From the NCBI GenBank assembly GCA_029267335.1, contig JAJUJC010000001.1, forward strand, positions 310,001 to 374,000: a stretch of 64,000 nt of DNA, read 5' to 3'. Below the pieces are notes generated by a model. It was not told where the DNA came from and ran no database searches. It worked only from the letters and a program-made list of their open reading frames with translations. The DNA comes from Intestinibacillus massiliensis. GTDB lineage: Bacteria > Bacillota > Clostridia > Oscillospirales > Butyricicoccaceae. The translations under genes were made by a program, and so were the position numbers. Below are positions 1 through 64,000 of the stretch, piece by piece; positions within the stretch are counted from its first letter, which is position 1; each line of letters starts with the position of its first letter.

Positions 1-811
1 GCCGGTCTGCAAGCGTACCCGCACGTTCTCTGGGACGCGTCACGACGACGTGCTTGCCGTGCAGTGGCAGCTTACTGAACCAATCGAGCGTGTCTGCAAG
101 GGTGCACACCTTGCCGACGAGAATAATCGCCGGGCTTTGCAGTCCCATTTCTTCGGTTTTGCGCTCGAGCGTGCCCACGGTCGCGACCAGACGGCGCTGA
201 TTATACCGCGTGCCGTTTTCGACGACCGCTGCGGGCAGATCGGGCGGCGCGCCCGCCGCGAGCAGGCCGTTCATCACGAAGCCCAGTGCGCTTACCCCCA
301 TCAGAAAGACCAGCGTGCCGCCGGTTTTGAGCAGGCTCTCAAAGTCGATATGCAGCTCGCCACCCCTTTTGGCATGTGCCGTCACGATATGCACCGACGA
401 GCAGAAATCGCGATGTGTCACCGGTATGCCCGCATACGCAGGCGCAGACATCGCGGAGGTGACCCCGGGCACGACCTCAAACGGTACACCCGCCGTGACC
501 AGCTCCTCGACCTCCTCACCGCCGCGCCCGAACAGATAGCAGTCGCCGCCCTTGAGTCGCACGACCTGCTTGCCCTCGCGCGCTTTTTCCACCAAAATTT
601 CATTGATGCGCTCCTGCGGCACAGGGTGACGGTTGCTCTGCTTGCCGACATCGATGCGCTCGGCGTCGTCGGGAATCATTGCGAGTACATCCGCGCCGAC
701 CAGACGGTCATATACGACCACTTCGGCATTTTGCAGTACCTCAGCACCGCGCAGGGTCAGCAGCCCTTTATCGCCCGGCCCCGCGCCGACCAAAATCACT
801 TTTCCGTTCAT
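1..811 (-). CDS. cobA-hemD: Uroporphyrinogen-III C-methyltransferase / uroporphyrinogen-III synthase fusion, 3' end outside window
   Basis: My own translation from the ATG at 811 begins [19 protein letters not shown], the SAM-binding N-terminus of the CobA/SUMT family, followed by [14 protein letters not shown] and VVPGVTSA motifs. About 250 residues in, after the methylase domain, the frame continues into [15 protein letters not shown], which looks like the start of a HemD (uroporphyrinogen-III synthase) domain. The protein would therefore cyclise hydroxymethylbilane and methylate uroporphyrinogen III to precorrin-2. Its ATG overlaps the hemC stop (ATGA). It is cut by the left window edge, so the length and C-terminus of the HemD part cannot be seen. 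The fusion call is an inference from roughly the first 20 residues of that domain. Confidence 0.9.
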
Positions 812-1689
812 GGTGTCTCCTTTCCCGCGCGCAGTCGCTGCGCGAGCGTGCTTCCGAGTTCCTCTGCCTGTGCGGATGTGCCGTCGATCGTACCAAACCG
901 GACGATGCGCTCGTCCGCGCTGACATACATGCCGCGCAGGTGCAGGCGTTCTCCCTGCAACGTCGCATGCGCCGCTACGGGCGAGGAGCAGCCGCCGTCC
1001 AGTGTACGCACGAACGCGCGCTCTGCGAGCATGCAAAACCATGCGTTGTCGTCACGCCATGCCGACAGACAGGATGCATCGGCATCCGCACGCCCCTGCA
1101 CCACAATGATCGCCTGTCCGGCAGCGGGCAGAATCTCATCGACCGAAAAATAGCGGTCGATGCGCGCCTCCAGTCCCAGCCGATGCAGCCCCGCCGCCGC
1201 GAGCACGAGTGCGCTGTACTGCCCCTCGTCCAGCTTGCGCAGCCGCGTCTGCACATTGCCGCGCACCGGCTCGATCCGCGCCTGCGGATACAGCTTTTGC
1301 AGTTGGATGCGCCGTCGTGCGCTCGAGCAGCCGATGGGCTTGTCAAAGTTGAGCATGCTCACACCCTCGGGCAGAACGAGCACGTCGCGCACATCCGCGC
1401 GGGGCGATACCGCAACGAGCGGGAGATCGTCCGGTGTGTCCATCGGCATGTCCTTCAAGCTGTGCACCGTGAAATCCGCGCGGCCGTCGCGCAGCGCCGC
1501 GTCCAACTCCTTGACGAACAGCCCTTTTCCGCCGATTTTATCCAGTGTTTTATCTAAAATCTTGTCTCCGGTCGTTTTCATCGTCACAAGCGAGGTTTCA
1601 TAACCCGCCGCATTAAGTGCGGAAATGACGTTTTCCGACTGCACGACCGCAAGGCGGCTTTCCCGACTGCCGATTTTAATGACTTTCAT
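808..1689 (-). CDS. hemC: Hydroxymethylbilane synthase (porphobilinogen deaminase)
   Basis: The 293-residue product starts MKVIKIGSRESRLAVVQ and carries the family signature MKTTGDKILDKTLDKIGGKGLF, shown here only by its first 20 or so residues (MKTTGDKILDK and KIGGKGLFVKELD). It also has the active-site segment LKDMP and a dipyrromethane-cofactor loop (LDGGCSSPVAAHA, containing the conserved Cys). It condenses four porphobilinogens into hydroxymethylbilane in the cytoplasm. The ATG at 1689 was chosen because homology begins there. A longer frame exists upstream but lies inside cobK. The start overlaps the preceding gene by 14 bases and the stop overlaps cobA-hemD by 4, so it is translationally embedded in the cobalamin operon. 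Confidence 0.96.
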   Translation of the reverse strand: MKVIKIGSRESRLAVVQSENVISALNAAGYETSLVTMKTTGDKILDKTLDKIGGKGLFVKELDAALRDGRADFTVHSLKDMPMDTPDDLPLVAVSPRADVRDVLVLPEGVSMLNFDKPIGCSSARRRIQLQKLYPQARIEPVRGNVQTRLRKLDEGQYSALVLAAAGLHRLGLEARIDRYFSVDEILPAAGQAIIVVQGRADADASCLSAWRDDNAWFCMLAERAFVRTLDGGCSSPVAAHATLQGERLHLRGMYVSADERIVRFGTIDGTSAQAEELGSTLAQRLRAGKETP

Positions 1690-2896
1690 GTGATACGCCG
1701 CCTTCCTGCTGTAAAATTTCGCGAATGCGCGCTGCTGCTTTCGCGGTCGCGGCATGATTGCTGCCGTCGGATACGACGCCTGCGGTCAGGCTGCCCGCCT
1801 GACACAGCGCGGGAAAATAAAAGGTGCTCTCCTCTGCGCAGTCCGCGACGCTGCACAAGATCTGAGCATGCTCACAGTCCGCCGCGATACGCGCATTGAC
1901 CGCACGGTCATCGGTCGCCGCGACGACGAGGAACGTCCCGACGAGATCGTCCGGCTCGTAACCGCGTACAAGATCGGGCGTCACACCGCGCGCTTCGGGC
2001 GCGATGACCGTGACCGAAGCACCCGCCTCGCGCAGAACCGCCGCGCGTCGCGCAGCGATGCGTCCCGCTCCGAAAATCATACATTTACGACCTGCAAGCG
2101 ACACAAACAGTGGAAACCGCATGTTTACAGTGCGATCCTCACACGCAGACAGCGCAAAGCGCTCCTCGAGCAGCGTGCACAGCTCCGTGAGCGTCAGCCC
2201 GCTTTCCTCGGTCGGTCGGCTGATGAGCACAACCGTTGTTCCGGTGTCCGCCGCGGCGCGCAGCTTCTCCGCGAAGCCGCCCGCCGCGCCTGTATCCTTG
2301 GTCACAAGATACTTTGCATGGGTCTGATGCAGCAGCGCCAGATTCATTTCATAGGAAAACGGCCCCTGCATTGCGATAATATGCGCGCCCGGATAGCCGA
2401 GTGCTTCGCATTTTTGCAGCACCGAAGCCGTCGGCAGCACGCGCGGCCACAGCCGTTCGGCGTATCGCTCGACCGCGGTAAACGCTTCCAGTTCCTTGCT
2501 GCCAGTCGTCAGCAGCACCGAACCGGTAACGCCGCTCAAAAATGCCGCCGCCGCCGCGGTATCCGGCACGGTCACGACCGGCTGATCGCTTGCGATGCGC
2601 GGACGCACGAGCCGCAGATATTCCGTGCCCGTGCGCTCACACGCGCTGCGGATGTTTCGTGTCACCGCGTCGGCATAGGGATGCGTCGCGTCGATGACCA
2701 ATATATGGGCCCGCATCGCATCGCACATTTCCGTCTGCTGCATCCGTCCGCAATGCACCGTAATGCCGGGCAGCGGCGGCATGGTCAGCTCGCCGTACTC
2801 CGTGGCAACGCAAACGGTCGCCGCCAGTCCCCGTCCGGACAGGAACTGCGCAAGGGCACGCCCCTCGCTCGTGCCCGCAAAAACCAGAATGCTCAT
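1676..2896 (-). CDS. cobK: Precorrin-6A reductase fused to a precorrin-2 dehydrogenase-type domain
   Basis: The 406-residue protein has two parts. Residues 1 to about 250 begin MSILVFAGTSEGRALAQ and contain IDATHPYADAVTRNI and TTGSKELEAF, typical of CobK/CbiJ, the NAD(P)H-dependent (cobalt-)precorrin-6A reductase. Residues from about 258 (MRFPLFVSLAGRKCMIFGAG) form a Rossmann domain with GAGRIAARRAAVLREAGA, VVAATDD and a FYFPA segment, matching the N-terminal half of Met8/SirC, which oxidises precorrin-2 to sirohydrochlorin (factor II). The C-terminal ferrochelatase part of CysG or Met8 is not present. Two non-consecutive steps of the same pathway are thus on one chain. It overlaps cobJ by 4 bases and hemC by 14. 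Confidence 0.9.
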   Translation of the reverse strand: MSILVFAGTSEGRALAQFLSGRGLAATVCVATEYGELTMPPLPGITVHCGRMQQTEMCDAMRAHILVIDATHPYADAVTRNIRSACERTGTEYLRLVRPRIASDQPVVTVPDTAAAAAFLSGVTGSVLLTTGSKELEAFTAVERYAERLWPRVLPTASVLQKCEALGYPGAHIIAMQGPFSYEMNLALLHQTHAKYLVTKDTGAAGGFAEKLRAAADTGTTVVLISRPTEESGLTLTELCTLLEERFALSACEDRTVNMRFPLFVSLAGRKCMIFGAGRIAARRAAVLREAGASVTVIAPEARGVTPDLVRGYEPDDLVGTFLVVAATDDRAVNARIAADCEHAQILCSVADCAEESTFYFPALCQAGSLTAGVVSDGSNHAATAKAAARIREILQQEGGVSHESH

Positions 2897-3621
2897 ACGT
2901 CTTTATAGCCGCGCGGCGTGACCAGCTTGCCGTGGATCACACGCGTTTGGCTGTTGCCGATGATGACGGTTGTGAACATATCGACCTTCTTATCGCGCAG
3001 CTCAGCGAGGGTACACAGTTCCCCGTGCTCACCCTCGCGCCCGATGCTGTGTACTGTACCGCAACAGGTCTCCGCCGCGCGATATTGGAGGATGTAATCA
3101 CAGGCGCGCTGCAAATAATCCGCACGCTTTTTGCTCGACGGGTTATACAGGCAGATCACGAAATCCGCTTCCGCCGCCGCACACAGGCGCTTTTCGATCT
3201 TCTCCCACGGCGTGAGCAGATCGCTGAGCGAAATGACCGCGAAATCGTGGATGAGCGGCGCGCCGAGCACTGCCGCGCCCGCGCATGCCGCCGTCACGCC
3301 CGGAATGACCTCGATCTCGATGTCCGGATAGGCTTCGCAGACCTCGTGCATCACGCCCGCCATGCCATAGACGCCCGCGTCGCCCGATGATACCATCGCG
3401 ACGGTCTTGCCCGCAAGCGCGGCATCGCGCGCGGCAGCGCAGCGCTCGACCTCGCGCTTCATAGGGGTCTCGATGCGCTCTTTGCCCACAATAAGGTTGT
3501 CGATCAGCTGCAAATACAGCGGATAACCCGCGATGCAATCGCACTGCTCCAACGCACGCACCGCGCGCAGCGTCATTTGCTCTTCGCCGCCCGGCCCCAG
3601 TCCGATGACATAGATTTTCAT
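2893..3621 (-). CDS. cobJ: Precorrin-3B / cobalt-factor III C17-methyltransferase
   Basis: The 242-residue enzyme opens MKIYVIGLGPGGEEQMTLRA and shows the tetrapyrrole methylase landmarks: SSGDAGVYGMAG (residues about 78-90) and IPGVTAACAGAAVLGAPL. The Y-P-L-Y segment after the first strand is typical of CobJ/CbiH. It methylates C17 with ring contraction using SAM. In an anaerobic cbi operon the substrate would be cobalt-factor III, so cbiH is the pathway-specific name. The length is normal for the single-domain form. It overlaps hemA and cobK by 4 bases on each side. Confidence 0.93.
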   Translation of the reverse strand: MKIYVIGLGPGGEEQMTLRAVRALEQCDCIAGYPLYLQLIDNLIVGKERIETPMKREVERCAAARDAALAGKTVAMVSSGDAGVYGMAGVMHEVCEAYPDIEIEVIPGVTAACAGAAVLGAPLIHDFAVISLSDLLTPWEKIEKRLCAAAEADFVICLYNPSSKKRADYLQRACDYILQYRAAETCCGTVHSIGREGEHGELCTLAELRDKKVDMFTTVIIGNSQTRVIHGKLVTPRGYKDV

Positions 3622-4799
3622 GCCTTACTCCTTAATTGCTCCGCCTGAACGGCGTTTTTTTGCATTTTTTGCAGAGTTTTCTTCAGCAGTTGCGGGGATA
3701 CCGCTTCCTTCATGCCGCCGAGCAACATATCGACCGTCTTATCGACCGCGGCGCGCATCAGTTCCTCGTCTCCCTCGCCCATCCAAACGCGTTCAAACGC
3801 GGTTTGCTTGATTTCTTCGATCACCGGCAGTGCGGCACGGTATGCAGCCCACTCGTCGAACCGCGCGGTCTGCTCCTCGATGATTTGCAGGATGCACGCC
3901 CTGTCAAGCGTATCCTCGCTGCCCAGTTCGCCCAAGTCGTCCATATTGAGACAAGGCACGCCCTCGACCGCGGGGTCAATGTCACGCGGCAGCGCAAGAT
4001 CGAGCAGCAGCGCGGGTTTTTGCGTCAGTGCATCTACCTGCGCCGCGGTCAGCGTATAATGCGGGCTGGTCGTTGCGCTCACCACCAGATCACAACCCTC
4101 GATGATCGACAGTCGATCTTCATAAGGCTGCGTCGCACAGCCGCGCGGCACGATGGTCTCGCCATGGCGGTAGGTACGCAGCGTCACCGTGACGCGCGCG
4201 CCCTGACTGACGAGCAGATCGGACGCGATGCGTCCCATTTCGCCGTTGCCGATGACGACCGCGCGCCGTCCGAACAGACCGCCCAGACGCTGCGCCGCCA
4301 GTTGAATGCCGCGATGCGCCGCCGAGCGCGGTACCGCAACGAGATGGGTCTCGGTTTTTGCGAGCTTTCCCGCCGTTGCAGCGCAGCGGAACAACGTTGC
4401 CAGCACCGGATCGGCTGTGCCCGCTTCGCGCGCAAGCTGTGCCGCCTGTTTGACCTGCGTCACGATCTGATCCTCCCCGAGGATCTGGGAGCGCAGTCCG
4501 CATGCCACCTCCATCAGATGCCGCACCGCATCCCCACCGGTGCGCCGCACGAAAATGCCCTCAAACCGTTCGGGGGCGACGCCTGCCGCAGCGCACAGCA
4601 GCGCCGCCGGATCGACGATCGCGGTCGCAGACAGATACAGCTCCGTGCGGTTGCAGGTCGAAATCAGCGTACATCCCGCAACGCCGGTGCGCTGCCGAAT
4701 GTCCGCGAGCAGCGTGCCCACCTGCCCCGCGACAAAGGACAGCGCCTCTCTCTGCGCGATATTCGCGTGGGTATAATCAATTCCTGCCATGACGATCAT
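3618..4799 (-). CDS. hemA: Glutamyl-tRNA reductase
   Basis: The 393-residue protein begins MIVMAGIDYTHANIAQREAL and has the catalytic STCNRTE motif (Cys49), the LGEDQI region and a nucleotide-binding VIGNGEMGRIA. It reduces glutamyl-tRNA to glutamate-1-semialdehyde, the first committed step to 5-aminolevulinate. The ATG at 4799 was preferred to longer frames because it overlaps the cbiG stop as ATGA and is preceded by AAAGGAGG about 10 bases upstream. Its position inside a riboswitch-controlled cobalamin operon suggests a copy serving corrin synthesis rather than bulk heme. Confidence 0.96.
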   Translation of the reverse strand: MIVMAGIDYTHANIAQREALSFVAGQVGTLLADIRQRTGVAGCTLISTCNRTELYLSATAIVDPAALLCAAAGVAPERFEGIFVRRTGGDAVRHLMEVACGLRSQILGEDQIVTQVKQAAQLAREAGTADPVLATLFRCAATAGKLAKTETHLVAVPRSAAHRGIQLAAQRLGGLFGRRAVVIGNGEMGRIASDLLVSQGARVTVTLRTYRHGETIVPRGCATQPYEDRLSIIEGCDLVVSATTSPHYTLTAAQVDALTQKPALLLDLALPRDIDPAVEGVPCLNMDDLGELGSEDTLDRACILQIIEEQTARFDEWAAYRAALPVIEEIKQTAFERVWMGEGDEELMRAAVDKTVDMLLGGMKEAVSPQLLKKTLQKMQKNAVQAEQLRSKA

Positions 4800-5818
4800 G
4801 GAAACCGTACCTCCTTTGGGATTGCCGCAAGTGCGACCGTTATGCCGTCGCGCGCGATTTTGCGGCACAACAGCGTGCCGCCCGATGCGCAAACCGCCGC
4901 ACGTTCGCACACATTATCCACCCCGACCGTATCGGCAACGAACGACGAGGGTGTAAAATCGCCCACGGTCTCTCGAAGCTGCGCTGCAGAAAAGATACGC
5001 AGCGGCACCTGCCGCGCACGACTGAGGGCAAGCAGCCCCACCTCGTCGCGCTTGACATCGATCGTTGCGAGCGCACACAGCGCCTGCGGTGCAATTTCGT
5101 ACTCTTGCAGCACGGCATCGAGCACGCAGGTCAACTCCGCAAGCGTTTTCCCACGGCGGCAGCCGATCCCCGCGACGATCGTGCGCGGAATGAGATGCAG
5201 CGTGTGTGCGAACCGCTCGTCCTCCCGCGCGCGGCAGGAGATCACGATACCGGTATCCACATCCTCGGTCTGCGCGATGCCCTCCGGCAGCTTTCCCACA
5301 AGAGGCAGCGCCGTGTGCAGACCGACCGTGTCACCGCGCAGCAACGCACCTGAAACAAAGCGGATGCCCTCGGTGCGTGCGATTTGCAGACCCTGTTCTT
5401 TTGCCCAGGTATCGACCGCAAACACACGATTGACATCGGTTGCAGTGGTCAGTACGGGAGTCGCGCCCAAGTTCTGTGCCAGCCGCAGCGCGAGCGCGTT
5501 TGCTCCGCCCAAATGACCGGACAGCAGCGGAATCACAAACTTTCCCGCCTCATCGAGCACCAGAACCGCGGGATCGTAGGCTTTTCCGGTCACATAGGGT
5601 GCGATGGCGCGTACCGCGATGCCGGTCGCGCCGATGAACACGATACCTGCGCAGTCGACCATCGCCTGCTGTGCAAAGCGTGTCAGCGCGGTCTCCCGCA
5701 GGGACACATCGACCGTGCGTGCATAGCACTCGACAACGTCCTCTGTGAGCGCGTCGCGCACGCGCTCGGCAAGCGCCGCGCCGTTTTGTGTGAAAGAGAC
5801 CACCTTGAGGTGCATCAT
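4796..5818 (-). CDS. cbiG: Cobalt-precorrin-5A hydrolase
   Basis: The 340-residue protein starts MMHLKVVSFTQNGAALAERV. Its N-terminal domain carries GIVFIGATGIAVRAIAPYV and the family hallmark LLSGHLGGANALA. The C-terminal domain has AGIGCRRGKTLAEL and a run of Ala/Leu-rich residues typical of CbiG/CobE. The enzyme opens the ring-A lactone and releases acetaldehyde in the anaerobic pathway. The upstream extension of the frame overlaps cbiF and is not homologous, so the ATG at 5818, which overlaps the cbiF stop, is used. A second ATG three bases later is equally possible. Confidence 0.95.
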   Translation of the reverse strand: MMHLKVVSFTQNGAALAERVRDALTEDVVECYARTVDVSLRETALTRFAQQAMVDCAGIVFIGATGIAVRAIAPYVTGKAYDPAVLVLDEAGKFVIPLLSGHLGGANALALRLAQNLGATPVLTTATDVNRVFAVDTWAKEQGLQIARTEGIRFVSGALLRGDTVGLHTALPLVGKLPEGIAQTEDVDTGIVISCRAREDERFAHTLHLIPRTIVAGIGCRRGKTLAELTCVLDAVLQEYEIAPQALCALATIDVKRDEVGLLALSRARQVPLRIFSAAQLRETVGDFTPSSFVADTVGVDNVCERAAVCASGGTLLCRKIARDGITVALAAIPKEVRFP

Positions 5819-6570
5819 TTGCTCGCCTCGCGGAATTCGGTCGTAAAGGTCGGGTCGTAGAGCTTGGAACGTTCGTACTCCGTGCCCAGGAAGCCACCGA
5901 CCGTAATCAGTGCCGTTTTGCTGATGTTGTGTGCGCGCGCCGCCTCGGCAAGCCCCGCCACCGTTGTGCGCACGACCTTTTCGTCGTCCCATGTCGCCTT
6001 GTATACGATTGCCGCAGGCGTTTCAGGCGCATAACCGCCCGCGATCAGGCGCGCAGAGAGCTGCTCGAGCATACCGGAGGACAGGAAAATGACCATCGTT
6101 GAGCCGTGCGCTGCGAGCTTTTCGATCTGCTCCGCATCCGGCACGGGGGTGCGCCCCTCCATACGGGTCAGAATAACGGTCTGGCTGACTTCTGGCAGCG
6201 TGTACTCTGCCTTGAGTGCCGCCGCCGCACCGCAGAACGACGACACGCCCGGACACACCTCGTAGGTGATGCCCGCTGCGTCGAGTGCATCCATCTGCTC
6301 CCGATGCGCGCCGTAAACACACGGGTCGCCGGTGTGCAGACGCACCACGCGCTTGCCCGCGCGCTCCGCCGCGATCATGACCTCGAGCACCTCTTCGAGC
6401 GTCATTTTGGCGCTGTTATAGATCTCACAGGTCGGTTTTGCTTCGTCAAGCAGCGCGGCATTGACGAGCGAACCCGCATAAACAATGACATCCGCCTCGC
6501 GCAGCAGTTTTGCGCCGCGTACGGTAATCAGGTCGGACGCACCCGGACCAGCACCTACAAATTCAATCAT
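5815..6570 (-). CDS. cbiF: Cobalt-precorrin-4 C11-methyltransferase
   Basis: The 251-residue enzyme starts MIEFVGAGPGASDLITVRGA and contains VYAGSLVNAALL, RLHTGDPCVYGAHREQ and CPGVSSFCGAAAALKAEYTLPEV, of which the last is a CbiF/CobM hallmark (given here only in part). It transfers a methyl group from SAM to C11 of cobalt-precorrin-4. The ATG at 6570 overlaps the cbiL stop by 4 bases and is preceded by an AGGAGG-type site. The longer upstream frame lies inside cbiL. Only the order of methylases and the conserved motif distinguish CbiF from CobM; context favours CbiF. Confidence 0.95.
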   Translation of the reverse strand: MIEFVGAGPGASDLITVRGAKLLREADVIVYAGSLVNAALLDEAKPTCEIYNSAKMTLEEVLEVMIAAERAGKRVVRLHTGDPCVYGAHREQMDALDAAGITYEVCPGVSSFCGAAAALKAEYTLPEVSQTVILTRMEGRTPVPDAEQIEKLAAHGSTMVIFLSSGMLEQLSARLIAGGYAPETPAAIVYKATWDDEKVVRTTVAGLAEAARAHNISKTALITVGGFLGTEYERSKLYDPTFTTEFREASK

Positions 6571-7259
6571 AACGCTTCCTCCTTGACGACGATGACTGAA
6601 AAATAGCTTGCATCGCCGTCCAAATCCGCCAAAGAGCGGTAGATTTTTTGATTTTCCATGCCGCAGCATTCGACCATCGCGGCATGATTCAGCTTGCCCT
6701 CTGCCGCCAGACGGTCGCGCACTTCACCGATGGCGCGCCCCGCCTTCATGAGCACCTTGTTGCCGGAAAGCGCAAGCCCCTCCTCTGTGCTCTCGTGCGA
6801 CGACGGCACAATGTGCAGCATTTCCGCGCCTTCACACAGCGGGAGGTTGAGTGTCGCCGCCACCGCGCAGAACGACGGCACGCCCGGCACCAATCGCGCA
6901 TCGTAGCCGCGCGCGAGCACACGTTTGTGAATATAGGTGTACGTCGAGTAGATCGACGGGTCACCCAGCGTGATGAACGCCACGGTCTTGCCTTGCTCGA
7001 GCAGCGCGATCAGTTCTCCCGCCACGCGGTCGTAGTTTTCCGCGAGCTTGCGTTTGTCGCGCAGCATGGGGGTCGCGCAGTCGAGCAGCGTCTTGCCCTT
7101 GATCTCGTGCGCGACGATCGCGAGCGCAGTCTGTCGCCCCTCTCCGCTCGCCGGCACGGCGATGACATCCGCTTCGCGCAGAATACGCGCCGCCTTGCGT
7201 GTCAGCAGCTCGGGATCCCCCGGACCGACGCCAACGCCGTATAAAATTCCCTTACTCAT
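6567..7259 (-). CDS. cbiL: Cobalt-factor II C20-methyltransferase
   Basis: The 230-residue protein begins MSKGILYGVGVGPGDPELLT, the N-terminus of CbiL/CobI methylases. It shows TLGDPSIYSTYTYIHKRV and VPGVPSFCAVAATLNLPL, the usual SAM-binding and substrate-loop motifs. It methylates C20 of cobalt-factor II, the first committed step after cobalt insertion. It sits between cbiD and cbiF with 4-base overlaps on both sides, so all three are probably translationally coupled. Confidence 0.95.
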   Translation of the reverse strand: MSKGILYGVGVGPGDPELLTRKAARILREADVIAVPASGEGRQTALAIVAHEIKGKTLLDCATPMLRDKRKLAENYDRVAGELIALLEQGKTVAFITLGDPSIYSTYTYIHKRVLARGYDARLVPGVPSFCAVAATLNLPLCEGAEMLHIVPSSHESTEEGLALSGNKVLMKAGRAIGEVRDRLAAEGKLNHAAMVECCGMENQKIYRSLADLDGDASYFSVIVVKEEAL

Positions 7260-8395
7260 CCTTCGCTCTCCTCAAATCGCTTGAGCGCAGCCACCGCGCC
7301 CGCAGACCGCAGCAGCTCGCCATGTGCGTTTGTAAATAAGATAAACTCGGTACGCAGCGCACCGCGCGTGCGTTTTTCGAGATGCTCTTCGATTTTGGTG
7401 CCGATGCTTGCGAGCACCGGCCGTATCAGATTTGCGGCATCCAGCAGTTCTAGACACTCGTCGACCGTGATGGAATCCATCAGTGCACGCACGAGCGCAC
7501 GATCCGCACCGTGCATCGCGGCATGCGCCGCGAAGATCTCCTGTCTGCCGTCGGCATAGGATGAATGCGTCTGCATGACGCCCGCAGCAAGCTTGACCAG
7601 CTTGCCGGCATGCCCGATGAGCAGCACGCTTGAAAAGCCCTTGTAGATCGCATAATCGAGTGTCTCACCCAAATAGTTTGAGGTCGTGACCGCCTTTTCT
7701 AAATCAATATGCAGGGTATCACGCGCGAAATCACGCCCGTAGTTGCCCGGACATGCGAGCAGATCGCGTTCACCCGCCGCCCAACGGCTGTCCATTTCCA
7801 CGCGGATGGTGTCGATCAGCGCCTGCTCGCTCATCGGCTCAACGATCCCGCTCGTGCCGAGAATCGAGATTCCACCCACAATACCCAATCGACTGTTAAA
7901 CGTATTTTTCGCGATTTCTTGTCCGTTTTCGGCAGAGATTATGACTTTTATTCCGTGGTGACAAGCGTTTTCCCTTACAGCTCTTTCAACTCCCTGTCTG
8001 ATTTGCTCCCGCGGCCCGGGGTTAATCGCCGCCTCTCCTACGGTGCACGCCAGCCCCGGTCGGGTTACGCGACCAACACCCGCGCCCCCGTCGATCTCAA
8101 TACCGCTTGGGATGCGCGACGCAGTCGCGTAAATACGCATACCGTTTGTTACATCAGGGTCGTCACCGCTGTCCTTACGAACCGCACACACTGCCCAATC
8201 CGCATGCAGTTGTGCGTCCTCAATTTCGAGAAACAGTGTCACGCCTTTCGGGGTGGGCAGGCGCACGACCGCAGGTGCGCTACCGGTCAACAGCAGCTGT
8301 GTGGCGGCTGCGGCGGCACCTGCCGCGCAGCTGCCGGTCGTGTAGCCGCAACGCAGCGCCTTTTGATTCTTGACGGAAAATCGCTCCATTGTCAC
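7256..8395 (-). CDS. cbiD: Cobalt-precorrin-5B C1-methyltransferase
   Basis: The 379-residue protein has the CbiD signature near its N-terminus, RCGYTTGSCAAGAAAAA (residues about 15-31), then GGAGVGRVTRPGL and a glycine-rich GHAGKLVKLAAGVMQTHS. It methylates C1 of the ring-opened cobalt-precorrin-5B. The start could be the ATG at 8395 or one at 8389; 8395 overlaps the cbiO stop by 4 bases and is preferred. The length matches the family. Confidence 0.96.
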   Translation of the reverse strand: MTMERFSVKNQKALRCGYTTGSCAAGAAAAATQLLLTGSAPAVVRLPTPKGVTLFLEIEDAQLHADWAVCAVRKDSGDDPDVTNGMRIYATASRIPSGIEIDGGAGVGRVTRPGLACTVGEAAINPGPREQIRQGVERAVRENACHHGIKVIISAENGQEIAKNTFNSRLGIVGGISILGTSGIVEPMSEQALIDTIRVEMDSRWAAGERDLLACPGNYGRDFARDTLHIDLEKAVTTSNYLGETLDYAIYKGFSSVLLIGHAGKLVKLAAGVMQTHSSYADGRQEIFAAHAAMHGADRALVRALMDSITVDECLELLDAANLIRPVLASIGTKIEEHLEKRTRGALRTEFILFTNAHGELLRSAGAVAALKRFEESEG

Positions 8396-9231
8396 CCCTC
8401 CATCAAGTGTGTGATTTCGCGACGCGCCGCACCGATGGTCGATGCTGCCGTGTCAACATCCAGTCCGTCTTTTTCGCGCAGGATTTCCATGAGGTGCGCA
8501 ATACGCGGCAAACGCAGATGGTGCTGCCGCAGCAGCTTAGGGTCGCGAAACAGCTCTTCCGGTGTCCCATGCGCGAGAATGCTACCCTGTGACAGCAGGA
8601 ATACTTTATCACAATACAGCGGCACAATATCAATGTCATGTGTTGCAATGATAATGGTGATACCCAATTCTTCTTGCATCATACGGCACAACTTCATGAT
8701 GTCAGACACGCCCTGTGGATCCAGCCCCGCCGTGGGTTCGTCCAAAATGAGCACAGATGGCTGCATAACGAGCACACCCGCGATTGCGACGCGTTTTTTT
8801 TGCCCAAAGGACAGCGCGTGAGTCGGCTTGCTGCGCAATGCCGTCACACCGGTTTTTTCCATCGCGTCCTCGACGCGCATGCGCACTTCGTCCTCCGGCA
8901 GTCCGAGATTGACCGCTCCAAACGAAATATCGCGATACACATCCGCTGAAAAAAGCTGATCGTCTGGGTCTTGAAAAACGATGCCGACCTTGCGCCGCAG
9001 CTCCATGATGCCCTTGCGGTCATATGCAACGCGTGCTCCGTCGACAAACACTTCTCCGTTCGTCGGAGACAGCACGCCGTTGAGATTGAGAAACAGCGTG
9101 GATTTTCCTGCGCCGTTTGCGCCGAGCAGACCGGTAATGCTCCGTTTTTCTGCATAAAAATCCAGCCCATCGAGTGCGACTGTACCATCCTCATAGGCAT
9201 ACCGCAGCCCCTTGGTTTCGATGATCTTCAA
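8392..9231 (-). CDS. cbiO: Cobalt ECF transporter ATP-binding subunit
   Basis: The ABC ATPase has Walker A GANGAGKST, Q-loop FQDPDDQLFSADV, signature LSFGQKKRVAIAG, Walker B VLILDEPTAGLDP and the switch His in IATHDIDIVP. It powers the CbiMNQ cobalt uptake complex. I chose a TTG start at 9231, giving 279 residues beginning with KIIETKGLRYAYEDG. It overlaps the cbiQ stop as TTGA, mirroring the ATGA joints elsewhere in the operon, and GGAG lies about 12 bases upstream. A longer frame to 9294 runs through cbiQ and lacks homology. Confidence 0.93.
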   Translation of the reverse strand: MKIIETKGLRYAYEDGTVALDGLDFYAEKRSITGLLGANGAGKSTLFLNLNGVLSPTNGEVFVDGARVAYDRKGIMELRRKVGIVFQDPDDQLFSADVYRDISFGAVNLGLPEDEVRMRVEDAMEKTGVTALRSKPTHALSFGQKKRVAIAGVLVMQPSVLILDEPTAGLDPQGVSDIMKLCRMMQEELGITIIIATHDIDIVPLYCDKVFLLSQGSILAHGTPEELFRDPKLLRQHHLRLPRIAHLMEILREKDGLDVDTAASTIGAARREITHLMEG

Positions 9232-10013
9232 AACGGCGACACGCTCCTTTCCAGAATAAAAATAGCGAACTGACCGACCGTGAGCAGCGCACACCAGGCA
9301 TAAATGCGCTTGCCACTCACATACAGCGGCGGCAGCGTAGTCAATGCTCCGGTGTAGCCCCGTGCCTCAAGGGAAATGTAAATGCGATCGGACTTGCGAT
9401 ACGCCTTGAGGAACACTGTCGAAATCAGTTCGCCCAGCGAGTGAAAGCTGCGCCGCAGACCGTGATAGCCCAGCCGCGATGCCTGTGCCGTATAAATCCG
9501 GTTCGCGGTTTCATACAGCACGAAAATAAAACGATAAATCAGTTCCATCAGCTCCAGGAGAAGCTGCGGCACATGCATACGGCGCAGTGCCAACAGTAAA
9601 TCTGTGATCGGCGTGGACAAAACCGTAAAATATACGCTTGCGATGCAGCCCATCGCACGTGCAATTAACTCAACGCCATGCCAAATCGACTGCGCCGACA
9701 GTCCATATATATCCGCACCGATGCGTATGCCGAGCAGCACTCCGTTCCATGAGGTAAATCGTGCAAATAGAATGGGCAGTGTGCCGATCAGCAGAAAAAT
9801 CAAAGGCGCACGCATCAGCCGCAGAAAGACCGACGGCTGTGTCCCGCCCGCCCGTGCGGACAGGACACAGAATACCGTGATCGTGAACAGGCTGACCGCA
9901 ATGCCGCCGGTGCTCAGGCAGAGCACCAGACTGGCTGCGGTCATGACGAGCTTTGCCGTCGGATCGACTGCTTTGAGTTTGGATTGATAGGAGTATTTAT
10001 CCGTTCCGATCAT
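9228..10013 (-). CDS. cbiQ: Cobalt ECF transporter transmembrane subunit
   Basis: The 261-residue membrane protein starts MIGTDKYSYQSKLKAVDPTA and has about five hydrophobic segments. It also carries the EcfT-type coupling motif (QASRLGYHGLRRS, then SLEARGYTGAL), which contacts the CbiO ATPases. It is the permanent membrane component of the cobalt transporter. The start at 10013 was set by homology; the frame remains open upstream inside cbiN. It overlaps the cbiN 3' end by 17 bases. Confidence 0.93.
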   Translation of the reverse strand: MIGTDKYSYQSKLKAVDPTAKLVMTAASLVLCLSTGGIAVSLFTITVFCVLSARAGGTQPSVFLRLMRAPLIFLLIGTLPILFARFTSWNGVLLGIRIGADIYGLSAQSIWHGVELIARAMGCIASVYFTVLSTPITDLLLALRRMHVPQLLLELMELIYRFIFVLYETANRIYTAQASRLGYHGLRRSFHSLGELISTVFLKAYRKSDRIYISLEARGYTGALTTLPPLYVSGKRIYAWCALLTVGQFAIFILERSVSPF

Positions 10014-10299
10014 CGTCTTTATCCTTTTTGGTGATACGTCCGAGCACAAATCCGACAACGCCCGCACCGATCGCCGCCTGTGTAGCGAACAGCAGCGATT
10101 CGATTTCGCCGCTTTTCGGCTCAAGCAGCGGCTGTGCCCAGCTCTGGTAGGTGGGATCGACCTCGCTGACCGCATCCATCGCCTGTCCATCCGCACCTCC
10201 GAATTCGCCGTCCTTTGCGACATATAGCGGAATGACCGCGATCACGATCACGATCGCGATCAGGAGCAGATTTTTCTTCCAAATACTTTTCTGTTTCAT
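9997..10299 (-). CDS. cbiN: Cobalt transport accessory protein CbiN
   Basis: The 100-residue protein starts MKQKSIWKKNLLLIAIVIVI. One N-terminal transmembrane helix is followed by an extracellular loop with FGGADGQAMDAV and SWAQPLLEPKSGEIESLLFA. A second helix (IGAGVVGFVLGRI) and a charged tail complete it. This is the standard CbiN topology. CbiN stimulates cobalt loading of CbiM. The ATG at 10299 is preceded by AAGGAGGGG, while the longer frame to 10323 is not supported by a ribosome site. Confidence 0.94.
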   Translation of the reverse strand: MKQKSIWKKNLLLIAIVIVIAVIPLYVAKDGEFGGADGQAMDAVSEVDPTYQSWAQPLLEPKSGEIESLLFATQAAIGAGVVGFVLGRITKKDKDDDRNG

Positions 10300-10312
10300 T
10301 TTGTGCCCCTCC

Positions 10313-11038
10313 TTACAGTACACGCAGCTCTTGCAGCTCGGTACGGCTGTATTTTTCGAGCACGTTGAATACGACGACAGTGAGCAGACCTTCCGCGATC
10401 GCGAGCGGAAGCTGCGTTGCAGCGAAAATCGTCAGGAAGGTCCCCAAACTCTGTGCAAAGCCGATCGCATTGTGCGCGAACGACATTTCAAATGCAGTCG
10501 TCACATAAGTAAGTAAATCCCCGAGGAACGCGGCGAGAAATACGCTGACCGCCGTATTGACCTTCAGCTTTTTGCAAAGCGCATAAACACCGAAAGAGAC
10601 AAACGGTCCCACGATCGCCATGGAAAATACATTCGCGCCAAGGGTCGTAATACCGCCATGTGCAAGCAGCAGCGCCTGAAACAGCAGGACGATCAGACCG
10701 AGCACCGCCATGACAGCCGGCCCAAACAAGATCGCGCCAAGGCCGACGCCGGTCGGGTGTGAGCACGAACCGGTGACCGATGGAATTTTGAGCGCAGACA
10801 GCACAAACGCAAACGCGCCGCACATCGCCAGTAAAATCTTAGATTTCGGGCTTTGGTCGATGCGTTTTTTGATGGAGCGGAAGCCCGCCACCACAAACGG
10901 AATACACACAATGTACCATGCAATACACCATGCAGGCGGCAGATACCCCTCTGCAATATGCATTGCTGACGCATTCATGCTGAGCATGCTCAGCAGTGCA
11001 ACAGAGACAGCAGCTAAATTAATCGCTTTTCGTTTCAT
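10313..11038 (-). CDS. cbiM: Cobalt-specific substrate-binding membrane subunit
   Basis: The 241-residue protein has a signal-like N-terminus ([20 protein letters not shown]) ending in NASA, followed by [13 protein letters not shown]. The Met-His pair after the cleavage site is the cobalt ligand in CbiM proteins. Further on are [18 protein letters not shown] and several hydrophobic helices. It confers cobalt specificity on the ECF transporter. It is the first gene of the cobalamin operon and lies directly behind the riboswitch. The ribosome site AGAGGT is only moderate, which suits riboswitch control of translation. Confidence 0.96.
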
Positions 11039-11084
11039 TTTTTACCTCTCTTTTCGATCGAAGATTTTCGTTCCGGTTGAATGG

Positions 11085-11114
11085 CACCCAACGCACAAAA
11101 AAATGCGCCGGGTG
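11085..11114 (-). promoter_or_regulatory. Hairpin between cobalamin riboswitch and cbiM
   Basis: The two arms, fwd CACCCAACGCA and TGCGCCGGGTG, form an 11-bp stem with two G-U pairs around a loop of A residues (U residues in the RNA). No U-tract follows the stem in the transcribed direction, so it does not look like an intrinsic terminator. It may be part of the riboswitch expression platform; that is inference. Confidence 0.5.
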
Positions 11115-11118
11115 TCGC

Positions 11119-11148
11119 TCAGTCCCCGCGCAAGGTAAAAATGGTCAT
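11119..11148 (-). CDS. Possible 9-codon leader ORF between riboswitch and cbiM
   Basis: An ATG at 11148 reads MTIFTLRGD then stop. GGGAGG lies about 11 bases upstream, a better ribosome site than that of cbiM itself. The ORF lies just after the aptamer and ends just before the hairpin at 11085-11114. It may be a leader peptide linking riboswitch state to ribosome loading, or chance. No homology can be judged for so short a peptide. Confidence 0.3.
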   Translation of the reverse strand: MTIFTLRGD

Positions 11149-11164
11149 AAAAAATGACACCTCC

Positions 11165-11345
11165 CTATCCTTCGTAGAGTGTGAGTCGTGAACGATCAGA
11201 CTGTTTTCCGGCTTATGGATCGACGCCAGACGCACGCCTTCCCAGAGCGACGCTCCAGTGGCATAGTGTGCGGTGACTCCCCAAATACGGCAGCGGGACT
11301 GCGCGGGATTTTCACCCGACTTCCTCTCTTTTCTTCACAAAAAAG
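11165..11345 (-). ncRNA. Cobalamin riboswitch
   Basis: On the minus strand the region reads GTCGGGTGAAAATCCCGC, then GCAGTCCCGCTGCCGT, GAGTCAC, GCCACTG, CTGGGAAGGCG and finally the B12-box-like AAGCCGGAAAACAGTCTG. These are the conserved blocks of the cobalamin aptamer, in the right order. It lies between a sigma-A promoter at 11366-11394 and cbiM, so cobalamin should repress the whole cbi/hem operon. The limits are approximate because the peripheral stems were not folded by program. Confidence 0.92.
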
Positions 11346-11365
11346 AGATCACTAATCGTATATTC

Positions 11366-11394
11366 ATTATACCATTTGCTGTGCTGTCTGTAAA
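11366..11394 (-). promoter_or_regulatory. Sigma-A promoter of the cobalamin operon
   Basis: On the minus strand TTTACA and TATAAT are separated by 17 bases. The predicted start is near 11359, a few bases before the riboswitch. Confidence 0.8.
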
Positions 11395-11471
11395 TAGAAC
11401 TTGCGCAAATTGTACCAAAAGCGATTGGAAATTTAGCACGCAATTTTCGTGAAGTGTTTCACCGAAGTACA

Positions 11472-11500
11472 TTGCGTGAGACGCGTGTGTCGTCTATAAT
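11472..11500 (+). promoter_or_regulatory. Sigma-A promoter of the AraC-type gene
   Basis: TTGCGT, a 17-base spacer and TATAAT precede the regulator gene by about 70 bases. It fires away from the cobalamin operon promoter, and the two -35 boxes are about 80 bases apart. The stretch 11395-11471 between them holds an imperfect inverted sequence (CGTGAAGTGTTTCACCG) that could be an operator. Confidence 0.65.
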
Positions 11501-11569
11501 AAAAGTGAACGGTCTCTTTCATACGCAAAGAGCGTTTACCCGCATATTTTCCAGAAAGGATGCGACGCC

Positions 11570-12421
11570 ATGCTGTGTCAAAACGAACAAGGGGTGCTGT
11601 CCGGATCGGATTATTTTTTGACGACCGTATCCGATACCGCGCGCGAGTTGTATTACTATACGACAATTTTAGGACACTATCACTGTGAAAAAGGGTATCG
11701 AATCCAACGTGAAACGGCACATTCCTACCTTTTGATGAGCATTCGGCGAGGACAACTTCTCATTCGTTGCAAGGACACTTCGATGAGTGCACAGGCGGGA
11801 CAAACCGTCCTGCTCGACTGCTACCATCCACACCTGTATTATGCCAACGGCGACCTTGAATTTTCATGGCTCCATCTGTCCGGTTCCAATTCACAGGCAC
11901 TTTGCGACCACCTGACCAGTGGCAGCGGATGCCTTATCACCACACAGCAATATGAAGAAGTCAATGCGCTGCTCTACCAGTTGCTTTCTCGTTTTCGCAA
12001 CCGGCAAACGGTATCGGAATCTCTCTGCTCCCGCACAATCTATGACCTGCTTTGCTGTCTGATGCCCGACGCCGGTTTGCCGGGTACGGAAGCGTCGTTT
12101 GATACGCCGGCAGGACGTATGTGCGCCTTTATTCACGCGCACCTCAGCGAGCCGTTGACCTTGGGTATCCTTGCAGCGCAGGCAGAACTGAGTCCCTATC
12201 ATTTTACGCGCGTGTTCAAAAAAGAGACCGGCTATACGCCTTACGAATATATTATTCTATGCCGCATCGACCATGCAAAATATCTGCTCAAAAACTCGGC
12301 TCTTTCCGTCAAAGAGATCGCTTTGCAGGTCGGTTATCACACCGAAATCAGCTTTATTAATGCTTTTACACAGAAAGCCGGCATTTCGCCGGGGCGTTTC
12401 CGTAAATTTCCCATCGGCTGA
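11570..12421 (+). CDS. AraC-family transcriptional regulator
   Basis: The 283-residue protein has an N-terminal cupin-like sensing region (roughly residues 20-140; HYHCEKGYRIQRETAHSYLL, LLDCYHPHLYY). The C-terminal 100 residues form a double helix-turn-helix (LTLGILAAQAELSPYHFTRV, then KEIALQVGYHTEISFINAFT). It should bind DNA in response to a small ligand. It is divergent from the cobalamin operon and faces the 3' end of the eut operon, so control of either is possible. Enterobacteria use an AraC protein, EutR, for eut genes, but this locus also has EutVW, so I do not equate them. Confidence 0.88.
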   Translation: MLCQNEQGVLSGSDYFLTTVSDTARELYYYTTILGHYHCEKGYRIQRETAHSYLLMSIRRGQLLIRCKDTSMSAQAGQTVLLDCYHPHLYYANGDLEFSWLHLSGSNSQALCDHLTSGSGCLITTQQYEEVNALLYQLLSRFRNRQTVSESLCSRTIYDLLCCLMPDAGLPGTEASFDTPAGRMCAFIHAHLSEPLTLGILAAQAELSPYHFTRVFKKETGYTPYEYIILCRIDHAKYLLKNSALSVKEIALQVGYHTEISFINAFTQKAGISPGRFRKFPIG

Positions 12422-12433
12422 CCAAGCCGCATG

Positions 12434-12467
12434 AAAAAAAAGCCGGAGCATGACTGCTCCGGCTTTT
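12434..12467. terminator. Bidirectional intrinsic terminator
   Basis: AAGCCGGAGCA and TGCTCCGGCTT form a perfect 11-bp stem with a TGAC loop. Runs of A and T on either side allow it to end both the AraC gene and the eut operon. Confidence 0.9.
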
Positions 12468-12479
12468 GCGCATCCTAAC

Positions 12480-12911
12480 TCAGCCTTCCTGCCAGTTCGC
12501 CGGATATACAAAATATGCATAACGCGTCTTAGTAGGAGTCTGGAAATGGATATGCGAGTTCTTCGGGATATAGATGATGTCGCCGGGATGACCGGTGAGC
12601 ACGCGACCGTCGATCTCGATCTCAAGCACGCCGTCGATGACCATGTCATACTCGTCGTATGTCAAAGTCCACTCAAAGCTAGTGTGATCGAGCTCCATAA
12701 TGCCTGCGCCCATGCGCGGCGCCTCGTCGAGCGTCAGAATATCCTTCAGTGCAACGCCTTCCTGTTCGAACGGCTCGCACTTTACGGTTTCGGTCTTGAC
12801 ATGGATAATGCCGCTGGGGTCCTTTTCCTTGACGAAATCAGGCTGCTGCCCAATAGACTCCCGAATGACCTTTTCCACAATGTCTCGAATCAGCTCTTCG
12901 CTGATATTCAT
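12480..12911 (-). CDS. eutQ: EutQ-like cupin acetate kinase
   Basis: The 143-residue product starts MNISEELIRDIVEKVIRES, an amphipathic helix of the kind that targets proteins to microcompartments. After a short linker, the cupin fold holds EWTLTYDEYDMVIDGVLEIE and GHPGDIIYIPKNSHIHF. EutQ of Salmonella has acetate kinase activity. That role would fit here, turning the acetyl-phosphate made by EutD into ATP and acetate. The ATG at 12911 has AAAGG at a normal distance; a GTG three codons upstream does not. It is the last eut gene, just before the terminator. Confidence 0.88.
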   Translation of the reverse strand: MNISEELIRDIVEKVIRESIGQQPDFVKEKDPSGIIHVKTETVKCEPFEQEGVALKDILTLDEAPRMGAGIMELDHTSFEWTLTYDEYDMVIDGVLEIEIDGRVLTGHPGDIIYIPKNSHIHFQTPTKTRYAYFVYPANWQEG

Positions 12912-12938
12912 ACGCGTCACGCCTTTCCGATACGATTT

Positions 12939-14162
12939 TTATTTGTCCTTCGTGTTGTCGATCTTGCTCAGCAGCTTGGGAGCGAGAATATTGGCAAGGA
13001 TCAGCGCGGTAACACCGGCAACCAACTTACCAAGGATCATCGGGAAGATCATATCCGCATTGACGCCAGCGGTGAAGCCGAGGTGATCGCCGAATACGAA
13101 CGCTGCAGAAACCGCAAATGCGACGTTGAGCAGCTTGCCCTTCGGGTCCATGTCGCCCATGATGTTGAACATTGCAATATTGTTCGCAAGGTTTGCTACC
13201 AGACCTGCGCAAGCCTGATCGTTAATGCCCAGTTTACCGCCAATCTTGTTCAGCGCAGAACCAAACGTCTTAGTGATCCACTTGACCATCGGGAACGCAC
13301 CGATCAAGGTGATGCCGATGATGCCGCAGGTCAGAAGACCGGATTCAAGCGGTACGATGCCATTGGCATCCGGGATCGCCATGATGTCGAACAGCGGGAA
13401 CATGATCTTGGTCTGATACTCGAAAACAGCGATCGCGGTAAAGATGGTGATCAGGATCGTGATCGCATTGCCGAAGTGGTTGAAGCCGTTGATCATCTTG
13501 CTCGGAGCGACCCACAAACCGATAACGATCAGGCCTGCGATGATGATAACGGGGATCAGGTTTTGCAGAATGGTCAGGATGCTGATCTTATACTGCGTCA
13601 TGTTCATGGCGAGACCGCCAACGATGCAGCCGATCGGGATTGTAATCATACCTGCGAGGATACCGGAGCCGAGGTACGGACGGTCTTCCTTCTTGATGAT
13701 GGACAGTGCGACCGGAATCGTAAAGACGATGGTCGGGCCCATCATGGTGCCGAGGATCAAGCCTGCGAAGTTACCGATAGACTCGTTCGCCGCAAGCTGC
13801 ATTGCAAGCGGATAGCCGCCCATGTCGCACGCCAACAGCGTGGTTGCAAACATGGAAGCATCTGCGCCGAAAATGCCGTAGATCGGAACAATGATCGGCT
13901 TGAGGATGATCGCAAGGACCGGAGCCGCCGCAACGACGCCTGCCATTGCAATGGCGAGCGGGCCGATCGCGTTGAAGCCTTCCTCAAACTGTTCACCGTA
14001 GCCGAGCTTGTTGCCGCGAATCTTGTCGATTGCACCAACTAACATGAAAATCATCATGATGAACACGATGACCTTGTTGATAGACAGGCTGCCTACCCAC
14101 TCGCTTACACTCTTGGTAAATACGCTGGTATTGCTCAGATTCGTCAATAACTCATCGAACAT
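12939..14162 (-). CDS. eutH: Ethanolamine permease
   Basis: The 407-residue protein has about ten hydrophobic helices and the EutH features GYGEQFEEGFNAIGPLAIAMAG (first 20 given), FGADASMFATTLLACDMGGY and a lysine-rich C-terminus. It imports ethanolamine across the cytoplasmic membrane. It lies between the PduT-like shell gene and eutQ, with a 54-base gap upstream and a GGAGG site before the ATG. Confidence 0.95.
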   Translation of the reverse strand: MFDELLTNLSNTSVFTKSVSEWVGSLSINKVIVFIMMIFMLVGAIDKIRGNKLGYGEQFEEGFNAIGPLAIAMAGVVAAAPVLAIILKPIIVPIYGIFGADASMFATTLLACDMGGYPLAMQLAANESIGNFAGLILGTMMGPTIVFTIPVALSIIKKEDRPYLGSGILAGMITIPIGCIVGGLAMNMTQYKISILTILQNLIPVIIIAGLIVIGLWVAPSKMINGFNHFGNAITILITIFTAIAVFEYQTKIMFPLFDIMAIPDANGIVPLESGLLTCGIIGITLIGAFPMVKWITKTFGSALNKIGGKLGINDQACAGLVANLANNIAMFNIMGDMDPKGKLLNVAFAVSAAFVFGDHLGFTAGVNADMIFPMILGKLVAGVTALILANILAPKLLSKIDNTKDK

Positions 14163-14216
14163 GTGAAATCCTCCTTTTATGTTGCGGGGATTAGAATGCC
14201 AACCTTTTGATTTTGT

Positions 14217-14756
14217 TTAGAGAAGCGCCTCGAACAGCTTCGGATCGGGCCGCGGGATGACAGTCGTGCCGACCAGCAGCTCTGCCCCCTTCTCCGCTGC
14301 GGATACCGCCGCACGAACCGCGCCGACATCGCCGGTCAGGGTAACAAAGCCCTTACCGCCGATCGCGTAGCCGATCCGCACTTCGATCAGGGTGATGTTC
14401 GCCGCTTTCGCCGCGACATCTGCCGCCATGATTGCAGAAGCGATAGAATAAAATTCGAGTACGCCGACCGCGCCATGCTCCGTGACCTGGCTGGTCATGC
14501 TGATGGCGGGAATGAGCTGTGGATGTACATTGGGGATCAGGAGTGTGTCAACGATGCACTCGCCGCCGCATCTTTTCCCCTCTGCCATGGACGCCTTTAC
14601 ATCGCCGGTATCGCCCGCGACGATGACGATGTATTTACCCGGGCATACCGTGGTTGAGCGAAGAAGCTCCACTTGTGCCGCCTTTACCATAAAGTCGCAC
14701 GTTTCAATGCCGCGGGCAATGCTGTTGAGTTCCACCATGCCGATCGCATGTCCCAT
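14217..14756 (-). CDS. Tandem-BMC shell protein of PduT type, probable 4Fe-4S carrier
   Basis: The 179-residue protein is two fused BMC domains (about 1-90 and 91-179, the second starting AVGVLEFYSIASAIMAADVA). Residues 33-42 read RSTTVCPGKY, placing a Cys at position 38. That is the same position and context as the Cys of PduT that holds a [4Fe-4S] cluster at the centre of its trimer. It probably conducts electrons across the shell. The PduS-like flavoprotein encoded just upstream (3-base gap) is the natural partner. Such BMC-T proteins belong to propanediol loci in Salmonella, so their presence in a eut locus is notable. Confidence 0.88.
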   Translation of the reverse strand: MGHAIGMVELNSIARGIETCDFMVKAAQVELLRSTTVCPGKYIVIVAGDTGDVKASMAEGKRCGGECIVDTLLIPNVHPQLIPAISMTSQVTEHGAVGVLEFYSIASAIMAADVAAKAANITLIEVRIGYAIGGKGFVTLTGDVGAVRAAVSAAEKGAELLVGTTVIPRPDPKLFEALL

Positions 14757-14759
14757 GGG

Positions 14760-16112
14760 TTATGCCTCCTTTCGGCAGATGCGGGCGCCTGCCGTATTGA
14801 TCTCGGTAATCACACCGTCCACGCTCGCGTGGATATTAGCGGACAAGCCGCCCTCCGCTGCCGCAGCCAACAGCTCGCCACGCCGTACCTCATCCCCCGC
14901 ACTCTTCGTCGGGACGGCAGGCTTACCGATATGCTGCTGGAACGGTACGAATACACTGTCCGGAGACAGCTCGATGCATGTTTTTGCGTGTTTGCCTTCA
15001 TACTCTGCCAAGCCCAGACGGGCAATGAGCCGTCCGGTCGGCACATGATGCCGATCAACTTCCTCGCGGGCATGGGGGTCCATCAGACGATCGACCTTGT
15101 AGCCCTTTGTGCGAAGCTGTGCCTTCATGTAATCGTTTACCTTGCGGGGTGACAGCCCCATCGGGCAGGCAAACATTTCGCATATGCCGCAGTCGCAGCA
15201 GTTCATCGCGTCACCGAATGCGCGTATGTACTCGGCTTCGTCCGTGATGACCGGCTCACGATAGAGGTTGCGCATGACAAGATGCGGGCGCATCTGGTGT
15301 CCGATCAGATAACGCGGGCACAGATCGGTGCACATCCGGCACTGGATGCAGGCGCTTTTTGCCTGCGCGCGGATACGCTCGATGGGGCGTGCATCGCGTG
15401 TGATCAGATAGTGGTCGCGCGGCAGAATGAGAATGTTGCCCGTCGTCTTGGTGACGACCGCACCATCAATATCCTTGCGCTCCCTCAAGATACGCCCCAT
15501 CATAGGACCGCCAAGAATGATGGCATAGTCCGAGATTGTCGGGCATGCGGCTGCAATGCACGCCGAGATCGCCGTGCCAATCGGCACGCGCAGCATCACG
15601 GGTTCGCGCACTTCCCCGGTGACCGAAAGATACTTTTCCGTCACAGCTTCGCCCTGCATCGCCTGATAGATGCCCAAAACCGTACCGACGTTGTCAACGA
15701 CTGCGCCGACATCAAGCGGCAGACCACGCTCCGGAACGCTCCGTCCCGTGACCTGCTGGACCATGCTCTGCTCATCGCCCGCCGGATAGAAGGTAGACAT
15801 CTGAAATATCTCGATGTCTACACCGCCGCGTTTGATTGCATCGGACAAGGCTGCGATCTCGGCGGTATACTTGGCTTTCAGTGCAATTACCGAACGCTTT
15901 GCGCCCAGATGGGCAGCAATCGCTGCGATTGCTGCCACGATCTCGTCGGCAAAGGTGCGGCAAAGGTATTTGTCGGTTTCGATGAGTGGCTCACATTCTG
16001 CGGCGTTGACGATAAAGATCTCCGCTTTCGCGTTGAGCTTTACATGCGTGGGAAATCCCGCGCCGCCTGCACCGACAATGCCCGCCTGCTTCACCGTTTC
16101 GATGAAATCCAT
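14760..16112 (-). CDS. PduS-like Fe-S flavoprotein (RnfC-type), possible cobalamin reductase
   Basis: The 450-residue protein begins MDFIETVKQAGIVGAGGAGF, an RnfC/NuoF-like flavin and NADH-binding fold with IVNAAECEPLIETDK. Two ferredoxin-type clusters follow: CIQCRMCTDLCP and CCDCGICEMFACP. The C-terminus (VDGVITEINTAGARICRKEA) has a lipoyl-like turn. PduS reduces cob(III)alamin in propanediol compartments. Here it could reactivate B12 for EutT/EutBC or pass NADH electrons to the PduT-like shell protein. I prefer the ATG at 16112, with GAGG 11 bases upstream. An ATG at 16121 or a TTG at 16133 that overlaps eutN is possible. Confidence 0.88.
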   Translation of the reverse strand: MDFIETVKQAGIVGAGGAGFPTHVKLNAKAEIFIVNAAECEPLIETDKYLCRTFADEIVAAIAAIAAHLGAKRSVIALKAKYTAEIAALSDAIKRGGVDIEIFQMSTFYPAGDEQSMVQQVTGRSVPERGLPLDVGAVVDNVGTVLGIYQAMQGEAVTEKYLSVTGEVREPVMLRVPIGTAISACIAAACPTISDYAIILGGPMMGRILRERKDIDGAVVTKTTGNILILPRDHYLITRDARPIERIRAQAKSACIQCRMCTDLCPRYLIGHQMRPHLVMRNLYREPVITDEAEYIRAFGDAMNCCDCGICEMFACPMGLSPRKVNDYMKAQLRTKGYKVDRLMDPHAREEVDRHHVPTGRLIARLGLAEYEGKHAKTCIELSPDSVFVPFQQHIGKPAVPTKSAGDEVRRGELLAAAAEGGLSANIHASVDGVITEINTAGARICRKEA

Positions 16113-16125
16113 GCTTTTCATCACC

Positions 16126-16410
16126 TCATTCAATCAGGCTCGCGTCAATTTCCTGATCATCCACGATACCTACCACCGTCGCGTCGACAGGGGTACCCAT
16201 ATCGCCGGCAGCACTGCGTGCGGAGCTACCGGATACGATGATCACGGTCTCGCCGACGCCTGCACCGATGATATCGGCAGCGACGATCGGCGTACGCTCA
16301 CGAGTGCCGTCGATAATGTTGATGGGCTGGACGATCAGCAGCTTGAGCCCTGCGAGTTTTTCTTCTTTGCGTGTGGCCCATATGTTTCCAATTACTTTTG
16401 CCACTCTCAT
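16126..16410 (-). CDS. eutN: Microcompartment vertex protein EutN/CcmL family
   Basis: The 94-residue protein opens MRVAKVIGNIWATRKEEKLA and continues through LLIVQPINI and DIIGAGVGETVIIVSGSSAR to DATVVGIVDD. These are the conserved features of the BMV pentamer that caps shell vertices. It is full length. An AGGGGG site precedes the ATG, and its stop lies just before the PduS-like gene. Confidence 0.96.
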   Translation of the reverse strand: MRVAKVIGNIWATRKEEKLAGLKLLIVQPINIIDGTRERTPIVAADIIGAGVGETVIIVSGSSARSAAGDMGTPVDATVVGIVDDQEIDASLIE

Positions 16411-16439
16411 TGTCAGTCCCCCTGCCTAGATGTGTTTCT

Positions 16440-17201
16440 TTAGTCGCGGATGATCGCGATCCGACGCATTTTTGCGTAATCGCGTGCGAGATCGGTGATG
16501 ATTGCATTATGCTGCACACGCAGCACAGTCACGCCGGGGCGGCATGCTGCAATCATGTCTTTCTCGGATACGACCCGCTTGGACACAGTCGCCTCGACGG
16601 GAGTCGCGGACGCTGTTTCGACGACCGGAACCGGTACGGGTGCGGGTGCCATGGGCGCAGGTGCCGCTCCGCTCGGAGCGACCGCCGCCGCGGTGGATTC
16701 GCCGCCCAGAATTGCGGACTCCAGCTGTGCCTTGGGACAAACGGTAAAGCCTGCCGACTTCAGGAAGGTCAGCTTGCTCTCCATCATTGCGTAATACGCG
16801 GGGGGTGCTGTCTGCTCATACTGGTACAATTCAATCTCTTCCGACGGGACAAAAATTTTCTTGCCCGCCAAAATTAGCTTTTGCGCCAGTGTGGTAAACG
16901 GTGTATCACATACACCGCCTGCCAGCTTGCCCAATGCTTCGTTAGTCAGACCAAACAGGATGACGGCCTCATACGATGCCGGATCGCAGTCATAGTCCTG
17001 AAGCAGCGCACATTCGGTGCGATAATACTCACCGAGTCTGGCACTTTCGAGCATGGTATGGCAGAAATCACCGTGCTGCTGCGTCAAAATCAGCAGACGC
17101 GGCTTGTCGTCGCTCACGACAGTGTTTGTGGTGCTTTCGTTGTCCTCCAGCTTTGCGGCAACGCGCGCGACGATTTCATTTACCAGTGCATCGAAATCCA
17201 T
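16440..17201 (-). CDS. Ethanolamine-locus protein of unknown function
   Basis: The 253-residue protein has a short N-terminal helix (MDFDALVNEIVARVAAKLED) that could be an encapsulation peptide. A flavoprotein-like alpha/beta part follows (PRLLILTQQHGDFCHTMLES, AVILFGLTNEALGKLAGG). Next come an Ala/Pro/Val-rich linker (about residues 170-200) and a small C-terminal domain (KRVVSEKDMIAACRPGVTVL). It resembles the conserved hypothetical that accompanies eut genes in Firmicutes. I know of no proven activity. The proline-rich linker separates two foldable units. An AAAGGAGGGG site supports the ATG. Confidence 0.8.
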   Translation of the reverse strand: MDFDALVNEIVARVAAKLEDNESTTNTVVSDDKPRLLILTQQHGDFCHTMLESARLGEYYRTECALLQDYDCDPASYEAVILFGLTNEALGKLAGGVCDTPFTTLAQKLILAGKKIFVPSEEIELYQYEQTAPPAYYAMMESKLTFLKSAGFTVCPKAQLESAILGGESTAAAVAPSGAAPAPMAPAPVPVPVVETASATPVEATVSKRVVSEKDMIAACRPGVTVLRVQHNAIITDLARDYAKMRRIAIIRD

Positions 17202-17234
17202 GCTATCCCCTCCTTTCTGAAAGGTTTACAAGGC

Positions 17235-18053
17235 TTATGCCTTGCAGTTCATTGCAATGCCGGCAGGTGTCACCAAGAACGGGTTGGTGGGCTTCACGGT
17301 AGGGATGCCGGTCTCCTTCTCGAAAATGGTTTCGATGCCCGTCAGACAGCAGGTACCACCGCACAGATAGATCGTGTCGACAGAATCCTTGCTTACATAG
17401 CGGCGCACGATGGTCGCCATTTTCTCGATGACCGGTTTGACGATCGGCAAAATCTCACGATGCCGTGCATAATCCTGCTTGATGGTCTCCGCTTCCGCGA
17501 ACGGAATGTGGTAATTGCCCGCGAGCACGAGCGACAGATGGGTGCCGCCGGTCGGCTCATCCTCGATCTGGACGACCTTGCCGTTTTGCAAAATGGCGAG
17601 ACCGGTGGTGCCGCCGCCGATGTCAACGACCACGCCGTCCTCGATCTGATAGATCGCGTTGGCGGCGGAGGGCTCGTCGAGGATCGCTGTGACCTCCAAG
17701 CCTGCGCCTTCCGCCACATACTGGTGGGTTCGGGCGCTCGACTCGGTGCCGGCAGGCATCGCAATGGCGCAGTTCAAAAGCTCTGTGCCAAGGCGTTCCT
17801 CCAGTTTCGCTTTGAGTTCCTTTACAATGCGCAGGGCGCCTGAATAGTCGATGACTACGCCGTCCTTGAGGACGCTCGCCGCTTGCTTTTCGCATGCGAT
17901 CGGGTTGTTCTCTTCGTCCAGCACGACCAAGACGATGTACGCTGTACCAAGGTCGACGCCGACCTTGAGCTTTTGGGAAACGGGTTTAAAGGTTTTCTTT
18001 TCGGACTCCTCGACCCGCGCCATATAGGCGTTGACACGTTCTAGATCCATCAT
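17235..18053 (-). CDS. eutJ: EutJ, Hsp70/actin-fold chaperone-like protein
   Basis: The 272-residue protein has the actin-ATPase phosphate loops VGVDLGTAYIVLVV (phosphate 1) and VVDIGGGTTGLAI (phosphate 2), the adenosine motif LCGGTCCLTG, and ILDEPSAANAI. It is the short form lacking the Hsp70 substrate domain. EutJ proteins are thought to help assemble or reactivate eut enzymes, but the exact client is not known. The ATG at 18053 has AAAGGAG at a rather long 14-base spacing. Confidence 0.93.
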   Translation of the reverse strand: MMDLERVNAYMARVEESEKKTFKPVSQKLKVGVDLGTAYIVLVVLDEENNPIACEKQAASVLKDGVVIDYSGALRIVKELKAKLEERLGTELLNCAIAMPAGTESSARTHQYVAEGAGLEVTAILDEPSAANAIYQIEDGVVVDIGGGTTGLAILQNGKVVQIEDEPTGGTHLSLVLAGNYHIPFAEAETIKQDYARHREILPIVKPVIEKMATIVRRYVSKDSVDTIYLCGGTCCLTGIETIFEKETGIPTVKPTNPFLVTPAGIAMNCKA

Positions 18054-18099
18054 ACTCTATTCAAACGCTCCTTTGCGATTTTTCAGGTAAAATATTGTC

Positions 18100-18711
18100 T
18101 CAGGTGATGATGCGGCCGAGCGTAAAGCCGTTAACGAGCGCGGCATTTGCTTCATCAAAGTCGATATGCATTTTGCAGCGGGATTTTTCGCTGACACGAA
18201 TGATCACGTCATCAAAGGTGACGGGCCGCTCGGTCAGCACCTGCACGCTGACGCGCTGTTTGTCGTGCACATCCATCATGTTTGCGACATCCGGCGTTAA
18301 ATGCACATGATTATGCGCGATGATCGCGCCCTCCGGAATCTCAATCGAGCCGCACGGCCCTTCGAGCGTGCATACGCCCGAGCCTGCCACATCGCCTGAT
18401 TCACGAACCGGTGCTTTCACACCGAGTTTGACGCAATCGCTCTGTGACAGTTCGACCTGGGTCGCCGGACGAACCGGACCGAGGATCGCAGTGCGCTCCA
18501 TACGGCCCTTGGGTCCGATGACCGTGATCCGCTGCTCGGACAAAAACTGTCCGGGCTGCGAAAGCGGACGCTTCGGGATCAACTCAACATCCGGCCCGAA
18601 CAAGGTGATGAGATCCGCCGGTGACAAATGCACATGACGGGCGGAAACCTCGACCTCGACCAGCCGGGCGCGCAGGATCGCTTCCCACACCTTATTGACG
18701 ATTGGCTCCAT
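18100..18711 (-). CDS. eutD: Phosphotransacetylase of PduL type (EutD role)
   Basis: The 203-residue protein shows VEVSARHVHLSPADLITLFG near residue 20 and AIIAHNHVHLTPDVANMMDV near 150, the paired zinc-binding histidine motifs of PduL. It converts acetyl-CoA and phosphate to acetyl-phosphate and recycles CoA inside the compartment. It is unrelated in fold to the Pta-type EutD of enterobacteria; Firmicute eut loci commonly use the PduL form. The N-terminal helix (MEPIVNKVWEAILRARL) may be a targeting peptide. Confidence 0.93.
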   Translation of the reverse strand: MEPIVNKVWEAILRARLVEVEVSARHVHLSPADLITLFGPDVELIPKRPLSQPGQFLSEQRITVIGPKGRMERTAILGPVRPATQVELSQSDCVKLGVKAPVRESGDVAGSGVCTLEGPCGSIEIPEGAIIAHNHVHLTPDVANMMDVHDKQRVSVQVLTERPVTFDDVIIRVSEKSRCKMHIDFDEANAALVNGFTLGRIIT

Positions 18712-18719
18712 AGTCTACC

Positions 18720-19499
18720 TCACTTATACTCCCCTGCCAGATACCGGCACATCATGATGTGCACCGCGCTGGACAGGCGATTCAGCTCTTCAATGATATC
18801 CTTGCGCGTGCACTTGAGCCCGTCGCGGAACGCCGTCGATGCGGCGACCTCGGTCTCGCGTACAGCAGCGCGGAGCTGGTTGAGGAGGGCGTATTCCAGA
18901 CCCATCGTATAGTCGGGCAGGATCATGGGCTGTACATTGTAATACTTCATGGGATCGTGCGAGCGGGCACGCAACTCCTCGTGGGTGAACCCGATGATCA
19001 GCTCATTGGCGAAGGGCTCATCCAATACGTCGCAACGCATCATCTCGCGTAATACGGCCAAAATGCTGCCGAGATCCGCCACCAGTTTTTCGTTTCCGTT
19101 TGCCGCGATCTGTACCTGATCGAGTACAATCAGTCCCTGCAAGCTGTCGAGCTTGCCGCGGAACAGGATGCGCGGGTGATTCTTGGGAACGAGCACGTTG
19201 CCGTGCAGGTGGGTCATGTGCTCGGGCTTTTCCATATAGAAAGCGCCGGTCTCATGATCCACGAACTTGGGGCGGAATGCCTCCGCGACCTGCGGCTGCT
19301 GCGGCAGGTCGACGGAAGGCATCGGGGGCACCTCGGTCGCCACGATCTTGGGCGCCGGGTCCTTGGAAATCTTGATCTTGCGCTGCTGAAGATATTCCCG
19401 TGCGGCGGGTGAGAGGATCTTGCCTTCCGGAATATAATAGGTTTCCGGCTGCTCGTTGCGCAGCTCATCCCGCAGGATCGCCTCTGTAATGACCTTCAA
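18720..19499 (-). CDS. eutT: EutT-type cob(I)alamin adenosyltransferase
   Basis: The 259-residue protein has an N-terminal helix and PEGKILSPAAREYLQQRKIK, followed by a linker and the adenosyltransferase domain (FVDHETGAFYMEKPEHMTHL, ILPDYTMGLEYALLNQLRAA). It makes adenosylcobalamin for EutBC. The HX11CCX2C metal site of Salmonella EutT is absent: HPRILFRGKLDSLQGLIVLD contains no Cys. The enzyme therefore probably belongs to the metal-independent group reported for some Firmicutes. Translation most likely starts at a TTG (19499) with GGGGG 8 bases upstream. Confidence 0.9.
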   Translation of the reverse strand: MKVITEAILRDELRNEQPETYYIPEGKILSPAAREYLQQRKIKISKDPAPKIVATEVPPMPSVDLPQQPQVAEAFRPKFVDHETGAFYMEKPEHMTHLHGNVLVPKNHPRILFRGKLDSLQGLIVLDQVQIAANGNEKLVADLGSILAVLREMMRCDVLDEPFANELIIGFTHEELRARSHDPMKYYNVQPMILPDYTMGLEYALLNQLRAAVRETEVAASTAFRDGLKCTRKDIIEELNRLSSAVHIMMCRYLAGEYK

Positions 19500-19553
19500 G
19501 CGCTACACCCCCTTCATCCGATATGGTTTGGTCGTTAGACCTGCTTTCACAAA

Positions 19554-19838
19554 TTATTTCTCCAGCGAAGGCAGGATATACTCGACCTCTTCATGCGGAC
19601 GCGGGATGACGTGTACGGAGATCAGCTCGCCGACGCGCTCTGCTGCCGCAGCGCCTGCATCGGTTGCCGCCTTGACAGCGCCGACATCGCCGCGCACCAT
19701 AACGGTGACGAGGCCGCCGCCGACGTGTACCTTACCGATCAGGGTGACATTTGCCGCCTTGACCATTGCATCCGCCGCTTCGACGGAAGCTACGAGACCC
19801 TTGGTCTCGATCATGCCTAATGCCTGCATCGTTGCCAT
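19554..19838 (-). CDS. eutM: Hexameric shell protein EutM, second copy
   Basis: The 94-residue BMC-H protein starts [20 protein letters not shown] and has [20 protein letters not shown] and the C-terminal [19 protein letters not shown]. It forms shell hexamers. It differs from the copy immediately upstream (19853-20137) by only two residues (GEL for GDL, SLEK for SLDK). The DNA of the 5' half is almost unchanged between the copies. AAAGGAG precedes the ATG. Confidence 0.96.
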
Positions 19839-19852
19839 AATAAAACGCTCCT

Positions 19853-20137
19853 TTACTTATCCAGCGAGGGCAGAATATACTCTACTTCCTCGTGCGGACG
19901 CGGGATGACGTGTACAGAGATCAGATCGCCGACGCGCTCTGCTGCCGCAGCGCCTGCGTCCGTTGCCGCCTTGACAGCGCCGACATCGCCACGCACCATA
20001 ACGGTGACGAGGCCGCCGCCGACGTGTACCTTACCGATCAGGGTGACGTTTGCCGCCTTGACCATTGCATCCGCCGCCTCGACGGAAGCTACGAGACCCT
20101 TGGTCTCGATCATGCCTAATGCCTGCATCGTTGCCAT
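19853..20137 (-). CDS. eutM: Hexameric shell protein EutM, first copy
   Basis: This 94-residue BMC-H protein is nearly identical to the next gene. It has the canonical pore region ([17 protein letters not shown]) and is expected to be a major facet protein. The AGAGGAGG site is stronger than that of the second copy. The two genes are separated by 14 bases. Most base differences fall in the 3' half, which suggests recent duplication or gene conversion. Confidence 0.96.
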
Positions 20138-20156
20138 TTAGAAATCCTCCTCTGGA

Positions 20157-21635
20157 TTAGACGGACTGAAGCCGTTCGATAATTTTCTTGACGATTTCGT
20201 CGACCTGAAGATTGTCGACATGCTCATTCACGCGGCAGATACCTTCCGAGCAATCCGGTGCATCCTTTCTGATGTCCTCCAGCTCCAACAGACCATACGC
20301 AACATGGCGCAGGTTGAGCAGCTGCATCGGACCGACGTTTTCGCTCGTTGCCGAGCCGCCGATCGCGCCGCAGCCCAGTGTCAGAGCGGGCATCAGAGCG
20401 GTGCTTGCGCCGATACCACCAAGAGCGGACGGCGTATTGATCATGATGCGCGACGCCGGGACGCGAGCGGCGAAATATTCGACCATCTTGTTGTCCTTGG
20501 TGTGCATCGAGAACGTGTGACCTGCGCCTTCATAGTGCAGGACCTCGCAGCAGCGCTCACAAACTGCCTCGTAGTTCTCCTCTGTGAAGAACGCGAGGAT
20601 CGGAGCTAGCTTTTCGTTCGAGTACGGATGACCGCGGCCAACGCCGTTCTCTTCCGCGACGAGCACGCGTGTGCCCTCCGGGATGTCCAGACCCGCAAGC
20701 TTTGCGATGGTCTGCGCCGAACGACCGACGATCTCCGGGTTCATGGTGCCGTTTGCACGCAGGATATACTTGCCGAGCTTCGTGCGCTCTTCCGCATTGA
20801 GGAAGTATGCGCCCTGACGCTCCATCTCTGCCTGCACGGTCTCGCGCATGTCATAATCGCAGATCACAGACTGCTCGGAAGCACAGATCGTGCCATTATC
20901 GAACGTCTTGGAATCCATGATACGCTTGACAGCGAGCGGTACGTCCGCAGTCTTTTCGATATAAGCCGGGCCGTTGCCGGGACCTACACCGATTGCCGGA
21001 GTACCGGACGAATACGCTGCACGAACCATCGCGCTGCCGCCGGTTGCAAGGATCATTGCGGTATCGGGATGCTTCATCAGGTTATCGGTTGCCTGCATCG
21101 TCGGGATCGAAATGCAGGAAACCAGATTCTCGTTGCCGCCCGCCTCTGCGATTGCCTGACGCACGACCTTGACGGTCTCGCGGATGCAGCGCAGTGCGCT
21201 CGGATGGGGCGAAAAGACGATCGCGTTGCCCGCCTTGATGGCGATCTCCGCCTTGTACAGTACGGTAGAGGTCGGGTTCGTCGACGGAACCAGACCGGCA
21301 ATGACACCGACCGGTGCGGCGATCGCGTAGGTCTTGTTCGCCTCGTCACGCTCCACCACGCCAATGGTCTTCATATCCTTGATATGCTCGTAAACACCAC
21401 GGCTTGCAAACACATTCTTGATGATTTTATCTTCGACGATGCCGAAACCGGTATCCTCGTTTGCCATCTGTGCGAGACGGCGTGCGTTGCGTACGCCCGC
21501 GTGTGCAATGGCCTTCACGATCCGGTCAACGCCCTCCTGACTCATCTGAGCCAGCTCAGCCTGTGCAGCCTTTGCAGCGCCAACCAGCTCGCGAACCTCC
21601 TGCATGGACAGCAGATCCTTATCATATAGCTGCAT
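20157..21635 (-). CDS. eutE: Acetaldehyde dehydrogenase (CoA-acylating)
   Basis: The 492-residue protein starts with a helical segment ([20 protein letters not shown]) likely to serve as an encapsulation peptide. The aldehyde dehydrogenase fold follows, with [40 protein letters not shown] and the catalytic Cys in [13 protein letters not shown]. It turns acetaldehyde, CoA and NAD into acetyl-CoA and NADH inside the shell. A strong CAGGAGGG site precedes the ATG. Its length is typical. Confidence 0.97.
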
Positions 21636-21638
21636 TTA

Positions 21639-22289
21639 TCAACCCTCCTGTTCGCAGAACCTTTGTATCCCTGCGATCAGCTCTTCTTTTTTCGCGAACC
21701 GGATCGCCTTGCGGGTCATGTTGCAGCCACCCAGTCCACGCACGATTGCACGCAGACGGGAAACCGTCATTTCCTGCATTTCCTCCGGTGTCAGTGTGTG
21801 GGGATCGACCGTTTCCGGTTCGCTCTCCTGCTCGGTCTCCTGTTCGCTGTCCGGCTCATTCTCCGGCTGCGCCTCAGGCTCGGGCGCTTCGGTGATTTGT
21901 ACTTCAGGTTCCGGTGTGATGACCTCTTGTGCTTCCGGCTCCGCTTCCGGTTCCACAGCCTCCGGTTCCTCCGGCGATCCGATGGGCAGATCGGGATCGC
22001 GGGGATGTTCGGGACCCTTGGGACCGTTGCCGAGCATACGCTCAATGTCGTCCGCCGGTCGCGGAATGACGTGAACCGAGATCACTCTCCCCACGCGTTC
22101 CGCCGCCGCCGCCGAGGCGTCCATCGCCGCTTTGGTCGCGCCGACGTCACCCGTCACAAGAACCGAGACCAAACCGCCTTTGACGCACACTACGTCCAGA
22201 AGGCTTACGTTCGCCGCTTTGAGTGCGCTGTCGAGTGCCTCAACCGCGGCGAGATAACCGTAAACCTCGATCATTCCCAAAGCCTTCAT
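21639..22289 (-). CDS. eutK: EutK-like shell protein: BMC domain, acidic linker, C-terminal helical domain
   Basis: The 216-residue protein has a BMC domain at residues 1-88 (MKALGMIEVYGYLAAVEALD). A strongly acidic Pro/Glu-rich linker spans about 89-165, with repeats such as PEAEPEAQ and ETEQESEPET. A compact basic domain follows at about 166-216 (EEMQEMTVSRLRAIVRGLGG, then KKEELIAGI). The last part resembles the Rho N-terminal or SAP-like helix-loop-helix fold, whereas enterobacterial EutK ends in a winged-helix-like domain. It may recruit nucleic acid or a partner to the shell. That function is an inference. Confidence 0.85.
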   Translation of the reverse strand: MKALGMIEVYGYLAAVEALDSALKAANVSLLDVVCVKGGLVSVLVTGDVGATKAAMDASAAAAERVGRVISVHVIPRPADDIERMLGNGPKGPEHPRDPDLPIGSPEEPEAVEPEAEPEAQEVITPEPEVQITEAPEPEAQPENEPDSEQETEQESEPETVDPHTLTPEEMQEMTVSRLRAIVRGLGGCNMTRKAIRFAKKEELIAGIQRFCEQEG

Positions 22290-22355
22290 GAAACACCTCC
22301 ATTACTCTAGGCGTGCCCGATTGGGATAAGGCGCGCCTGCGTTTTCAGGTGTTCC

Positions 22356-23006
22356 TCAGACCAGCGGGTTGTCAGCGACAAATTCGACCGCCGCCGCGAA
22401 CGCATCGCAGGCAGACTTGCAAGCAGACTGCGAGCCGGTCAGCAGTGCGCCGCCGAAGTTGGTCTCGCTCGGAGGAGCGTACAGAACACACATACGAACA
22501 TCCGCAGCCTTAAGCGCTGCATCAACGCCGTACATTGCTTCCAGCGGAGGCGCGATCAGATATGCCAGCGCTTCGCCTTCTTCGATGCCTGCGCCCGCGG
22601 ACAGATAAGAGCCGGTACGGGAAATGCAGTGTGCATAGTAAGCGATGGAATCATCCTCGTTTGCAGAAATGAAGTGTGCAACGTTCTCGATCATGTCGAC
22701 CGCTGCTTCCAGACCGCTCTTGACTTCCGCCGGGTTCGGACCTGCCAGAATACCGATGATTTCGCCTGCGAGCTTGGTGTTCGCATTTGCTGCGCCGCCG
22801 TAGAAGCTCTTTGCGTAAACGACCTTAACATCCGCCTTCTTGGTTGCTTCGTCCAGTGCGGTATAGGTAACGTCATCGCAGTCCGCCGTCAGCAGCGCCA
22901 GAGACTTCTGATCCGGAGACAGACCCAGTTCCTTTGCAAGATCAGGGTCGACGTTCGGAATAAGCTTAGAAGCAAGCACTGTTGCTTTAATGGGATCTCT
23001 TTTCAT
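22356..23006 (-). CDS. eutL: Trimeric tandem-BMC shell protein EutL
   Basis: The 216-residue protein starts MKRDPIKATVLASKLIPNVD and has SLALLTADCDDVTYTALDEA, YGGAANANTKLAGEIIGILA and a C-terminal GGALLTGSQSACKSACDAF. These are EutL features. The trimer has a large gated pore thought to admit cofactors or ethanolamine. It lies between eutC and eutK. GGGAGG precedes the ATG. Confidence 0.96.
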   Translation of the reverse strand: MKRDPIKATVLASKLIPNVDPDLAKELGLSPDQKSLALLTADCDDVTYTALDEATKKADVKVVYAKSFYGGAANANTKLAGEIIGILAGPNPAEVKSGLEAAVDMIENVAHFISANEDDSIAYYAHCISRTGSYLSAGAGIEEGEALAYLIAPPLEAMYGVDAALKAADVRMCVLYAPPSETNFGGALLTGSQSACKSACDAFAAAVEFVADNPLV

Positions 23007-23023
23007 GATTTTTCCTCCCTGTC

Positions 23024-23923
23024 TTACAGTTTCAGATCGGTGCCGCTGACCTTCTTATCGAGCATGATCTTGATGATCTCAGCGATATGCGCGCCGGCTT
23101 CTGCGGGGATCGTACCGTTCTTGTGGATGTTAGAAACAACGGTACGACGTGCCTCAGGCATGCCGACCGTGGCCTTATAGGCGATATATGCAGACATGGA
23201 TTCCGCGGTGATCAGACCCGGGCGCTCGCCGATGAGCGTGCAGGTGACATCCGCGCCGGTGATCTCAGAGATCTGATCCATAACGCCTACACGACCGTAC
23301 TTAACAAAGAACGGCGTGCCGACGTTGATACGATAGCTCTCGAGACCCTGTACGATTGCGGGCAGCAGGTCAGCGATATTCGCTGCGACCGCTGCAGAGG
23401 ACAGACCGTCGGCAACATAGACCTGAACCGTGGGGTTCTTTTTGCACTTCTCTGCAACGATCTTTGCGCCTTCCTCACTGAGCTTACGGCCCAGGTCGGG
23501 ACGGGTCAGATAGACGTCCTTGCTGTCGCACTGCGTCTGTACCGTGAAAAGACCCATCTTTTCGACGAATTCCGCGTCAACGTCCGAGAATACCGCGTCC
23601 TGCGCGGCGGAATGTGCTGCGCGGAACTGAAGCTGCGGGTCGGTCTTGTAACGAGCGCCTGCCTTGCCGATGCCGAGACGGCACGGTGCCTGACGCTTGA
23701 TTTCGAGATATTCTTCGCCATGCTCCGGATTTTCGACCAGATACTGGGTACGAATGTCGACCGTCGTGATATCCGGGATGCAGCCGTCTTCGACTGCGGG
23801 AGCACAGCTGTCGCACGAAGCCGGAGCGGCGGCGGGAGCTGTGGCGGATGCCGAAGCTGCGCCGGTCAGGTTCATTTCACTGAGCACCTGCTCAATGATG
23901 CTTTTCAAATCCTTCTGTTCCAT
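23024..23923 (-). CDS. eutC: Ethanolamine ammonia-lyase small subunit
   Basis: The 299-residue protein has an N-terminal helix and an Ala-rich linker (to about residue 40) that may direct encapsulation. The conserved core follows: ARYKTDPQLQFRAAHSAAQD, VQVYVADGLSSAAVAANIAD and LIGERPGLITAESMSAYIAY. With EutB it binds adenosylcobalamin and converts ethanolamine to acetaldehyde and ammonia. It is 22 bases downstream of eutB. Confidence 0.97.
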   Translation of the reverse strand: MEQKDLKSIIEQVLSEMNLTGAASASATAPAAAPASCDSCAPAVEDGCIPDITTVDIRTQYLVENPEHGEEYLEIKRQAPCRLGIGKAGARYKTDPQLQFRAAHSAAQDAVFSDVDAEFVEKMGLFTVQTQCDSKDVYLTRPDLGRKLSEEGAKIVAEKCKKNPTVQVYVADGLSSAAVAANIADLLPAIVQGLESYRINVGTPFFVKYGRVGVMDQISEITGADVTCTLIGERPGLITAESMSAYIAYKATVGMPEARRTVVSNIHKNGTIPAEAGAHIAEIIKIMLDKKVSGTDLKL

Positions 23924-23945
23924 ACAGTTTGTGCACCTCGCCTTC

Positions 23946-25316
23946 CTACTTGCTCATGAATACGGATGCGTCGCCCGCACGCGGGGTCAGCTTGCCGTTT
24001 TCGGAGAATCCCATCTTTTCCAGCCAAGCATCGAACTCTGCGATCGGACGCAGACCGAATACTTCGCGCAGTGCAGCAGATTCATGATAACCGGTGCACT
24101 GATACATCAGCATGCAGTCATCGCCCTGCGGCACGCCCATGACGTAGTTGCAGCCTGCGGCGACGAGCAGCGTTGCCAGATTCTCGATGTCGTTCTGATC
24201 CGCCTTCATGTGGTTCGTGTAGCATGCGTCGCAGCCCATCGGGATACCGGTCAGCTTGCCCATGAAGTGATCTTCCAGACCTGCGCGGGTGACCTGCTTG
24301 GAATCATACAGATACTCCGGCCCGATAAAGCCGACGACCGTATTGACAAGGAACGGGTTGTACCGCTTTGCAAAGCCATAGCAGCGTGCTTCCATCGTGA
24401 CCTGATCCCAGCCGTTATGTGCTTCCGAGGACAGCTCGGAGCCTTGACCGGTTTCAAAGTACATGACGTTCGGTCCGGTGCAGGTTCCCTTGGAGAGCAT
24501 GGTTGCACGGCCTTCATCCAGCATATCGGCGGTCAGACCGAATGCTTCATTGCCCTTCTGCGAACCTGCAATCGACTGGAACATCAGATCGAGCGGTGCG
24601 CCGAGCTTCTCTGCGGCAGCAGTCTGCGTGGTGACATGTGCCAATACACAGATCTGCGTCGGAATCTCCCACTTCTGTTTGAACTCGTCAAACATCTTGA
24701 GGATACGGGCAACGCTCTCGAGGGAGTCATCGACCGGGTTCAGACCGATAACCGCGTCGCCGCAACCAAGGGACAGACCCTCCATAACCGACGCGATGAT
24801 GCCGTTGGGATCGTCGGTCGTATGGTTCGGCTGCAAACGGGACGAGAACGTGCCCGGCAGACCGATGGTCGTATTACAATGGGCGGATACGCGCATCTTC
24901 TTCGCGCAGTAGATTAGATCCAGGTTGCTCATCAGCTTGCACACAGCCGCGACGATCTCACTCGTCAGACCGCGTGAAGCACGGCGAATCATCTCGGTCG
25001 TGGTTCTCTCATCGAGCAGCCACTCGCGGAATTCCGCAACCGTCATGTTTTTGAAATCACTGAAGATGGTTTCATTGACCGCATCCTGAATGATGCGGGT
25101 GACCTCATCCTTGTCATAGTCGACTGCCGGCGTGTTTCTCAGTTCGTTCAGGGTAACGTGAGAAAGAACAACCTTCGCAGCGACTCTCTCTTCTGCCGAT
25201 TCCGCGGCGATACCTGCCAGTCTATCGCCGGATTTCTCCTCATTGGCCTTGGCCATTACTTCACAGAGCGATTTAAACTCGTAAGTATGACCGAACAGCT
25301 TTGTTTTCAGGATCAC
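23946..25316 (-). CDS. eutB: Ethanolamine ammonia-lyase large subunit
   Basis: The 456-residue TIM-barrel subunit has RVSAHCNTTIGLPGTFSSRL, GDAVIGLNPVDDSLESVARI, CVLAHVTTQTAAAEKLGAPL and LVAAGCNYVMGVPQGDDCML, all characteristic of EutB. It holds the ethanolamine site and the upper face of the B12 pocket. The start is a GTG at 25316, preceded by GAGGTG with 7-base spacing. The enzyme depends on the adenosylcobalamin made by this window's cbi genes and EutT. Confidence 0.98.
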   Translation of the reverse strand: MILKTKLFGHTYEFKSLCEVMAKANEEKSGDRLAGIAAESAEERVAAKVVLSHVTLNELRNTPAVDYDKDEVTRIIQDAVNETIFSDFKNMTVAEFREWLLDERTTTEMIRRASRGLTSEIVAAVCKLMSNLDLIYCAKKMRVSAHCNTTIGLPGTFSSRLQPNHTTDDPNGIIASVMEGLSLGCGDAVIGLNPVDDSLESVARILKMFDEFKQKWEIPTQICVLAHVTTQTAAAEKLGAPLDLMFQSIAGSQKGNEAFGLTADMLDEGRATMLSKGTCTGPNVMYFETGQGSELSSEAHNGWDQVTMEARCYGFAKRYNPFLVNTVVGFIGPEYLYDSKQVTRAGLEDHFMGKLTGIPMGCDACYTNHMKADQNDIENLATLLVAAGCNYVMGVPQGDDCMLMYQCTGYHESAALREVFGLRPIAEFDAWLEKMGFSENGKLTPRAGDASVFMSK

Positions 25317-25343
25317 GCTACTTCACCTCTTTGTCTCTTCTCA

Positions 25344-26774
25344 TTAGGAATTAAAAATGAGTGTTTTGATGACAACCGGAACCACATGTCCGTTTGCCAA
25401 CGGTTCTCCGATGTCGACATAGTCCCCGCTCAGGGTACGAATGCCGTCGATGCATATCACGTCCTTTCCGTGTGCAAGTTGGACGTTCAGCGCGTTGCCA
25501 AGCACCTTGCCGATATCATCTTCCACGATGAGGATCAGCGGGAACTCGCTGCGGATCAGAACGTCAGCCCCTTTAATAACCGCCGCTGCAAGCCCTTGGA
25601 CGTCTGCAAAGCTGGTGCGGCCATGACCGGTGAACGCGATTGCGATCTGCTCCGGTTTGCCCTCCGGCATATACAGCGGTATTTGATTTATAATAGAGCC
25701 AGTCAGCGCCTCCAGCGACGCCTCCTCCTCTTGGGGAACCTTAAGAATGGGGATGTTTTTAATGGGCAACCTGCCTTCGGCATAGCTGATGGTGCTGCCG
25801 CTGACCTCGGTCGTGTGCTCACCTGCACCGACGACGGTCGCGCGAATCGTTTCCGCTGCCTGATACAGCTTCACGGTCGCGAGTGCCGGGTTGCGTCGAA
25901 TCGCCTGCCCGAGCAGAATGCCAATATCGCCATAGCGGTACAAATCATTGTCCGCATCGTTATAAACATAGTCTGCAACGCCGCCGGAGAAGGTCACGCC
26001 GAGAATTTTCGGCTCCTCGGGAAGCGTTTTGCCATCGTTTGTGTAAAGACCGGCATGCTCCGCATCCTGCGGCGCAAGGTGGAGCGCCTGTGCAAGATGG
26101 TGCGCCATAATGTCGCACACCTTGGAGAGTTTCTCCGTATCGACACGATCCCCGACCGCGATCGGGATGCCGTGATCCGCAGCAAGCTGCTGTGTCTTGT
26201 GGAAAATATAGCTAATCTTGCCGTCCTGAATTTTAATCAGTCGACCGCCGATATCGAGGCAGCTTGTACCGCGCAGCGTTTCTTTTTCATAGACCGCGAT
26301 GTTGCTTGTACCGCCGCCCACGTCGAGGTTTGCAACGACCGTACGGTGCTCCTTGGAAAGCTTATCTGCGCCTGCGCCGCGTGCCGACAGCACAGATTCC
26401 AGGTCCGGTCCTGCCGTCGCTACGACGAAGTCGCCTGCTAAATCACTGAGGGATTCGAGCACATCGTTCGCGTTCTGCTTGCGCGCGGTCTCACCTGTGA
26501 TGATGACCGCGCCCGTTTTCAGGTCTGCCGGAGCTACGCCCGCCTTGCGGTATTCCTCCTGCACGATCTTCTTGACCGCTTCCGCGTCGATCTCGGTCGC
26601 AGACCGCAGCGGCGTGAAATAAATATCGCTGCGATAGGTGACCTGCTTGTCGACGATGCTGATGCGTGGTACGGAGTAATTGCCGGCAAGATTGACGATT
26701 GTCAGCTTGCTGAACACCAGCTGCGTCGTGGAGGTTCCGATGTCGATTCCCACGCTCTGGATGATCTCTTGCAT
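25344..26774 (-). CDS. eutA: Ethanolamine ammonia-lyase reactivating factor
   Basis: The 476-residue protein begins MQEIIQSVGIDIGTSTTQLV, an actin-like phosphate loop. DVGGGTSNIAVYEKETLRGT and TFSGGVADYVY follow. EutA exchanges damaged cobalamin from EutBC in an ATP-dependent manner. The frame runs open to 26855, but homology starts at the ATG at 26774; the ribosome site (GGTGG) is weak. An attenuator with a hexaloop hairpin lies directly upstream, so EutV probably controls eutA and everything after it. Confidence 0.95.
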   Translation of the reverse strand: MQEIIQSVGIDIGTSTTQLVFSKLTIVNLAGNYSVPRISIVDKQVTYRSDIYFTPLRSATEIDAEAVKKIVQEEYRKAGVAPADLKTGAVIITGETARKQNANDVLESLSDLAGDFVVATAGPDLESVLSARGAGADKLSKEHRTVVANLDVGGGTSNIAVYEKETLRGTSCLDIGGRLIKIQDGKISYIFHKTQQLAADHGIPIAVGDRVDTEKLSKVCDIMAHHLAQALHLAPQDAEHAGLYTNDGKTLPEEPKILGVTFSGGVADYVYNDADNDLYRYGDIGILLGQAIRRNPALATVKLYQAAETIRATVVGAGEHTTEVSGSTISYAEGRLPIKNIPILKVPQEEEASLEALTGSIINQIPLYMPEGKPEQIAIAFTGHGRTSFADVQGLAAAVIKGADVLIRSEFPLILIVEDDIGKVLGNALNVQLAHGKDVICIDGIRTLSGDYVDIGEPLANGHVVPVVIKTLIFNS

Positions 26775-26814
26775 TTTGTAAACCACCGGCTTTCTTTGTT
26801 CTGCATTTTTTGGT

Positions 26815-26913
26815 AAAAAAAGAAGTCCGGGCACAGGCACACAAGGGGGCATCAATACCCCGCGGCTGTATCCGGACTTCGTCGTTCCGTTACTATTCGA
26901 GAGACGCTACATC
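26815..26913 (-). promoter_or_regulatory. eutA leader attenuator with candidate EutV hairpins
   Basis: In the transcript GAAGTCCGG (26872-26880) pairs with CCGGACTTC (26822-26830), followed by a run of U: an intrinsic terminator. Inside its loop GGGGU and GCCCC enclose the hexaloop AUUGAU (A at position 1, G at 4). Just upstream, across the eutW stop codon, GAGGCGU and GCGUCUC enclose GAUGUA. Two hexaloop hairpins next to a terminator are the target layout of ANTAR antiterminators such as EutV. Confidence 0.75.
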
Positions 26914-28334
26914 ACGCCTCCGAGCTGCATTGTTCTGTTTTTAAAGTCAAACGTCACCGAAGTGCCGTTCGAGTCGGATTCGATCATCAATTTCCCGCGC
27001 AGTTTGTCTTTGACGATCTGGTGCACGATCGACAGACCCAATCTGTCATTGTGCGAGCTTTTCGCGTCAAAGCCACAGCCGTTATCCATGATTTGGATAC
27101 GGGAGTACAACTCCCCTTCGGTCACCACAATACGAATCATACCGTGTGACCGATTGTGAAATGCATATTGCAGCGAGTTTTGCAGCAGCTCGTTCGTGAC
27201 AAGCGCTACAGAGGTTGCAACATCGGATTCCACCTTGAAATCGTCGCCCTCCAGCGAAAGCGTAATATCGAAATGCGGACGGGAGAACGAACGAATGGCA
27301 TTATTTTTGATATTGGTGAGCACTTCACCGATCATGACCTCATCCACGCCGGACTGCGCGAGCAGTTCATGGGTTGTGGCGATGGACAGGATACGGTTCA
27401 TCGTCTCGCCCAGAACCTGACGGGTCTCGGTGTTGTCAGAACGACGCACCTGAAGCCGCAACAGGCTCGCGATGGTTTGCAGATTGTTTTTGATGCGGTG
27501 GTGCATTTCCTTGATCGCCACGGACTTTAAAATGAGCTGTTTTTCCTGCTCTTTGATACGCGTAATATCTTGAATGACGACCGCAAACGCCATATCCGGC
27601 GCATCCAAACGGATACGTTTGAGGGTCAGCGTGCGGCTACCTGCCACGATCTCGACCGCGGTGTACTTGCTCTCTTCTTCGATCTCTTCGGAATCGGGCT
27701 GTACCAGACGGATATTTTCATACGGCTGACCGAGCACATCCTCGACATAGCCTAAGGCGTGGTATAATTCCTGCGCGAGAGAGTTGCAGAATGTGACGAT
27801 CCCCTCGGAATTCACCATAAGCAACGCTTCGTCGATGCATTCGGTGAGCCAGTTGTTTTCATCTGCCATATGGGTAAGCGCGTTTGCGATGCGCTTGTAA
27901 CTTTGCTGAGAAAAATGAAGTCTTTCGCTGTTCGTCTGCTGCTCATCGGCACGTTTTTCACGAATGAGCACGCCGATGACGCGGTCTCCGCTGCGAATCG
28001 GCTCCACAGTCTGCACAACATGCGTGCGTTCCTGTGTGATCGCCTTCATTTGACGGGTCGCAACGCCCAGACGCAACGTCCGCGCGACAGCCGGCTCGTT
28101 TTCCGGCTTTGCCAGAAGTCCGACAACGGTCTTTTTATAGGAAGAGGGCACCACGGTCGGCTTGGCTTCCGCCACAACGATCGCGTCGCCGTCCCAAGAG
28201 GGGCAGTCGATAAAAATATCCGCCTCTTCCAGATTTGCCAACGGCTCGAGCGCACCGGTCATGCCGGCGATGATCGCAATCTCCTCATCGGACAAATCCG
28301 TATATTTTTTGCAAAGCTGGGTGATTTTATCCAC
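26907..28334 (-). CDS. eutW: Ethanolamine sensor histidine kinase
   Basis: The 475-residue cytoplasmic kinase has no membrane segment. An N-terminal sensor region (about 1-140) is followed by a PAS domain (about 160-260, ECIDEALLMVNSEGIVTFCN). The HisKA_2 segment KEMHHRIKNNLQTIASLLRL carries the phospho-His, and the HATPase has VALVTNELLQNSLQYAF and IMDNGCGFD. EutW responds to ethanolamine and phosphorylates EutV. A GTG start at 28334, two bases after the eutV stop, suggests coupled translation. Confidence 0.95.
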   Translation of the reverse strand: MDKITQLCKKYTDLSDEEIAIIAGMTGALEPLANLEEADIFIDCPSWDGDAIVVAEAKPTVVPSSYKKTVVGLLAKPENEPAVARTLRLGVATRQMKAITQERTHVVQTVEPIRSGDRVIGVLIREKRADEQQTNSERLHFSQQSYKRIANALTHMADENNWLTECIDEALLMVNSEGIVTFCNSLAQELYHALGYVEDVLGQPYENIRLVQPDSEEIEEESKYTAVEIVAGSRTLTLKRIRLDAPDMAFAVVIQDITRIKEQEKQLILKSVAIKEMHHRIKNNLQTIASLLRLQVRRSDNTETRQVLGETMNRILSIATTHELLAQSGVDEVMIGEVLTNIKNNAIRSFSRPHFDITLSLEGDDFKVESDVATSVALVTNELLQNSLQYAFHNRSHGMIRIVVTEGELYSRIQIMDNGCGFDAKSSHNDRLGLSIVHQIVKDKLRGKLMIESDSNGTSVTFDFKNRTMQLGGVM

Positions 28335-28336
28335 CT

Positions 28337-28921
28337 TTATGCCCCGGCTTTCATCATAATGATTTCCGCGACCCGTCGCATGGATAATCCCTTATCCAAG
28401 CTCAGGCGACGAATATAATCATACGCTTCCTGCTCGGAAACACCGTCATCGCGCATGACCAAGCCCTTCGCTTTTTCAATGATGCTGCGATTTTCCAAGC
28501 GCTCAGAAACTTTTTTCATGTCCTTTTGCAGCTTTTGCATCTCGCGGCTGCGTGCAACAGCGAGTTCGATATTCGGAATCAGCGATTTTTCGTCGATCGG
28601 CTTGACGAGGTATCCCGCGATGCCGAGATTTTTTGCATTTTCGATAAACTCTTTTTCGCTGTAAGCGGTCAAAAGCACTACCGCGTCCGCCAAGCCCTCG
28701 TCGCGAATGATACGCGCGGCAGACAGCCCGTCGAGCAGCGGCATTTTGATATCGAGAAGCGCCAGATCGGGATGTAACTGCTTGCACGCTTCGACCGCGT
28801 CAAAGCCATCTGCGGCTTCTCCGACGATGTCGTAGCCCTCGCCCTGCAGATATTCTTTCATATCCATCCGCATGATCGGCTCGTCATCCGCGATAACGAT
28901 CCGAAGCCGTTCCTTTTCCAT
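28337..28921 (-). CDS. eutV: Response regulator with ANTAR RNA-binding domain
   Basis: The 194-residue protein has a receiver domain (IVIADDEPIMRMDMKEYLQG, phospho-Asp in LALLDIKMPLLDG, Lys in YLVKPIDEKSL). After a coiled-coil linker comes an ANTAR domain (RSIIEKAKGLVMRDDGVSEQ, EAYDYIRRLSLDKGLSMRRV). ANTAR domains bind paired hairpins with hexanucleotide loops and prevent termination. Candidate targets are visible in the eutG, eutS and eutA leaders. Confidence 0.97.
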   Translation of the reverse strand: MEKERLRIVIADDEPIMRMDMKEYLQGEGYDIVGEAADGFDAVEACKQLHPDLALLDIKMPLLDGLSAARIIRDEGLADAVVLLTAYSEKEFIENAKNLGIAGYLVKPIDEKSLIPNIELAVARSREMQKLQKDMKKVSERLENRSIIEKAKGLVMRDDGVSEQEAYDYIRRLSLDKGLSMRRVAEIIMMKAGA

Positions 28922-28948
28922 TGCGCTTCCCCTTTGTTGCTGTGTTAC

Positions 28949-29410
28949 TTAATTTGCCCCATCCTCATAGCCCAGCTCACGCATCAGAGTCTCGATCCCG
29001 CTGCCGTCGACGCTCGACGTGACGAACAGCCGCTGTGCCCCCGCCATTGTGAGGTATTTTTTTGCCCGTTCGATCTGCTCCTGCGTTGCAAGATCGGTCT
29101 TTGTGACCACGCCGATCGAGGGCTTGCCATACATGCTGGTATACGCCGGTGGAAACATGGTGCCGTTTTCGGTGGCATCCTGTACGAGGACGACCAGATC
29201 GGCGTCTGCCGCTGTGACAACCAGTGCGCCACGCATATAGGTGCGCTCCAGATACTCGCCCGGTGTGTCGATCATTGTTTTGTTTACGATCTGGACGGTT
29301 TGTGTTTTATGATACCGAATATCCTCACGGTTCATCGCCTGACAGAGCGTGGTCTTACCCGCTTCCGAGCGACCGATGAGGATGATTCGCTTTCTGCGCC
29401 GTTCTTCCAT
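28949..29410 (-). CDS. eutP: EutP, Ras-like GTPase fold protein
   Basis: The 153-residue protein starts MEERRRKRIILIGRSEAGKT, a P-loop, and shows MIDTPGEYLERTYMRGALVV (G3) and VVTKTDLATQEQIERAKKYL (G4). EutP/PduV proteins accompany compartments, and EutP of Salmonella is reported to have acetate kinase activity. The ATG at 29410 was chosen because the P-loop follows at once; a longer frame to 29449 overlaps eutS. An AAGGCGGG site lies 5 bases upstream. Confidence 0.93.
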   Translation of the reverse strand: MEERRRKRIILIGRSEAGKTTLCQAMNREDIRYHKTQTVQIVNKTMIDTPGEYLERTYMRGALVVTAADADLVVLVQDATENGTMFPPAYTSMYGKPSIGVVTKTDLATQEQIERAKKYLTMAGAQRLFVTSSVDGSGIETLMRELGYEDGAN

Positions 29411-29420
29411 GATGCCCGCC

Positions 29421-29771
29421 TTACGTCTTTGTGATCTTAGTGGAGGCAAAGCCCATCATGTCGCACAGGGTCTTGAGCACGTCGCGCAATGAAGCCTCCA
29501 CTGCGGAAACATCGCCGGTGAAAACGAGTGAGCCGTTGAAACGGTCGACAAAGCCGATCTGCACATCCGCCGCCTTGGTCGCAACATCTGCCGCGATCAT
29601 CGCCGCTTCGCTCGGGGTGATCGTCAAAATGCCGATCGCACCGTGTGCGTCGAGCAGTCCGAGCTTGCCATAGAGCGCTTCGACCGGATTTGCAATGACA
29701 TGCGCTAAAGTGACCTGCTTGCCGGGTACGAATTCCTGAATCAGACGCTGTTTATCTTCCAGCTCGATCAA
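29421..29771 (-). CDS. eutS: Shell protein EutS (bent hexamer BMC)
   Basis: The 116-residue protein begins at a probable TTG start and continues [20 protein letters not shown], the hallmark of EutS/PduU, then [20 protein letters not shown] and a C-terminal [13 protein letters not shown]. The TTG overlaps the stop of the upstream 48-codon ORF as TTGA, and AAAGGCGG lies 7 bases before it. That arrangement predicts translational coupling. It is the first structural gene after the promoter at 29956-29984. Confidence 0.93.
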
Positions 29772-29914
29772 AGTGCCACCGCCTTTCTGCAATCTGTGGC
29801 GCCGGGGGTTGGGACGGAGGGATGCTCCGCGAGCTGCATCGCTCTTTCCGGCGTCAATTTACGTTCATGCATGGCTTGGGACACTGCATCGTGTCTTCCC
29901 CCATTTTTCGTCAT
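29768..29914 (-). CDS. Putative 48-residue leader protein coupled to eutS
   Basis: The ORF reads [19 protein letters not shown], then [20 protein letters not shown], and ends at a TGA that overlaps the eutS TTG. It starts about 35 bases after the predicted transcription start, with AGG 8 bases upstream. I do not recognise the family. Both GATGCA-loop hairpins of the leader fall inside its codons (7-12 and 24-28). Ribosome movement along it would therefore open or free those hairpins. It could be a real small protein, a regulatory leader ORF, or non-coding leader with a chance frame. The TTGA joint favours translation. Confidence 0.55.
29831..29844 (-). promoter_or_regulatory. eutS leader hairpin 2 with GATGCA loop
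   Basis: GAGC and GCTC enclose the hexaloop GATGCA on the minus strand, 35 bases after hairpin 1. A further CGCCGG/CCGGCG pairing could enclose this region. No U-tract follows, so no intrinsic terminator is seen here. Confidence 0.55.
29880..29895 (-). promoter_or_regulatory. eutS leader hairpin 1 with GATGCA loop
   Basis: GACAC and GTGTC enclose GATGCA, the same loop as hairpin 2 and as the upstream hairpin of the eutG leader. It is a candidate EutV site. The known ANTAR loop has A first and G fourth; here the first base is G. Confidence 0.55.
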
Positions 29915-29932
29915 TGTGCTACCTGAGCACAA
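29914..29932 (-). promoter_or_regulatory. Hairpin displaying the ribosome site of the 48-codon ORF
   Basis: TTGTGCT and AGCACAA form a perfect 7-bp stem whose 5-base loop CAGGT contains the AGG of the ribosome site. The last A of the stem is the first base of the ATG. Confidence 0.55.
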
Positions 29933-29955
29933 GTTCTGATAAAACCCTTTTGTAC

Positions 29956-29984
29956 ATTTTATCAGGTGTATGCTCATTTGTCAA
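29956..29984 (-). promoter_or_regulatory. Sigma-A promoter of the main eut operon
   Basis: Minus-strand TTGACA and TAAAAT with an exact 17-base spacer lie between eutG and the eutS leader. The predicted start is near 29949. It is close to consensus, so control must act after initiation or through a repressor. Confidence 0.88.
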
Positions 29985-30006
29985 TTCTTTTCTCTGCTGA
30001 GCGTGC

Positions 30007-31146
30007 TCAGGCCAAACGGCCGTCATACGCCTTGCGGTAGAGCGTGATAATATCATCAAGTGAGCACGGGATCGGGTTGGTTTTTGTGCAACGATCCGCG
30101 AGTGCCGCCTCTGCCATTGTCGTGAGCATGCTCTCAAAAGCATCACGATCCACACCTGCCGCCTTGATGTTCTCCGGGATCTTCATGCGGCTGTTATAGC
30201 GGCGTGCCTGATGGATGAGGTTGAGCGCGCTCTGTCGCGTGCTGCCCGCACCCTGTCCGATGATGGCGGCAAGCTCGCCGTAGCGTTTTGCGGTCGGCGT
30301 GAGTGCACCGTTCCAGCAGCCTGCGTTGAAGCCCATGACAAACGGCAGCAGGATCGCATTCGCACGTCCGTGCGGAATGTGGAACTGTGCGCCGAGCGCA
30401 TGCGCCATGCCGTGGCATAGACCAAGTCCTGCATTCGAGAACGCGACGCCTGCGAGGCAGGATGCATTGTGCATGCCCTGACGCGCCTCGAGATTATCCG
30501 GCTCGCTGTATGCGGTCAACAGGTGGGTGTGCACCAGTTCGATCGCCTTTTCCGCCATTGCATCGCTGAAAGCGTTTGCTTCTGTGCATACGAACGCTTC
30601 TACCGCGTGCGTGAATACGTCCACGCCGGTGTCCGCCGTCACGGAGGGCGGTACACTGGTCGTCAGCGTTGCATCGAGCACCGCATAGTCCGGCAGCAGG
30701 CTCTCGTCAATCAGCGGGTATTTGATGCCCTTAGCGCGGTCTGTAATGACCGCAAACTTGCTGACCTCGGATCCCGTGCCGCTCGTTGTCGGCACCGCGA
30801 TGAACGGACAATCCTTCATTTTCCCCTCGCGGGACGCAAAATAAACGATCGCCTTCGCGGCGTCGATCGCCGAGCCGCCGCCAAATGTGATAACGACCTC
30901 GGGATGAAAATCGACGAGAATCGCCATACCCGCAGCGACCATCTCGGTATCAGGGTCTGCCCCGACATCGGAAAATACCTTATACTCCGCGCGCAGCCGA
31001 TCCAGTCGATCGGTGATATAGCGCACACGCTCGCTGCTCATCATAAATGCGTCGGTCACGACAAATGCCCGCTTTACATTTGTAAGCAGCGTGTCAAGTC
31101 CCTTGCCCCCAAGCACGATCTTAGTCGGCAGACTGAACGTATCCAT
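30007..31146 (-). CDS. eutG: Iron-dependent alcohol dehydrogenase (EutG-like)
   Basis: The 379-residue protein starts MDTFSLPTKIVLGGKGLDTL and has the family-III features ITFGGGSAIDAAKAIVYFA, VPTTSGTGSEVSKFAVITD and the iron-binding GLCHGMAHALGAQFHIPHGR. It reduces acetaldehyde to ethanol and regenerates NAD for EutE. It has its own promoter and attenuator, just upstream of the eutS promoter. A TAGGAGGG site precedes the ATG. Confidence 0.93.
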   Translation of the reverse strand: MDTFSLPTKIVLGGKGLDTLLTNVKRAFVVTDAFMMSSERVRYITDRLDRLRAEYKVFSDVGADPDTEMVAAGMAILVDFHPEVVITFGGGSAIDAAKAIVYFASREGKMKDCPFIAVPTTSGTGSEVSKFAVITDRAKGIKYPLIDESLLPDYAVLDATLTTSVPPSVTADTGVDVFTHAVEAFVCTEANAFSDAMAEKAIELVHTHLLTAYSEPDNLEARQGMHNASCLAGVAFSNAGLGLCHGMAHALGAQFHIPHGRANAILLPFVMGFNAGCWNGALTPTAKRYGELAAIIGQGAGSTRQSALNLIHQARRYNSRMKIPENIKAAGVDRDAFESMLTTMAEAALADRCTKTNPIPCSLDDIITLYRKAYDGRLA

Positions 31147-31181
31147 CGAATCCCTCCTAAATTATCCAGTATTTTATACAT

Positions 31182-31260
31182 AAAAAAGGCGCCTTGAACA
31201 CACTCCATTGTGTCAAGACGCTACAACGCACCCGTTTACGGCATACTGCATCGCATGCCG
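31182..31260 (-). promoter_or_regulatory. eutG leader: hexaloop hairpin followed by hexaloop terminator
   Basis: Hairpin 1 (31239-31260) pairs CGGCATGC with GTATGCCG around the loop GATGCA. Hairpin 2 is an intrinsic terminator: GCGTCTTGA pairs with TCAAGGCGC, the inner pairs CACA and TGTG close the loop ATGGAG (A1, G4), and six U follow. Paired hexaloops with the second built into a terminator is the architecture bound by phosphorylated EutV. Confidence 0.85.
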
Positions 31261-31283
31261 AACCAGTATTCTTATCGTTGTTT

Positions 31284-31312
31284 AGAATATACCTATCGCG
31301 TCTTAATGTCAA
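31284..31312 (-). promoter_or_regulatory. Sigma-A promoter of eutG
   Basis: Minus-strand TTGACA, 17-base spacer and TATTCT. The transcript would start near 31277, just before the attenuator. Confidence 0.85.
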
Positions 31313-31364
31313 TAAATTTTTTGCAAACCCTTTGCAAATTAACCATAGTATACGAAAATACCCC

Positions 31365-31394
31365 TTGACTTTTTAGTTAGGAGTGCCATAGAAT
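31365..31394 (+). promoter_or_regulatory. Sigma-A promoter of the acetyltransferase gene
   Basis: TTGACT and TAGAAT are 18 bases apart, upstream of the gene at 31468. Confidence 0.75.
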
Positions 31395-31419
31395 GAACTT
31401 ATCAAAGCAGGTGCACAGA

Positions 31420-31439
31420 CGGGATGTCCAGCCATCCCG
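31420..31439 (+). promoter_or_regulatory. Leader hairpin before the acetyltransferase gene
   Basis: CGGGATG and CATCCCG form a perfect 7-bp stem around TCCAGC. It ends about 10 bases before the AAAAGGAG site. No U-tract follows. Its role is unknown. Confidence 0.45.
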
Positions 31440-31467
31440 CGCATGAAAAGGAGTTATTTTATTTATC

Positions 31468-32700
31468 ATGGAAATCAGGTTCGTTCTCCCGGAGGAGGTC
31501 GACCAGCTTCGTCGGAATGTGCTGACCGCCTTTCCCTCGAAAACGCCGGACGCCCTGCTCCAAAACATGGAAGGCGAGCTGTACCGGCCGGACGAGGGAC
31601 GCTACCTCGGCTGTTTCGATGACAACGGAACACTGATCGGTTCCATTCTGATGATGGATTTCACCCTCAATGTCAGAGGCGTGATGCTGCCCATGGGAGC
31701 TGCCGCATATGTCTCCACGAATTTTCTGCACAAAAAGGAACATGTAGCGCGCAACCTCCTGCGGGTGTTAATGGGGTACTACGCCAAGATGGGCACGCCG
31801 ATCGGCTGTCTGCATCCGTTCAATCCCGCCTTTTACGGCAAAATGGGCTACGGCTACTGTAACGAGAGCACGATGTACTCGCCCAAACCGTGCTATATTC
31901 GCTCTTTTGGCGACAAATCCGGTCTTTCCTATGCACGTCCCGAGGATCGCAGCGAGGTGCTCGCATTCTATGAGCGCTATGTGCGCGCGGTCCACGGCGC
32001 AACGCTCCATCCCTACATGGATCCACACCGTATTTTTGATATGCCCTATGTGGTCATCTGCCGTCGTGAGGGACGGATCACGGGGTATCTGACGTTCGAC
32101 TTCGTCGAGGTCGACCACTACACCGACATGTATCATGACCTTGCCGTGCGCGAGATGATTTATGAGGACACCGCCACGCTGCAACAGTTCATGACCTTTT
32201 TTGCCTCTCAGGTCGATCAGATCGACCGCGTGCGCATCTACTCGAATGACGAGTATCTACCGCTTCTGTTCACCAATCCGGACAGCGGCGAAAACCGCTC
32301 CTATGATGGCGCCATTCAGGAGATCGGTCGGCGCAACATGGGCTACATGGCGCGCATCCTCGATCTCGAGCGCTACTTTACGCTCGAGGCACACTGTGAG
32401 CACGCGGTCAGCCGACCGTTCACGCTTGCGCTCACCGTGCGAGATGATTTCGTGCAGACTAACGACGGTACGTTCTTCCTGCACGTCGAAGGGGATCATA
32501 TCACCCTGCTTGCACATGCAGTCCCTGATGTGACGCTGTCGACCGACATCGCGGATCTGTCCTCGCTCGTCATGGGTGCAATTCCGCTGCGGCAATTCCT
32601 GCGTATCGGACGCATGAAGGTATCTGACCCAAGCTATGCTGACGATATTCAAGCCGCGATCGGCTGGAGCCAAAAACCTCAAAACTACACCTATTTCTAA
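31468..32700 (+). CDS. Eis-like GNAT acetyltransferase
   Basis: The 410-residue protein has the three-part Eis layout. An N-terminal GNAT domain (about 1-140) carries GAAAYVSTNFLHKKEHVARN and HPFNPAFYGKMGYGYC. A second GNAT-like domain (about 150-290) and a C-terminal SCP2-like domain (about 300-405) follow. Eis proteins acetylate amines, including aminoglycosides and lysine side chains; the substrate here cannot be predicted. AAAAGGAG lies 14 bases before the ATG. Confidence 0.88.
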   Translation: MEIRFVLPEEVDQLRRNVLTAFPSKTPDALLQNMEGELYRPDEGRYLGCFDDNGTLIGSILMMDFTLNVRGVMLPMGAAAYVSTNFLHKKEHVARNLLRVLMGYYAKMGTPIGCLHPFNPAFYGKMGYGYCNESTMYSPKPCYIRSFGDKSGLSYARPEDRSEVLAFYERYVRAVHGATLHPYMDPHRIFDMPYVVICRREGRITGYLTFDFVEVDHYTDMYHDLAVREMIYEDTATLQQFMTFFASQVDQIDRVRIYSNDEYLPLLFTNPDSGENRSYDGAIQEIGRRNMGYMARILDLERYFTLEAHCEHAVSRPFTLALTVRDDFVQTNDGTFFLHVEGDHITLLAHAVPDVTLSTDIADLSSLVMGAIPLRQFLRIGRMKVSDPSYADDIQAAIGWSQKPQNYTYF

Positions 32701-32707
32701 AATGCAT

Positions 32708-32744
32708 AAAAAAACGGGCTGCTATGCATAGCAGCCCGTTTTTT
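32708..32744. terminator. Bidirectional intrinsic terminator
   Basis: AACGGGCTGCTA and TAGCAGCCCGTT surround TGCA, with A and T runs on the two sides. It ends the acetyltransferase gene and may act on the opposite gene. Confidence 0.9.
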
Positions 32745-32800
32745 ATGTTATTCGACATTTTTCTCAGTAATTTACATGATGCAAAGCAAATGTCTTTACA

Positions 32801-33349
32801 TCATCTTGGGGTCAAAAACGCGGCGATCGCCGCGTGATATTCCGGCAATCCGGTCTTACTCCACAGTAGCTCGATGCCAAGCAGCTCGCGCGCCATTGCC
32901 GTCAGGTCAAACCCGAAGGCAGAAAATGAATAACGCCGCCGCTCAGGCTTCACACAGGCGCGTCCCTCCAAGCGGGAGCAGCGTACGCACTGTTCGCAGC
33001 GTCCCGCTGCGATCGTCATAGACTGTGAGCACGCGCGCTCCAAACCGAGCATGGTCTCAAGCAGGATTTTCTTCACTTTGCCATAGCTCTCCTGTTGCAG
33101 CCGCTCAACGGTATCTGGGTCGGTGTGCGCGCGCATCGCCTCATCGTAAAAGACCTGCACGCCGATCATCGTGAGCGTATCATACGGAGCAAAGTAGGAA
33201 GCTGCATCCGGTACACCTGTCGGACACGACCAGTTCTTTTCATATTCCGGACATGCTTGACACAGCGGCAAAAAACGCTCGGGAAAGCAATAGGTTTGCA
33301 GACACTGCGCGACCGGTATCTGCTTGGTGCGCACCGCGATCTGATACAC
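32801..33349 (-). CDS. DUF2284 predicted metal-binding protein
   Basis: The 182-residue Cys-rich protein shows CQACPEYEKNWSCPTGVPD (residues about 32-50) and CEQCVRCSRLEGRACVKPER, the two Cys clusters of the DUF2284 family. They probably bind a metal or Fe-S centre; the function is unknown. A GTG start with GGGGGCGG five bases upstream is used. A consensus promoter (TTGACA, 17 bases, TATGAT at 33373-33401) lies just upstream, over the 3' end of the neighbouring broken gene. Confidence 0.85.
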   Translation of the reverse strand: MYQIAVRTKQIPVAQCLQTYCFPERFLPLCQACPEYEKNWSCPTGVPDAASYFAPYDTLTMIGVQVFYDEAMRAHTDPDTVERLQQESYGKVKKILLETMLGLERACSQSMTIAAGRCEQCVRCSRLEGRACVKPERRRYSFSAFGFDLTAMARELLGIELLWSKTGLPEYHAAIAAFLTPR

Positions 33350-33372
33350 AAGAACCGCCCCCTTTTTTCTTC

Positions 33373-33401
33373 ATCATACGCAAGCGGCACAGGCTTGTCA
33401 A
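33373..33401 (-). promoter_or_regulatory. Sigma-A promoter of the DUF2284 gene
   Basis: Minus-strand TTGACA, 17-base spacer and TATGAT. Confidence 0.8.
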
Positions 33402-33412
33402 GCCCTTCGTGC

Positions 33413-33933
33413 TCACTCTTTCCTGTCCTGTGCGCGTGCCTGTCCGATCTGCACAAGGATACTGCTCTGCGTATCGTCAAACAGCAGCGCACGTTTATGG
33501 CGCAAATACGCCTCGCAGCCAAAATTCTGGAGGAACCACGAGGTGTAGAAGTTTGCGGTCAGCTCAGTCGCGAACATGACCGGCTCCTGACCGGCCCCCA
33601 GTTCGGCCTCCAGGAATGCAAACCCAGCGTCATCGTCCTCCCGCTGCGCATGTGCAGGTAGTGCAGCTGCAGATCTCTACAACCCCGCAAACTGCCGATC
33701 ACGCGCAAGCCGTGCGGCAGCACGATGTGCTCGATTACCTGGGCATCGTGCACGATTGTTTCCGTTGCCTCGCAGGACATGTCCGGACTGTGTGCCGCGA
33801 GCGCATAATCCCCGCGTGCACGCACCGGCATGCCGTCGATGGATGCGGGCAGCCGCAGCACGCGGTCTGCGGTTTCGCAGGGCGGCAGCGACACTTCTCC
33901 CTCGTGCACACGGAGAGTGCAGCAACATTTCAT
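33413..33933 (-). pseudogene. Frameshifted gene with LRR-like N-terminus
   Basis: From the ATG at 33933 the frame reads MKMKCCCTLRVHEGEVSLPP, then VLRLPASIDGMPVRARGDYA and VIEHIVLPHGLRVIGSLRG, which resembles BspA-type leucine-rich repeats. Near 33650 the frame turns into an improbable Arg/Ser-rich tail ending at 33559. Another frame continues sensibly: REDDDAGFAFLEAELGAGQE, then MFATELTANFYTSWFLQNFG, to a stop at 33413. One indel of one or two bases would join them into about 173 residues. It could be a real mutation or a sequencing error. Confidence 0.65.
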
Positions 33934-34053
33934 TTTCACCCTGTAGGATGTGCATGAGTCGTTTCCTTGCTATGCTCGTGTGTGCCGGCAACACGCCAAA
34001 CTCAGTCCATACCGGAAAAAGACGGAACCCCAAGTTCCGCCTTTTCGCTCACT

Positions 34054-36174
34054 CTATTTTGGTGCTCCGCACGCATCAATTTCACGCGAAAGCTCTGTAA
34101 ACAGCGCGAAAATCACCTTGGTATTTTCATTGGCTCCCCAATATTGCAAATCTATTTGCAGCATTTTGACAGAGCCACCCCCGTTTTTGATCGGGCAAGT
34201 GCAAACCGTTTCGTGCTTGGTCTCGGCAGTCTGACGCAGCGCGTCCAGTACGACCGCCATTGCCTCACGCGAAAGCTGCCTGCTATATGCCTGCTCTGAA
34301 TTCTCACCGATCGCCTCGCCATAGCCGAAATAATCGTTATAACTCATATTGACCCGCAGTGCGTGAAAACTGTTGTTTTCATACTCATAAATAGCAGCAG
34401 GCTGCTTAATGCTGTTAAATAACAGGTCGATTTGCGGGTCTGTCGACCAGATCGTCTGGCTGATATGGTCATGGTTATCCGACAGTGATTCGACTGGTAA
34501 CTGTGTGATACCGGCGACAAGCGACTCGTACTCCGTGACCGGCATCGGCTTTGCAAAGTAGTATCCCTGCACATAACCGCAACCGATGCTCTTGAGAAAT
34601 TCCACCTGTTTACGCGTCTCAACGCCTTCCATAATGACAGGGATCTCCAACCATCCCGCCATGCGGATGACCAAAGTCAGGATGCATTTATTGCGCACGG
34701 TGTCCGAATCACCTGACAGGAATTTCATGTCGATTTTGAGCACATTGACCGGAATATTTTTCAACGTATTGAGGGAAGAATAGCCGCTTCCAAAGTCATC
34801 CATCATAACCGTAAATCCCGCATCCTGCAACGCAAGTACCGTCTTTTCCATGACCCCGGGATTGTCCATATAGGCGCTTTCCGTCAATTCAAGATTGAGT
34901 AAATGCCGTGGCACTTGGTATTTCTCGACCAGATCCGTCAGTAACTGTACCAAGTTCGGATTGTATAAATTTACACGGGACATATTGACCGAGATCGGCG
35001 CCACGCTCTTACCCTCTTCGATCCAACGATGAAGCAGTTGACACACGCTCTCCCACATATAATAGTCGACCTTGCCGATAAAACCGTTGCGCTCAAATAC
35101 CGGAATGAAGGTGCCCGGCATGAGCAATCCCTTCTCCGGATGCTGCCAACGGATGAGCGCTTCCGCGCCATATGGCTGCTCGGTCTTGAGGTTATATTTG
35201 GGCTGCAAATACAACACAAATTGCTGCGTGTCGAGCGCGTGCTGCATTTCATTGATGATGACCTGTTCCTGCAAAATGCGCTGATTCATTTTCGGTTGGT
35301 AATACCGCAGATAGCTCATGTACCGCCCCTTGCATTCCTTTGCCGCGAGCGTTGCAAATTCATACATGGTTTCGATTTTCTCGTCTGCATCGGGAATGAC
35401 GTAGATGCCAAATGTCGGCTCGATCAGATAATCCGTGTTATAGTGGGCAAGCTGCTGACAGGCATGCTCGACCTGCTGCCCGATGACAGTTTCATCGTAA
35501 GGCTGGCAGATACAGAACACGTCGCCGCTGATGCGTCCATAGGTGCACAGCGGAACGTCACGACTCACGCGACGCAGGAACTCCGCAATGAAGCACAGCA
35601 GACGGTCTCCCTCTTCCTCGCCCCAAAACGTATTATAAATATGAAAGTTATCAATGTCAAACCGTACGAGCGCAAAGCTCTGGTTGGGATGGCACTCCAG
35701 CATTTTATGCGTGCTCATAAAAAACCGCGTGCGGTTATATAGTCCCGTGAGTGGATCGTGTTCATACACATACTGCATCTCACGAATCAGATAAAATTGA
35801 CTGCGCACGATGACATTTTTCAGCCGCAGCAGCAGAATATTCGCCCGATAAGGTTTTGGAATAAAGTCCCAAGCGCCCAAATCCAGTGCCTTTTGCTCTG
35901 CTGCTTCATCTTTTTCCGCAGTAACCGCAATGACCGGAATCGCCGCAAAAGCACTTTTCTGCTTATGCTGCAAAAAAGTATATCCATCCATAAAGGGCAT
36001 GACAATATCAAGCAGAATTGCGGAAATTCTCTTGTGATTTTCTAAAATCGCAAAGGCATCCAATCCGTTTTCTGCTTCGAGAACCTCATATTCTCCTTGC
36101 AAGATCTGCCGCAAAATCTGTCTGTTGACTTGTTGATCTTCCACAACCAGAATCGTGAATTTTTCTCGTTCCAT
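34054..36174 (-). CDS. Response regulator with degenerate GGDEF and EAL phosphodiesterase domains
   Basis: The 706-residue protein starts MEREKFTILVVEDQQVNRQI, a receiver domain with phospho-Asp in ISAILLDIVMPFMDG and Lys in FIPKPY. The GGDEF domain follows (DPLTGLYNRTRFF), but its active site reads RISGDVFCI, so it is probably inactive. The EAL domain keeps AEALIRW, NLELTESAYM, MDDFGSGYSSL and EGVET and should hydrolyse c-di-GMP. A C-terminal PAS-like region (about 590-700) ends the protein. The ATG at 36174 has AGAGGCGGG upstream. The frame stays open to 36267 across a poly-C tract. Confidence 0.92.
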   Translation of the reverse strand: MEREKFTILVVEDQQVNRQILRQILQGEYEVLEAENGLDAFAILENHKRISAILLDIVMPFMDGYTFLQHKQKSAFAAIPVIAVTAEKDEAAEQKALDLGAWDFIPKPYRANILLLRLKNVIVRSQFYLIREMQYVYEHDPLTGLYNRTRFFMSTHKMLECHPNQSFALVRFDIDNFHIYNTFWGEEEGDRLLCFIAEFLRRVSRDVPLCTYGRISGDVFCICQPYDETVIGQQVEHACQQLAHYNTDYLIEPTFGIYVIPDADEKIETMYEFATLAAKECKGRYMSYLRYYQPKMNQRILQEQVIINEMQHALDTQQFVLYLQPKYNLKTEQPYGAEALIRWQHPEKGLLMPGTFIPVFERNGFIGKVDYYMWESVCQLLHRWIEEGKSVAPISVNMSRVNLYNPNLVQLLTDLVEKYQVPRHLLNLELTESAYMDNPGVMEKTVLALQDAGFTVMMDDFGSGYSSLNTLKNIPVNVLKIDMKFLSGDSDTVRNKCILTLVIRMAGWLEIPVIMEGVETRKQVEFLKSIGCGYVQGYYFAKPMPVTEYESLVAGITQLPVESLSDNHDHISQTIWSTDPQIDLLFNSIKQPAAIYEYENNSFHALRVNMSYNDYFGYGEAIGENSEQAYSRQLSREAMAVVLDALRQTAETKHETVCTCPIKNGGGSVKMLQIDLQYWGANENTKVIFALFTELSREIDACGAPK

Positions 36175-36241
36175 AAACCCGCCTCTGTAGTAGAATTGCG
36201 TGACGCCGCCTGTTTCTGATGATTCTTTTGCAAGCATTCCC

Positions 36242-36250
36242 GGGGGGGGG
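36242..36250 (-). repeat. Run of nine C (minus strand) in the leader of the EAL gene
   Basis: Nine consecutive G on the plus strand, about 70 bases before the chosen start and about 50 bases after the predicted transcription start. Such tracts can slip during replication. The tract lies in the same open frame as the gene. Confidence 0.8.
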
Positions 36251-36303
36251 CATGATGCGTTTCCCATCAGCAGATATTTCTAACAACTTTTGGTATTGTT
36301 TTC

Positions 36304-36332
36304 ATTATAACGAATTTATGTCGTAAAAGCAA
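36304..36332 (-). promoter_or_regulatory. Sigma-A promoter of the EAL gene
   Basis: Minus-strand TTGCTT, 17-base spacer and TATAAT. The transcript would start near 36297, giving a 5' leader of about 120 bases that includes the C tract. Confidence 0.75.
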
Positions 36333-36370
36333 GCAAATGCCCGCTATATATCCTACTATTATATAAAGGC

Positions 36371-36397
36371 ACAGCCGCCCCCAAGAGGGACGGCTGT
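36371..36397 (-). terminator. Probable terminator of the hemerythrin gene
   Basis: ACAGCCGTCCCTC and GGGGGCGGCTGT pair with minor mismatches, followed by a weak U-rich stretch. It lies 27 bases after the stop. Confidence 0.6.
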
Positions 36398-36423
36398 ATT
36401 CGCGCAATTAAATATTACGCGAA

Positions 36424-36828
36424 TTAATTACCTTTTTCGCGTAAATATGCACCCAGATTTTTATCCTCTGTACGGATATGGGAGATCAGAACACCGATCT
36501 GCTGATTGAGTGTTGCTACATCGCTGATTGTAGGTGCATCCAAAGACATGTGTGCCGCAACATCGCGCAGCTTCTTTTCATAACCTTCATGAAAAGCATG
36601 ATGCGCTGTGAAATTGGGATAACCATTGCGCTTTTGCAGTTCTTCTTCGTGTGCAAAATGCTGATCCACATAGTCGAGCATGAATTTGAGGGTCGTTTCC
36701 ACAGATGCACGACCCTTACCCGCGCTGCATGCGTCCATCAGTTGATTGACACGGTCAAATAACGTACGGTGCTCCTCATCAATCACGCGGTTTCCGGTCT
36801 CCAGTTCCTTGGTGATTTCGTATTTCAT
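36424..36828 (-). CDS. Bacteriohemerythrin
   Basis: The 134-residue protein begins MKYEITKELETGNRVIDEEH and has the di-iron ligands in order: DEEH (about residue 20), DQHFAHEEELQ, FTAHHAFHEGY and ISHIRTEDKNLG. It binds O2 reversibly and in anaerobes probably senses, stores or scavenges oxygen. The length matches single-domain hemerythrins. A GGAGGG site precedes the ATG. Confidence 0.95.
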   Translation of the reverse strand: MKYEITKELETGNRVIDEEHRTLFDRVNQLMDACSAGKGRASVETTLKFMLDYVDQHFAHEEELQKRNGYPNFTAHHAFHEGYEKKLRDVAAHMSLDAPTISDVATLNQQIGVLISHIRTEDKNLGAYLREKGN

Positions 36829-37006
36829 TTTTGTTCCCTCCTATACTCGCCCTTAAACCGGCGAAGCCAATATAATGTTCTTTTTTTATATCGTCAGAAG
36901 TCGCGTCAAAGTTAAGCGAGACCGTCAAAAAAATTTTCCGTTTGCACGAAAAAGTGGCTCGTATGTAGTTAGATCGGTCATCCTATACTATTCATGAGGT
37001 GATATT

Positions 37007-37240
37007 ATGGCAAAAGCAGGTATGAGACGTCCGGATCCTAAAGCACCACACGGAACGGAAAGCAATCACAAAACACATTTTCCCAAAAACGATGTGCCGC
37101 CTGTACCCTTGATCCAAGGCGAAGCAAAGCACGGCAAAGAGCATGTACGTCCTATCCTTGAGGACGGCACGGCCTATCCCACGAAGGTATTTCACGAGCT
37201 GCGCGGCGACGGCTCCGTCGGCGACGCTGCCGTCCGATAG
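37007..37240 (+). CDS. Small conserved-looking hypothetical protein (77 aa)
   Basis: The 77-residue hydrophilic protein reads MAKAGMRRPDPKAPHGTESN, then HFPKNDVPPVPLIQGEAKHG, with many His, Lys and Pro and no membrane segment. I do not recognise a function. GAGGTG lies 6 bases before the ATG. It is the first of three small ORFs in a row, with gaps of 9 and 6 bases, and a terminator follows the last. Codon use and ribosome sites support translation of all three. Confidence 0.75.
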   Translation: MAKAGMRRPDPKAPHGTESNHKTHFPKNDVPPVPLIQGEAKHGKEHVRPILEDGTAYPTKVFHELRGDGSVGDAAVR

Positions 37241-37249
37241 GTGATCTAT

Positions 37250-37414
37250 ATGGAACAGGTCCATCTATGTCTTTCCGATTTATTGGATCAGAATCTCACA
37301 GCATATGAATATTTTCAAACCCTTCCGTATGCTGTGCAAAAAGAACTGCGCAACCGCGAAATCATGACCTTTGAGGAACTGCAAGCCTGTGCAAACGAAA
37401 CAAAATCGAGGTGA
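37250..37414 (+). CDS. Small hypothetical protein (54 aa), second of trio
   Basis: The ORF reads MEQVHLCLSDLLDQNLTAYE, then YFQTLPYAVQKELRNREIMT, and ends ANETKSR. It is acidic and helical with no membrane segment. Similar short proteins with a YEYF-LP-VQ pattern occur in Clostridia, but I know of no function. AGGTGA is 6 bases upstream. Its stop is followed 6 bases later by the third ORF. Confidence 0.65.
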   Translation: MEQVHLCLSDLLDQNLTAYEYFQTLPYAVQKELRNREIMTFEELQACANETKSR

Positions 37415-37420
37415 AATCAC

Positions 37421-37555
37421 ATGTCGAAAGATAGTCAGCCCGACAACAAACAAGCGCGGATGCGCAAATGCAAAGGACAAACGCCTCTGACACGAGAAAA
37501 CCAAAATCAAACTCCAAATGCGAAAAAACAATCCATCCCTCATGATGATGTTTGA
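37421..37555 (+). CDS. Small hypothetical protein (44 aa), third of trio
   Basis: The ORF reads MSKDSQPDNKQARMRKCKGQ and ends KKQSIPHDDV. It is very hydrophilic and basic, rich in Gln, Asn and Lys. GAGGTG precedes the ATG by 6 bases and overlaps the stop of the second ORF. Its length and composition resemble the first ORF of the trio. Function unknown. Confidence 0.55.
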   Translation: MSKDSQPDNKQARMRKCKGQTPLTRENQNQTPNAKKQSIPHDDV

Positions 37556-37587
37556 TCACGCACTGCACAACAGACAAGGGAACGATA

Positions 37588-37624
37588 AAAAAATCCCTGC
37601 AATCGACACGATTGCAGGGATTTT
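37588..37624. terminator. Bidirectional intrinsic terminator
   Basis: AAATCCCTGCAATC and GATTGCAGGGATTT enclose GACAC. It separates the small-ORF trio from the convergent rplM-rpsI operon. Confidence 0.9.
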
Positions 37625-37642
37625 GCACGGGATGGATAAAAA

Positions 37643-38050
37643 TTATCTCTTCGAGAACTGCGGTGCACGACGTGCAGCCTTGAGGCCGTACTTCTTACGT
37701 TCCTTCATTCTCGGGTCACGGGTCAGGAAACCTGCGGCCTTCAGAACTGCGCGGTACTCATCAGCGTTCGCCTGAAGCAGCGCACGGGACAGACCGTGGC
37801 GGATTGCGCCTGCCTGACCGGTGAAGCCGCCGCCGACGACGGTGCACTCGATATCGAACTTACCGTTGGTGCCAGTAGCTTCCAGCGGCTGACGAACGAC
37901 CATCTTCAACGTATCAAGGCCGAAGTAGTTGTCGATCGTGCGGTTGTTGATCTTGATCTCGCCGGTGCCGCCCGGAAACAGTCTGACTCTTGCAACAGAG
38001 GACTTTCTTCTGCCGGTACCATAGAAATAGGCTTTCTTGGGCTTGTACAT
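37643..38050 (-). CDS. rpsI: Ribosomal protein S9 (uS9)
   Basis: The 135-residue protein starts [20 protein letters not shown] and ends with the typical basic tail ([14 protein letters not shown]). [20 protein letters not shown] is the S9 signature region. It belongs to the small subunit, where its tail reaches the P site. It follows rplM by 25 bases with an AAGGAGG site. Confidence 0.98.
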
Positions 38051-38075
38051 AACTTACATTTCCTCCTTACAAGAA

Positions 38076-38504
38076 TTACTTATCCCAGACTTCGGGCTTC
38101 TGTGCGGAATGGTTGTGCTCGCCGCCCTGATAGATCTTCAGACGGGTTGCGGACTGGCGACCGATCGAATTCTTCGGCAGCATGCCCTTAACAGCCAGCT
38201 GCATAGCGAGCTCCGGCTTCTCAGCCATGAGGGTGCTATACTGTACTTCCTTCAGGCCACCGACCCAACCGGTGTGATGACGATAGTACTTCTGGGTCAG
38301 CTTCTTGCCGGTCAGAATCGCCTTATCTGCGTTGATGATGATGACGAAATCACCGCAATCAACGTGGGGGGTGAACTGAGCCTTGTGCTTGCCGCGCAGC
38401 AGGTGCGCCGCGACCGCTGCCGTTCTGCCGAGGGGCTTGCCCGCAGCGTCCAGAACGTACCACTTGCGGTCAATGTTTTCTGCCTTTGCCATAAAAGTGG
38501 ACAT
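38076..38504 (-). CDS. rplM: Ribosomal protein L13 (uL13)
   Basis: The 142-residue protein has [40 protein letters not shown] and [20 protein letters not shown], as expected for L13. It is the first gene of the usual rplM-rpsI operon. CGGAGGAAAG precedes the ATG. The leader holds a small hairpin (38553-38567) that could be part of an autoregulatory L13 leader; this is unproven. Confidence 0.98.
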
Positions 38505-38552
38505 ATGACTTTCCTCCGTTTTATATATTTAAACATTTGTTTACAAACTTTT

Positions 38553-38567
38553 TCTCCTGTTCGGAGA
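38553..38567 (-). promoter_or_regulatory. Hairpin in the rplM leader
   Basis: TCTCC and GGAGA enclose GAACA near the 5' end of the rplM transcript. It could take part in ribosomal-protein feedback. Confidence 0.4.
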
Positions 38568-38576
38568 GCCTTATAT

Positions 38577-38605
38577 ATTAAACCACAGTGTTTCACGCAA
38601 GTCAA
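38577..38605 (-). promoter_or_regulatory. Sigma-A promoter of rplM-rpsI
   Basis: Minus-strand TTGACT, 17-base spacer and TTTAAT. Confidence 0.82.
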
Positions 38606-38773
38606 CCGTTTTTTCTTACTTTTTAATTTATCTTCGAGCAAACTCTCTTAATCTCTTGTTTACTCTCTCTATCTCCCGTTTTCTCGAATCTCAATTTAAA
38701 ATTTACCGCTTGTTTGTCGCGCTCGGGTCTGCTATAGTATGTACAGTAATTCGCTCGGAAATGGAGAAAGACA

Positions 38774-39505
38774 ATGCAAAAGATGCTTTCATTGGTGCGC
38801 CGTGCGGTCGACCACTATCATATGATCGAAGAGGGCGAGCGCATAGCGGTCGGCGTATCCGGCGGCAAGGATTCGCTCACGCTGCTCACGCTGCTCGCAG
38901 GGCTGCGCCGCTTCTACCCCAAACACTTTGAAGTGGTCGCGATCACGCTCGAAATGGGCTATGACGACATGGATTTCAGCGCAGTCACCGCGCTGTGCGA
39001 CTCCCTTGGGGTCGAATATATCCGTGTACCGACCGACATCAAAAAAATCGTGTTTGATATCCGGGAGGAACCGAATCCCTGCTCGCTGTGTGCCAAGCTG
39101 CGCCGGGGCGCACTGCATGAAGCGGCTCTGCGCGCAGGCTGTCGTAAAATCGCGCTCGGTCATCATTTTGATGACGTTGTCGAGACCTATCTGCTGTCAC
39201 TCTTTTATGAAGGTCGCATTTCCTGCTTCAAACCCGTGACCTATCTGGACCGTAAGCAGGTGACGCTCATCCGTCCGCTCGTTTACGCGACCGAGCAGGA
39301 TATCCGCAACTTTGCACGGCGGCAGGAACTGCCTATCGTGCACAACCCCTGCCCTGCTGACGGTTTTACCAAGCGGCAGGAGGTCAAGGATCTGCTGCAA
39401 ACACTGGAGCAGACCGTCCCTGACCTGCGCGCACATATTTTCGGTGCGATGCAGCGCTATCCGCTCGAAGGTTGGGAGCCTGATCGCGAACGTTATTACC
39501 GCTAA
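38774..39505 (+). CDS. TtcA-like tRNA 2-thiolation PP-loop ATPase
   Basis: The 243-residue enzyme has the PP-loop VGVSGGKDSLTLLTLLAGL (residues about 27-45) and a CSLC pair in EEPNPCSLCAKLRRGALHEA, followed by ALGHHFDDVVETYLLSLFYE. These match TtcA-family proteins that thiolate C32 of tRNA using an Fe-S cluster. A -10 element (TATAGT) lies about 35 bases upstream and GGAG precedes the ATG. The precise target base is not certain from sequence. Confidence 0.88.
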   Translation: MQKMLSLVRRAVDHYHMIEEGERIAVGVSGGKDSLTLLTLLAGLRRFYPKHFEVVAITLEMGYDDMDFSAVTALCDSLGVEYIRVPTDIKKIVFDIREEPNPCSLCAKLRRGALHEAALRAGCRKIALGHHFDDVVETYLLSLFYEGRISCFKPVTYLDRKQVTLIRPLVYATEQDIRNFARRQELPIVHNPCPADGFTKRQEVKDLLQTLEQTVPDLRAHIFGAMQRYPLEGWEPDRERYYR

Positions 39506-39510
39506 CGCCA

Positions 39511-39547
39511 AACGCCGCGAACCAGACCGGTTCGCGGCGTTTTTTTA
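39511..39547. terminator. Intrinsic terminator
   Basis: AACGCCGCGAACC and GGTTCGCGGCGTT with an AGACC loop and a run of seven T. It lies between convergent genes. Confidence 0.92.
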
Positions 39548-39555
39548 TGCAATGC

Positions 39556-41967
39556 TTATTTCGCGACCGACCACTTTGTCGGATACCAAAGCGGTTTCGT
39601 CGCATTTCCGCGATTTTCCAACGCGAAGTGCAGCGTGCCGCCCTTGGGTAATACAGCCGTTGCAGTAGCGGTCTTGTCCTTGACCTGTGCGGTCACTTTC
39701 CAATTCCCAAACAGTTCTGCCAACGCCTTCTGCGGTGTGGACAGCGCGCCTTTTTCCTGTAGCGCAGCAAGACGCTCTTCATCATATGTCGGCAGTCCGA
39801 GCGCGTTGTCATACAAACGGGTGAACTGTGTGACAGAATCCGGATCGACGACCAACCCACCAAACAGGGTTTTGTCCGTCGTTGCTGCGACAACGGTACG
39901 CCCCTTCGCATCCTTGCCAAATTGCAGCGTTTCATCGCCGCGGTATTCGTGCGGAGTCGAGTCCCAGCTTGCGTATACGATGCGTACGGTCTGTTTCTTC
40001 TGCTCGGGGATGACCGTCCACCGCTCAATCGTCGGACTGGAACCGACGATCTTCCAATACCACATGCCGTCGCCGCTCATCTCGGTTTGATTTTGTACAA
40101 ATTGCGCTCGCAGTGCGTCCGCCATAATGGGATAGCGGTACTGTGCGCTTTTATGCTGTCCGCCCTGCGCCCATTGACGCGCGAGATCCATGTCGGTGCG
40201 GCTGTTGGAACCGTCCTCCCGCGTCCAGTCCATCGGCAGATAGATTTGATGGTAAAGGTTCAGCATTGTAAGTTTGACAGCGCTTTGATCGGCAAAGGTA
40301 TAGGTCAGCACCTGCCCCTGCACATCACCGCTGCCATTCTTGGGCGCCAAATAATCGCTCTGTGCAGTCACCTTCCCGCCTACTAGCCCAAGCTGATTTT
40401 GTGCGCACTGTGCAGCATCGTGCGCATCGTAGCCACTCGTAACCGCTTCCAGATTGTCTCCATACAGATAAGAGGGATCAGGCAGCCCCAGATCATTCGC
40501 ATAGAGCAGTTCAAACTGTGCAAGGCTGTTGACCGCGCTCGGCAGTGCGCCCTTACCGGGCATAGAATCGTTGCCGTATTCTGCTACCTTGAGCTTGCCG
40601 TTCTCGCGCACGAAGGTCAAACGTTCTGCGGTGCGCGTATCCGCCGCACCGGTCGCATGCCAGTTATAGACCAGTGTCGCTTGCAGCTTCTTCGGGTCGA
40701 CCGCAGCTACCGCAAAGCCATTGACCGCAGGACTGGACACGCCGATGTTCCAAAGTGCTTTCTCGCGCTGTGCCTTGGTCAAAGCACCCTTGGGATCGAC
40801 CTCTGTCACGCGCTTCTGCTGCTGCTGATAAAATGCCTTGGCATTTTTCGCCGTCATCATATCATAGTTGGGCTTGGCGTTGCGCGCCTGCACACCTGCG
40901 CCCCATGTCTGTGCAAGCTGTGTGAGCTGTTCCGTTACCGAAGTATCCGCCGCCGCGGCATCCTGCCGAATCGAAAAGCTGCCGCCTACGACCGCAAGCA
41001 GTAGCGTTACGATCAAAAGCAGCGCAGCGCCGCGTTTCTTAACGGTTCCATCAAATAAATTTTGCATTCTTTCCTTCAATCCTTTCTTATCCCCTGCAAA
41101 CCGTGACAGGAGCGCATCGCGCCGACGCGCGTTACAGGATGCGCCTGCCGCCTGCAAAATCACCTGTCCATAGTATTTGCGCTGTGCAAAATCCATACCG
41201 TGAATCACTGCGCTGTCACACGCAAGCTCCAGATCCGCCGCACCTGCGCGGGCAAGCAGCCGCACGCACGGATTCATCCAGTGCACGTCTGCAGCAAGCG
41301 CGAGCACTATCTTGACCGCCAGATCTCCATGTTTCCAGTGCAGTAACTCGTGCCGGAAAATCAGTGCCGCGTCGTGCAGATCCACCGTATCGGTCGGCAG
41401 CAGCAGCATCGGTCGCAGCGCGCCTACGAGCATCGGGCAATCCGCAAGCGGCGTAACCCGCAGCGCGATTTCACGGCGAATCCCAAGTGCACGGCGCGTA
41501 TCAGAAAGCACGTTCAGCAGTGCTTCATTGCTCGACGGTCGACTGCTGCGTTGTATCTGTCTGCGAAACCATGCATACGCTGCCATATGCCACACGAGCA
41601 GCGCACCCGCTCCGGCAAGCCATATTCCCATCACGACCTCGAGCATGCTCATGTGCGTCGTCGGTACCCGAGTTGTCTGTGCCGCGACTGTCTCCCCTGC
41701 TGCATCGTCTGTGAGCATGCTCACTTCCGGCGGAGCAGTCACGACCGTCTGCACAGGCGGTGGTGTGATCGTCAAGGCAGGCTTGGGCAGCGTAAGCTGC
41801 ATGGGCACAAGCAGCCGGAGCGCAAGGGCAAACCATACCCAACACATCGTGCGTGCGGGATAGCGCCGCTTGAGCAGCCCGCGCAGCGCAAGCAGCACCC
41901 CACCAACGGCAGACACCGTTACGCTGATTTGGAGCGCATTCCAAAAAATTGTGCTGAGCATGCTCAC
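39556..41967 (-). CDS. BlaR1/MecR1-type M56 membrane metallopeptidase with long extracellular region
   Basis: The 803-residue protein has N-terminal membrane helices, a zinc peptidase motif FRHELLHWKHGD (His206, His210) and a helix near 320-340 (GAALLLIVTLLLAVVGGSFS). About 450 extracellular residues follow, rich in repeated Gln/Ala/Tyr segments such as VNSLAQFELLYANDLGLPDP and SVTQFTRLYDNALGLPTYD. I do not see the SXXK penicillin-binding motif, so the signal may not be a beta-lactam. It probably cleaves or triggers the BlaI-like repressor. The start overlaps the repressor stop by 4 bases. Three TGAGCATGCTC-type palindromes lie in its 5' part. Confidence 0.88.
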   Translation of the reverse strand: MSMLSTIFWNALQISVTVSAVGGVLLALRGLLKRRYPARTMCWVWFALALRLLVPMQLTLPKPALTITPPPVQTVVTAPPEVSMLTDDAAGETVAAQTTRVPTTHMSMLEVVMGIWLAGAGALLVWHMAAYAWFRRQIQRSSRPSSNEALLNVLSDTRRALGIRREIALRVTPLADCPMLVGALRPMLLLPTDTVDLHDAALIFRHELLHWKHGDLAVKIVLALAADVHWMNPCVRLLARAGAADLELACDSAVIHGMDFAQRKYYGQVILQAAGASCNARRRDALLSRFAGDKKGLKERMQNLFDGTVKKRGAALLLIVTLLLAVVGGSFSIRQDAAAADTSVTEQLTQLAQTWGAGVQARNAKPNYDMMTAKNAKAFYQQQQKRVTEVDPKGALTKAQREKALWNIGVSSPAVNGFAVAAVDPKKLQATLVYNWHATGAADTRTAERLTFVRENGKLKVAEYGNDSMPGKGALPSAVNSLAQFELLYANDLGLPDPSYLYGDNLEAVTSGYDAHDAAQCAQNQLGLVGGKVTAQSDYLAPKNGSGDVQGQVLTYTFADQSAVKLTMLNLYHQIYLPMDWTREDGSNSRTDMDLARQWAQGGQHKSAQYRYPIMADALRAQFVQNQTEMSGDGMWYWKIVGSSPTIERWTVIPEQKKQTVRIVYASWDSTPHEYRGDETLQFGKDAKGRTVVAATTDKTLFGGLVVDPDSVTQFTRLYDNALGLPTYDEERLAALQEKGALSTPQKALAELFGNWKVTAQVKDKTATATAVLPKGGTLHFALENRGNATKPLWYPTKWSVAK

Positions 41968-42344
41968 TCCTCCTTTTGCTCATCAAGAAAGGTGCGCAGT
42001 TCTGCGAGGTCGTGGTCTGTGACCGCGCCCGCATCGGCAAGCGACGCAACCAGTTTTTTGACCGAACCCGCATAGAGTCGTTCAAGCAAGCTGCGGCTTT
42101 CCTCCCGCAAATAGGTCGCCTCGTCGATCAGCGCAGTATAGAGGTTACACTTCCCCTGCCGTTCACAGGATAAAAAACCCTTGTCGACAAGCCGGGACAA
42201 AAAGGTCAGCACACTGGTCGCTTTCCAGTCCTGTGCGGCATTCTCCTGCACCTGCGCCGCTGTTACCGGAGCGGGCAACCGCCAAATGATTTGCATGACC
42301 GCCAGTTCCGCATCCGGCAGACGTTTTGTTTCTTTCTTAAACAT
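41964..42344 (-). CDS. BlaI/MecI/CopY-family repressor
   Basis: The 126-residue protein has the winged helix of the family (KRLPDAELAVMQIIWRLPAP, ATSVLTFLSRLVDKGFLSCE) and a C-terminal dimerisation helix. It represses its own operon until the co-transcribed M56 protease is activated. Two inverted repeats built on TTCTAC/GTAGAA lie just upstream and are the likely operators. GAGGAG precedes the ATG. Confidence 0.92.
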   Translation of the reverse strand: MFKKETKRLPDAELAVMQIIWRLPAPVTAAQVQENAAQDWKATSVLTFLSRLVDKGFLSCERQGKCNLYTALIDEATYLREESRSLLERLYAGSVKKLVASLADAGAVTDHDLAELRTFLDEQKEE

Positions 42345-42357
42345 GATGCTCTCCTCG

Positions 42358-42373
42358 TTCTACAAGTGTAGAA
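42358..42373. promoter_or_regulatory. Operator 1 of the BlaI-like repressor
   Basis: TTCTACAAGTGTAGAA has perfect 7-base arms with the TACA/TGTA core typical of BlaI/MecI operators. It lies just before the ribosome site. Confidence 0.8.
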
Positions 42374-42389
42374 TCATTTACTGTCTATA

Positions 42390-42405
42390 TTCTACATTCG
42401 TAGAA
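42390..42405. promoter_or_regulatory. Operator 2 of the BlaI-like repressor
   Basis: TTCTACATTCGTAGAA has perfect 6-base arms. The centres of the two operators are 32 bases apart, about three helical turns, with a possible -10 region (TATAGA) between them. Confidence 0.75.
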
Positions 42406-42445
42406 CATGGAATACAACTACAATTCGGTTACAAGATGCGCATAC

Positions 42446-42485
42446 AAAAGAGCCGGCTATTTCCTCGGAAACAGCCGGCTCTTTC
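42446..42485. terminator. Intrinsic terminator of metNIQ
   Basis: AGAGCCGGCT and AGCCGGCTCT with an inner TTTCC/GGAAA pairing and flanking A/T runs. It lies 10 bases after the metQ stop. Confidence 0.9.
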
Positions 42486-42496
42486 TCGTTTTTTTC

Positions 42497-43324
42497 TTAG
42501 AACGTCGGTACGACCGCACCCTTATAGGTGTCGTCGATATACTTCTTCACAGTGTCGCTGTGCAGCGCGTCCATCAGCGCCTTAATTTTGGGGCTGTTTT
42601 CCTCGCCCTCTCGCACAGCTACCACGTTGACGTACACGCCCGCGTACTTGCCATCCTCGACAGCGAGCGCGTCCGTGTTTGCATTCAGGCCGGCCTGCAG
42701 CGCGTAGTTGCCGTTGATGACGCTCATATCAACGTCCTGCAGAGAGCGGGAGAGCTGCTCCGCTGCGACCTCTGTGATCTTGAGGTTCTTGGGGTTTTCG
42801 ACAATATCGAGCACAGTCGCGGACTGGGTCGGATCTGCCTTACCCTCCGCCAGTTTGATGAGTCCCTGCGACTCAAGCAGCATCAGCGCACGGGTTTCGT
42901 TCGTGTCATCGTTCGGCACGGTGATCTCTGCGCCGTCCTTAAGGTCGGCGATCGCCTTGGTCTTGCCCGGATAGAGCGCAAACGGCTCGTAATGCACGCC
43001 ACCCGCGCTGACCAGCTTGTATCCCTCTTCCTGCACCTTCTTATTCAGATAAGGCTCGTGCTGGAAGTAGTTGGCGTCAAGCGTGCCATCGTTGAGTGCA
43101 ACATTGGGCTGGATGTAATCGGTGAACTCCGTGACTTGCAGTTCATAGCCCTGCTTTGCAAGGATGTCCTTGCACGCATTCAAAATTTCCGCGTGCGGTG
43201 TGGGCGTCGCGCCCACCTTGATGACCTTGTCGCTCGAAGCGGCAGAACCGCTTGCGCCGCAGCCTGCCAACAGGGACAGACTGAGTGCGCCCGCTAAAAC
43301 TCCGGTAATCAGCTTCTTGTTCAT
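42497..43324 (-). CDS. metQ: Methionine ABC transporter substrate-binding lipoprotein
   Basis: The 275-residue protein has a lipoprotein signal (LSLSLLAGCGASG, lipid-anchor Cys22). The NlpA/MetQ fold follows: VGATPTPHAEILNACKDILA, DANYFQHEPYLNKKVQEEGY and SVINGNYALQAGLN. It binds methionine outside the membrane. It is the last gene of metNIQ, 30 bases after metI. The leader peptide upstream of metN independently supports methionine as the substrate. Confidence 0.95.
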   Translation of the reverse strand: MNKKLITGVLAGALSLSLLAGCGASGSAASSDKVIKVGATPTPHAEILNACKDILAKQGYELQVTEFTDYIQPNVALNDGTLDANYFQHEPYLNKKVQEEGYKLVSAGGVHYEPFALYPGKTKAIADLKDGAEITVPNDDTNETRALMLLESQGLIKLAEGKADPTQSATVLDIVENPKNLKITEVAAEQLSRSLQDVDMSVINGNYALQAGLNANTDALAVEDGKYAGVYVNVVAVREGEENSPKIKALMDALHSDTVKKYIDDTYKGAVVPTF

Positions 43325-43353
43325 AGTGATTCCTCCTTCAAGATATATGTGAA

Positions 43354-44016
43354 TTATTTATTACGCTTATCCAGTCGCTTGGATAGCCAAAGTCCGAATT
43401 CCTGAAAAATTTGGACGATGACAACAAGCAGGCACACCGTCACGAGCATCGGGGGTGTCTGGTTTCGGTTGTAGCCGTAGTTCAGTGCGATGGTGCCCAG
43501 TCCACCGCCGCCGATAAACCCCGCCATTGCGGAATAGCTCAAAATGGTGACAATGGAAATCGCGCCGCCGACGAGCAGCGAAGGCTTTGCCTCGGGCACG
43601 AGCACCTTGGTTACGATCTGGCATGGGCTTGCGCCCATAGACTGTGCTGCCTCAATCACGCCGAAGCCGACTTCCTTGATCGACGACTCCACCATACGCG
43701 CCACATAGGGCGCTGCCGCAATAATCAGTGGTACGATGGTTGCGGTCGAGCCGATCGTCGTGCCCACGATCGCGCGGGTGATCGGCATGACCGATACCGC
43801 CAGAATGAGGAACGGGATTGAGCGCAGGATATTGACCAGCACGCCCAACACCCCGTTGAATACCGGCATGGGGCGTACCCCGTTTTTATCGGTCGCAACG
43901 AGCAGCAGCCCGACCGGCAGTCCGATCACATATGCGCCGAGGGTGGACAAAATCGTCATGTACAGGGTTTCAAGCACGCCCTGTCCAATCAACCCCCAAA
44001 GTTCAGGCGAAATCAT
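43354..44016 (-). CDS. metI: Methionine ABC transporter permease
   Basis: The 220-residue membrane protein starts MISPELWGLIGQGVLETLYM. It has five hydrophobic helices and an EAA-type coupling loop (GVIEAAQSMGASPCQIVTKV), as in MetI. It overlaps the metN stop by 14 bases. Confidence 0.95.
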   Translation of the reverse strand: MISPELWGLIGQGVLETLYMTILSTLGAYVIGLPVGLLLVATDKNGVRPMPVFNGVLGVLVNILRSIPFLILAVSVMPITRAIVGTTIGSTATIVPLIIAAAPYVARMVESSIKEVGFGVIEAAQSMGASPCQIVTKVLVPEAKPSLLVGGAISIVTILSYSAMAGFIGGGGLGTIALNYGYNRNQTPPMLVTVCLLVVIVQIFQEFGLWLSKRLDKRNK

Positions 44017-45025
44017 GCGCGTCTCCCTCCTCTACATGGACATTCTGTGTTTCCAGATACGCAAGGGCACGCTGTGCCGCGCGCTCGTCCTCCGGAAGCT
44101 GCAAAAGCATCTGCCCATAAGCCTTGCCGTCGATGTTTTTCGTATTGGCAAACATGATGTTGACCGATGCCTTGCATTCAAGCACCATATTTGACACCAC
44201 CGGCTCAAACGAGGAGTTGCCGTCGAACACGATGCGGCAATAGCGCTTGCCGGTCGCGACTGCGCCGCGCTTGCCGTCCGGATAGATGAGCTGCTTTGCC
44301 ATATCGGACTGCGGTCGGGTAAAGACCTGATCGACCGTGCCGACCTCGGCAATGTGGCTCGCGTCGATGATCGCCACACGCTGACAAATCTCTTCGATGA
44401 CTGCCATCTCGTGGGTGATCACGACGATCGTGATGCCGAGCGTGCGGTTGATCTGCTTGAGCAGTGCAAGGATCTGGCGCGTGGTCGTGGGATCGAGCGC
44501 GCTCGTCGCCTCGTCGCACAGCAGGATGTTGGGGTTCGTCGCCAGTGCGCGCGCGATCGCAACGCGCTGCTGCTGTCCGCCCGACATCTGCGCGGGATAC
44601 GCATTCTCGCGCTCACGCAGACCGACGATGTCGAGCAGCTCGCGTGCGCGCTTTTCCGCTTCCGCCTTGGACGTTCCCGCAATTTCGAGCGGGAAACAGA
44701 TATTTTGCAGCGCGGTACGCTGTTGCAGCAGGTTAAACTGCTGGAAAATCATGCCCATGCCCCGGCGTGCTTCGAGCAGCTGCTTCTCGGGAAGCTGACT
44801 GAGCTCCTGCCCGTCCACAATGACCTTGCCGCTTGTCGGCTTCTCCAAAAAGTTGATACAGCGCACGAGGGTCGATTTACCCGCGCCCGACAGACCGATG
44901 ATGCCAAAGATCTCGCCCCGCCCGATGTGCAAATCAATGTTGTCGAGCGCGACGACACGGCCGCTTTTGCTCTCGAACACTTTGCTCATACGCTCGATCT
45001 GTATGATCGCATCTTGTGCTTCCAA
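44003..45025 (-). CDS. metN: Methionine ABC transporter ATP-binding protein
   Basis: The 340-residue protein has Walker A GLSGAGKST, signature MSGGQQQRVAIARAL, Walker B ILLCDEATSALDP and a C-terminal NIL domain (about 265-340) that binds methionine for feedback inhibition. I chose a TTG start at 45025, because GGGAGG lies 7 bases upstream and the length then equals that of other MetN proteins. The frame stays open far upstream through the leader but without homology. Expression appears to depend on the attenuator at 45051-45082. Confidence 0.94.
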   Translation of the reverse strand: MEAQDAIIQIERMSKVFESKSGRVVALDNIDLHIGRGEIFGIIGLSGAGKSTLVRCINFLEKPTSGKVIVDGQELSQLPEKQLLEARRGMGMIFQQFNLLQQRTALQNICFPLEIAGTSKAEAEKRARELLDIVGLRERENAYPAQMSGGQQQRVAIARALATNPNILLCDEATSALDPTTTRQILALLKQINRTLGITIVVITHEMAVIEEICQRVAIIDASHIAEVGTVDQVFTRPQSDMAKQLIYPDGKRGAVATGKRYCRIVFDGNSSFEPVVSNMVLECKASVNIMFANTKNIDGKAYGQMLLQLPEDERAAQRALAYLETQNVHVEEGDAHDFA

Positions 45026-45050
45026 AAAATGACCTCCCTTTTCTACGGAC

Positions 45051-45082
45051 AAAAAAATGCGGAAAGCCGAAGCTCTCCGCAT
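45051..45082 (-). terminator. Attenuator terminator in the metNIQ leader
   Basis: ATGCGGAGAGC and GCTTTCCGCAT form an 11-bp stem (one G-U pair) closed by a TTCG tetraloop and followed by seven U in the transcript. It lies between the leader peptide stop and the metN ribosome site, so it would stop transcription before metN. Confidence 0.92.
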
Positions 45083-45138
45083 CATGTCGCAAAATAGCAA
45101 ACGCCGAACAGACTGCACAAAGCAGCCGAAAAGCGTGA

Positions 45139-45234
45139 TTACCGGACGCACATTGAGGAGTGCTTGGTGTGAAATTGGAAAAAACCGCACATCATGGCAG
45201 ACATTCGGCACATCATCGCACACTGCATCATCAT
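45139..45234 (-). CDS. Met/Cys-rich leader peptide of metNIQ (31 aa)
   Basis: The peptide begins MMMQCAMMCRMSAMMC and continues GFFQFHTKHSSMCVR. It has 9 Met and 4 Cys in 31 residues, with eight of the Met in the first 15. AAAGGAGG lies 8 bases before the first ATG, and the predicted transcript start is about 38 bases upstream. The ORF is followed by the terminator at 45051-45082. This is the layout of ribosome-mediated attenuation: stalling at Met or Cys codons when the charged tRNAs are scarce would leave codons 24-28 free to pair with the 5' arm of the terminator. It is too short to compare with a protein family. Confidence 0.88.
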   Translation of the reverse strand: MMMQCAMMCRMSAMMCGFFQFHTKHSSMCVR

Positions 45235-45278
45235 GGTGGTTTCCTCCTTTCGCATCGTTTCCGGTTTGGTTGTGTTTA

Positions 45279-45307
45279 AGTGTAGTATATCCTAGCGGAA
45301 AAGTCAA
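45279..45307 (-). promoter_or_regulatory. Sigma-A promoter of the metNIQ operon
   Basis: Minus-strand TTGACT, 17-base spacer and TACACT. The predicted start is near 45272. Confidence 0.82.
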
Positions 45308-45387
45308 GTCTAAATTTCGCATTCATTTGACGCGCACGCCAAAATGCCGTAAAATAGTCTTATCCCCACGAAAGGAGGGCGTCTGTT

Positions 45388-46470
45388 ATGAACCGCCCCA
45401 TGTCATCCTATGCCGCTGACGCGCCGCAAGTGCTGCGCGATTTTTTGACCTACATTTCAACCATTCGCGGCAAATCCGCGCAGACCGCACACGAATACTA
45501 CCTTGATTTGCGCATGTTTCTGCGTTTTCTTAAGCAATATCGCGGACTGGTACCGCGCGATACGCCGTTTGAAGAAATATCCATTCTCGATGTTGATGTT
45601 CCCTTTCTGCGTGATGTCACGCTGTCGGAAGCGTATTCTTTTCTTGAGTTCATCGCGACGGAACGCCCACAGCATCCCAACAGCCCTGCGACCGACTACG
45701 GCGTTTCCGCGCGCACGCGCGCACGCAAGACCTCGTCGATCCGCGCGCTGTTTCGCTATCTCACCGACAAGGTCGCCGTCATCGAGGTCAACCCCGTGGC
45801 GAATTTAGAATCTCCCGCGCGCCGCAAGTCCCTGCCGCGCTATCTGACCATCGAGGACAGCACCGCGCTGCTCGAGCAGGTAGACGGTCCGTTTGCTGAG
45901 CGGGACTACTGCATCCTGATTTTTTTCCTCAACTGCGGCATGCGTGTCTCCGAGCTTGTCAACTTAAACCTGACCGATATTTCGCTCGCAGACAAGACGC
46001 TCCGCGTGCTCGGCAAAGGTGACAAGGAGCGCATGCTCTACCTCAACGAGGCATGCACAGATGCTTATTTGCGCTATCTCGATACCCGCATCGCACCGCA
46101 CGAGCGTGACCGCGATGCGCTGTTCATCAGCCGCAACCGCAACCGCATCAGCGTTGCAACGGTCAAGTGGCTGGTTAAAAAGTATATCGCGGAAGCCGGA
46201 CTGGATGCCACGCAGTATTCCGTGCACAAGCTGCGGCACACCGCCGCGACGCTTATGTACCAGAGCGGCGTCGACGTGCGCACGCTGCAAACCGTACTTG
46301 GGCACGCCAATCTGGATACGACCATGATCTACACCCACGTCGATGACGCAAGCGTGCGGCAGGCGACTGACCTTAACCCGCTCTCCCGCATGCACCGCGC
46401 ACGCACGGTGCGGCAGGTCACGGAGGAACTGTGTGACCACGAACCGGACGACAACGACGATACCGAATGA
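45388..46470 (+). CDS. Tyrosine recombinase (XerC/XerD family)
   Basis: The 360-residue protein has a SAM-like N-terminal core-binding domain (about 10-150) and the catalytic domain with Arg in NCGMRVSELVNLNL, Lys in LGKGDKERML, HKLRHTAATLMYQ, LGHANLDTTMIYTHV and the nucleophile Tyr in the last motif. It probably acts in chromosome dimer resolution or a related excision. It is longer than XerC because of an insert in the N-terminal domain and an acidic tail (EPDDNDDTE). AAAGGAGGG precedes the ATG. No phage or transposon genes surround it. Confidence 0.92.
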   Translation: MNRPMSSYAADAPQVLRDFLTYISTIRGKSAQTAHEYYLDLRMFLRFLKQYRGLVPRDTPFEEISILDVDVPFLRDVTLSEAYSFLEFIATERPQHPNSPATDYGVSARTRARKTSSIRALFRYLTDKVAVIEVNPVANLESPARRKSLPRYLTIEDSTALLEQVDGPFAERDYCILIFFLNCGMRVSELVNLNLTDISLADKTLRVLGKGDKERMLYLNEACTDAYLRYLDTRIAPHERDRDALFISRNRNRISVATVKWLVKKYIAEAGLDATQYSVHKLRHTAATLMYQSGVDVRTLQTVLGHANLDTTMIYTHVDDASVRQATDLNPLSRMHRARTVRQVTEELCDHEPDDNDDTE

Positions 46471-46472
46471 GA

Positions 46473-46512
46473 AAATGCCCGACGGCTGAGCATGCTCAGC
46501 CGTCGGGCATTT
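46473..46512. terminator. Perfect 40-base palindrome acting as bidirectional terminator
   Basis: The two 20-base arms (left arm AAATGCCCGACGGCTGAGCA) are exact inverse complements with no spacer, centred on GCATGC. They contain TGAGCATGCTCA. The hairpin ends the recombinase gene and the convergent pyrB. Confidence 0.9.
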
Positions 46513-46513
46513 G

Positions 46514-47605
46514 TTATTCTTCTTCCTGCAGCGGCTCATCGTACGCGTCGACCGGTTTATCGCAGTAGGCGCAGCACTCGCCCTCTGCGCTATGCACAGT
46601 CAGCATGGGCAGGTAAGGCTCGGTCTTGGTCACGCACTTCGGGTTGGTGCAGCGGCAGCCGTGCACGCCCTCAGGCGCTTTTCCCGGCTTGCGATAGGGC
46701 TGCCGTGACAGCGTGAGCAGCAGCGCCATGCGCGCATACATGCCGTAACGTGCCTGGTCGAAATAGACTGCGCGCGGGTCGTCGTCGACATCCTGCGCAA
46801 TCTCGTCGACGCGCGGCAGCGGATGCATGACGAGCAGCTCGGGCTTGGCGTCGCGCAGCTTGCGCGCATTCAGGCAGTAAATGCCCTTGAGACTGTTGTA
46901 TTCCGCCTCCGAGGTAAAGCGCTCCTTCTGGATGCGTGTCATATAGAGCACATCGAGCATGGGGATAACCGGCTCCAGTCCCGAAACCTCGTAGAACTGC
47001 ATGCCGTGCTCGACCATGAAGCGGCGGATATACTCCGGAATGGCAAGCTCACGCGGCGCGATGAGGTAAAACTGCACGTCCTCAAATTTCTGCAAAAATT
47101 TAATGAGAGAGTGTACCGTACGCCCGTACTTCAGGTCACCGCAGATGCCGATCTTCATGTGGTTCGCACTGCCGCGCCGCCGCAGAATCGTCGTCATGTC
47201 CGCAAGCGTCTGCGTCGGATGCAGATGTCCGCCATCGCCCGCGTTGATGACCGGAACGGACGAATAGAGCGCTGCCGCCTTCGCCGCGCCCTCGCGCGGG
47301 TTGCGCATCACAATCATATCCGCGTAGCTTGACACCATCGTGATCGTATCCTTGAGTGTCTCGCCCTTCGAGGTCGAACTGGAATTGGGATCGGAAAAGC
47401 CCATCACGCTGCCGCCGAGCCGCATCATTGCGGTGGAAAACGATAAGTTGGTACGCGTCGACGGTTCATAAAACAAGCTGCCAAGCACCTTACCGCGTGC
47501 AGAATCCGCGTAGCCCTCGGGTCGGTCGATGATATTGCTCGTCAGCTTGTACAGCTCCCGAAACTCCTCCATCGTCAGTTCGCTCAGATCATTGATATTG
47601 CGCAT
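46514..47605 (-). CDS. pyrB: Aspartate carbamoyltransferase with C-terminal PyrI-like zinc domain
   Basis: The 363-residue protein has a PyrB core (FYEPSTRTNLSFSTAMMRLG, DGGHLHPTQTLADMTTILRR, VMHPLPRVDEIAQDV). A C-terminal extension of about 50 residues carries CRCTNPKC and CCAYC, spaced like the four zinc Cys of the regulatory chain PyrI (C-x4-C and C-x2-C). The nucleotide-binding half of PyrI is missing. It makes carbamoyl-aspartate for pyrimidines. The ATG at 47605 has AAAGGGAG; an in-frame ATG at 47656 would add 17 residues across a hairpin. Confidence 0.93.
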   Translation of the reverse strand: MRNINDLSELTMEEFRELYKLTSNIIDRPEGYADSARGKVLGSLFYEPSTRTNLSFSTAMMRLGGSVMGFSDPNSSSTSKGETLKDTITMVSSYADMIVMRNPREGAAKAAALYSSVPVINAGDGGHLHPTQTLADMTTILRRRGSANHMKIGICGDLKYGRTVHSLIKFLQKFEDVQFYLIAPRELAIPEYIRRFMVEHGMQFYEVSGLEPVIPMLDVLYMTRIQKERFTSEAEYNSLKGIYCLNARKLRDAKPELLVMHPLPRVDEIAQDVDDDPRAVYFDQARYGMYARMALLLTLSRQPYRKPGKAPEGVHGCRCTNPKCVTKTEPYLPMLTVHSAEGECCAYCDKPVDAYDEPLQEEE

Positions 47606-47713
47606 GTGCGTCTCCCTTTCCGAAGCACAATGCCGCACGGCATTGCTCTGATTCATTGTCCTTGCTATTTTATCACAAAGATCGTCAGAAAAAAAGACAC
47701 GCCGCCATTATTT

Positions 47714-48901
47714 TCACTGCCGCATCGCGTCAATGGGGCGAAGTACCGCCGCATGCACCGCGGGCAGCACACCCGCTGCCGCGCCGCAGATACCAGAAAG
47801 CGCAAGCACACATAGCACAAACTGCACGGGTGCCACCAAATTCATGCCGGTCAGCGCCGATGCTGCGATCAGGATCCCTCCGCCGACAAGCAGTCCGCCG
47901 CAGCCTCCTACCATGCTGAGGAGTATCGCTTGCAGCAAAAACAGCCGTGCAATATCGACCCTACGCGCGCCGAGCGCCATATAGAGCCCGATTTCCGCTT
48001 TCTTCTCGTGCGCGGCGGACAGCATGCCGCTGAGCACACCCAGCATCGCAACGCCAAAGGAAATCGCCGCTACCGCGAGAAACAGCGAGGTGGCTATGGA
48101 GACCGCATCTTCAATCTGCTCGAGCGCGCTGCCCATATCCTGCACGGAAAGCGTACCCGCGACATGCGCATAATCCGATAGATAGCGCGTGATGCGCGCA
48201 CCGGTCTGCGCAGGATTGGCGCCCGCCATGCACTGTACCATGATTTGGTCGGCGCTGTCCTGCGCCCCCGCAAGGCAGCGATACGGCACATACACAATGC
48301 TCGGCACAAGTGCGCCGACGGCGTTCCCGAGTGCACCTGCCTGGTCGGAAATGACACCGATGATGCGGTAATACTGCTCGTCATTATCCACCGCAAAACG
48401 GACACGTTTACCGATAATATTTTCTCGTCCATAGAGTTTGCGCGCGAAACTGCGGTCAATCACCGCCACGCGGTCGCCGCGCTCGACCTGATGTGCATTC
48501 GGCAGCGCACCGTATAAGACCTGTATGCCCATGACATCTCCCAACGTTTCGGTCACCCCGAAGAAGATCGCGTTGCCCTGTGACTGGGTGGCGCGATAGC
48601 TGCCGCTTTTTGCCTTGAGTGCCATTGCCTGCTGTACGCCTGCGACGCTACGCGGCAATGTCTTTGCATCCGCCTCGGTGAGTGACCGCCCTACCGCCGG
48701 CTCTGAAACATACACCGAAAGCCCACTCAGGCCCAGACTGTCAATACGCGCGCGCACCTCACGCCGCCCCGCCGCCCCAAGGCCTGCAATCAGCATCATT
48801 GATGCCACTCCAACCCCGACGGAAAGCGCACACAAAAAAGCGCGCAGACGTCGGCGTCTGAGCTGCGTGCCTGCGAGAAAAACACCGTCCCATAGTCTCA
48901 T
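47714..48901 (-). CDS. MacB/FtsX-type ABC permease subunit
   Basis: The 395-residue protein has one N-terminal helix, a large extracytoplasmic domain (about 50-260) and three C-terminal helices with the FtsX pattern (MLGVLSGMLSAAHEKKAEIG, LYMALGARRVDIARLFLLQA). It resembles MacB-type exporters or mechanotransmitters for antibiotics, peptides or lipoproteins. No ATPase gene is adjacent; it must use one encoded elsewhere. It overlaps the adaptor gene by 4 bases. Confidence 0.85.
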   Translation of the reverse strand: MRLWDGVFLAGTQLRRRRLRAFLCALSVGVGVASMMLIAGLGAAGRREVRARIDSLGLSGLSVYVSEPAVGRSLTEADAKTLPRSVAGVQQAMALKAKSGSYRATQSQGNAIFFGVTETLGDVMGIQVLYGALPNAHQVERGDRVAVIDRSFARKLYGRENIIGKRVRFAVDNDEQYYRIIGVISDQAGALGNAVGALVPSIVYVPYRCLAGAQDSADQIMVQCMAGANPAQTGARITRYLSDYAHVAGTLSVQDMGSALEQIEDAVSIATSLFLAVAAISFGVAMLGVLSGMLSAAHEKKAEIGLYMALGARRVDIARLFLLQAILLSMVGGCGGLLVGGGILIAASALTGMNLVAPVQFVLCVLALSGICGAAAGVLPAVHAAVLRPIDAMRQ

Positions 48902-49899
48902 GCGTCCGCCACCTCCACACGGTCGCCGTCCTTAAGCGTCGCAGGCGGCGATACCAGTACAATGTCACCCACCGAAATTCCCGTCTTGATTTCAATATAA
49001 CCGTCAAGCTCATAGCCGGTTTCCACATAGAGCTTATGCGCAATGCCCTGCCGCACGACAAAGACAAATTCCTGCCCATTTTCCTGCCCGATCGCTTCAT
49101 ATGGCACGAGCACTGCGTCCTGGATCGCATCCGTGAAAATTTTAACATTGACGCTGTAGCCCGGCCGCAGATCGGGCTGTGTACCGACCAGAGACAGCCG
49201 TGCGGTAACGGTTGCAGACTGCTGCTGTCCGTTTAGGCTGACTGCCCGCCGCGCGTAGGGTGCGATCGACACCACCTTAGCGGCGAGAATGTCATCTGGA
49301 GATGCATCCGTCGTGACGTTGGCACGCTGGCCCTCCGCGACCTGACGGGCATACAGTTCGGGAATATCCGCACGCACGAGCAGTCGGCTGATATCGGCAG
49401 TGCGCAGATAAGTTAGTCCCGGCAATACGCTTTCTCCGGCGCTCTCGGGCGCGCGCAGCACCGTGCCGTCGCGTTCTGCTGTCACGGTGTGTACGCGTTC
49501 CTTGGGCGTTGCGCTGCCGCGCAGCGCAGATGCAACCGCATAGGCTTCCACGCTCTGTTCACCGTCCAGTATTTCCTCGGCAAAGTTCTGCGCGGATTCC
49601 GCGTTGAGCGCCACCGCATCCTCGCGCAGGCGCACGAGCGGCTGTCCGGTTTTGACAGTCTGACCCGCTTTGACATAGACCTCCTCCACGGTCGCACCGG
49701 TCGTCGTTGCATAGTCATAGCTATCCTGCGCTTCCACCTCTCCCGGCACATAGACGCTGTTGTAAATATCCTGCCCGATCGCATGCGTGCCACGCACAGT
49801 CGCGACCGGCGCATCCTGCTCCCGATTTGCGATCCAAAGCAGCAGCACCAGCAGCACCGCCGATGTGGTCAACAGCACAATCCGTACTTTGCGTTTCAT
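48898..49899 (-). CDS. Membrane-fusion (HlyD/MacA-like) adaptor protein
   Basis: The 333-residue protein has an N-terminal membrane anchor (VRIVLLTTSAVLLVLLLWIA). A biotinyl-lipoyl half-motif (ATVEEVYVKAGQTVKTGQPL), a helical hairpin region, a beta-barrel domain and a C-terminal AIGQENGQEFVFVVRQGIAH segment follow. It should link the MacB-like permease to its substrate at the cell surface. It is the first gene of this two-gene unit. Confidence 0.85.
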   Translation of the reverse strand: MKRKVRIVLLTTSAVLLVLLLWIANREQDAPVATVRGTHAIGQDIYNSVYVPGEVEAQDSYDYATTTGATVEEVYVKAGQTVKTGQPLVRLREDAVALNAESAQNFAEEILDGEQSVEAYAVASALRGSATPKERVHTVTAERDGTVLRAPESAGESVLPGLTYLRTADISRLLVRADIPELYARQVAEGQRANVTTDASPDDILAAKVVSIAPYARRAVSLNGQQQSATVTARLSLVGTQPDLRPGYSVNVKIFTDAIQDAVLVPYEAIGQENGQEFVFVVRQGIAHKLYVETGYELDGYIEIKTGISVGDIVLVSPPATLKDGDRVEVADA

Positions 49900-49915
49900 A
49901 ACCCGACCTCCCGCA

Positions 49916-49965
49916 CAAAAAACTGCTCATATTGTTTGCACTTACGGCAAAAAATATGAGCAGTT
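49916..49965 (-). terminator. Intrinsic terminator after radA
   Basis: AACTGCTCATATT and AATATGAGCAGTT pair perfectly around a 19-base loop and are followed by U residues on the minus strand. Confidence 0.85.
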
Positions 49966-50000
49966 ACCAGCAGTCGTCTTATTTGTTTTTTAATCTATGC

Positions 50001-51359
50001 TTATAGTACCGCTCCAATCGCCTCCGCAACATTCGCGACTTGCACAATGTTCATGCCGCGCGGCACGCCCTGCTCCCCTAAATCCTGCTTGGGCATGATG
50101 CAGGTGTGAAAGCCCAATCGCCACGCCTCCTGAACACGCTGCAACGCTGCGGACACGGCACGCAGTTCTCCGGTCAGACCGATCTCGCCGAACGCCATAA
50201 CGCCCTCCGGCAAAGGCTTGTCCCGAAAACTCGACACCGTTGCGAGCACGATTGGCAAATCGACCGCAGGCTCATCGAGCCGCATGCCGCCGACAACATT
50301 GACATAGGCGTCTGAGTTTGACAAAAACAGTCCTGCGCGCTTTTCGAGAATGGCGAGCAGCAAGACCATTCGGTTATAGTCCACACCCGCAGCCGTGCGG
50401 CGCGGCACACCGAACGCAGTCTTGGCGACGAGCGCCTGCACCTCCGCGAGCAGCGGACGTGTGCCTTCGATCGTGCATGCAATGCAGTTTCCCGATGCGC
50501 CGACCGGATGCCCCGCGAGCATCGCTGCCGAGGGGTTTGGCACCTCAAGTAGGCCGTGATCGCTCATTTCAAACACGCCGATCTCGTTCGTCGATCCGTA
50601 GCGGTTCTTCGCCGCGCGCAGACAGCGGAAGGAACCTGAGGTCTCGCCCTCGAAATAGAGCACACAGTCGACCATGTGCTCGAGGATTTTCGGTCCCGCG
50701 AGTGCGCCCTCCTTGTTGACATGACCGATGATGAAAATCGTCACGCCGCGGCTCTTCGCGTACTGCATCAGTGCCATTGCACACTCCTTAATCTGCGACG
50801 CACCGCCCGGTGCCGCGGAAACGTCCGGCCGATAGACCGTCTGAATGGAGTCCACGATGAGAATATCCGGCTCAAGCGCGTCGGTTTCCGCGATGATCTG
50901 ATCCATGTCGGTTTCCGCAAGGACGAACAGACTCGGGGGCGACACGCACAAACGCTTCGCGCGCAGCTTGATCTGGCGCAGCGATTCCTCGCCCGAAACA
51001 TAGAGCACCTTGGCATTTTTGCACATTTCGTCGCACATTTGCAGCAGCAGCGTTGACTTTCCGATGCCCGGTTCGCCGCCAACGAGCACGAACGAGCCAT
51101 GCACCGCACCACCGCCAAGCACGCGGTCGAGTTCGCCCATACCGGAGAGAAAACGCTCCTCCCGATCGGTCGCAATACCCTCGAGCGTCTGCGGACGCGC
51201 GCTCCCGCGCGGCTTTGCAATCACGCCGCGCGCCGCGGTCTCTGGCTTCACCTTAAATTCGCTCATAGTGTTCCACGCACCGCAGGACGGGCATTTTCCA
51301 AACCATTTTGCATGTTCATAGCCACATTCGCTGCATAAATATACGGTTTTTTCTTTCAT
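50001..51359 (-). CDS. radA: DNA repair protein RadA
   Basis: The 452-residue protein starts MKEKTVYLCSECGYEHAKWF, a four-Cys zinc finger (CSEC, CPSC). It has Walker A GGEPGIGKSTLLLQM, the RadA-specific KNRYGSTNEIGVFEM and a C-terminal Lon-like domain. It promotes branch migration in recombinational repair. The ATG at 51359 is preceded by CGGAGG; an upstream frame to 51446 lies in cwlD. Confidence 0.96.
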   Translation of the reverse strand: MKEKTVYLCSECGYEHAKWFGKCPSCGAWNTMSEFKVKPETAARGVIAKPRGSARPQTLEGIATDREERFLSGMGELDRVLGGGAVHGSFVLVGGEPGIGKSTLLLQMCDEMCKNAKVLYVSGEESLRQIKLRAKRLCVSPPSLFVLAETDMDQIIAETDALEPDILIVDSIQTVYRPDVSAAPGGASQIKECAMALMQYAKSRGVTIFIIGHVNKEGALAGPKILEHMVDCVLYFEGETSGSFRCLRAAKNRYGSTNEIGVFEMSDHGLLEVPNPSAAMLAGHPVGASGNCIACTIEGTRPLLAEVQALVAKTAFGVPRRTAAGVDYNRMVLLLAILEKRAGLFLSNSDAYVNVVGGMRLDEPAVDLPIVLATVSSFRDKPLPEGVMAFGEIGLTGELRAVSAALQRVQEAWRLGFHTCIMPKQDLGEQGVPRGMNIVQVANVAEAIGAVL

Positions 51360-51369
51360 ATTTCCTCCG

Positions 51370-52092
51370 TTATGCCATGTCTCCGCGCAGAAATTGCAGA
51401 TAGCCGCTGACGATGCACACGGCAAGGCGTTTATGATATTCTTCACGCTGCAACAGCGCCTCTTCCTCGAGATTGGACAAAAATCCGCATTCCACGATCA
51501 CCGCCGGACAATCCAGCTTTTTCATCAGATAGATCGTATCGACCGCCTGCTTCGCCTGCCGGTGGTTGTCGGGTGCCAGGCCGTCGATCAGACAGCGCTG
51601 CAACGATTCCGCGAGCGGCTTGCCCGCGGGGTTGTTTTTCGAGTAAAAGGTCTGTGCGCCTTTGTATTTTCCGTCCTCAAATTTATTGAGATGCACGCTC
51701 AGAAAGACCGGATCGCGCGCTTCCTTGGCAATGCGCTCGCGCGCTTTGATGTCCGCGACCTTGTTCTCGCGGATCGCGCGTCCCGCCTGATAATCGAGCG
51801 CCTGCTCATCCGGTCGCGTGAGTGCGGTCTCGATGCCGAACAGCCCCGCGAGCGCCTCCGTGCGCTTGACCACACTCAGGTTGATATGCTGCTCCGTCGT
51901 GCCGCTCGCACCGATCGCGCCGCCGTCAAAGCCGCCGTGTCCCGCGTCGAGCACGAGCGTATGCGCGCTGTCCCACGCGGAAAACGCACTCTGTGCGCGC
52001 TCCGCGTGCCAGTAAACACCCGCGCCGACCGTAAACAGCATCAGTGCCGCGCAAGCTGCCAATGTGCGCGCACGAATGACCCAGATTGCCAT
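51370..52092 (-). CDS. cwlD: N-acetylmuramoyl-L-alanine amidase, CwlD-like
   Basis: The 240-residue protein has an N-terminal membrane anchor and the Amidase_3 motifs LVLDAGHGGFDGGAIGASG, FLSVHLNKFEDGKYKGAQTF and the catalytic Glu in VIVECGFLSNLEEEAL. CwlD cleaves peptide side chains from spore cortex glycan to allow muramic-lactam formation, which hints that the organism or its ancestor sporulates. A leader hairpin (CCGCAT/ATGCGG) lies at 52112-52129, before the start. Confidence 0.9.
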   Translation of the reverse strand: MAIWVIRARTLAACAALMLFTVGAGVYWHAERAQSAFSAWDSAHTLVLDAGHGGFDGGAIGASGTTEQHINLSVVKRTEALAGLFGIETALTRPDEQALDYQAGRAIRENKVADIKARERIAKEARDPVFLSVHLNKFEDGKYKGAQTFYSKNNPAGKPLAESLQRCLIDGLAPDNHRQAKQAVDTIYLMKKLDCPAVIVECGFLSNLEEEALLQREEYHKRLAVCIVSGYLQFLRGDMA

Positions 52093-52195
52093 TTGGATCG
52101 CCCCCTCACCGCATTACAGTATGCGGGGACGAACTGATTATAGCACAGCTTTCCCCCGAAAAAAAGGTTGATGCGGCGATTTGCAGCGTGCATAC

Positions 52196-52224
52196 TTGTC
52201 CCACATGCACTTTCGTGCTATGAT
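52196..52224 (+). promoter_or_regulatory. Sigma-A promoter of the hydrolase gene
   Basis: TTGTCC, 17-base spacer and TATGAT lie 20 bases before the ATG. AAGGAGG follows at once. Confidence 0.72.
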
Positions 52225-52244
52225 GGACGCAAGGAGGCAATACC

Positions 52245-52802
52245 ATGCACAAGTTATTGGTCGTAATTGATTATCAAAAGGATTTTGTGGACGGCGCGCT
52301 CGGATTCCCTAAAGCCACGAAGCTTGACGATGGCATTGCACAGCAGTTACAGGCGTATCTCGCAGCAGGTGATCAGGTGCTGTTCACTTACGATACCCAT
52401 GCAGCGCACTATCTGGAAACGCGCGAAGGACGCGGGCTGCCCGTTCCGCACTGCATCGACGGCTCTGACGGTTGGCGGCTGTACGGCAAAACGCAGGAAC
52501 AGGTCTGTGAAACCTGCTGCAACCGCCAGATCCACACCGTACGCAAGGTAGGGTTCGGCATGGCACCCGCAGACATTGTCGCGCTCGCATCCGAACTGGG
52601 CGAGGTGCGTGAGATTCTCCTCGTCGGTGTCGTCACCAATATGTGCGTCATCTCCAACGCGGTCCTGCTGCAAGCACAATGGCCCGAGGCGCAGATCACG
52701 ATCGACGCTGCGCTTTGCGCGAGTTTTGACGACAGTCTGCACGAAAAGGCACTCGATGTGATGGAAAGCCTGCAAATGCATGTCCTGCATCGCGGCGCAT
52801 AA
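52245..52802 (+). CDS. Isochorismatase-family hydrolase, probable nicotinamidase
   Basis: The 185-residue protein begins MHKLLVVIDYQKDFVDGALG with the catalytic Asp. It has TYDTHAAHYLETREGRGLPV and HC in the metal-site region. The nucleophile Cys is in LLVGVVTNMCVISNAVLLQA. Asp, Lys (VRKVGFG) and Cys make the usual triad. The TH-AHY pattern favours nicotinamidase, but other cysteine hydrolases of this fold are possible. Confidence 0.85.
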   Translation: MHKLLVVIDYQKDFVDGALGFPKATKLDDGIAQQLQAYLAAGDQVLFTYDTHAAHYLETREGRGLPVPHCIDGSDGWRLYGKTQEQVCETCCNRQIHTVRKVGFGMAPADIVALASELGEVREILLVGVVTNMCVISNAVLLQAQWPEAQITIDAALCASFDDSLHEKALDVMESLQMHVLHRGA

Positions 52803-52834
52803 AAAAGCCCTCCGGAGTATCCGGAGGGCTTTTC
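52801..52834. terminator. Bidirectional intrinsic terminator
   Basis: AAAAGCCCTCCGG and CCGGAGGGCTTTT enclose AGTAT. It lies between convergent genes. Confidence 0.92.
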
Positions 52835-52843
52835 ATTTGGCTT

Positions 52844-53212
52844 TTATGCCTTCCACAGACCGTGCAGGTTGCAGTACTCGTATACGCCCTGTACCTTCTC
52901 GCCGCAAATGCAGAAATCAGCAGCCGGTACTTCGCCGGGCTTGAGATCCTTGCGATAGATGCCCTTGTCGGTCTCTACGCAGATCCACTGAATGAAGTGC
53001 TCCTCGAGCATCGGATGCGCGACCGAGCCTACCTCGACGTGCAGAACGCCGTCCTTTTCGGTGACGACCGGAACGTGCTTTTCAAATGCGGCATCTACCG
53101 TATTCGGGGTAAGCTCGTGCATCGGCTCGCCACAGCAAATGATCGGAACGCCGGAGGCGTGAACCATCTCGACGATATTGCCACAATGATTACAGCGATA
53201 GAACTTAACCAT
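52844..53212 (-). CDS. Desulfoferrodoxin (2Fe superoxide reductase)
   Basis: The 122-residue protein starts MVKFYRCNHCGNIVEMVHAS, then ICCGEPM, giving the rubredoxin-like Fe(Cys)4 centre. The C-terminal domain has FEKHVPVV, HPMLEEHFIQW and YCNLHGLWK, the His4-Cys active site. It reduces superoxide to peroxide without making oxygen, a typical defence of strict anaerobes. The ATG at 53212 has ATAGGAGG upstream. Confidence 0.97.
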   Translation of the reverse strand: MVKFYRCNHCGNIVEMVHASGVPIICCGEPMHELTPNTVDAAFEKHVPVVTEKDGVLHVEVGSVAHPMLEEHFIQWICVETDKGIYRKDLKPGEVPAADFCICGEKVQGVYEYCNLHGLWKA

Positions 53213-53304
53213 AATAGTACCTCCTATAACTTTCATGCGTTTGTTACATTTTCTTTTGCAAAAGAGATTTGCTATATCTAGCTTATCTCAGAATCCCACG
53301 ACTG

Positions 53305-55416
53305 TCAAGTAGGATTTTTGACCGGCGCTGCGGTCGCAATCACGACGGAACGTGCAGACATGTCCCATTTCGTATGCTCGACATACGGGCGCTCCATGCC
53401 CTCATAGAACGAAGGATGTTTGCCGGTGTCGATACAGATGCGCCAACGCATGCCCTCGGGCGGATCCGGCAATTCCGCACAAACGCCTTCCCAAAACGCA
53501 TTGACGCACAAATAGACGAGGTCATCCGTTCCGTCCTCGCGCTGTCCCGCAAACACCACGCTGACCGTGCGGGTATCCCATGTGATATGCTCCGCTCTGC
53601 GCCGCCCGTATGCATGCATATCCGGCCAACCGCAGTGTGCCGGCGCGCTGCCGCCGCGCACGGCGGGGTGTGCGTTGCGAAACGCAATCATATGGCGCAC
53701 AAACGCGTATAATTCCTGATTCTTATCGAGCAGCGACCAGTCGAGCCAGGAAATCTCGTTGTCCTGACAGTAGGCGTTGTTGTTGCCTTGCTGTGTGCAG
53801 CCAAATTCATCTCCGGCGCGCAGCATCGGCGTTCCGCGGCTGCACAGCAGCACCGCCATCGCGTTTTTACACAGACGCTCGCGCAGCTCCCGTACAGCGG
53901 CATCGTCGGTTTCGCCCTCCACCCCGCAGTTCCAACTGCGGTTGTCATCCGTGCCGTCTGTATTGTTCCAACCGTTCTGCTCGTTATGCTTCTTGTTGTA
54001 GGAATACAGATCGTGCAGCGTAAATCCATCGTGACAGGTGATAAAATTGACCGAGGCATTCGCGCCGCGCGCGTCGGGCGCATACAAATCAGGGGAACCC
54101 ATAATGCGATCGAGCGCCGCGCGCGCATAACCGCCGTCGCCCTTGAGGAACGCCCGCAGATCGTCGCGATAGCGTCCGTTCCACTCCGCCCAGCGGTTCC
54201 ACGCCGGAAAGCTGCCAACCTGATACAGTCCGCCTGCATCCCATGCTTCCGCGATCAGTTTGACGTTCGCAAGCACCGGATCGAACGCCAGACTCTCCAA
54301 AAGCGGCGGGTTCTCCATGGGCGCGCCGACTTCATTGCGTCCCAAAATACTTGCCAGATCAAACCGGAATCCGTCTACCCGATAGTTGATGACCCAGTAA
54401 CGCAAACAGTCCAGAATCATGCGCCGCACCACCGGATGATTGCAGTTGAGCGTATTGCCGCAGCCACTGTAATTATAGTATTGCCCGTCCGGCGTGAGCA
54501 GATAGTAGATATTGTTGTCAAATCCCTTGAAGGAGATGAATGGTCCGTCGGCATTGCCCTCCGCCGTGTGGTTGAACACGACATCGAGAATGACCTCCAT
54601 TCCGCTGCGTTTGAGCGCGCGAATGAGCTTCTTCAGCTCTGTGCCCTCACGGTTGTATTCGATGGCGGCGCTGTAGCTGGTATTTGGTGCAAAAAAGCTG
54701 ACCGGATTATAGCCCCAGTAATCGAGCAGACGCCGACCGTCCACCTCGCGATAGTCGCGCATCTCATCAAACTCAAAGATCGGCATCAGTTCGATTGCAT
54801 TGACACCCAAATCCCGTAGATACGGAATTTTTTCCATCAAACCCGCGAACGTGCCGGGATGTTCGACGTGTGCAGATTCATGCTGTGTAAATCCGCGCAC
54901 ATGCATCTCATAAATGACCAGATCACGCATCTGACGATGCGGCTGATGAAATGCACCCCAATCAAAGTTGTGAAACACCACCCGTCCGCGATAATGGTTC
55001 GCGTTCGGCTGCGTACAGCCCCATCTGCTCTGTCCCGTGACAGCGCGCGCATAGGGATCGAGCAGATACTTCGTTTTGTCAAAACGCAGACCGGCTTTTT
55101 CGTTCCACGGACCGTCCACGCGATAGGCGTATTCAAAGGTCTCTATATCCAGACCGAAAATAATCATCGAATAGACTTGCCCGATCTTATAGCTTGGCGG
55201 AAAACGCAGCGCCGCATACGGCTCCTCCGCCCCGCGTTCAAACAGCAGCAGTTCGATCGAGGTCGCACCACGGGACTGCACCGTAAAATTGACGCCGCCC
55301 GGCACAACACTTGCTCCATAGCTGTAAAATAAGCCCGGACGCACATCATATCCGGCGATGCGGTCTGTCGGCTTCAGCGATATATCAGGCTCTCCTTGAG
55401 AAGGTTGTGGGTACAT
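53305..55416 (-). CDS. glgX: Glycogen debranching enzyme / isoamylase-type pullulanase
   Basis: The 703-residue GH13 enzyme begins with a CBM48-like domain (LFYSYGASVVPGGVNFTVQS). The catalytic motifs are MEVILDVVFNHTAEGN (region I), VDGFRFDLASILGR (nucleophile Asp), LIAEAWDAGGLYQVG (acid/base Glu) and FITCHDGFTLHDL. It hydrolyses alpha-1,6 branches of glycogen. The ATG at 55416 has GGAGG 7 bases upstream; the frame remains open to 55611 without homology. Confidence 0.94.
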   Translation of the reverse strand: MYPQPSQGEPDISLKPTDRIAGYDVRPGLFYSYGASVVPGGVNFTVQSRGATSIELLLFERGAEEPYAALRFPPSYKIGQVYSMIIFGLDIETFEYAYRVDGPWNEKAGLRFDKTKYLLDPYARAVTGQSRWGCTQPNANHYRGRVVFHNFDWGAFHQPHRQMRDLVIYEMHVRGFTQHESAHVEHPGTFAGLMEKIPYLRDLGVNAIELMPIFEFDEMRDYREVDGRRLLDYWGYNPVSFFAPNTSYSAAIEYNREGTELKKLIRALKRSGMEVILDVVFNHTAEGNADGPFISFKGFDNNIYYLLTPDGQYYNYSGCGNTLNCNHPVVRRMILDCLRYWVINYRVDGFRFDLASILGRNEVGAPMENPPLLESLAFDPVLANVKLIAEAWDAGGLYQVGSFPAWNRWAEWNGRYRDDLRAFLKGDGGYARAALDRIMGSPDLYAPDARGANASVNFITCHDGFTLHDLYSYNKKHNEQNGWNNTDGTDDNRSWNCGVEGETDDAAVRELRERLCKNAMAVLLCSRGTPMLRAGDEFGCTQQGNNNAYCQDNEISWLDWSLLDKNQELYAFVRHMIAFRNAHPAVRGGSAPAHCGWPDMHAYGRRRAEHITWDTRTVSVVFAGQREDGTDDLVYLCVNAFWEGVCAELPDPPEGMRWRICIDTGKHPSFYEGMERPYVEHTKWDMSARSVVIATAAPVKNPT

Positions 55417-55523
55417 TGTTTTGCCTCCGTCCCCCGTTTCAGGCACGCTTTTGTATGCAGTGCCACGCGGGTGTCTTTGTAAATTATATATCTTTTCCCA
55501 CTTTCGTCCACAATCGTGGGCAT

Positions 55524-55557
55524 GAAAAACCGCCCTCGATAGCATCGAGGGCGGTTT
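55524..55557 (-). terminator. Intrinsic terminator of the tRNA unit
   Basis: AAACCGCCCTCGAT and ATCGAGGGCGGTTT enclose a 3-base loop and are followed by TT on the minus strand. It ends the tRNA-Phe/tRNA-Cys transcript. Confidence 0.88.
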
Positions 55558-55561
55558 GGAT

Positions 55562-55635
55562 TGGAGGTACCACCCAGAATCGAACTGGGGATCAGGGAGT
55601 TGCAGTCCCACGCCTTACCGCTTGGCTATGGTACC
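55562..55635 (-). tRNA. tRNA-Cys (GCA)
   Basis: Acceptor arms GGTACCA and TGGTACC pair, the anticodon loop is CTGCAAC, the T arm is CCCAG-TTCGATT-CTGGG, and CCA is encoded. The first anticodon-stem pair appears to be a T-T mismatch. Confidence 0.93.
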
Positions 55636-55668
55636 AAAATAGTGTCATGTGCGGAAATTGAAGAAAAA

Positions 55669-55744
55669 TGGTGCCTCCGGGCGGAATCGAACCACCGACA
55701 CGGGGATTTTCAGTCCCCTGCTCTACCGACTGAGCTACAGAGGC
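55669..55744 (-). tRNA. tRNA-Phe (GAA)
   Basis: Acceptor arm GCCTCTG/CGGAGGC, D arm GCTCAGTCGGTAGAGC, anticodon loop CTGAAAA and encoded CCA give a complete 76-base tRNA. It is the first of the two-gene tRNA unit. Confidence 0.95.
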
Positions 55745-55771
55745 AAATCTTTTTCATCTGCACTGGTATAT

Positions 55772-55801
55772 ATTATATAACAGTTCTCCCCCATCTGTCA
55801 A
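55772..55801 (-). promoter_or_regulatory. Sigma-A promoter of the tRNA unit
   Basis: Minus-strand TTGACA and TATAAT, 18 bases apart, 27 bases before tRNA-Phe. Confidence 0.82.
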
Positions 55802-55829
55802 GGCATTTCTTTAAAAACCTTGACAGATG
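55792..55829. repeat. 12-base inverted repeat over the lysO end and the tRNA promoter -35 box
   Basis: CATCTGTCAAGG and CCTTGACAGATG are exact inverse complements separated by 14 bases. One arm is the end of the exporter gene; the other contains the TTGACA of the tRNA promoter. It may serve as the exporter terminator (U-rich loop, no U-tract after). Confidence 0.8.
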
Positions 55830-56410
55830 AGATTGATGCAGATCGGCACCGCGGCGGATACCAGCATGCCGTTGAGCACGGAGATGAGCGCGACCTCTTC
55901 CCCTCCATAACGGATCATGACCGGCAGTGTGGTATCTTCGCTTGTTGCCCCCGCCGCCGCGATTGCACTGTACGCACCCGTCTTTTTCATCAAAACCGGA
56001 ATGAGCGCAAATGCAAGTAGTTCCCGCAGCACATTCGATAAGAACGTGACCGTGCCCGCCTGCGCGCCGAGCAGCTCGGTGACCATGATACCGCCCAAGC
56101 TATACCAGCCCATCCCCGCGGTCACCGCCATCCCCTGCCGCACAGAATCGCCGGCAAGCGGTGCAAGTGCCGCGCCCGCGAGCAGAGAACCGATCACCAC
56201 GCCAAGTGGAATGACGAGCACGCGTACACGATACTCTCGCAGACGGCGCAGCATTTCGCGGTTCGCGCCGATGCTGATGCCTACAGAAACCATAAGCGCA
56301 TATAAGATCCAATCCGCACCCTGTGCGATAAGCGTTGACCAAGCCTCCGGAAGCCAGAACGCACCGCACAAAACGCCAATTACGAGTGCAAGCAGCGCCG
56401 CCAGAATCAT
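55811..56410 (-). CDS. LysO-type lysine exporter, C-terminal component
   Basis: The 199-residue membrane protein starts MILAALLALVIGVLCGAFWL and has about six helices with VSVGISIGANREMLRRLREY, GMGWYSLGGIMVTELLGA and GATSEDTTLPVMIRYGGEEV. These are features of the LysO (DUF340) exporter, whose activity is export of lysine or toxic lysine analogues. Here LysO is split into two genes. The ATG overlaps the stop of the N-terminal gene by 4 bases. The frame upstream of 56410 is a shadow. Confidence 0.88.
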   Translation of the reverse strand: MILAALLALVIGVLCGAFWLPEAWSTLIAQGADWILYALMVSVGISIGANREMLRRLREYRVRVLVIPLGVVIGSLLAGAALAPLAGDSVRQGMAVTAGMGWYSLGGIMVTELLGAQAGTVTFLSNVLRELLAFALIPVLMKKTGAYSAIAAAGATSEDTTLPVMIRYGGEEVALISVLNGMLVSAAVPICINLICQGF

Positions 56411-56685
56411 TCCTCTTCCTCCTTTTTTCGCAGAAACAGCTTTGCAAGCAGCCACACAACCACCGCCGAAAACACTACGCCGCCGACTGCATAGAGCAGA
56501 CTGACCAGCCCCATCTCGCGTAAATCGGCAAAAAAGCCTGGCTGCGCGCCCAGAGAGACGCCCATCGTAAACAACAAGGCAATGGTAATGATGATTTGCA
56601 GCGTGCCGTTCCACCGGCGATACTTTTCCGGCAGCAGCCGCGCGCCGATGAAAACACCAAGCAGCATCAGAATCGTATAGCGCAT
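56407..56685 (-). CDS. LysO-type exporter, N-terminal component
   Basis: The 92-residue protein starts MRYTILMLLGVFIGARLLPE, has three helices and ends KKEEEE. It matches the N-terminal third of LysO, with TMGVSLGAQPGFFADLREMG resembling an internal repeat of the C-terminal component. It likely assembles with the downstream product. GGGAGG precedes the ATG. Confidence 0.85.
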   Translation of the reverse strand: MRYTILMLLGVFIGARLLPEKYRRWNGTLQIIITIALLFTMGVSLGAQPGFFADLREMGLVSLLYAVGGVVFSAVVVWLLAKLFLRKKEEEE

Positions 56686-56818
56686 CGGACACCTCCCAGA
56701 AAAATGTTGAAATCACAGGACAAACCATGTAAAATAGAAATGTTATGGCTGCATCTTTTTCAGTATACAAAATTTTGTCGACAGATGCAAGCAAATGTTC
56801 CCGCCAAAGGAGACCGTC

Positions 56819-57370
56819 ATGGAAACCATTTTAATGCTTGACCATTCTATTTTACAGATAATCGCGCAGCATTTTCGTGCCGATTGGCTCACGCAGATCA
56901 TGCGCGGCATCACCACCCTCGGCAATCTCGGCGCGGTCTGGATCGTGCTCGGCGTGATCCTGCTGCTCATTCCGCGCACACGCCGCTGCGGCGCCGCCGT
57001 TATGCTCGCGCTTGCACTGACCACGGTACTCGGTGAGTTCGTGCTCAAGCCGCTCGTCGCGCGCCCGCGGCCGTTCCTGCAATACAGTGATTTGACCGCG
57101 CTCATTCCGCCCCCGTCCAGTTTTTCCTTTCCCTCCGGTCATACCGGTTCCAGCTTCGCCGCGGCGACCGCACTTTTCGCGATGAACCGCCGCGCAGGGC
57201 TTGCCGCATATGTGCTTGCGGCGCTGATCGGTTTTTCGCGTCTTTATCTGTGCGTCCATTTCCCGACCGACGTTGCCGCCGGCGCGCTGCTCGGCATTGC
57301 GAGCGGCATTGTTGCCGCATATGCAGTCAAACGGATCGGTGACCGCATTCATTATGCGAAATTGCGATAA
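56819..57370 (+). CDS. PAP2-family membrane phosphatase
   Basis: The 183-residue protein has four to five helices and the three phosphatase motifs: KPLVARPRPF, PSGHTGSSFAAA and SRLYLCVHFPTDVAAG. It may recycle undecaprenyl pyrophosphate or act on another lipid phosphate. The ATG at 56819 has AAAGGAG. The flippase gene follows 12 bases later, which suggests a shared role in envelope glycan export. Confidence 0.9.
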   Translation: METILMLDHSILQIIAQHFRADWLTQIMRGITTLGNLGAVWIVLGVILLLIPRTRRCGAAVMLALALTTVLGEFVLKPLVARPRPFLQYSDLTALIPPPSSFSFPSGHTGSSFAAATALFAMNRRAGLAAYVLAALIGFSRLYLCVHFPTDVAAGALLGIASGIVAAYAVKRIGDRIHYAKLR

Positions 57371-57382
57371 GGAGCGTTTTTT

Positions 57383-58789
57383 GTGAACCAATATAAAAAG
57401 CTGATGTCGAACACGATGATCTTCGCGATCGGCACGTTCAGCTCCAAGCTGCTCGTGTTCTTCATGACACGGTTCTACACGGCTTATCTTGCGAGCGCGG
57501 ATTACGGCATGATCGACGTTATCACCTCGATCGCCAATGTCATGATTCCGATCGCATCGCTCTGTATCCCGCAGGCGGTCATCCGTTATGGGCTGGAAAA
57601 AACCGAAAACAAGCACGAGGTTTTCTCCATCGGCGTCTTTACGATTTTGATCGGCTTTGCCATCACACTCCCCTTCTTCCCGCTCGTCGACTTTACACAG
57701 GGTGCGCACAGTCTGCCCGTTTACACGCTCATTATTTACATCTATGTGCTGACTGCAAGCCTGCAATCGCTTTGCAGCAACTTCATTCGTGCGCGCGGCT
57801 ATGTCAAGCTGTACGCCATCGATGGCATTTTCCGCACTGCAATCATTATTCTGCTCAACATTTTGTTCCTCGCAAAGCTGCGTTGGGGTATCCTCGGCTA
57901 TATTGTCGCCATCATCGCGTCTGACCTATCATCCACGATCTGCCTGTCAATCATCGGTCGGCTGCCGCGCTTTGTGCACCTGCATGCGCTCAACCGCAAC
58001 ACCTGGAAACGCATGCTGGAATATGCCATCCCGCTCATCCCGACCCAGATCTGTGTATGGGTATTCAGCGCCTCCGACCGTATCTTTATCCAGCACATGG
58101 TCGGCTTGGAGGCGAACGGTCTGTATGCGCTCGCGAACAAGCTGCCGACAATCCTCGTATTGGTTTCCGGCATTTTTATTGACGCATGGCAGATTTCCAC
58201 AATCAACGACAACAGCCACAAGGAACAGGTCGAATTTTTTTCAAAAGTGGGCAATGTCTATCAATCTCTGGTGTTCGTTATGGCTTCGGGCGTCATTCTG
58301 GTGTCCAAGCCCGCGATCTATGTGCTTGCAGGACAATCGAGCTACTTTGAAGCATGGAAGTATGTACCGCTGCTGATTTTTGGCTCGGCATTTGCGTGCC
58401 TGTCGAACTTCCAAAACAGTATATATACGCTCCACAAAAAGACTTCCTATTCTTTTTTGACGGCAGTCATCGGCGCGACGCTCAACTTGATTTTGAACTA
58501 TCTGATGATTCCGGGCATGGGAGCCAACGGCGCGGCGCTCGCCACGCTGATCAGCTACATTGTCATGTTCCTGATTCGTGCGGTGCACAGCCGCAAATAT
58601 CTCATTGTGCGTTGGAATATCGCGCGTTTTGCCACAACTTTCGTGCTACTATGCATTCAAAGTGCACTTATGCTACGCAACGGCCCTTACTGGTTGACCC
58701 AACAGATTGCATTCTTCCTGCTCATCTCCCTTCTCGGCTCGAGAGAGATCTTAATGGGCGTCAAAAAAGTACTTCACAGAGGTGCTTGA
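57383..58789 (+). CDS. Polysaccharide biosynthesis flippase (MATE/MOP superfamily)
   Basis: The 468-residue protein has about twelve hydrophobic helices and starts, with a GTG, as NQYKKLMSNTMIFAIGTFSS, a typical Wzx/oligosaccharide flippase N-terminus. A characteristic mid-region reads PLIPTQICVWVFSASDRIFI. It should flip lipid-linked saccharides. ATAAGGAG lies 9 bases upstream. No glycosyltransferases are adjacent, so its substrate is unknown. Confidence 0.88.
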   Translation: MNQYKKLMSNTMIFAIGTFSSKLLVFFMTRFYTAYLASADYGMIDVITSIANVMIPIASLCIPQAVIRYGLEKTENKHEVFSIGVFTILIGFAITLPFFPLVDFTQGAHSLPVYTLIIYIYVLTASLQSLCSNFIRARGYVKLYAIDGIFRTAIIILLNILFLAKLRWGILGYIVAIIASDLSSTICLSIIGRLPRFVHLHALNRNTWKRMLEYAIPLIPTQICVWVFSASDRIFIQHMVGLEANGLYALANKLPTILVLVSGIFIDAWQISTINDNSHKEQVEFFSKVGNVYQSLVFVMASGVILVSKPAIYVLAGQSSYFEAWKYVPLLIFGSAFACLSNFQNSIYTLHKKTSYSFLTAVIGATLNLILNYLMIPGMGANGAALATLISYIVMFLIRAVHSRKYLIVRWNIARFATTFVLLCIQSALMLRNGPYWLTQQIAFFLLISLLGSREILMGVKKVLHRGA

Positions 58790-58805
58790 TACGGCAAAAC
58801 GACAG

Positions 58806-58837
58806 AAAGCCCCTCCGCTGATTGCGGAGGGGCTTTT
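58806..58837. terminator. Bidirectional intrinsic terminator
   Basis: AAAGCCCCTCCGC and GCGGAGGGGCTTT enclose TGATT, followed by T residues. Confidence 0.92.
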
Positions 58838-58854
58838 TCCTGCTATGAATCGTC

Positions 58855-60918
58855 TTAAAGACCGTTCTCCTGCGTATCCGGCAGTTTGAACCGGCTGACC
58901 ATTTCACGAAGCACCTGTGCCTGTGCGGACATTTCCTCACTGGATGCCGCGCTTTCCTGCGAAGTCGCAGAATTCGTCTGCACCACAATGGAAATTTGGT
59001 CGATACCCGTGCTGATCTGCATAATGGATTCCGACTGATGCTGCGCAGCAGTCGCAATTTTCTCCACCATCTCAGCGGTTTCCCGTGCGTTATCTGATAC
59101 GGCGGAAAGCGTGGCTGCAGTATTTTCCGCGATCACGGCGCCCTTGCCGACCGAGCGGACTGCCGCTTCGATCAGATCGGCGGTATCCTTTGCAGCAGCG
59201 GCGGACTTGCTCGCTAAACTGCGTACTTCATCCGCTACGACCGCGAAGCCCTTGCCCGCTTCGCCTGCGCGTGCAGCTTCCACAGCGGCGTTGAGCGACA
59301 GGATATTGGTCTGGAACGCGATGTCCTCGATGGTCTTAATGATATGGCTGATCTGCTTGGAGTTGTCGCTGATCTCATCCATTGCAGAGACCATTTCCTT
59401 CATCTGGGTGTCGCACTGATCCATGAGCCCACCGACCTGTTCGACCTTTGCACTCGCGTTGCCAGCATTCTGCGCGGTTTCTGTGACCTGCCCGGAGATC
59501 GAGCTGATGCTCGCCGCCAGTTCTTCCACTGCAGAAGCCTGCTCGGTCGCACCCTGACTGAGCGCCTGTGCGCCCGCGGAGACCTGATCGCTGCCCGATG
59601 CCACATGGTCTGCGGACAGCCCGATGCGGCGCATAACGTCGCTCTGGTGCGCGATCAAATTTTTAATATTTTCGTGCAGTACTGCAAAATCTCCACGATA
59701 CAACTCCGGATGCAGACTCTTGACGGTAAAATCGCCGGCTGCGATCTCACCCAAGCTGTATCCAATATCGCCTATGATGCCGTTGACAGTCTGTGTAATG
59801 CTCGTGGTCGCTGCCGCGAGTCTACCCGTTTCGTTGCGGCTGTCGATTTCCGGTGCGGGCGTCGTTAAATCACCCTGTGCCAATAACTCCAGTCGCTCAG
59901 TACACTGCGCGACCGGATCACCGATGCGAGCGGCAACACGTGTTGCAATAATGATTGCTGCACCGATTGCAAGCAGACACAGTACGATCGTTACCGCGAT
60001 CGCGCGATAGGTTGCGCCCATAAAATCCTTCACCGGCGCATTGATACTGATGCTCCAACCATCCGTGCCGAATACCGGCGCGTAGGCTAGGAACTTGGAT
60101 ACGCCCTGATAGGTATACTTGCCAAAGCCAGACTCGCGCTTGGTCATTGCGGTCTCGTATTTCGCGATCTGCGCCAACGACGGGTCGGATTTTGCTTGTT
60201 CGATCTTGTTTTCTCGCTCTTCGACATTCTTCATGTCCTCGTGCGCGATGGTATATCCATCTTTATCCAACATGTATGCGCTGGAGTTCGGGCTGATTTT
60301 GATCGCGCTTACAATATCGTTGAGCACGGTCGCCGGGGGGACAAAATAGACGACGCCCACGACCGTTGTACCGGTCACACCGTTTTTCCAAATCGGTGCA
60401 GCGATCGGCATTGTAATCTCCCCGTTTTGTTTGCTGATAAGCGGCTCCGAGATCCATGCCTCTCCGTTTACCGCGTGTTGGAAATACTCACGATCGGAAT
60501 AATCATTACCGTCCGTAAGGCTACGACCGTTTATATCCAGTATATTTCCCCTCTGGAATCCGTGATTCTTAGCGCGCTGATCGACGATCTCTTTCTTCTC
60601 TGCCGTAGTGGTGGCTGGATTGGACAGCCGCGCTACGCTGCCGGTTTCCGTCGCGACGCTCTTGATGCCGTCGAGTTTTTCTCCTACTTGCTGACTTGCG
60701 GTCTTTGCAAGCTCCTGCATAGACTGTTTTAACAGCTCATCTGTGTTGCGATAACTCAGATAAGCAGTCACCATTCCCAAAACGATCATGGGAACCGAAA
60801 CCAATATGCAAATTTTCAGCAGCAGTTCTTTGCGAATCGTGGTTTGGCGTTTTCCCTTTTCTCCTCGTGGACGTGCGGTTTTTCGTGCTTTACCGCGCTT
60901 TGATAAATGCTGTTTCAT
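58855..60918 (-). CDS. Methyl-accepting chemotaxis protein
   Basis: The 687-residue receptor has a basic N-terminus, a membrane helix ([20 protein letters not shown]), a dCache-like extracellular domain (about 60-300), a second helix ([20 protein letters not shown]) and a HAMP. A signalling domain follows with the hairpin tip [20 protein letters not shown]. It senses an unknown ligand and controls CheA. No flagellar or che genes are adjacent. The ATG at 60918 follows AAAGGA. Confidence 0.93.
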
Positions 60919-61275
60919 GCACCGATGTTCCTTTCCTTCTCTATCTCTCGGAGTTGGGCGACCATATGGATCATACAGCACACTGTATGTCGGTTCAATC
61001 GTTCTCGTGTTCGATCGGAACGCCTGTCTTTTTGAAGCAACAACTGCTGTTCATTTCCCACGCCATGCTCCCCCTATATTGATTTAAAATTGTATTTTGT
61101 TTGATCTCACTGTTATAGATACAGCGGAACGATATATTACAAGCGTAGCTTCCCCCCGTCCGGCCCAAGCCCCCGCACCAGACAAACGTTCGGAGACGTG
61201 CGCTTCATTTACCATATATCGTATTTGAATTATATCAGTTTTCGACCTTTTGTGCAATATATGACTTCATTTCCC
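60919..61275. other. Gap of 357 bases without a recognised gene
   Basis: This stretch holds the 5' region of the chemoreceptor gene and the 3' region of thiD, both minus strand. I see no convincing sigma-A or flagellar-type promoter, no terminator with a U-tract and no plausible ORF. Confidence 0.6.
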
Positions 61276-62064
61276 TTACATGTTCTTCATTGCATAAAGA
61301 TGATCCAACGGGCCATTTCCTCTCCCCAGATCCAGACCCGCGCGCAGCGCGCCGGTCAGGTAGCGTTTTGCCGCATCAATGCTCTCGGACAGCGTATGCC
61401 CCTGTCCCAACGCGCATGCGATCGCAGAGGACAGCGTGCAGCCTGTGCCATGTGTATTGCTATTTTCCACGCGCGCACCACAAAACCATTGCAGCGCATC
61501 GCCGTCGCACAGAACATCATCCGCGCCTCCCGCCGCATGCCCGCCCTTGACGAGCACCGCGCAGCCGAGTGTCCGCTGCAACGCACGCGCGGCATGTTCC
61601 ATATCCGCGCGGCACGCGATTGTTGTGCCGGACAGCACCTCGGCTTCGGGAATGTTCGGCGTGACGAGTGCTGCACGCGGCAGGATGCGCCTGGTTAAAA
61701 CCGAGACCGCGTCCTCCGACAGCAAGCGGCGTCCGCTCGAGGATACCATCACCGGATCGACGACGATACGCCGCGCTTTCCACGCCTCCAGACCGTCTGC
61801 GACCACGTCCGCAATATCGCGCGAAGTCAGCATCCCGATTTTGACCGCGTCCGGAAAAATGTCTTCGAACACGCAATCCATCTGCGCACGCACGAGTTCA
61901 CTCGAGGCAGGCTGTACTGCGCGCACGCCCACCGTATTTTGTGCAACGAGTGCGGTGATCACACACATGCCATAGCAGCCATGTGCCGCAAAGGTTTTCA
62001 GGTCTGCCTGAATGCCCGCGCCACCGCTCGGATCGGTGCCCGCAATGCTCAATACCGTTGTCAT
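61276..62064 (-). CDS. thiD: Hydroxymethylpyrimidine / phosphomethylpyrimidine kinase
   Basis: The 262-residue ribokinase-fold protein starts MTTVLSIAGTDPSGGAGIQA and has KIGMLTSRDIADVVADGLEA, DPVMVSSSGRRLL and the anion hole NTHGTGCTLSSAIACALGQG. It phosphorylates HMP twice to give HMP-PP for thiamine. It lies 12 bases after thiE in a two-gene salvage operon without thiC or thiM in view. AAGGCGG precedes the ATG. Confidence 0.96.
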   Translation of the reverse strand: MTTVLSIAGTDPSGGAGIQADLKTFAAHGCYGMCVITALVAQNTVGVRAVQPASSELVRAQMDCVFEDIFPDAVKIGMLTSRDIADVVADGLEAWKARRIVVDPVMVSSSGRRLLSEDAVSVLTRRILPRAALVTPNIPEAEVLSGTTIACRADMEHAARALQRTLGCAVLVKGGHAAGGADDVLCDGDALQWFCGARVENSNTHGTGCTLSSAIACALGQGHTLSESIDAAKRYLTGALRAGLDLGRGNGPLDHLYAMKNM

Positions 62065-62076
62065 TGCGTCACCGCC

Positions 62077-62703
62077 TTACAGCGCATCGGCAAGCGTGCG
62101 CAGCCGCCGTGCGGCAGCTTCGATATCGGGCTGCGCAAAAATGGCAGAAACCAGCGCCACACCGTCCACACCGCTGCCCGCAAGCTGCGGCAGATTCTGT
62201 TCCGTGATCCCGCCGATCGCCACAATCGGAATCGACACCGCACGACAGATTTCTTCCAGTGTATGCCGCGGCAGATGCCCCGCGTCGAGCTTCGTCGAAG
62301 TGCAGAACACGCTGCCCGTACCGAGGTAGTCCGCGCCGCTTTCCTGCGCGCGCAGTGCTTCTTCAACCGAATGCGCAGATGTTCCAATATATTTTCCAGC
62401 CCCCAGAGTACGGCGCGCCTGTCGGATATCCATATCGCTTTGCCCGACATGCACACCGTCCGCGTCACATGCCGCGGCAATGTCCGGACGGTCGTTGATG
62501 ATCAGAGGCACGCCGTATTTCGTGCAAATCGGGCGCAGCGCCCGAGCCTGCGCCAAAAACGCCTCGTCCCCAAGCTGCTTTTCCCGCAGCTGCACAATGG
62601 TTGCGCCGCCGCGCAGCGCACATTCGACCGCCTGTTCCAATGTACGACCGTTCAGCCACGCGCGATCCGTGATCGCATAAAGACGCATCAAATTTCGATC
62701 CAT
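62077..62703 (-). CDS. thiE: Thiamine-phosphate synthase
   Basis: The 208-residue TIM-barrel starts MDRNLMRLYAITDRAWLNGR and has GGATIVQLREKQLGDEAFLA, PLIINDRPDIAAACDADGVH and GADYLGTGSVFCTST. It joins HMP-PP to thiazole phosphate. The ATG at 62703 has GGGAGG upstream. Its leader has two hairpins, but I do not find the conserved blocks of a TPP riboswitch. Confidence 0.95.
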   Translation of the reverse strand: MDRNLMRLYAITDRAWLNGRTLEQAVECALRGGATIVQLREKQLGDEAFLAQARALRPICTKYGVPLIINDRPDIAAACDADGVHVGQSDMDIRQARRTLGAGKYIGTSAHSVEEALRAQESGADYLGTGSVFCTSTKLDAGHLPRHTLEEICRAVSIPIVAIGGITEQNLPQLAGSGVDGVALVSAIFAQPDIEAAARRLRTLADAL

Positions 62704-62724
62704 GATGATAGCCTCCCAACACAA

Positions 62725-62750
62725 AGCGCCGGTGCACGAGGCCCGGCGCT
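62725..62750 (-). promoter_or_regulatory. Hairpin in the thiE leader
   Basis: AGCGCCGG and CCGGCGCT enclose a 10-base loop, ending about 8 bases before the GGGAGG site. A smaller hairpin (GCATC/GATGC) lies upstream of it. No U-tract follows. Confidence 0.5.
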
Positions 62751-62794
62751 AACATTGACTTTTCCTTTGGCATCTGCTTACCGATGCTTTTTTT

Positions 62795-62823
62795 ATTATA
62801 GCAGACATTGTGCGTTCAGACAA
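62795..62823 (-). promoter_or_regulatory. Sigma-A promoter of thiE-thiD
   Basis: Minus-strand TTGTCT, 17-base spacer and TATAAT. It overlaps the 3' end of the decayed GGDEF gene. Confidence 0.75.
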
Positions 62824-63441
62824 GGGTGGTTCCCTTCGGATCGCGTGCCGGCTTGAGCGGATAACAGTAATGCACGAGCCGCCCTTCGCCCCGCCCCGTT
62901 GTCAGCTCCTCAAAGGTCGTGTACACGCGCTGCGCGATCTGTTCGGCAAGTTCGCTTGTCACGTCCACTGGGAGCACAAGATGATAACGCTCTGAAAGGC
63001 ATCATAGTCCTGGCAATAAGAGCCTGCGTGCAGTTCTTCCTCACACAGTTCCTCGCGGATGCGCCGAATATCGCTATGCAATCCACCTTTCAAGCTTTTT
63101 CCCTCACTGTTTTTTTGTTTCCGGCTGTGTTTTCTGCTCACCATATACTCGGCCGTACGCGTGAGCAGCGTTTCGTAGGTATCGTTCTCCTCGCCCAGGC
63201 TGCTCCCGATCATGGTCGACAGCGGGATTCCGTTGCCCTCGCTCTGCTGAAATTCGCGAAACCGGCGCTCGATCATCCAGCAGCGGTCGTCCAGATTACT
63301 CTGCTCCCTAAATCGCGGGCTCAACACCACAAACTCATCACCGCTCATGCACCCCACAATGTCATCGCGCGACGTCATATACTCGAGCAGCTTTGCCACA
63401 TTTTGCAGCAGCCAGTCGCCGCAATATGCGCGTAACGGTTG
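62816..63441 (-). pseudogene. Decayed GGDEF-domain gene, 5' truncated and frameshifted
   Basis: In frame from about 63441 the sequence reads LRAYCGDWLLQNVAKLLEYM, then VGCMSGDEFVVLSPRF, the central part of a GGDEF domain. The N-terminal third (the D-LTGL-NR region) is missing. Near 62985 the frame ends artificially, while another frame continues plausibly as RYHLVLPVDVTSELAEQIAQ to VHYCYPLKPARDPKG and a stop at 62816. Loss of the start and an internal frameshift indicate a relic. Confidence 0.72.
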
Positions 63442-63531
63442 AGGAATTTACTGGTAACCCTATGCTTTTCACGGGCAACCTGTTATACTGAAAGCAAGTC
63501 ATTCCACAACGAATAAAGTGAGGAGATCAAA

Positions 63532-63879
63532 ATGCTGTTTGTCTGTTATCCCAAATGCTCGACCTGCCAGAAAGCCCGTGCATTTCTCGACGCACGCGGC
63601 GCACAATACACGCTGCGGGACATCAAGCTCGAGCATCCGACCGAAGAAGAGCTGCGCCTGTGGCACCAGAAAAGCGGTCTGCCGCTCAAGCGCTTTTTCA
63701 ATACGAGCGGGCTGCAATATAAAGCGCTCGGACTTGCGCAAAAGCTGCCGACCATGAGCGAGGACGAACAGTTTGCACTGCTCGCGACCGACGGCATGCT
63801 CGTTAAGCGTCCGATCGTCGTGACAAATGACTTTGTGCTCGTCGGTTTCCGCGAAGCGGACTGGTCTGCGCGCGTGTAA
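63532..63879 (+). CDS. ArsC/Spx-family thioredoxin-like protein
   Basis: The 115-residue protein starts MLFVCYPKCSTCQKARAFLD with a CxxC redox pair. It has KSGLPLKRFFNTSG and LVKRPIVVTNDFVLVGFREA, the conserved Arg-Pro-hhV motif of the arsenate-reductase/Spx family. Members without an ars operon nearby are often of unknown role, so arsenate reduction is not claimed. A -10 (TATACT) and GTGAGGAG lie upstream. Confidence 0.88.
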   Translation: MLFVCYPKCSTCQKARAFLDARGAQYTLRDIKLEHPTEEELRLWHQKSGLPLKRFFNTSGLQYKALGLAQKLPTMSEDEQFALLATDGMLVKRPIVVTNDFVLVGFREADWSARV

Positions 63880-63898
63880 CACGGTTCTGTCGATGACA

Positions 63899-63944
63899 AA
63901 CAGCCCCCTGCCGCATCTGTTCCGATGCGGCAGGGGGCTGTTTA
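63899..63944. terminator. Intrinsic terminator
   Basis: AACAGCCCCCTGCCGCATC and its inverse complement flank TGTTCC, a 19-bp perfect stem. In the last 54 bases of the window I see no feature. Confidence 0.92.
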
Positions 63945-64000
63945 TGGTTGATTGCATAATAAAGATCACGAGGACGGCTGATCCGCGGTATCATCCCTCG

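Follow-up and report, generated by a model that had tools for sequence, protein, structure and literature searches.

A methionine/cysteine-rich leader ORF and terminator upstream of metNIQ in Intestinibacillus massiliensis: a candidate ribosome-mediated attenuator with counterparts in related Clostridia

The classical amino-acid attenuators are those of trp, his, leu and thr. For the methionine genes of Clostridia, the usual descriptions are of T-box and SAM RNAs, in which the RNA itself binds tRNA or SAM and no leader peptide takes part. Several leader peptides rich in sulfur amino acids, or standing in for T-boxes, have been reported in other bacteria, and statements about the four articles cited here rest on parts of their text. 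In Streptomyces lividans TK24, a Met/Cys leader peptide (metL; CMCRRMC) is listed 5′ of metNIQ on the basis of transcriptome data; this actinobacterial leader has a leaderless start and no typical Rho-independent terminator, and the portions of the article that were considered contain no comparative or functional test of it (PMC8079986). The Cys-codon leader uORFC-8-2 of cysS in Rhodobacterales is accompanied by a terminator and has been proposed to sense tRNA charging, but it involves Cys only, a tRNA synthetase gene and Alphaproteobacteria (PMC8632094). Runs of Cys codons are also present in the leader ORF of a sulfur gene in actinobacterial cys operons; as far as the text considered goes, no terminator hairpin was found there and the methionine operons of these organisms are without conserved RNA structures (PMC1262725). 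His leader peptides take the place of T-boxes in bacilli, likewise a Firmicutes leader where others use a T-box, but for histidine and the hisS family (PMC2965389).

The leader described here precedes metNIQ in I. massiliensis and lies within a window of 64 000 nucleotides, the whole stretch of DNA that was analysed. Like the trp, his, leu and thr attenuators, it combines a short residue-rich leader ORF with an intrinsic terminator and a competing (here predicted) antiterminator; unlike them, it joins Met with Cys, its target is a clostridial importer and its start codon needs the same residue as its sensor. Its peptide is unlike that of the Streptomyces metL by eye (compared with the parts of PMC8079986 considered), and its ORF stands behind a strong ribosome site and is followed by a terminator. 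The initial annotation of the locus knew of no description of peptide attenuation for methionine uptake in Clostridia. Among the matches listed for the open-access literature (most subscription papers were outside the scope), there was no methionine leader peptide for Firmicutes and none at methionine uptake genes of Clostridia; a Met/Cys leader before metNIQ is already listed for S. lividans, and the idea is not wholly unprecedented (PMC8079986, on the parts considered).

Leader region and metNIQ operon

The features of the region are collected in Table 1. On the minus strand they follow one another in the order promoter, ribosome site, ORF, terminator and metN start. The promoter, the strong ribosome site and the Met/Cys-rich ORF that had been read from the sequence initially are all present, as are the UUCG terminator with its seven U residues and, behind it, the metN ribosome site; the stem alone is revised, from 11 bp to 12 pairs with G-U included. 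The leader ORF translates as MMMQCAMMCRMSAMMCGFFQFHTKHSSMCVR. Folded alone, the terminator hairpin has an energy of −19.2 kcal/mol, and six of the seven pairs are formed in the window sequence for the helix by which the start of the leader ORF would be masked. Among the features by which a ribosome-mediated attenuator may be recognized, an ORF with a ribosome site stands 5′ of the operon (its translation being inferred), clustering of the sensed codons is met by nine Met in 31 codons before metNIQ and is recurrent, and an intrinsic terminator separates the ORF from metN in the window and in relatives.

Table 1. Features of the leader region and the metNIQ operon, in window coordinates and in the order of transcription.
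Feature	Coordinates	Strand	Basis
Promoter pattern TTGACT-N17-TACACT	45279..45307	−	Sequence pattern only
Ribosome-binding site of leader ORF, AAAGGAGG	45243..45250	−	Sequence
5′ strand of helix that would mask leader start, AAACCAC	45236..45242	−	Pairs with 45188-45182
Leader peptide ORF, ATG at 45234, 31 codons + TAA, 9 Met + 4 Cys	45139..45234	−	Sequence; recurrence in relatives
Met/Cys codon cluster, codons 1-16, putative stall zone	45187..45234	−	Sequence; stalling inferred
3′ strand of start-masking helix, GCGGUUU	45182..45188	−	Pairing
Predicted antiterminator 5′ strand, AGCACUCCUCAAUGUGCG, between Met/Cys cluster and stop codon	45147..45164	−	Truncated folds
Predicted antiterminator 3′ strand, taking in terminator 5′ arm	45071..45091	−	Truncated folds
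Intrinsic terminator hairpin, 12 pairs including G-U, UUCG loop	45056..45083	−	Fold
Terminator U tract, seven T	45051..45057	−	Sequence
metN, methionine ABC transporter ATPase, TTG start at 45025 behind GGGAGG	44003..45025	−	TIGR02314, E 4.8e-110, under curated cut-off; ABC_tran and NIL over cut-offs
metI, permease	43354..44016	−	NF008049, E 2.6e-58, under curated cut-off; BPD_transp_1 over cut-off
metQ, substrate-binding lipoprotein	42497..43324	−	NF008285 and TIGR00363, E about 2e-63, under curated cut-offs; Lipoprotein_9, E 1.3e-89, over cut-off

The leader ORF ranks first for Met+Cys among the 103 ribosome-site-led ORFs of 15–70 aa in the window (P = 5e-8). The runner-up, a Cys-rich ribosome-site-led ORF at 35120 (+) with P = 1.4e-6, lies antisense within a 737-aa ORF and is probably a chance product.

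The best NCBIfam models for the three downstream genes are those of MetN, MetI and MetQ, each under its curated cut-off, and the Pfam domains ABC_tran, NIL, BPD_transp_1 and Lipoprotein_9 all score above theirs. The genome gave no match to MetE; MetH is matched under its cut-off and CysK is present. Immediately 3′ of metQ, on the same strand, is a BlaI/MecI/CopY-type repressor (PF03965; 41964–42344, minus strand). Further features of the window include an aspartate carbamoyltransferase (PyrB; 46514–47605, minus strand) with a fused C-terminal PyrI-like metal-binding domain that is barely over its cut-off (PF02748, 24.8 versus 23.4 bits; no further PyrI domain was matched in it), and a cobalamin riboswitch (11181–11371, minus strand, 82.3 bits) 5′ of a CbiM-type cobalt uptake gene (10316–11041; PF01891).

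An Rfam scan of the window at gathering thresholds returned no SAM riboswitch (RF00162) and no T-box (RF00230), and control of the window's metN by either element was ruled out on the absence of a covariance model match. Elsewhere in this genome there are 11 T-box matches, six of them over the cut-off, and its sole SAM match precedes metK.

Leaders upstream of metN in related genomes

MetN relatives were collected from 99 genomes near that of the window (43 places among the matches listed, of which 42 were taken in and one was left out), from named genomes (the best 80 of 499 MetN loci, 79 of them usable) and from 196 genomes drawn from the class (30 loci and 40 further places, a part of the matches listed). 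Close relatives, with MetN 79–84% identical, are mostly labelled Agathobaculum. A named relative with the leader is Agathobaculum butyriciproducens DSM 100391 (L033). By eye and alignment, a Met/Cys-rich leader is present in 42 of the 79 usable named loci; L100, which has a short upstream region showing the conserved block of group B, was left out of this count.

Group A (the Agathobaculum type) comprises 21 of the named loci, and 18 of these bear the label Agathobaculum. The leader has ∼22 codons and a core resembling MCMMCGFARFSA, and its terminator lies ∼60 nt before metN. The core is varied in L036, L039 and L049, the leader of L051 is degenerate (MYMASGFARISA) and L034 was left out of the group for want of upstream sequence. 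The window and 21/21 leaders of this type share a −35/−10 pattern spaced by 17 nt. Codon position 3 is the most variable (3.11 versus 1.63 and 1.53 for the other positions; 19 of the 21 leaders, two gapped ones being excluded), and among single-base codon differences the synonymous to non-synonymous ratio is 14:33 in frame versus 10:40 and 13:51 out of frame. Judged from these patterns of nucleotide change, the frame is probably translated, and the synonymous counts favour it only weakly.

Group B (the MRTS type) consists of 21 other named loci, including Herbinix, Lachnospiraceae and Clostridiales bins, and has the peptide pattern MRTS......MCN.MCGMC.MP, in which Met and Cys make up 32%. Across the MRTS-type loci L063–L108, the block GAAUGUGRUGUUUUC is largely conserved whether it is translated or not, and it pairs with the region of the leader start codon.

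Leaders of other wording occur in the window's own family, where two loci carry MMDMEMCMRGMCMF and MMNMEMYMCNMCMF (L010 and L012), four loci of one genus (L027 and L029–L031) carry MCMCMP or MCMAMP, and L028, L195 and L196 carry MCMAMDMARMAMPM and its kin. Five operons begin with metQ: in L021 and in four genomes of another genus (L022–L025), an NlpA/MetQ-domain lipoprotein gene lies ahead of metN and has the leader in front of it, with peptides that include MMMEMRMGMCPMGMCP and MMMPMCMCMMPMCM, and that of L021 (MMSGMMRMMRTMGMRM) is rich in Met with zero Cys. G290, which shares the genus label of the Agathobaculum loci, carries a leader MMCMCCMMCCENRIFGVPCLCLMR, together with a terminator, in front of a second, paralogous cassette (L220), which comprises an ORF without a Pfam match, an NIL-domain ABC ATPase, a permease and an NlpA lipoprotein. 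This leader is Cys-rich (MMCMCCMMCC) and has a foldable antiterminator. The first gene behind this leader (L210/L220), of 216 aa, gave no Pfam match, and a likeness to an M20 hydrolase noted by eye was set aside for that reason. At a second metN-like gene of genome G053 (L194), a Met-rich short ORF MFIVNARMSGRMCMNMLYYAQMLPDRQNMKLL lies behind a ribosome site, and the scan found no terminator there. In the class sample, only L138 (MRVTMRMSVYMLMMSMMMSMLMCMYMC) and L165 (DMYMCMCMSMPCC) pass the strict rule given below (2/66) and L163 passes a looser rule only; the Met/Cys leader is thus a minority device in the class-wide sample. No such leader was found in the one same-genus genome covered (MetN 59% identical).

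Met+Cys enrichment was surveyed over 171 loci (748 kb) in ribosome-site-led ORFs at a threshold of P < 1e-4. Enriched ORFs account for 25/134 in leader zones versus 7/1075 elsewhere, and Met+Cys is the top of 210 one- and two-residue sets for leader-zone enrichment, followed by Met alone (14 versus 7). Under a strict rule (Met+Cys P < 1e-4 with a ribosome site, or < 1e-5), 22 of 181 leader zones pass, the window included, versus six of 2512 other 450-nt windows, and four of these six are themselves leaders of metQ-first operons. Passes by set are 7/36 for the relatives including the window, 13/79 for the named loci and 2/66 for the class loci; the named loci score low because group A peptides are short. 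The loci are related by descent and these counts are not independent events. A chance ORF was ruled out by the recurrence in relatives together with the control over 210 residue sets. A family-wide search of 81 genomes for three ATGTGY words matched nine genomes at 11 places, versus three places for the reversed pattern; two of the 11 coincide by coordinates with known leaders (L215 and L217) and one, L210, is a new leader. Seven others (L209, L212, L213, L214, L216, L218 and L219) were dropped as leaders, having no terminator within 350 nt.

In Firmicutes, the same operon can be under RNA control by T-box and SAM (S-box) leaders. When 80 relatives' loci were scanned with Rfam at the gathering threshold, a T-box or SAM match was present in 0/20 loci with a leader versus 22/60 leaderless loci (11 T-box and 11 SAM; Fisher P = 0.0009 for the exclusion, without correction for kinship). 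Elements scoring under the threshold may be present in the other 38 leaderless loci. Within one genus, a T-box precedes metN in L019 and L020, and the Met/Cys leader precedes the metQ-first operon in L022–L025; either one regulator has been exchanged for the other, or the operons themselves differ.

Terminator and antiterminator pairings

In group A, the counterpart of the terminator is 99.2% paired in a 21-row alignment. An alternative pairing of 15 base pairs, UUUUGCUCGUUUUUC:GGAAAACGAGCGGAA, is 97.5% paired over its cells, versus 55–64% when the strands are slid, and claims eight bases from the 5′ arm of the terminator. Neither structure has two-sided changes among the 21 leaders, the changes in this antiterminator being confined to one side, and the shuffle control is uninformative for both (500/500 as high on pairing); the columns of the antiterminator hardly vary. 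A hairpin at the stop codon covaries strongly (0.533 versus 0.237 shuffled, 0/500). The helix AAACCGC:GCGGUUU over the start region is 90.3% paired in 22 leaders, with three two-sided changes; shuffles are as high in 8/500 cases on pairing and in 22/500 on two-sided changes.

The conservation of group A bears on whether the peptide itself could be the sensor. TnaC arrests the ribosome in response to tryptophan, and a Met/Cys-rich nascent peptide might stall it on a ligand such as Met, SAM, a metal or an oxidant, with the same terminator logic but a signal other than tRNA charging. The Agathobaculum type does conserve a GFARFSA-like peptide tail, and by inference its Met and Cys residues might serve as metal ligands or as sensors of oxidation. 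The codons of this tail, however, sit in the antiterminator strand, which can account for their conservation; the order of residues is wholly different between groups while their make-up is constant, and L021 lacks Cys altogether. We regard sensing by peptide arrest as unlikely.

In group B, the pairings GAUAG:CUAUC, GAUAAG:CUUAUC and GACGGC:GCUGUC link the strand behind the Met/Cys codons to the terminator and covary. An alignment-free swap test was chosen for this group, as the MAFFT alignment puts the antiterminator out of register; strands with their own partners give −10.1 kcal/mol versus −8.1 kcal/mol for permuted partners (0/10000). A helix of 11 bp joins the leader start codon to the later conserved block and is 95.1% paired, with no covariation beyond shuffles. 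This helix and the block, largely conserved regardless of translation, speak for an undescribed riboswitch or protein-binding RNA in which the ORF is incidental. That reading has to contend with the Met/Cys enrichment of the ribosome-site-led frame over other residue sets, with the codon-phase variability and with the fact that RNA sequences are unalike between groups where peptide make-up is alike, and we consider it very unlikely.

Swapping strands across 21 leaders gave 0/20000. With one leader per group the median P is 0.015 (range 0.005–0.054), rising to 0.09 (0.04–0.23) when the genus of L027 is left out, and at one sequence per group the evidence is only modest. Single-sequence shuffle tests of 17 entries reached P < 0.05 for L027, L030, L031, L038 and L163 and were not significant for the window, L010, L012, L028, L029, L035 (P = 0.06), L138 and L165; L063 and L064 have no terminator by rule, and in L051 and L073 the hairpin chosen is not the aligned terminator. 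The predicted antiterminator of the window is not stronger than with shuffled sequence (P = 0.68), and the swap test gives no signal for the window, which comes 10th among the 21 leaders. Its antiterminator is only predicted, on the strength of folding and of analogy with relatives. With this prediction alone and no measured regulation, the terminator might be a plain, unregulated one and the translated short ORF might merely tune basal expression. Such an account leaves aside that Met/Cys codons recur in front of methionine importer operons and that T-box and SAM matches are absent at the leader loci scanned, and we find it scarcely credible.

An antiterminator exclusive with the terminator is found in relatives, conserved in group A, covarying in the MRTS type and present in one further genus (four loci). 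Alignment of the relatives' metN leaders, by which the initial annotation proposed to check a link between ORF and terminator, bore it out: the Met/Cys ORF recurs across genera in unalike sequences, a terminator follows it in the large groups and the antiterminator pairings are conserved or covarying. In the leaders compared in this respect, the pairing strand starts shortly after the last clustered Met/Cys codon, at a distance of ∼2 nt (group A) or 22 nt (window), and is positioned ahead of the stop codon, on it or just past it.

Proposed mechanism and biological meaning

We propose, at a probability of roughly 0.85, that the metNIQ leader is a ribosome-mediated transcription attenuator that senses the charging of Met-tRNA and probably of Cys-tRNA; there are no expression, ribosome-profiling or starvation data. 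The proposal draws on what was observed, namely which parts are present and how they are ordered and spaced, that the Met/Cys peptide recurs, and that antiterminator pairing is conserved or covaries in relatives. RNA polymerase would transcribe the leader and a ribosome would initiate on the leader ORF. With ample charged Met-tRNA (and probably Cys-tRNA), this ribosome would pass the Met/Cys codons, reach the stop codon and cover the strand between the cluster and the stop, so that the terminator would form and transcription would end before metN. At low charging, the ribosome would stall in the Met/Cys cluster and leave the strand free to pair with the terminator 5′ arm, and transcription would run on into metNIQ. 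The geometry of the strand, we infer, fits its release by a stalled ribosome and its coverage by a terminating one. Also inferred are that the ribosome stalls, that the response runs in the direction described, how far Cys contributes and precisely which antiterminator the window sequence forms. The initial suggestion that a ribosome stalled by low Met-tRNA or Cys-tRNA permits readthrough into metNIQ finds its support in the leaders, terminators and antiterminators of relatives. Met is common to all versions found, and Cys is frequent but absent in L021; Met is therefore probably the main signal, and a sensing role of the Cys codons like that of the Met codons is an inference.

For a sensor built on a leader peptide, methionine is an awkward choice: its starvation would, by inference, also stop initiation; severe starvation should block translation of the leader itself as the initiator tRNA is lost too. 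The evidence leaves evenly poised a broader hypothesis, that Met/Cys-codon attenuation is a recurrent, unrecognised class in Clostridia which replaces T-box and SAM leaders at MetNIQ-type importers, arose or was reworded repeatedly, senses both sulfur amino acids and must separate elongator from initiator Met-tRNA, with a start codon held in the 11-bp helix or masked by GCGGUUU bringing initiation into the sensor in some versions. If this is true, translation-coupled control replaces RNA-only sensors in Clostridia and is reworded from genus to genus. The leaders would then be a system for asking how a cell tells a shortage of elongator from one of initiator Met-tRNA and whether the supplies of Met and Cys are read together, and they would provide a simple annotation rule for the sulfur amino-acid importers of gut Clostridia.
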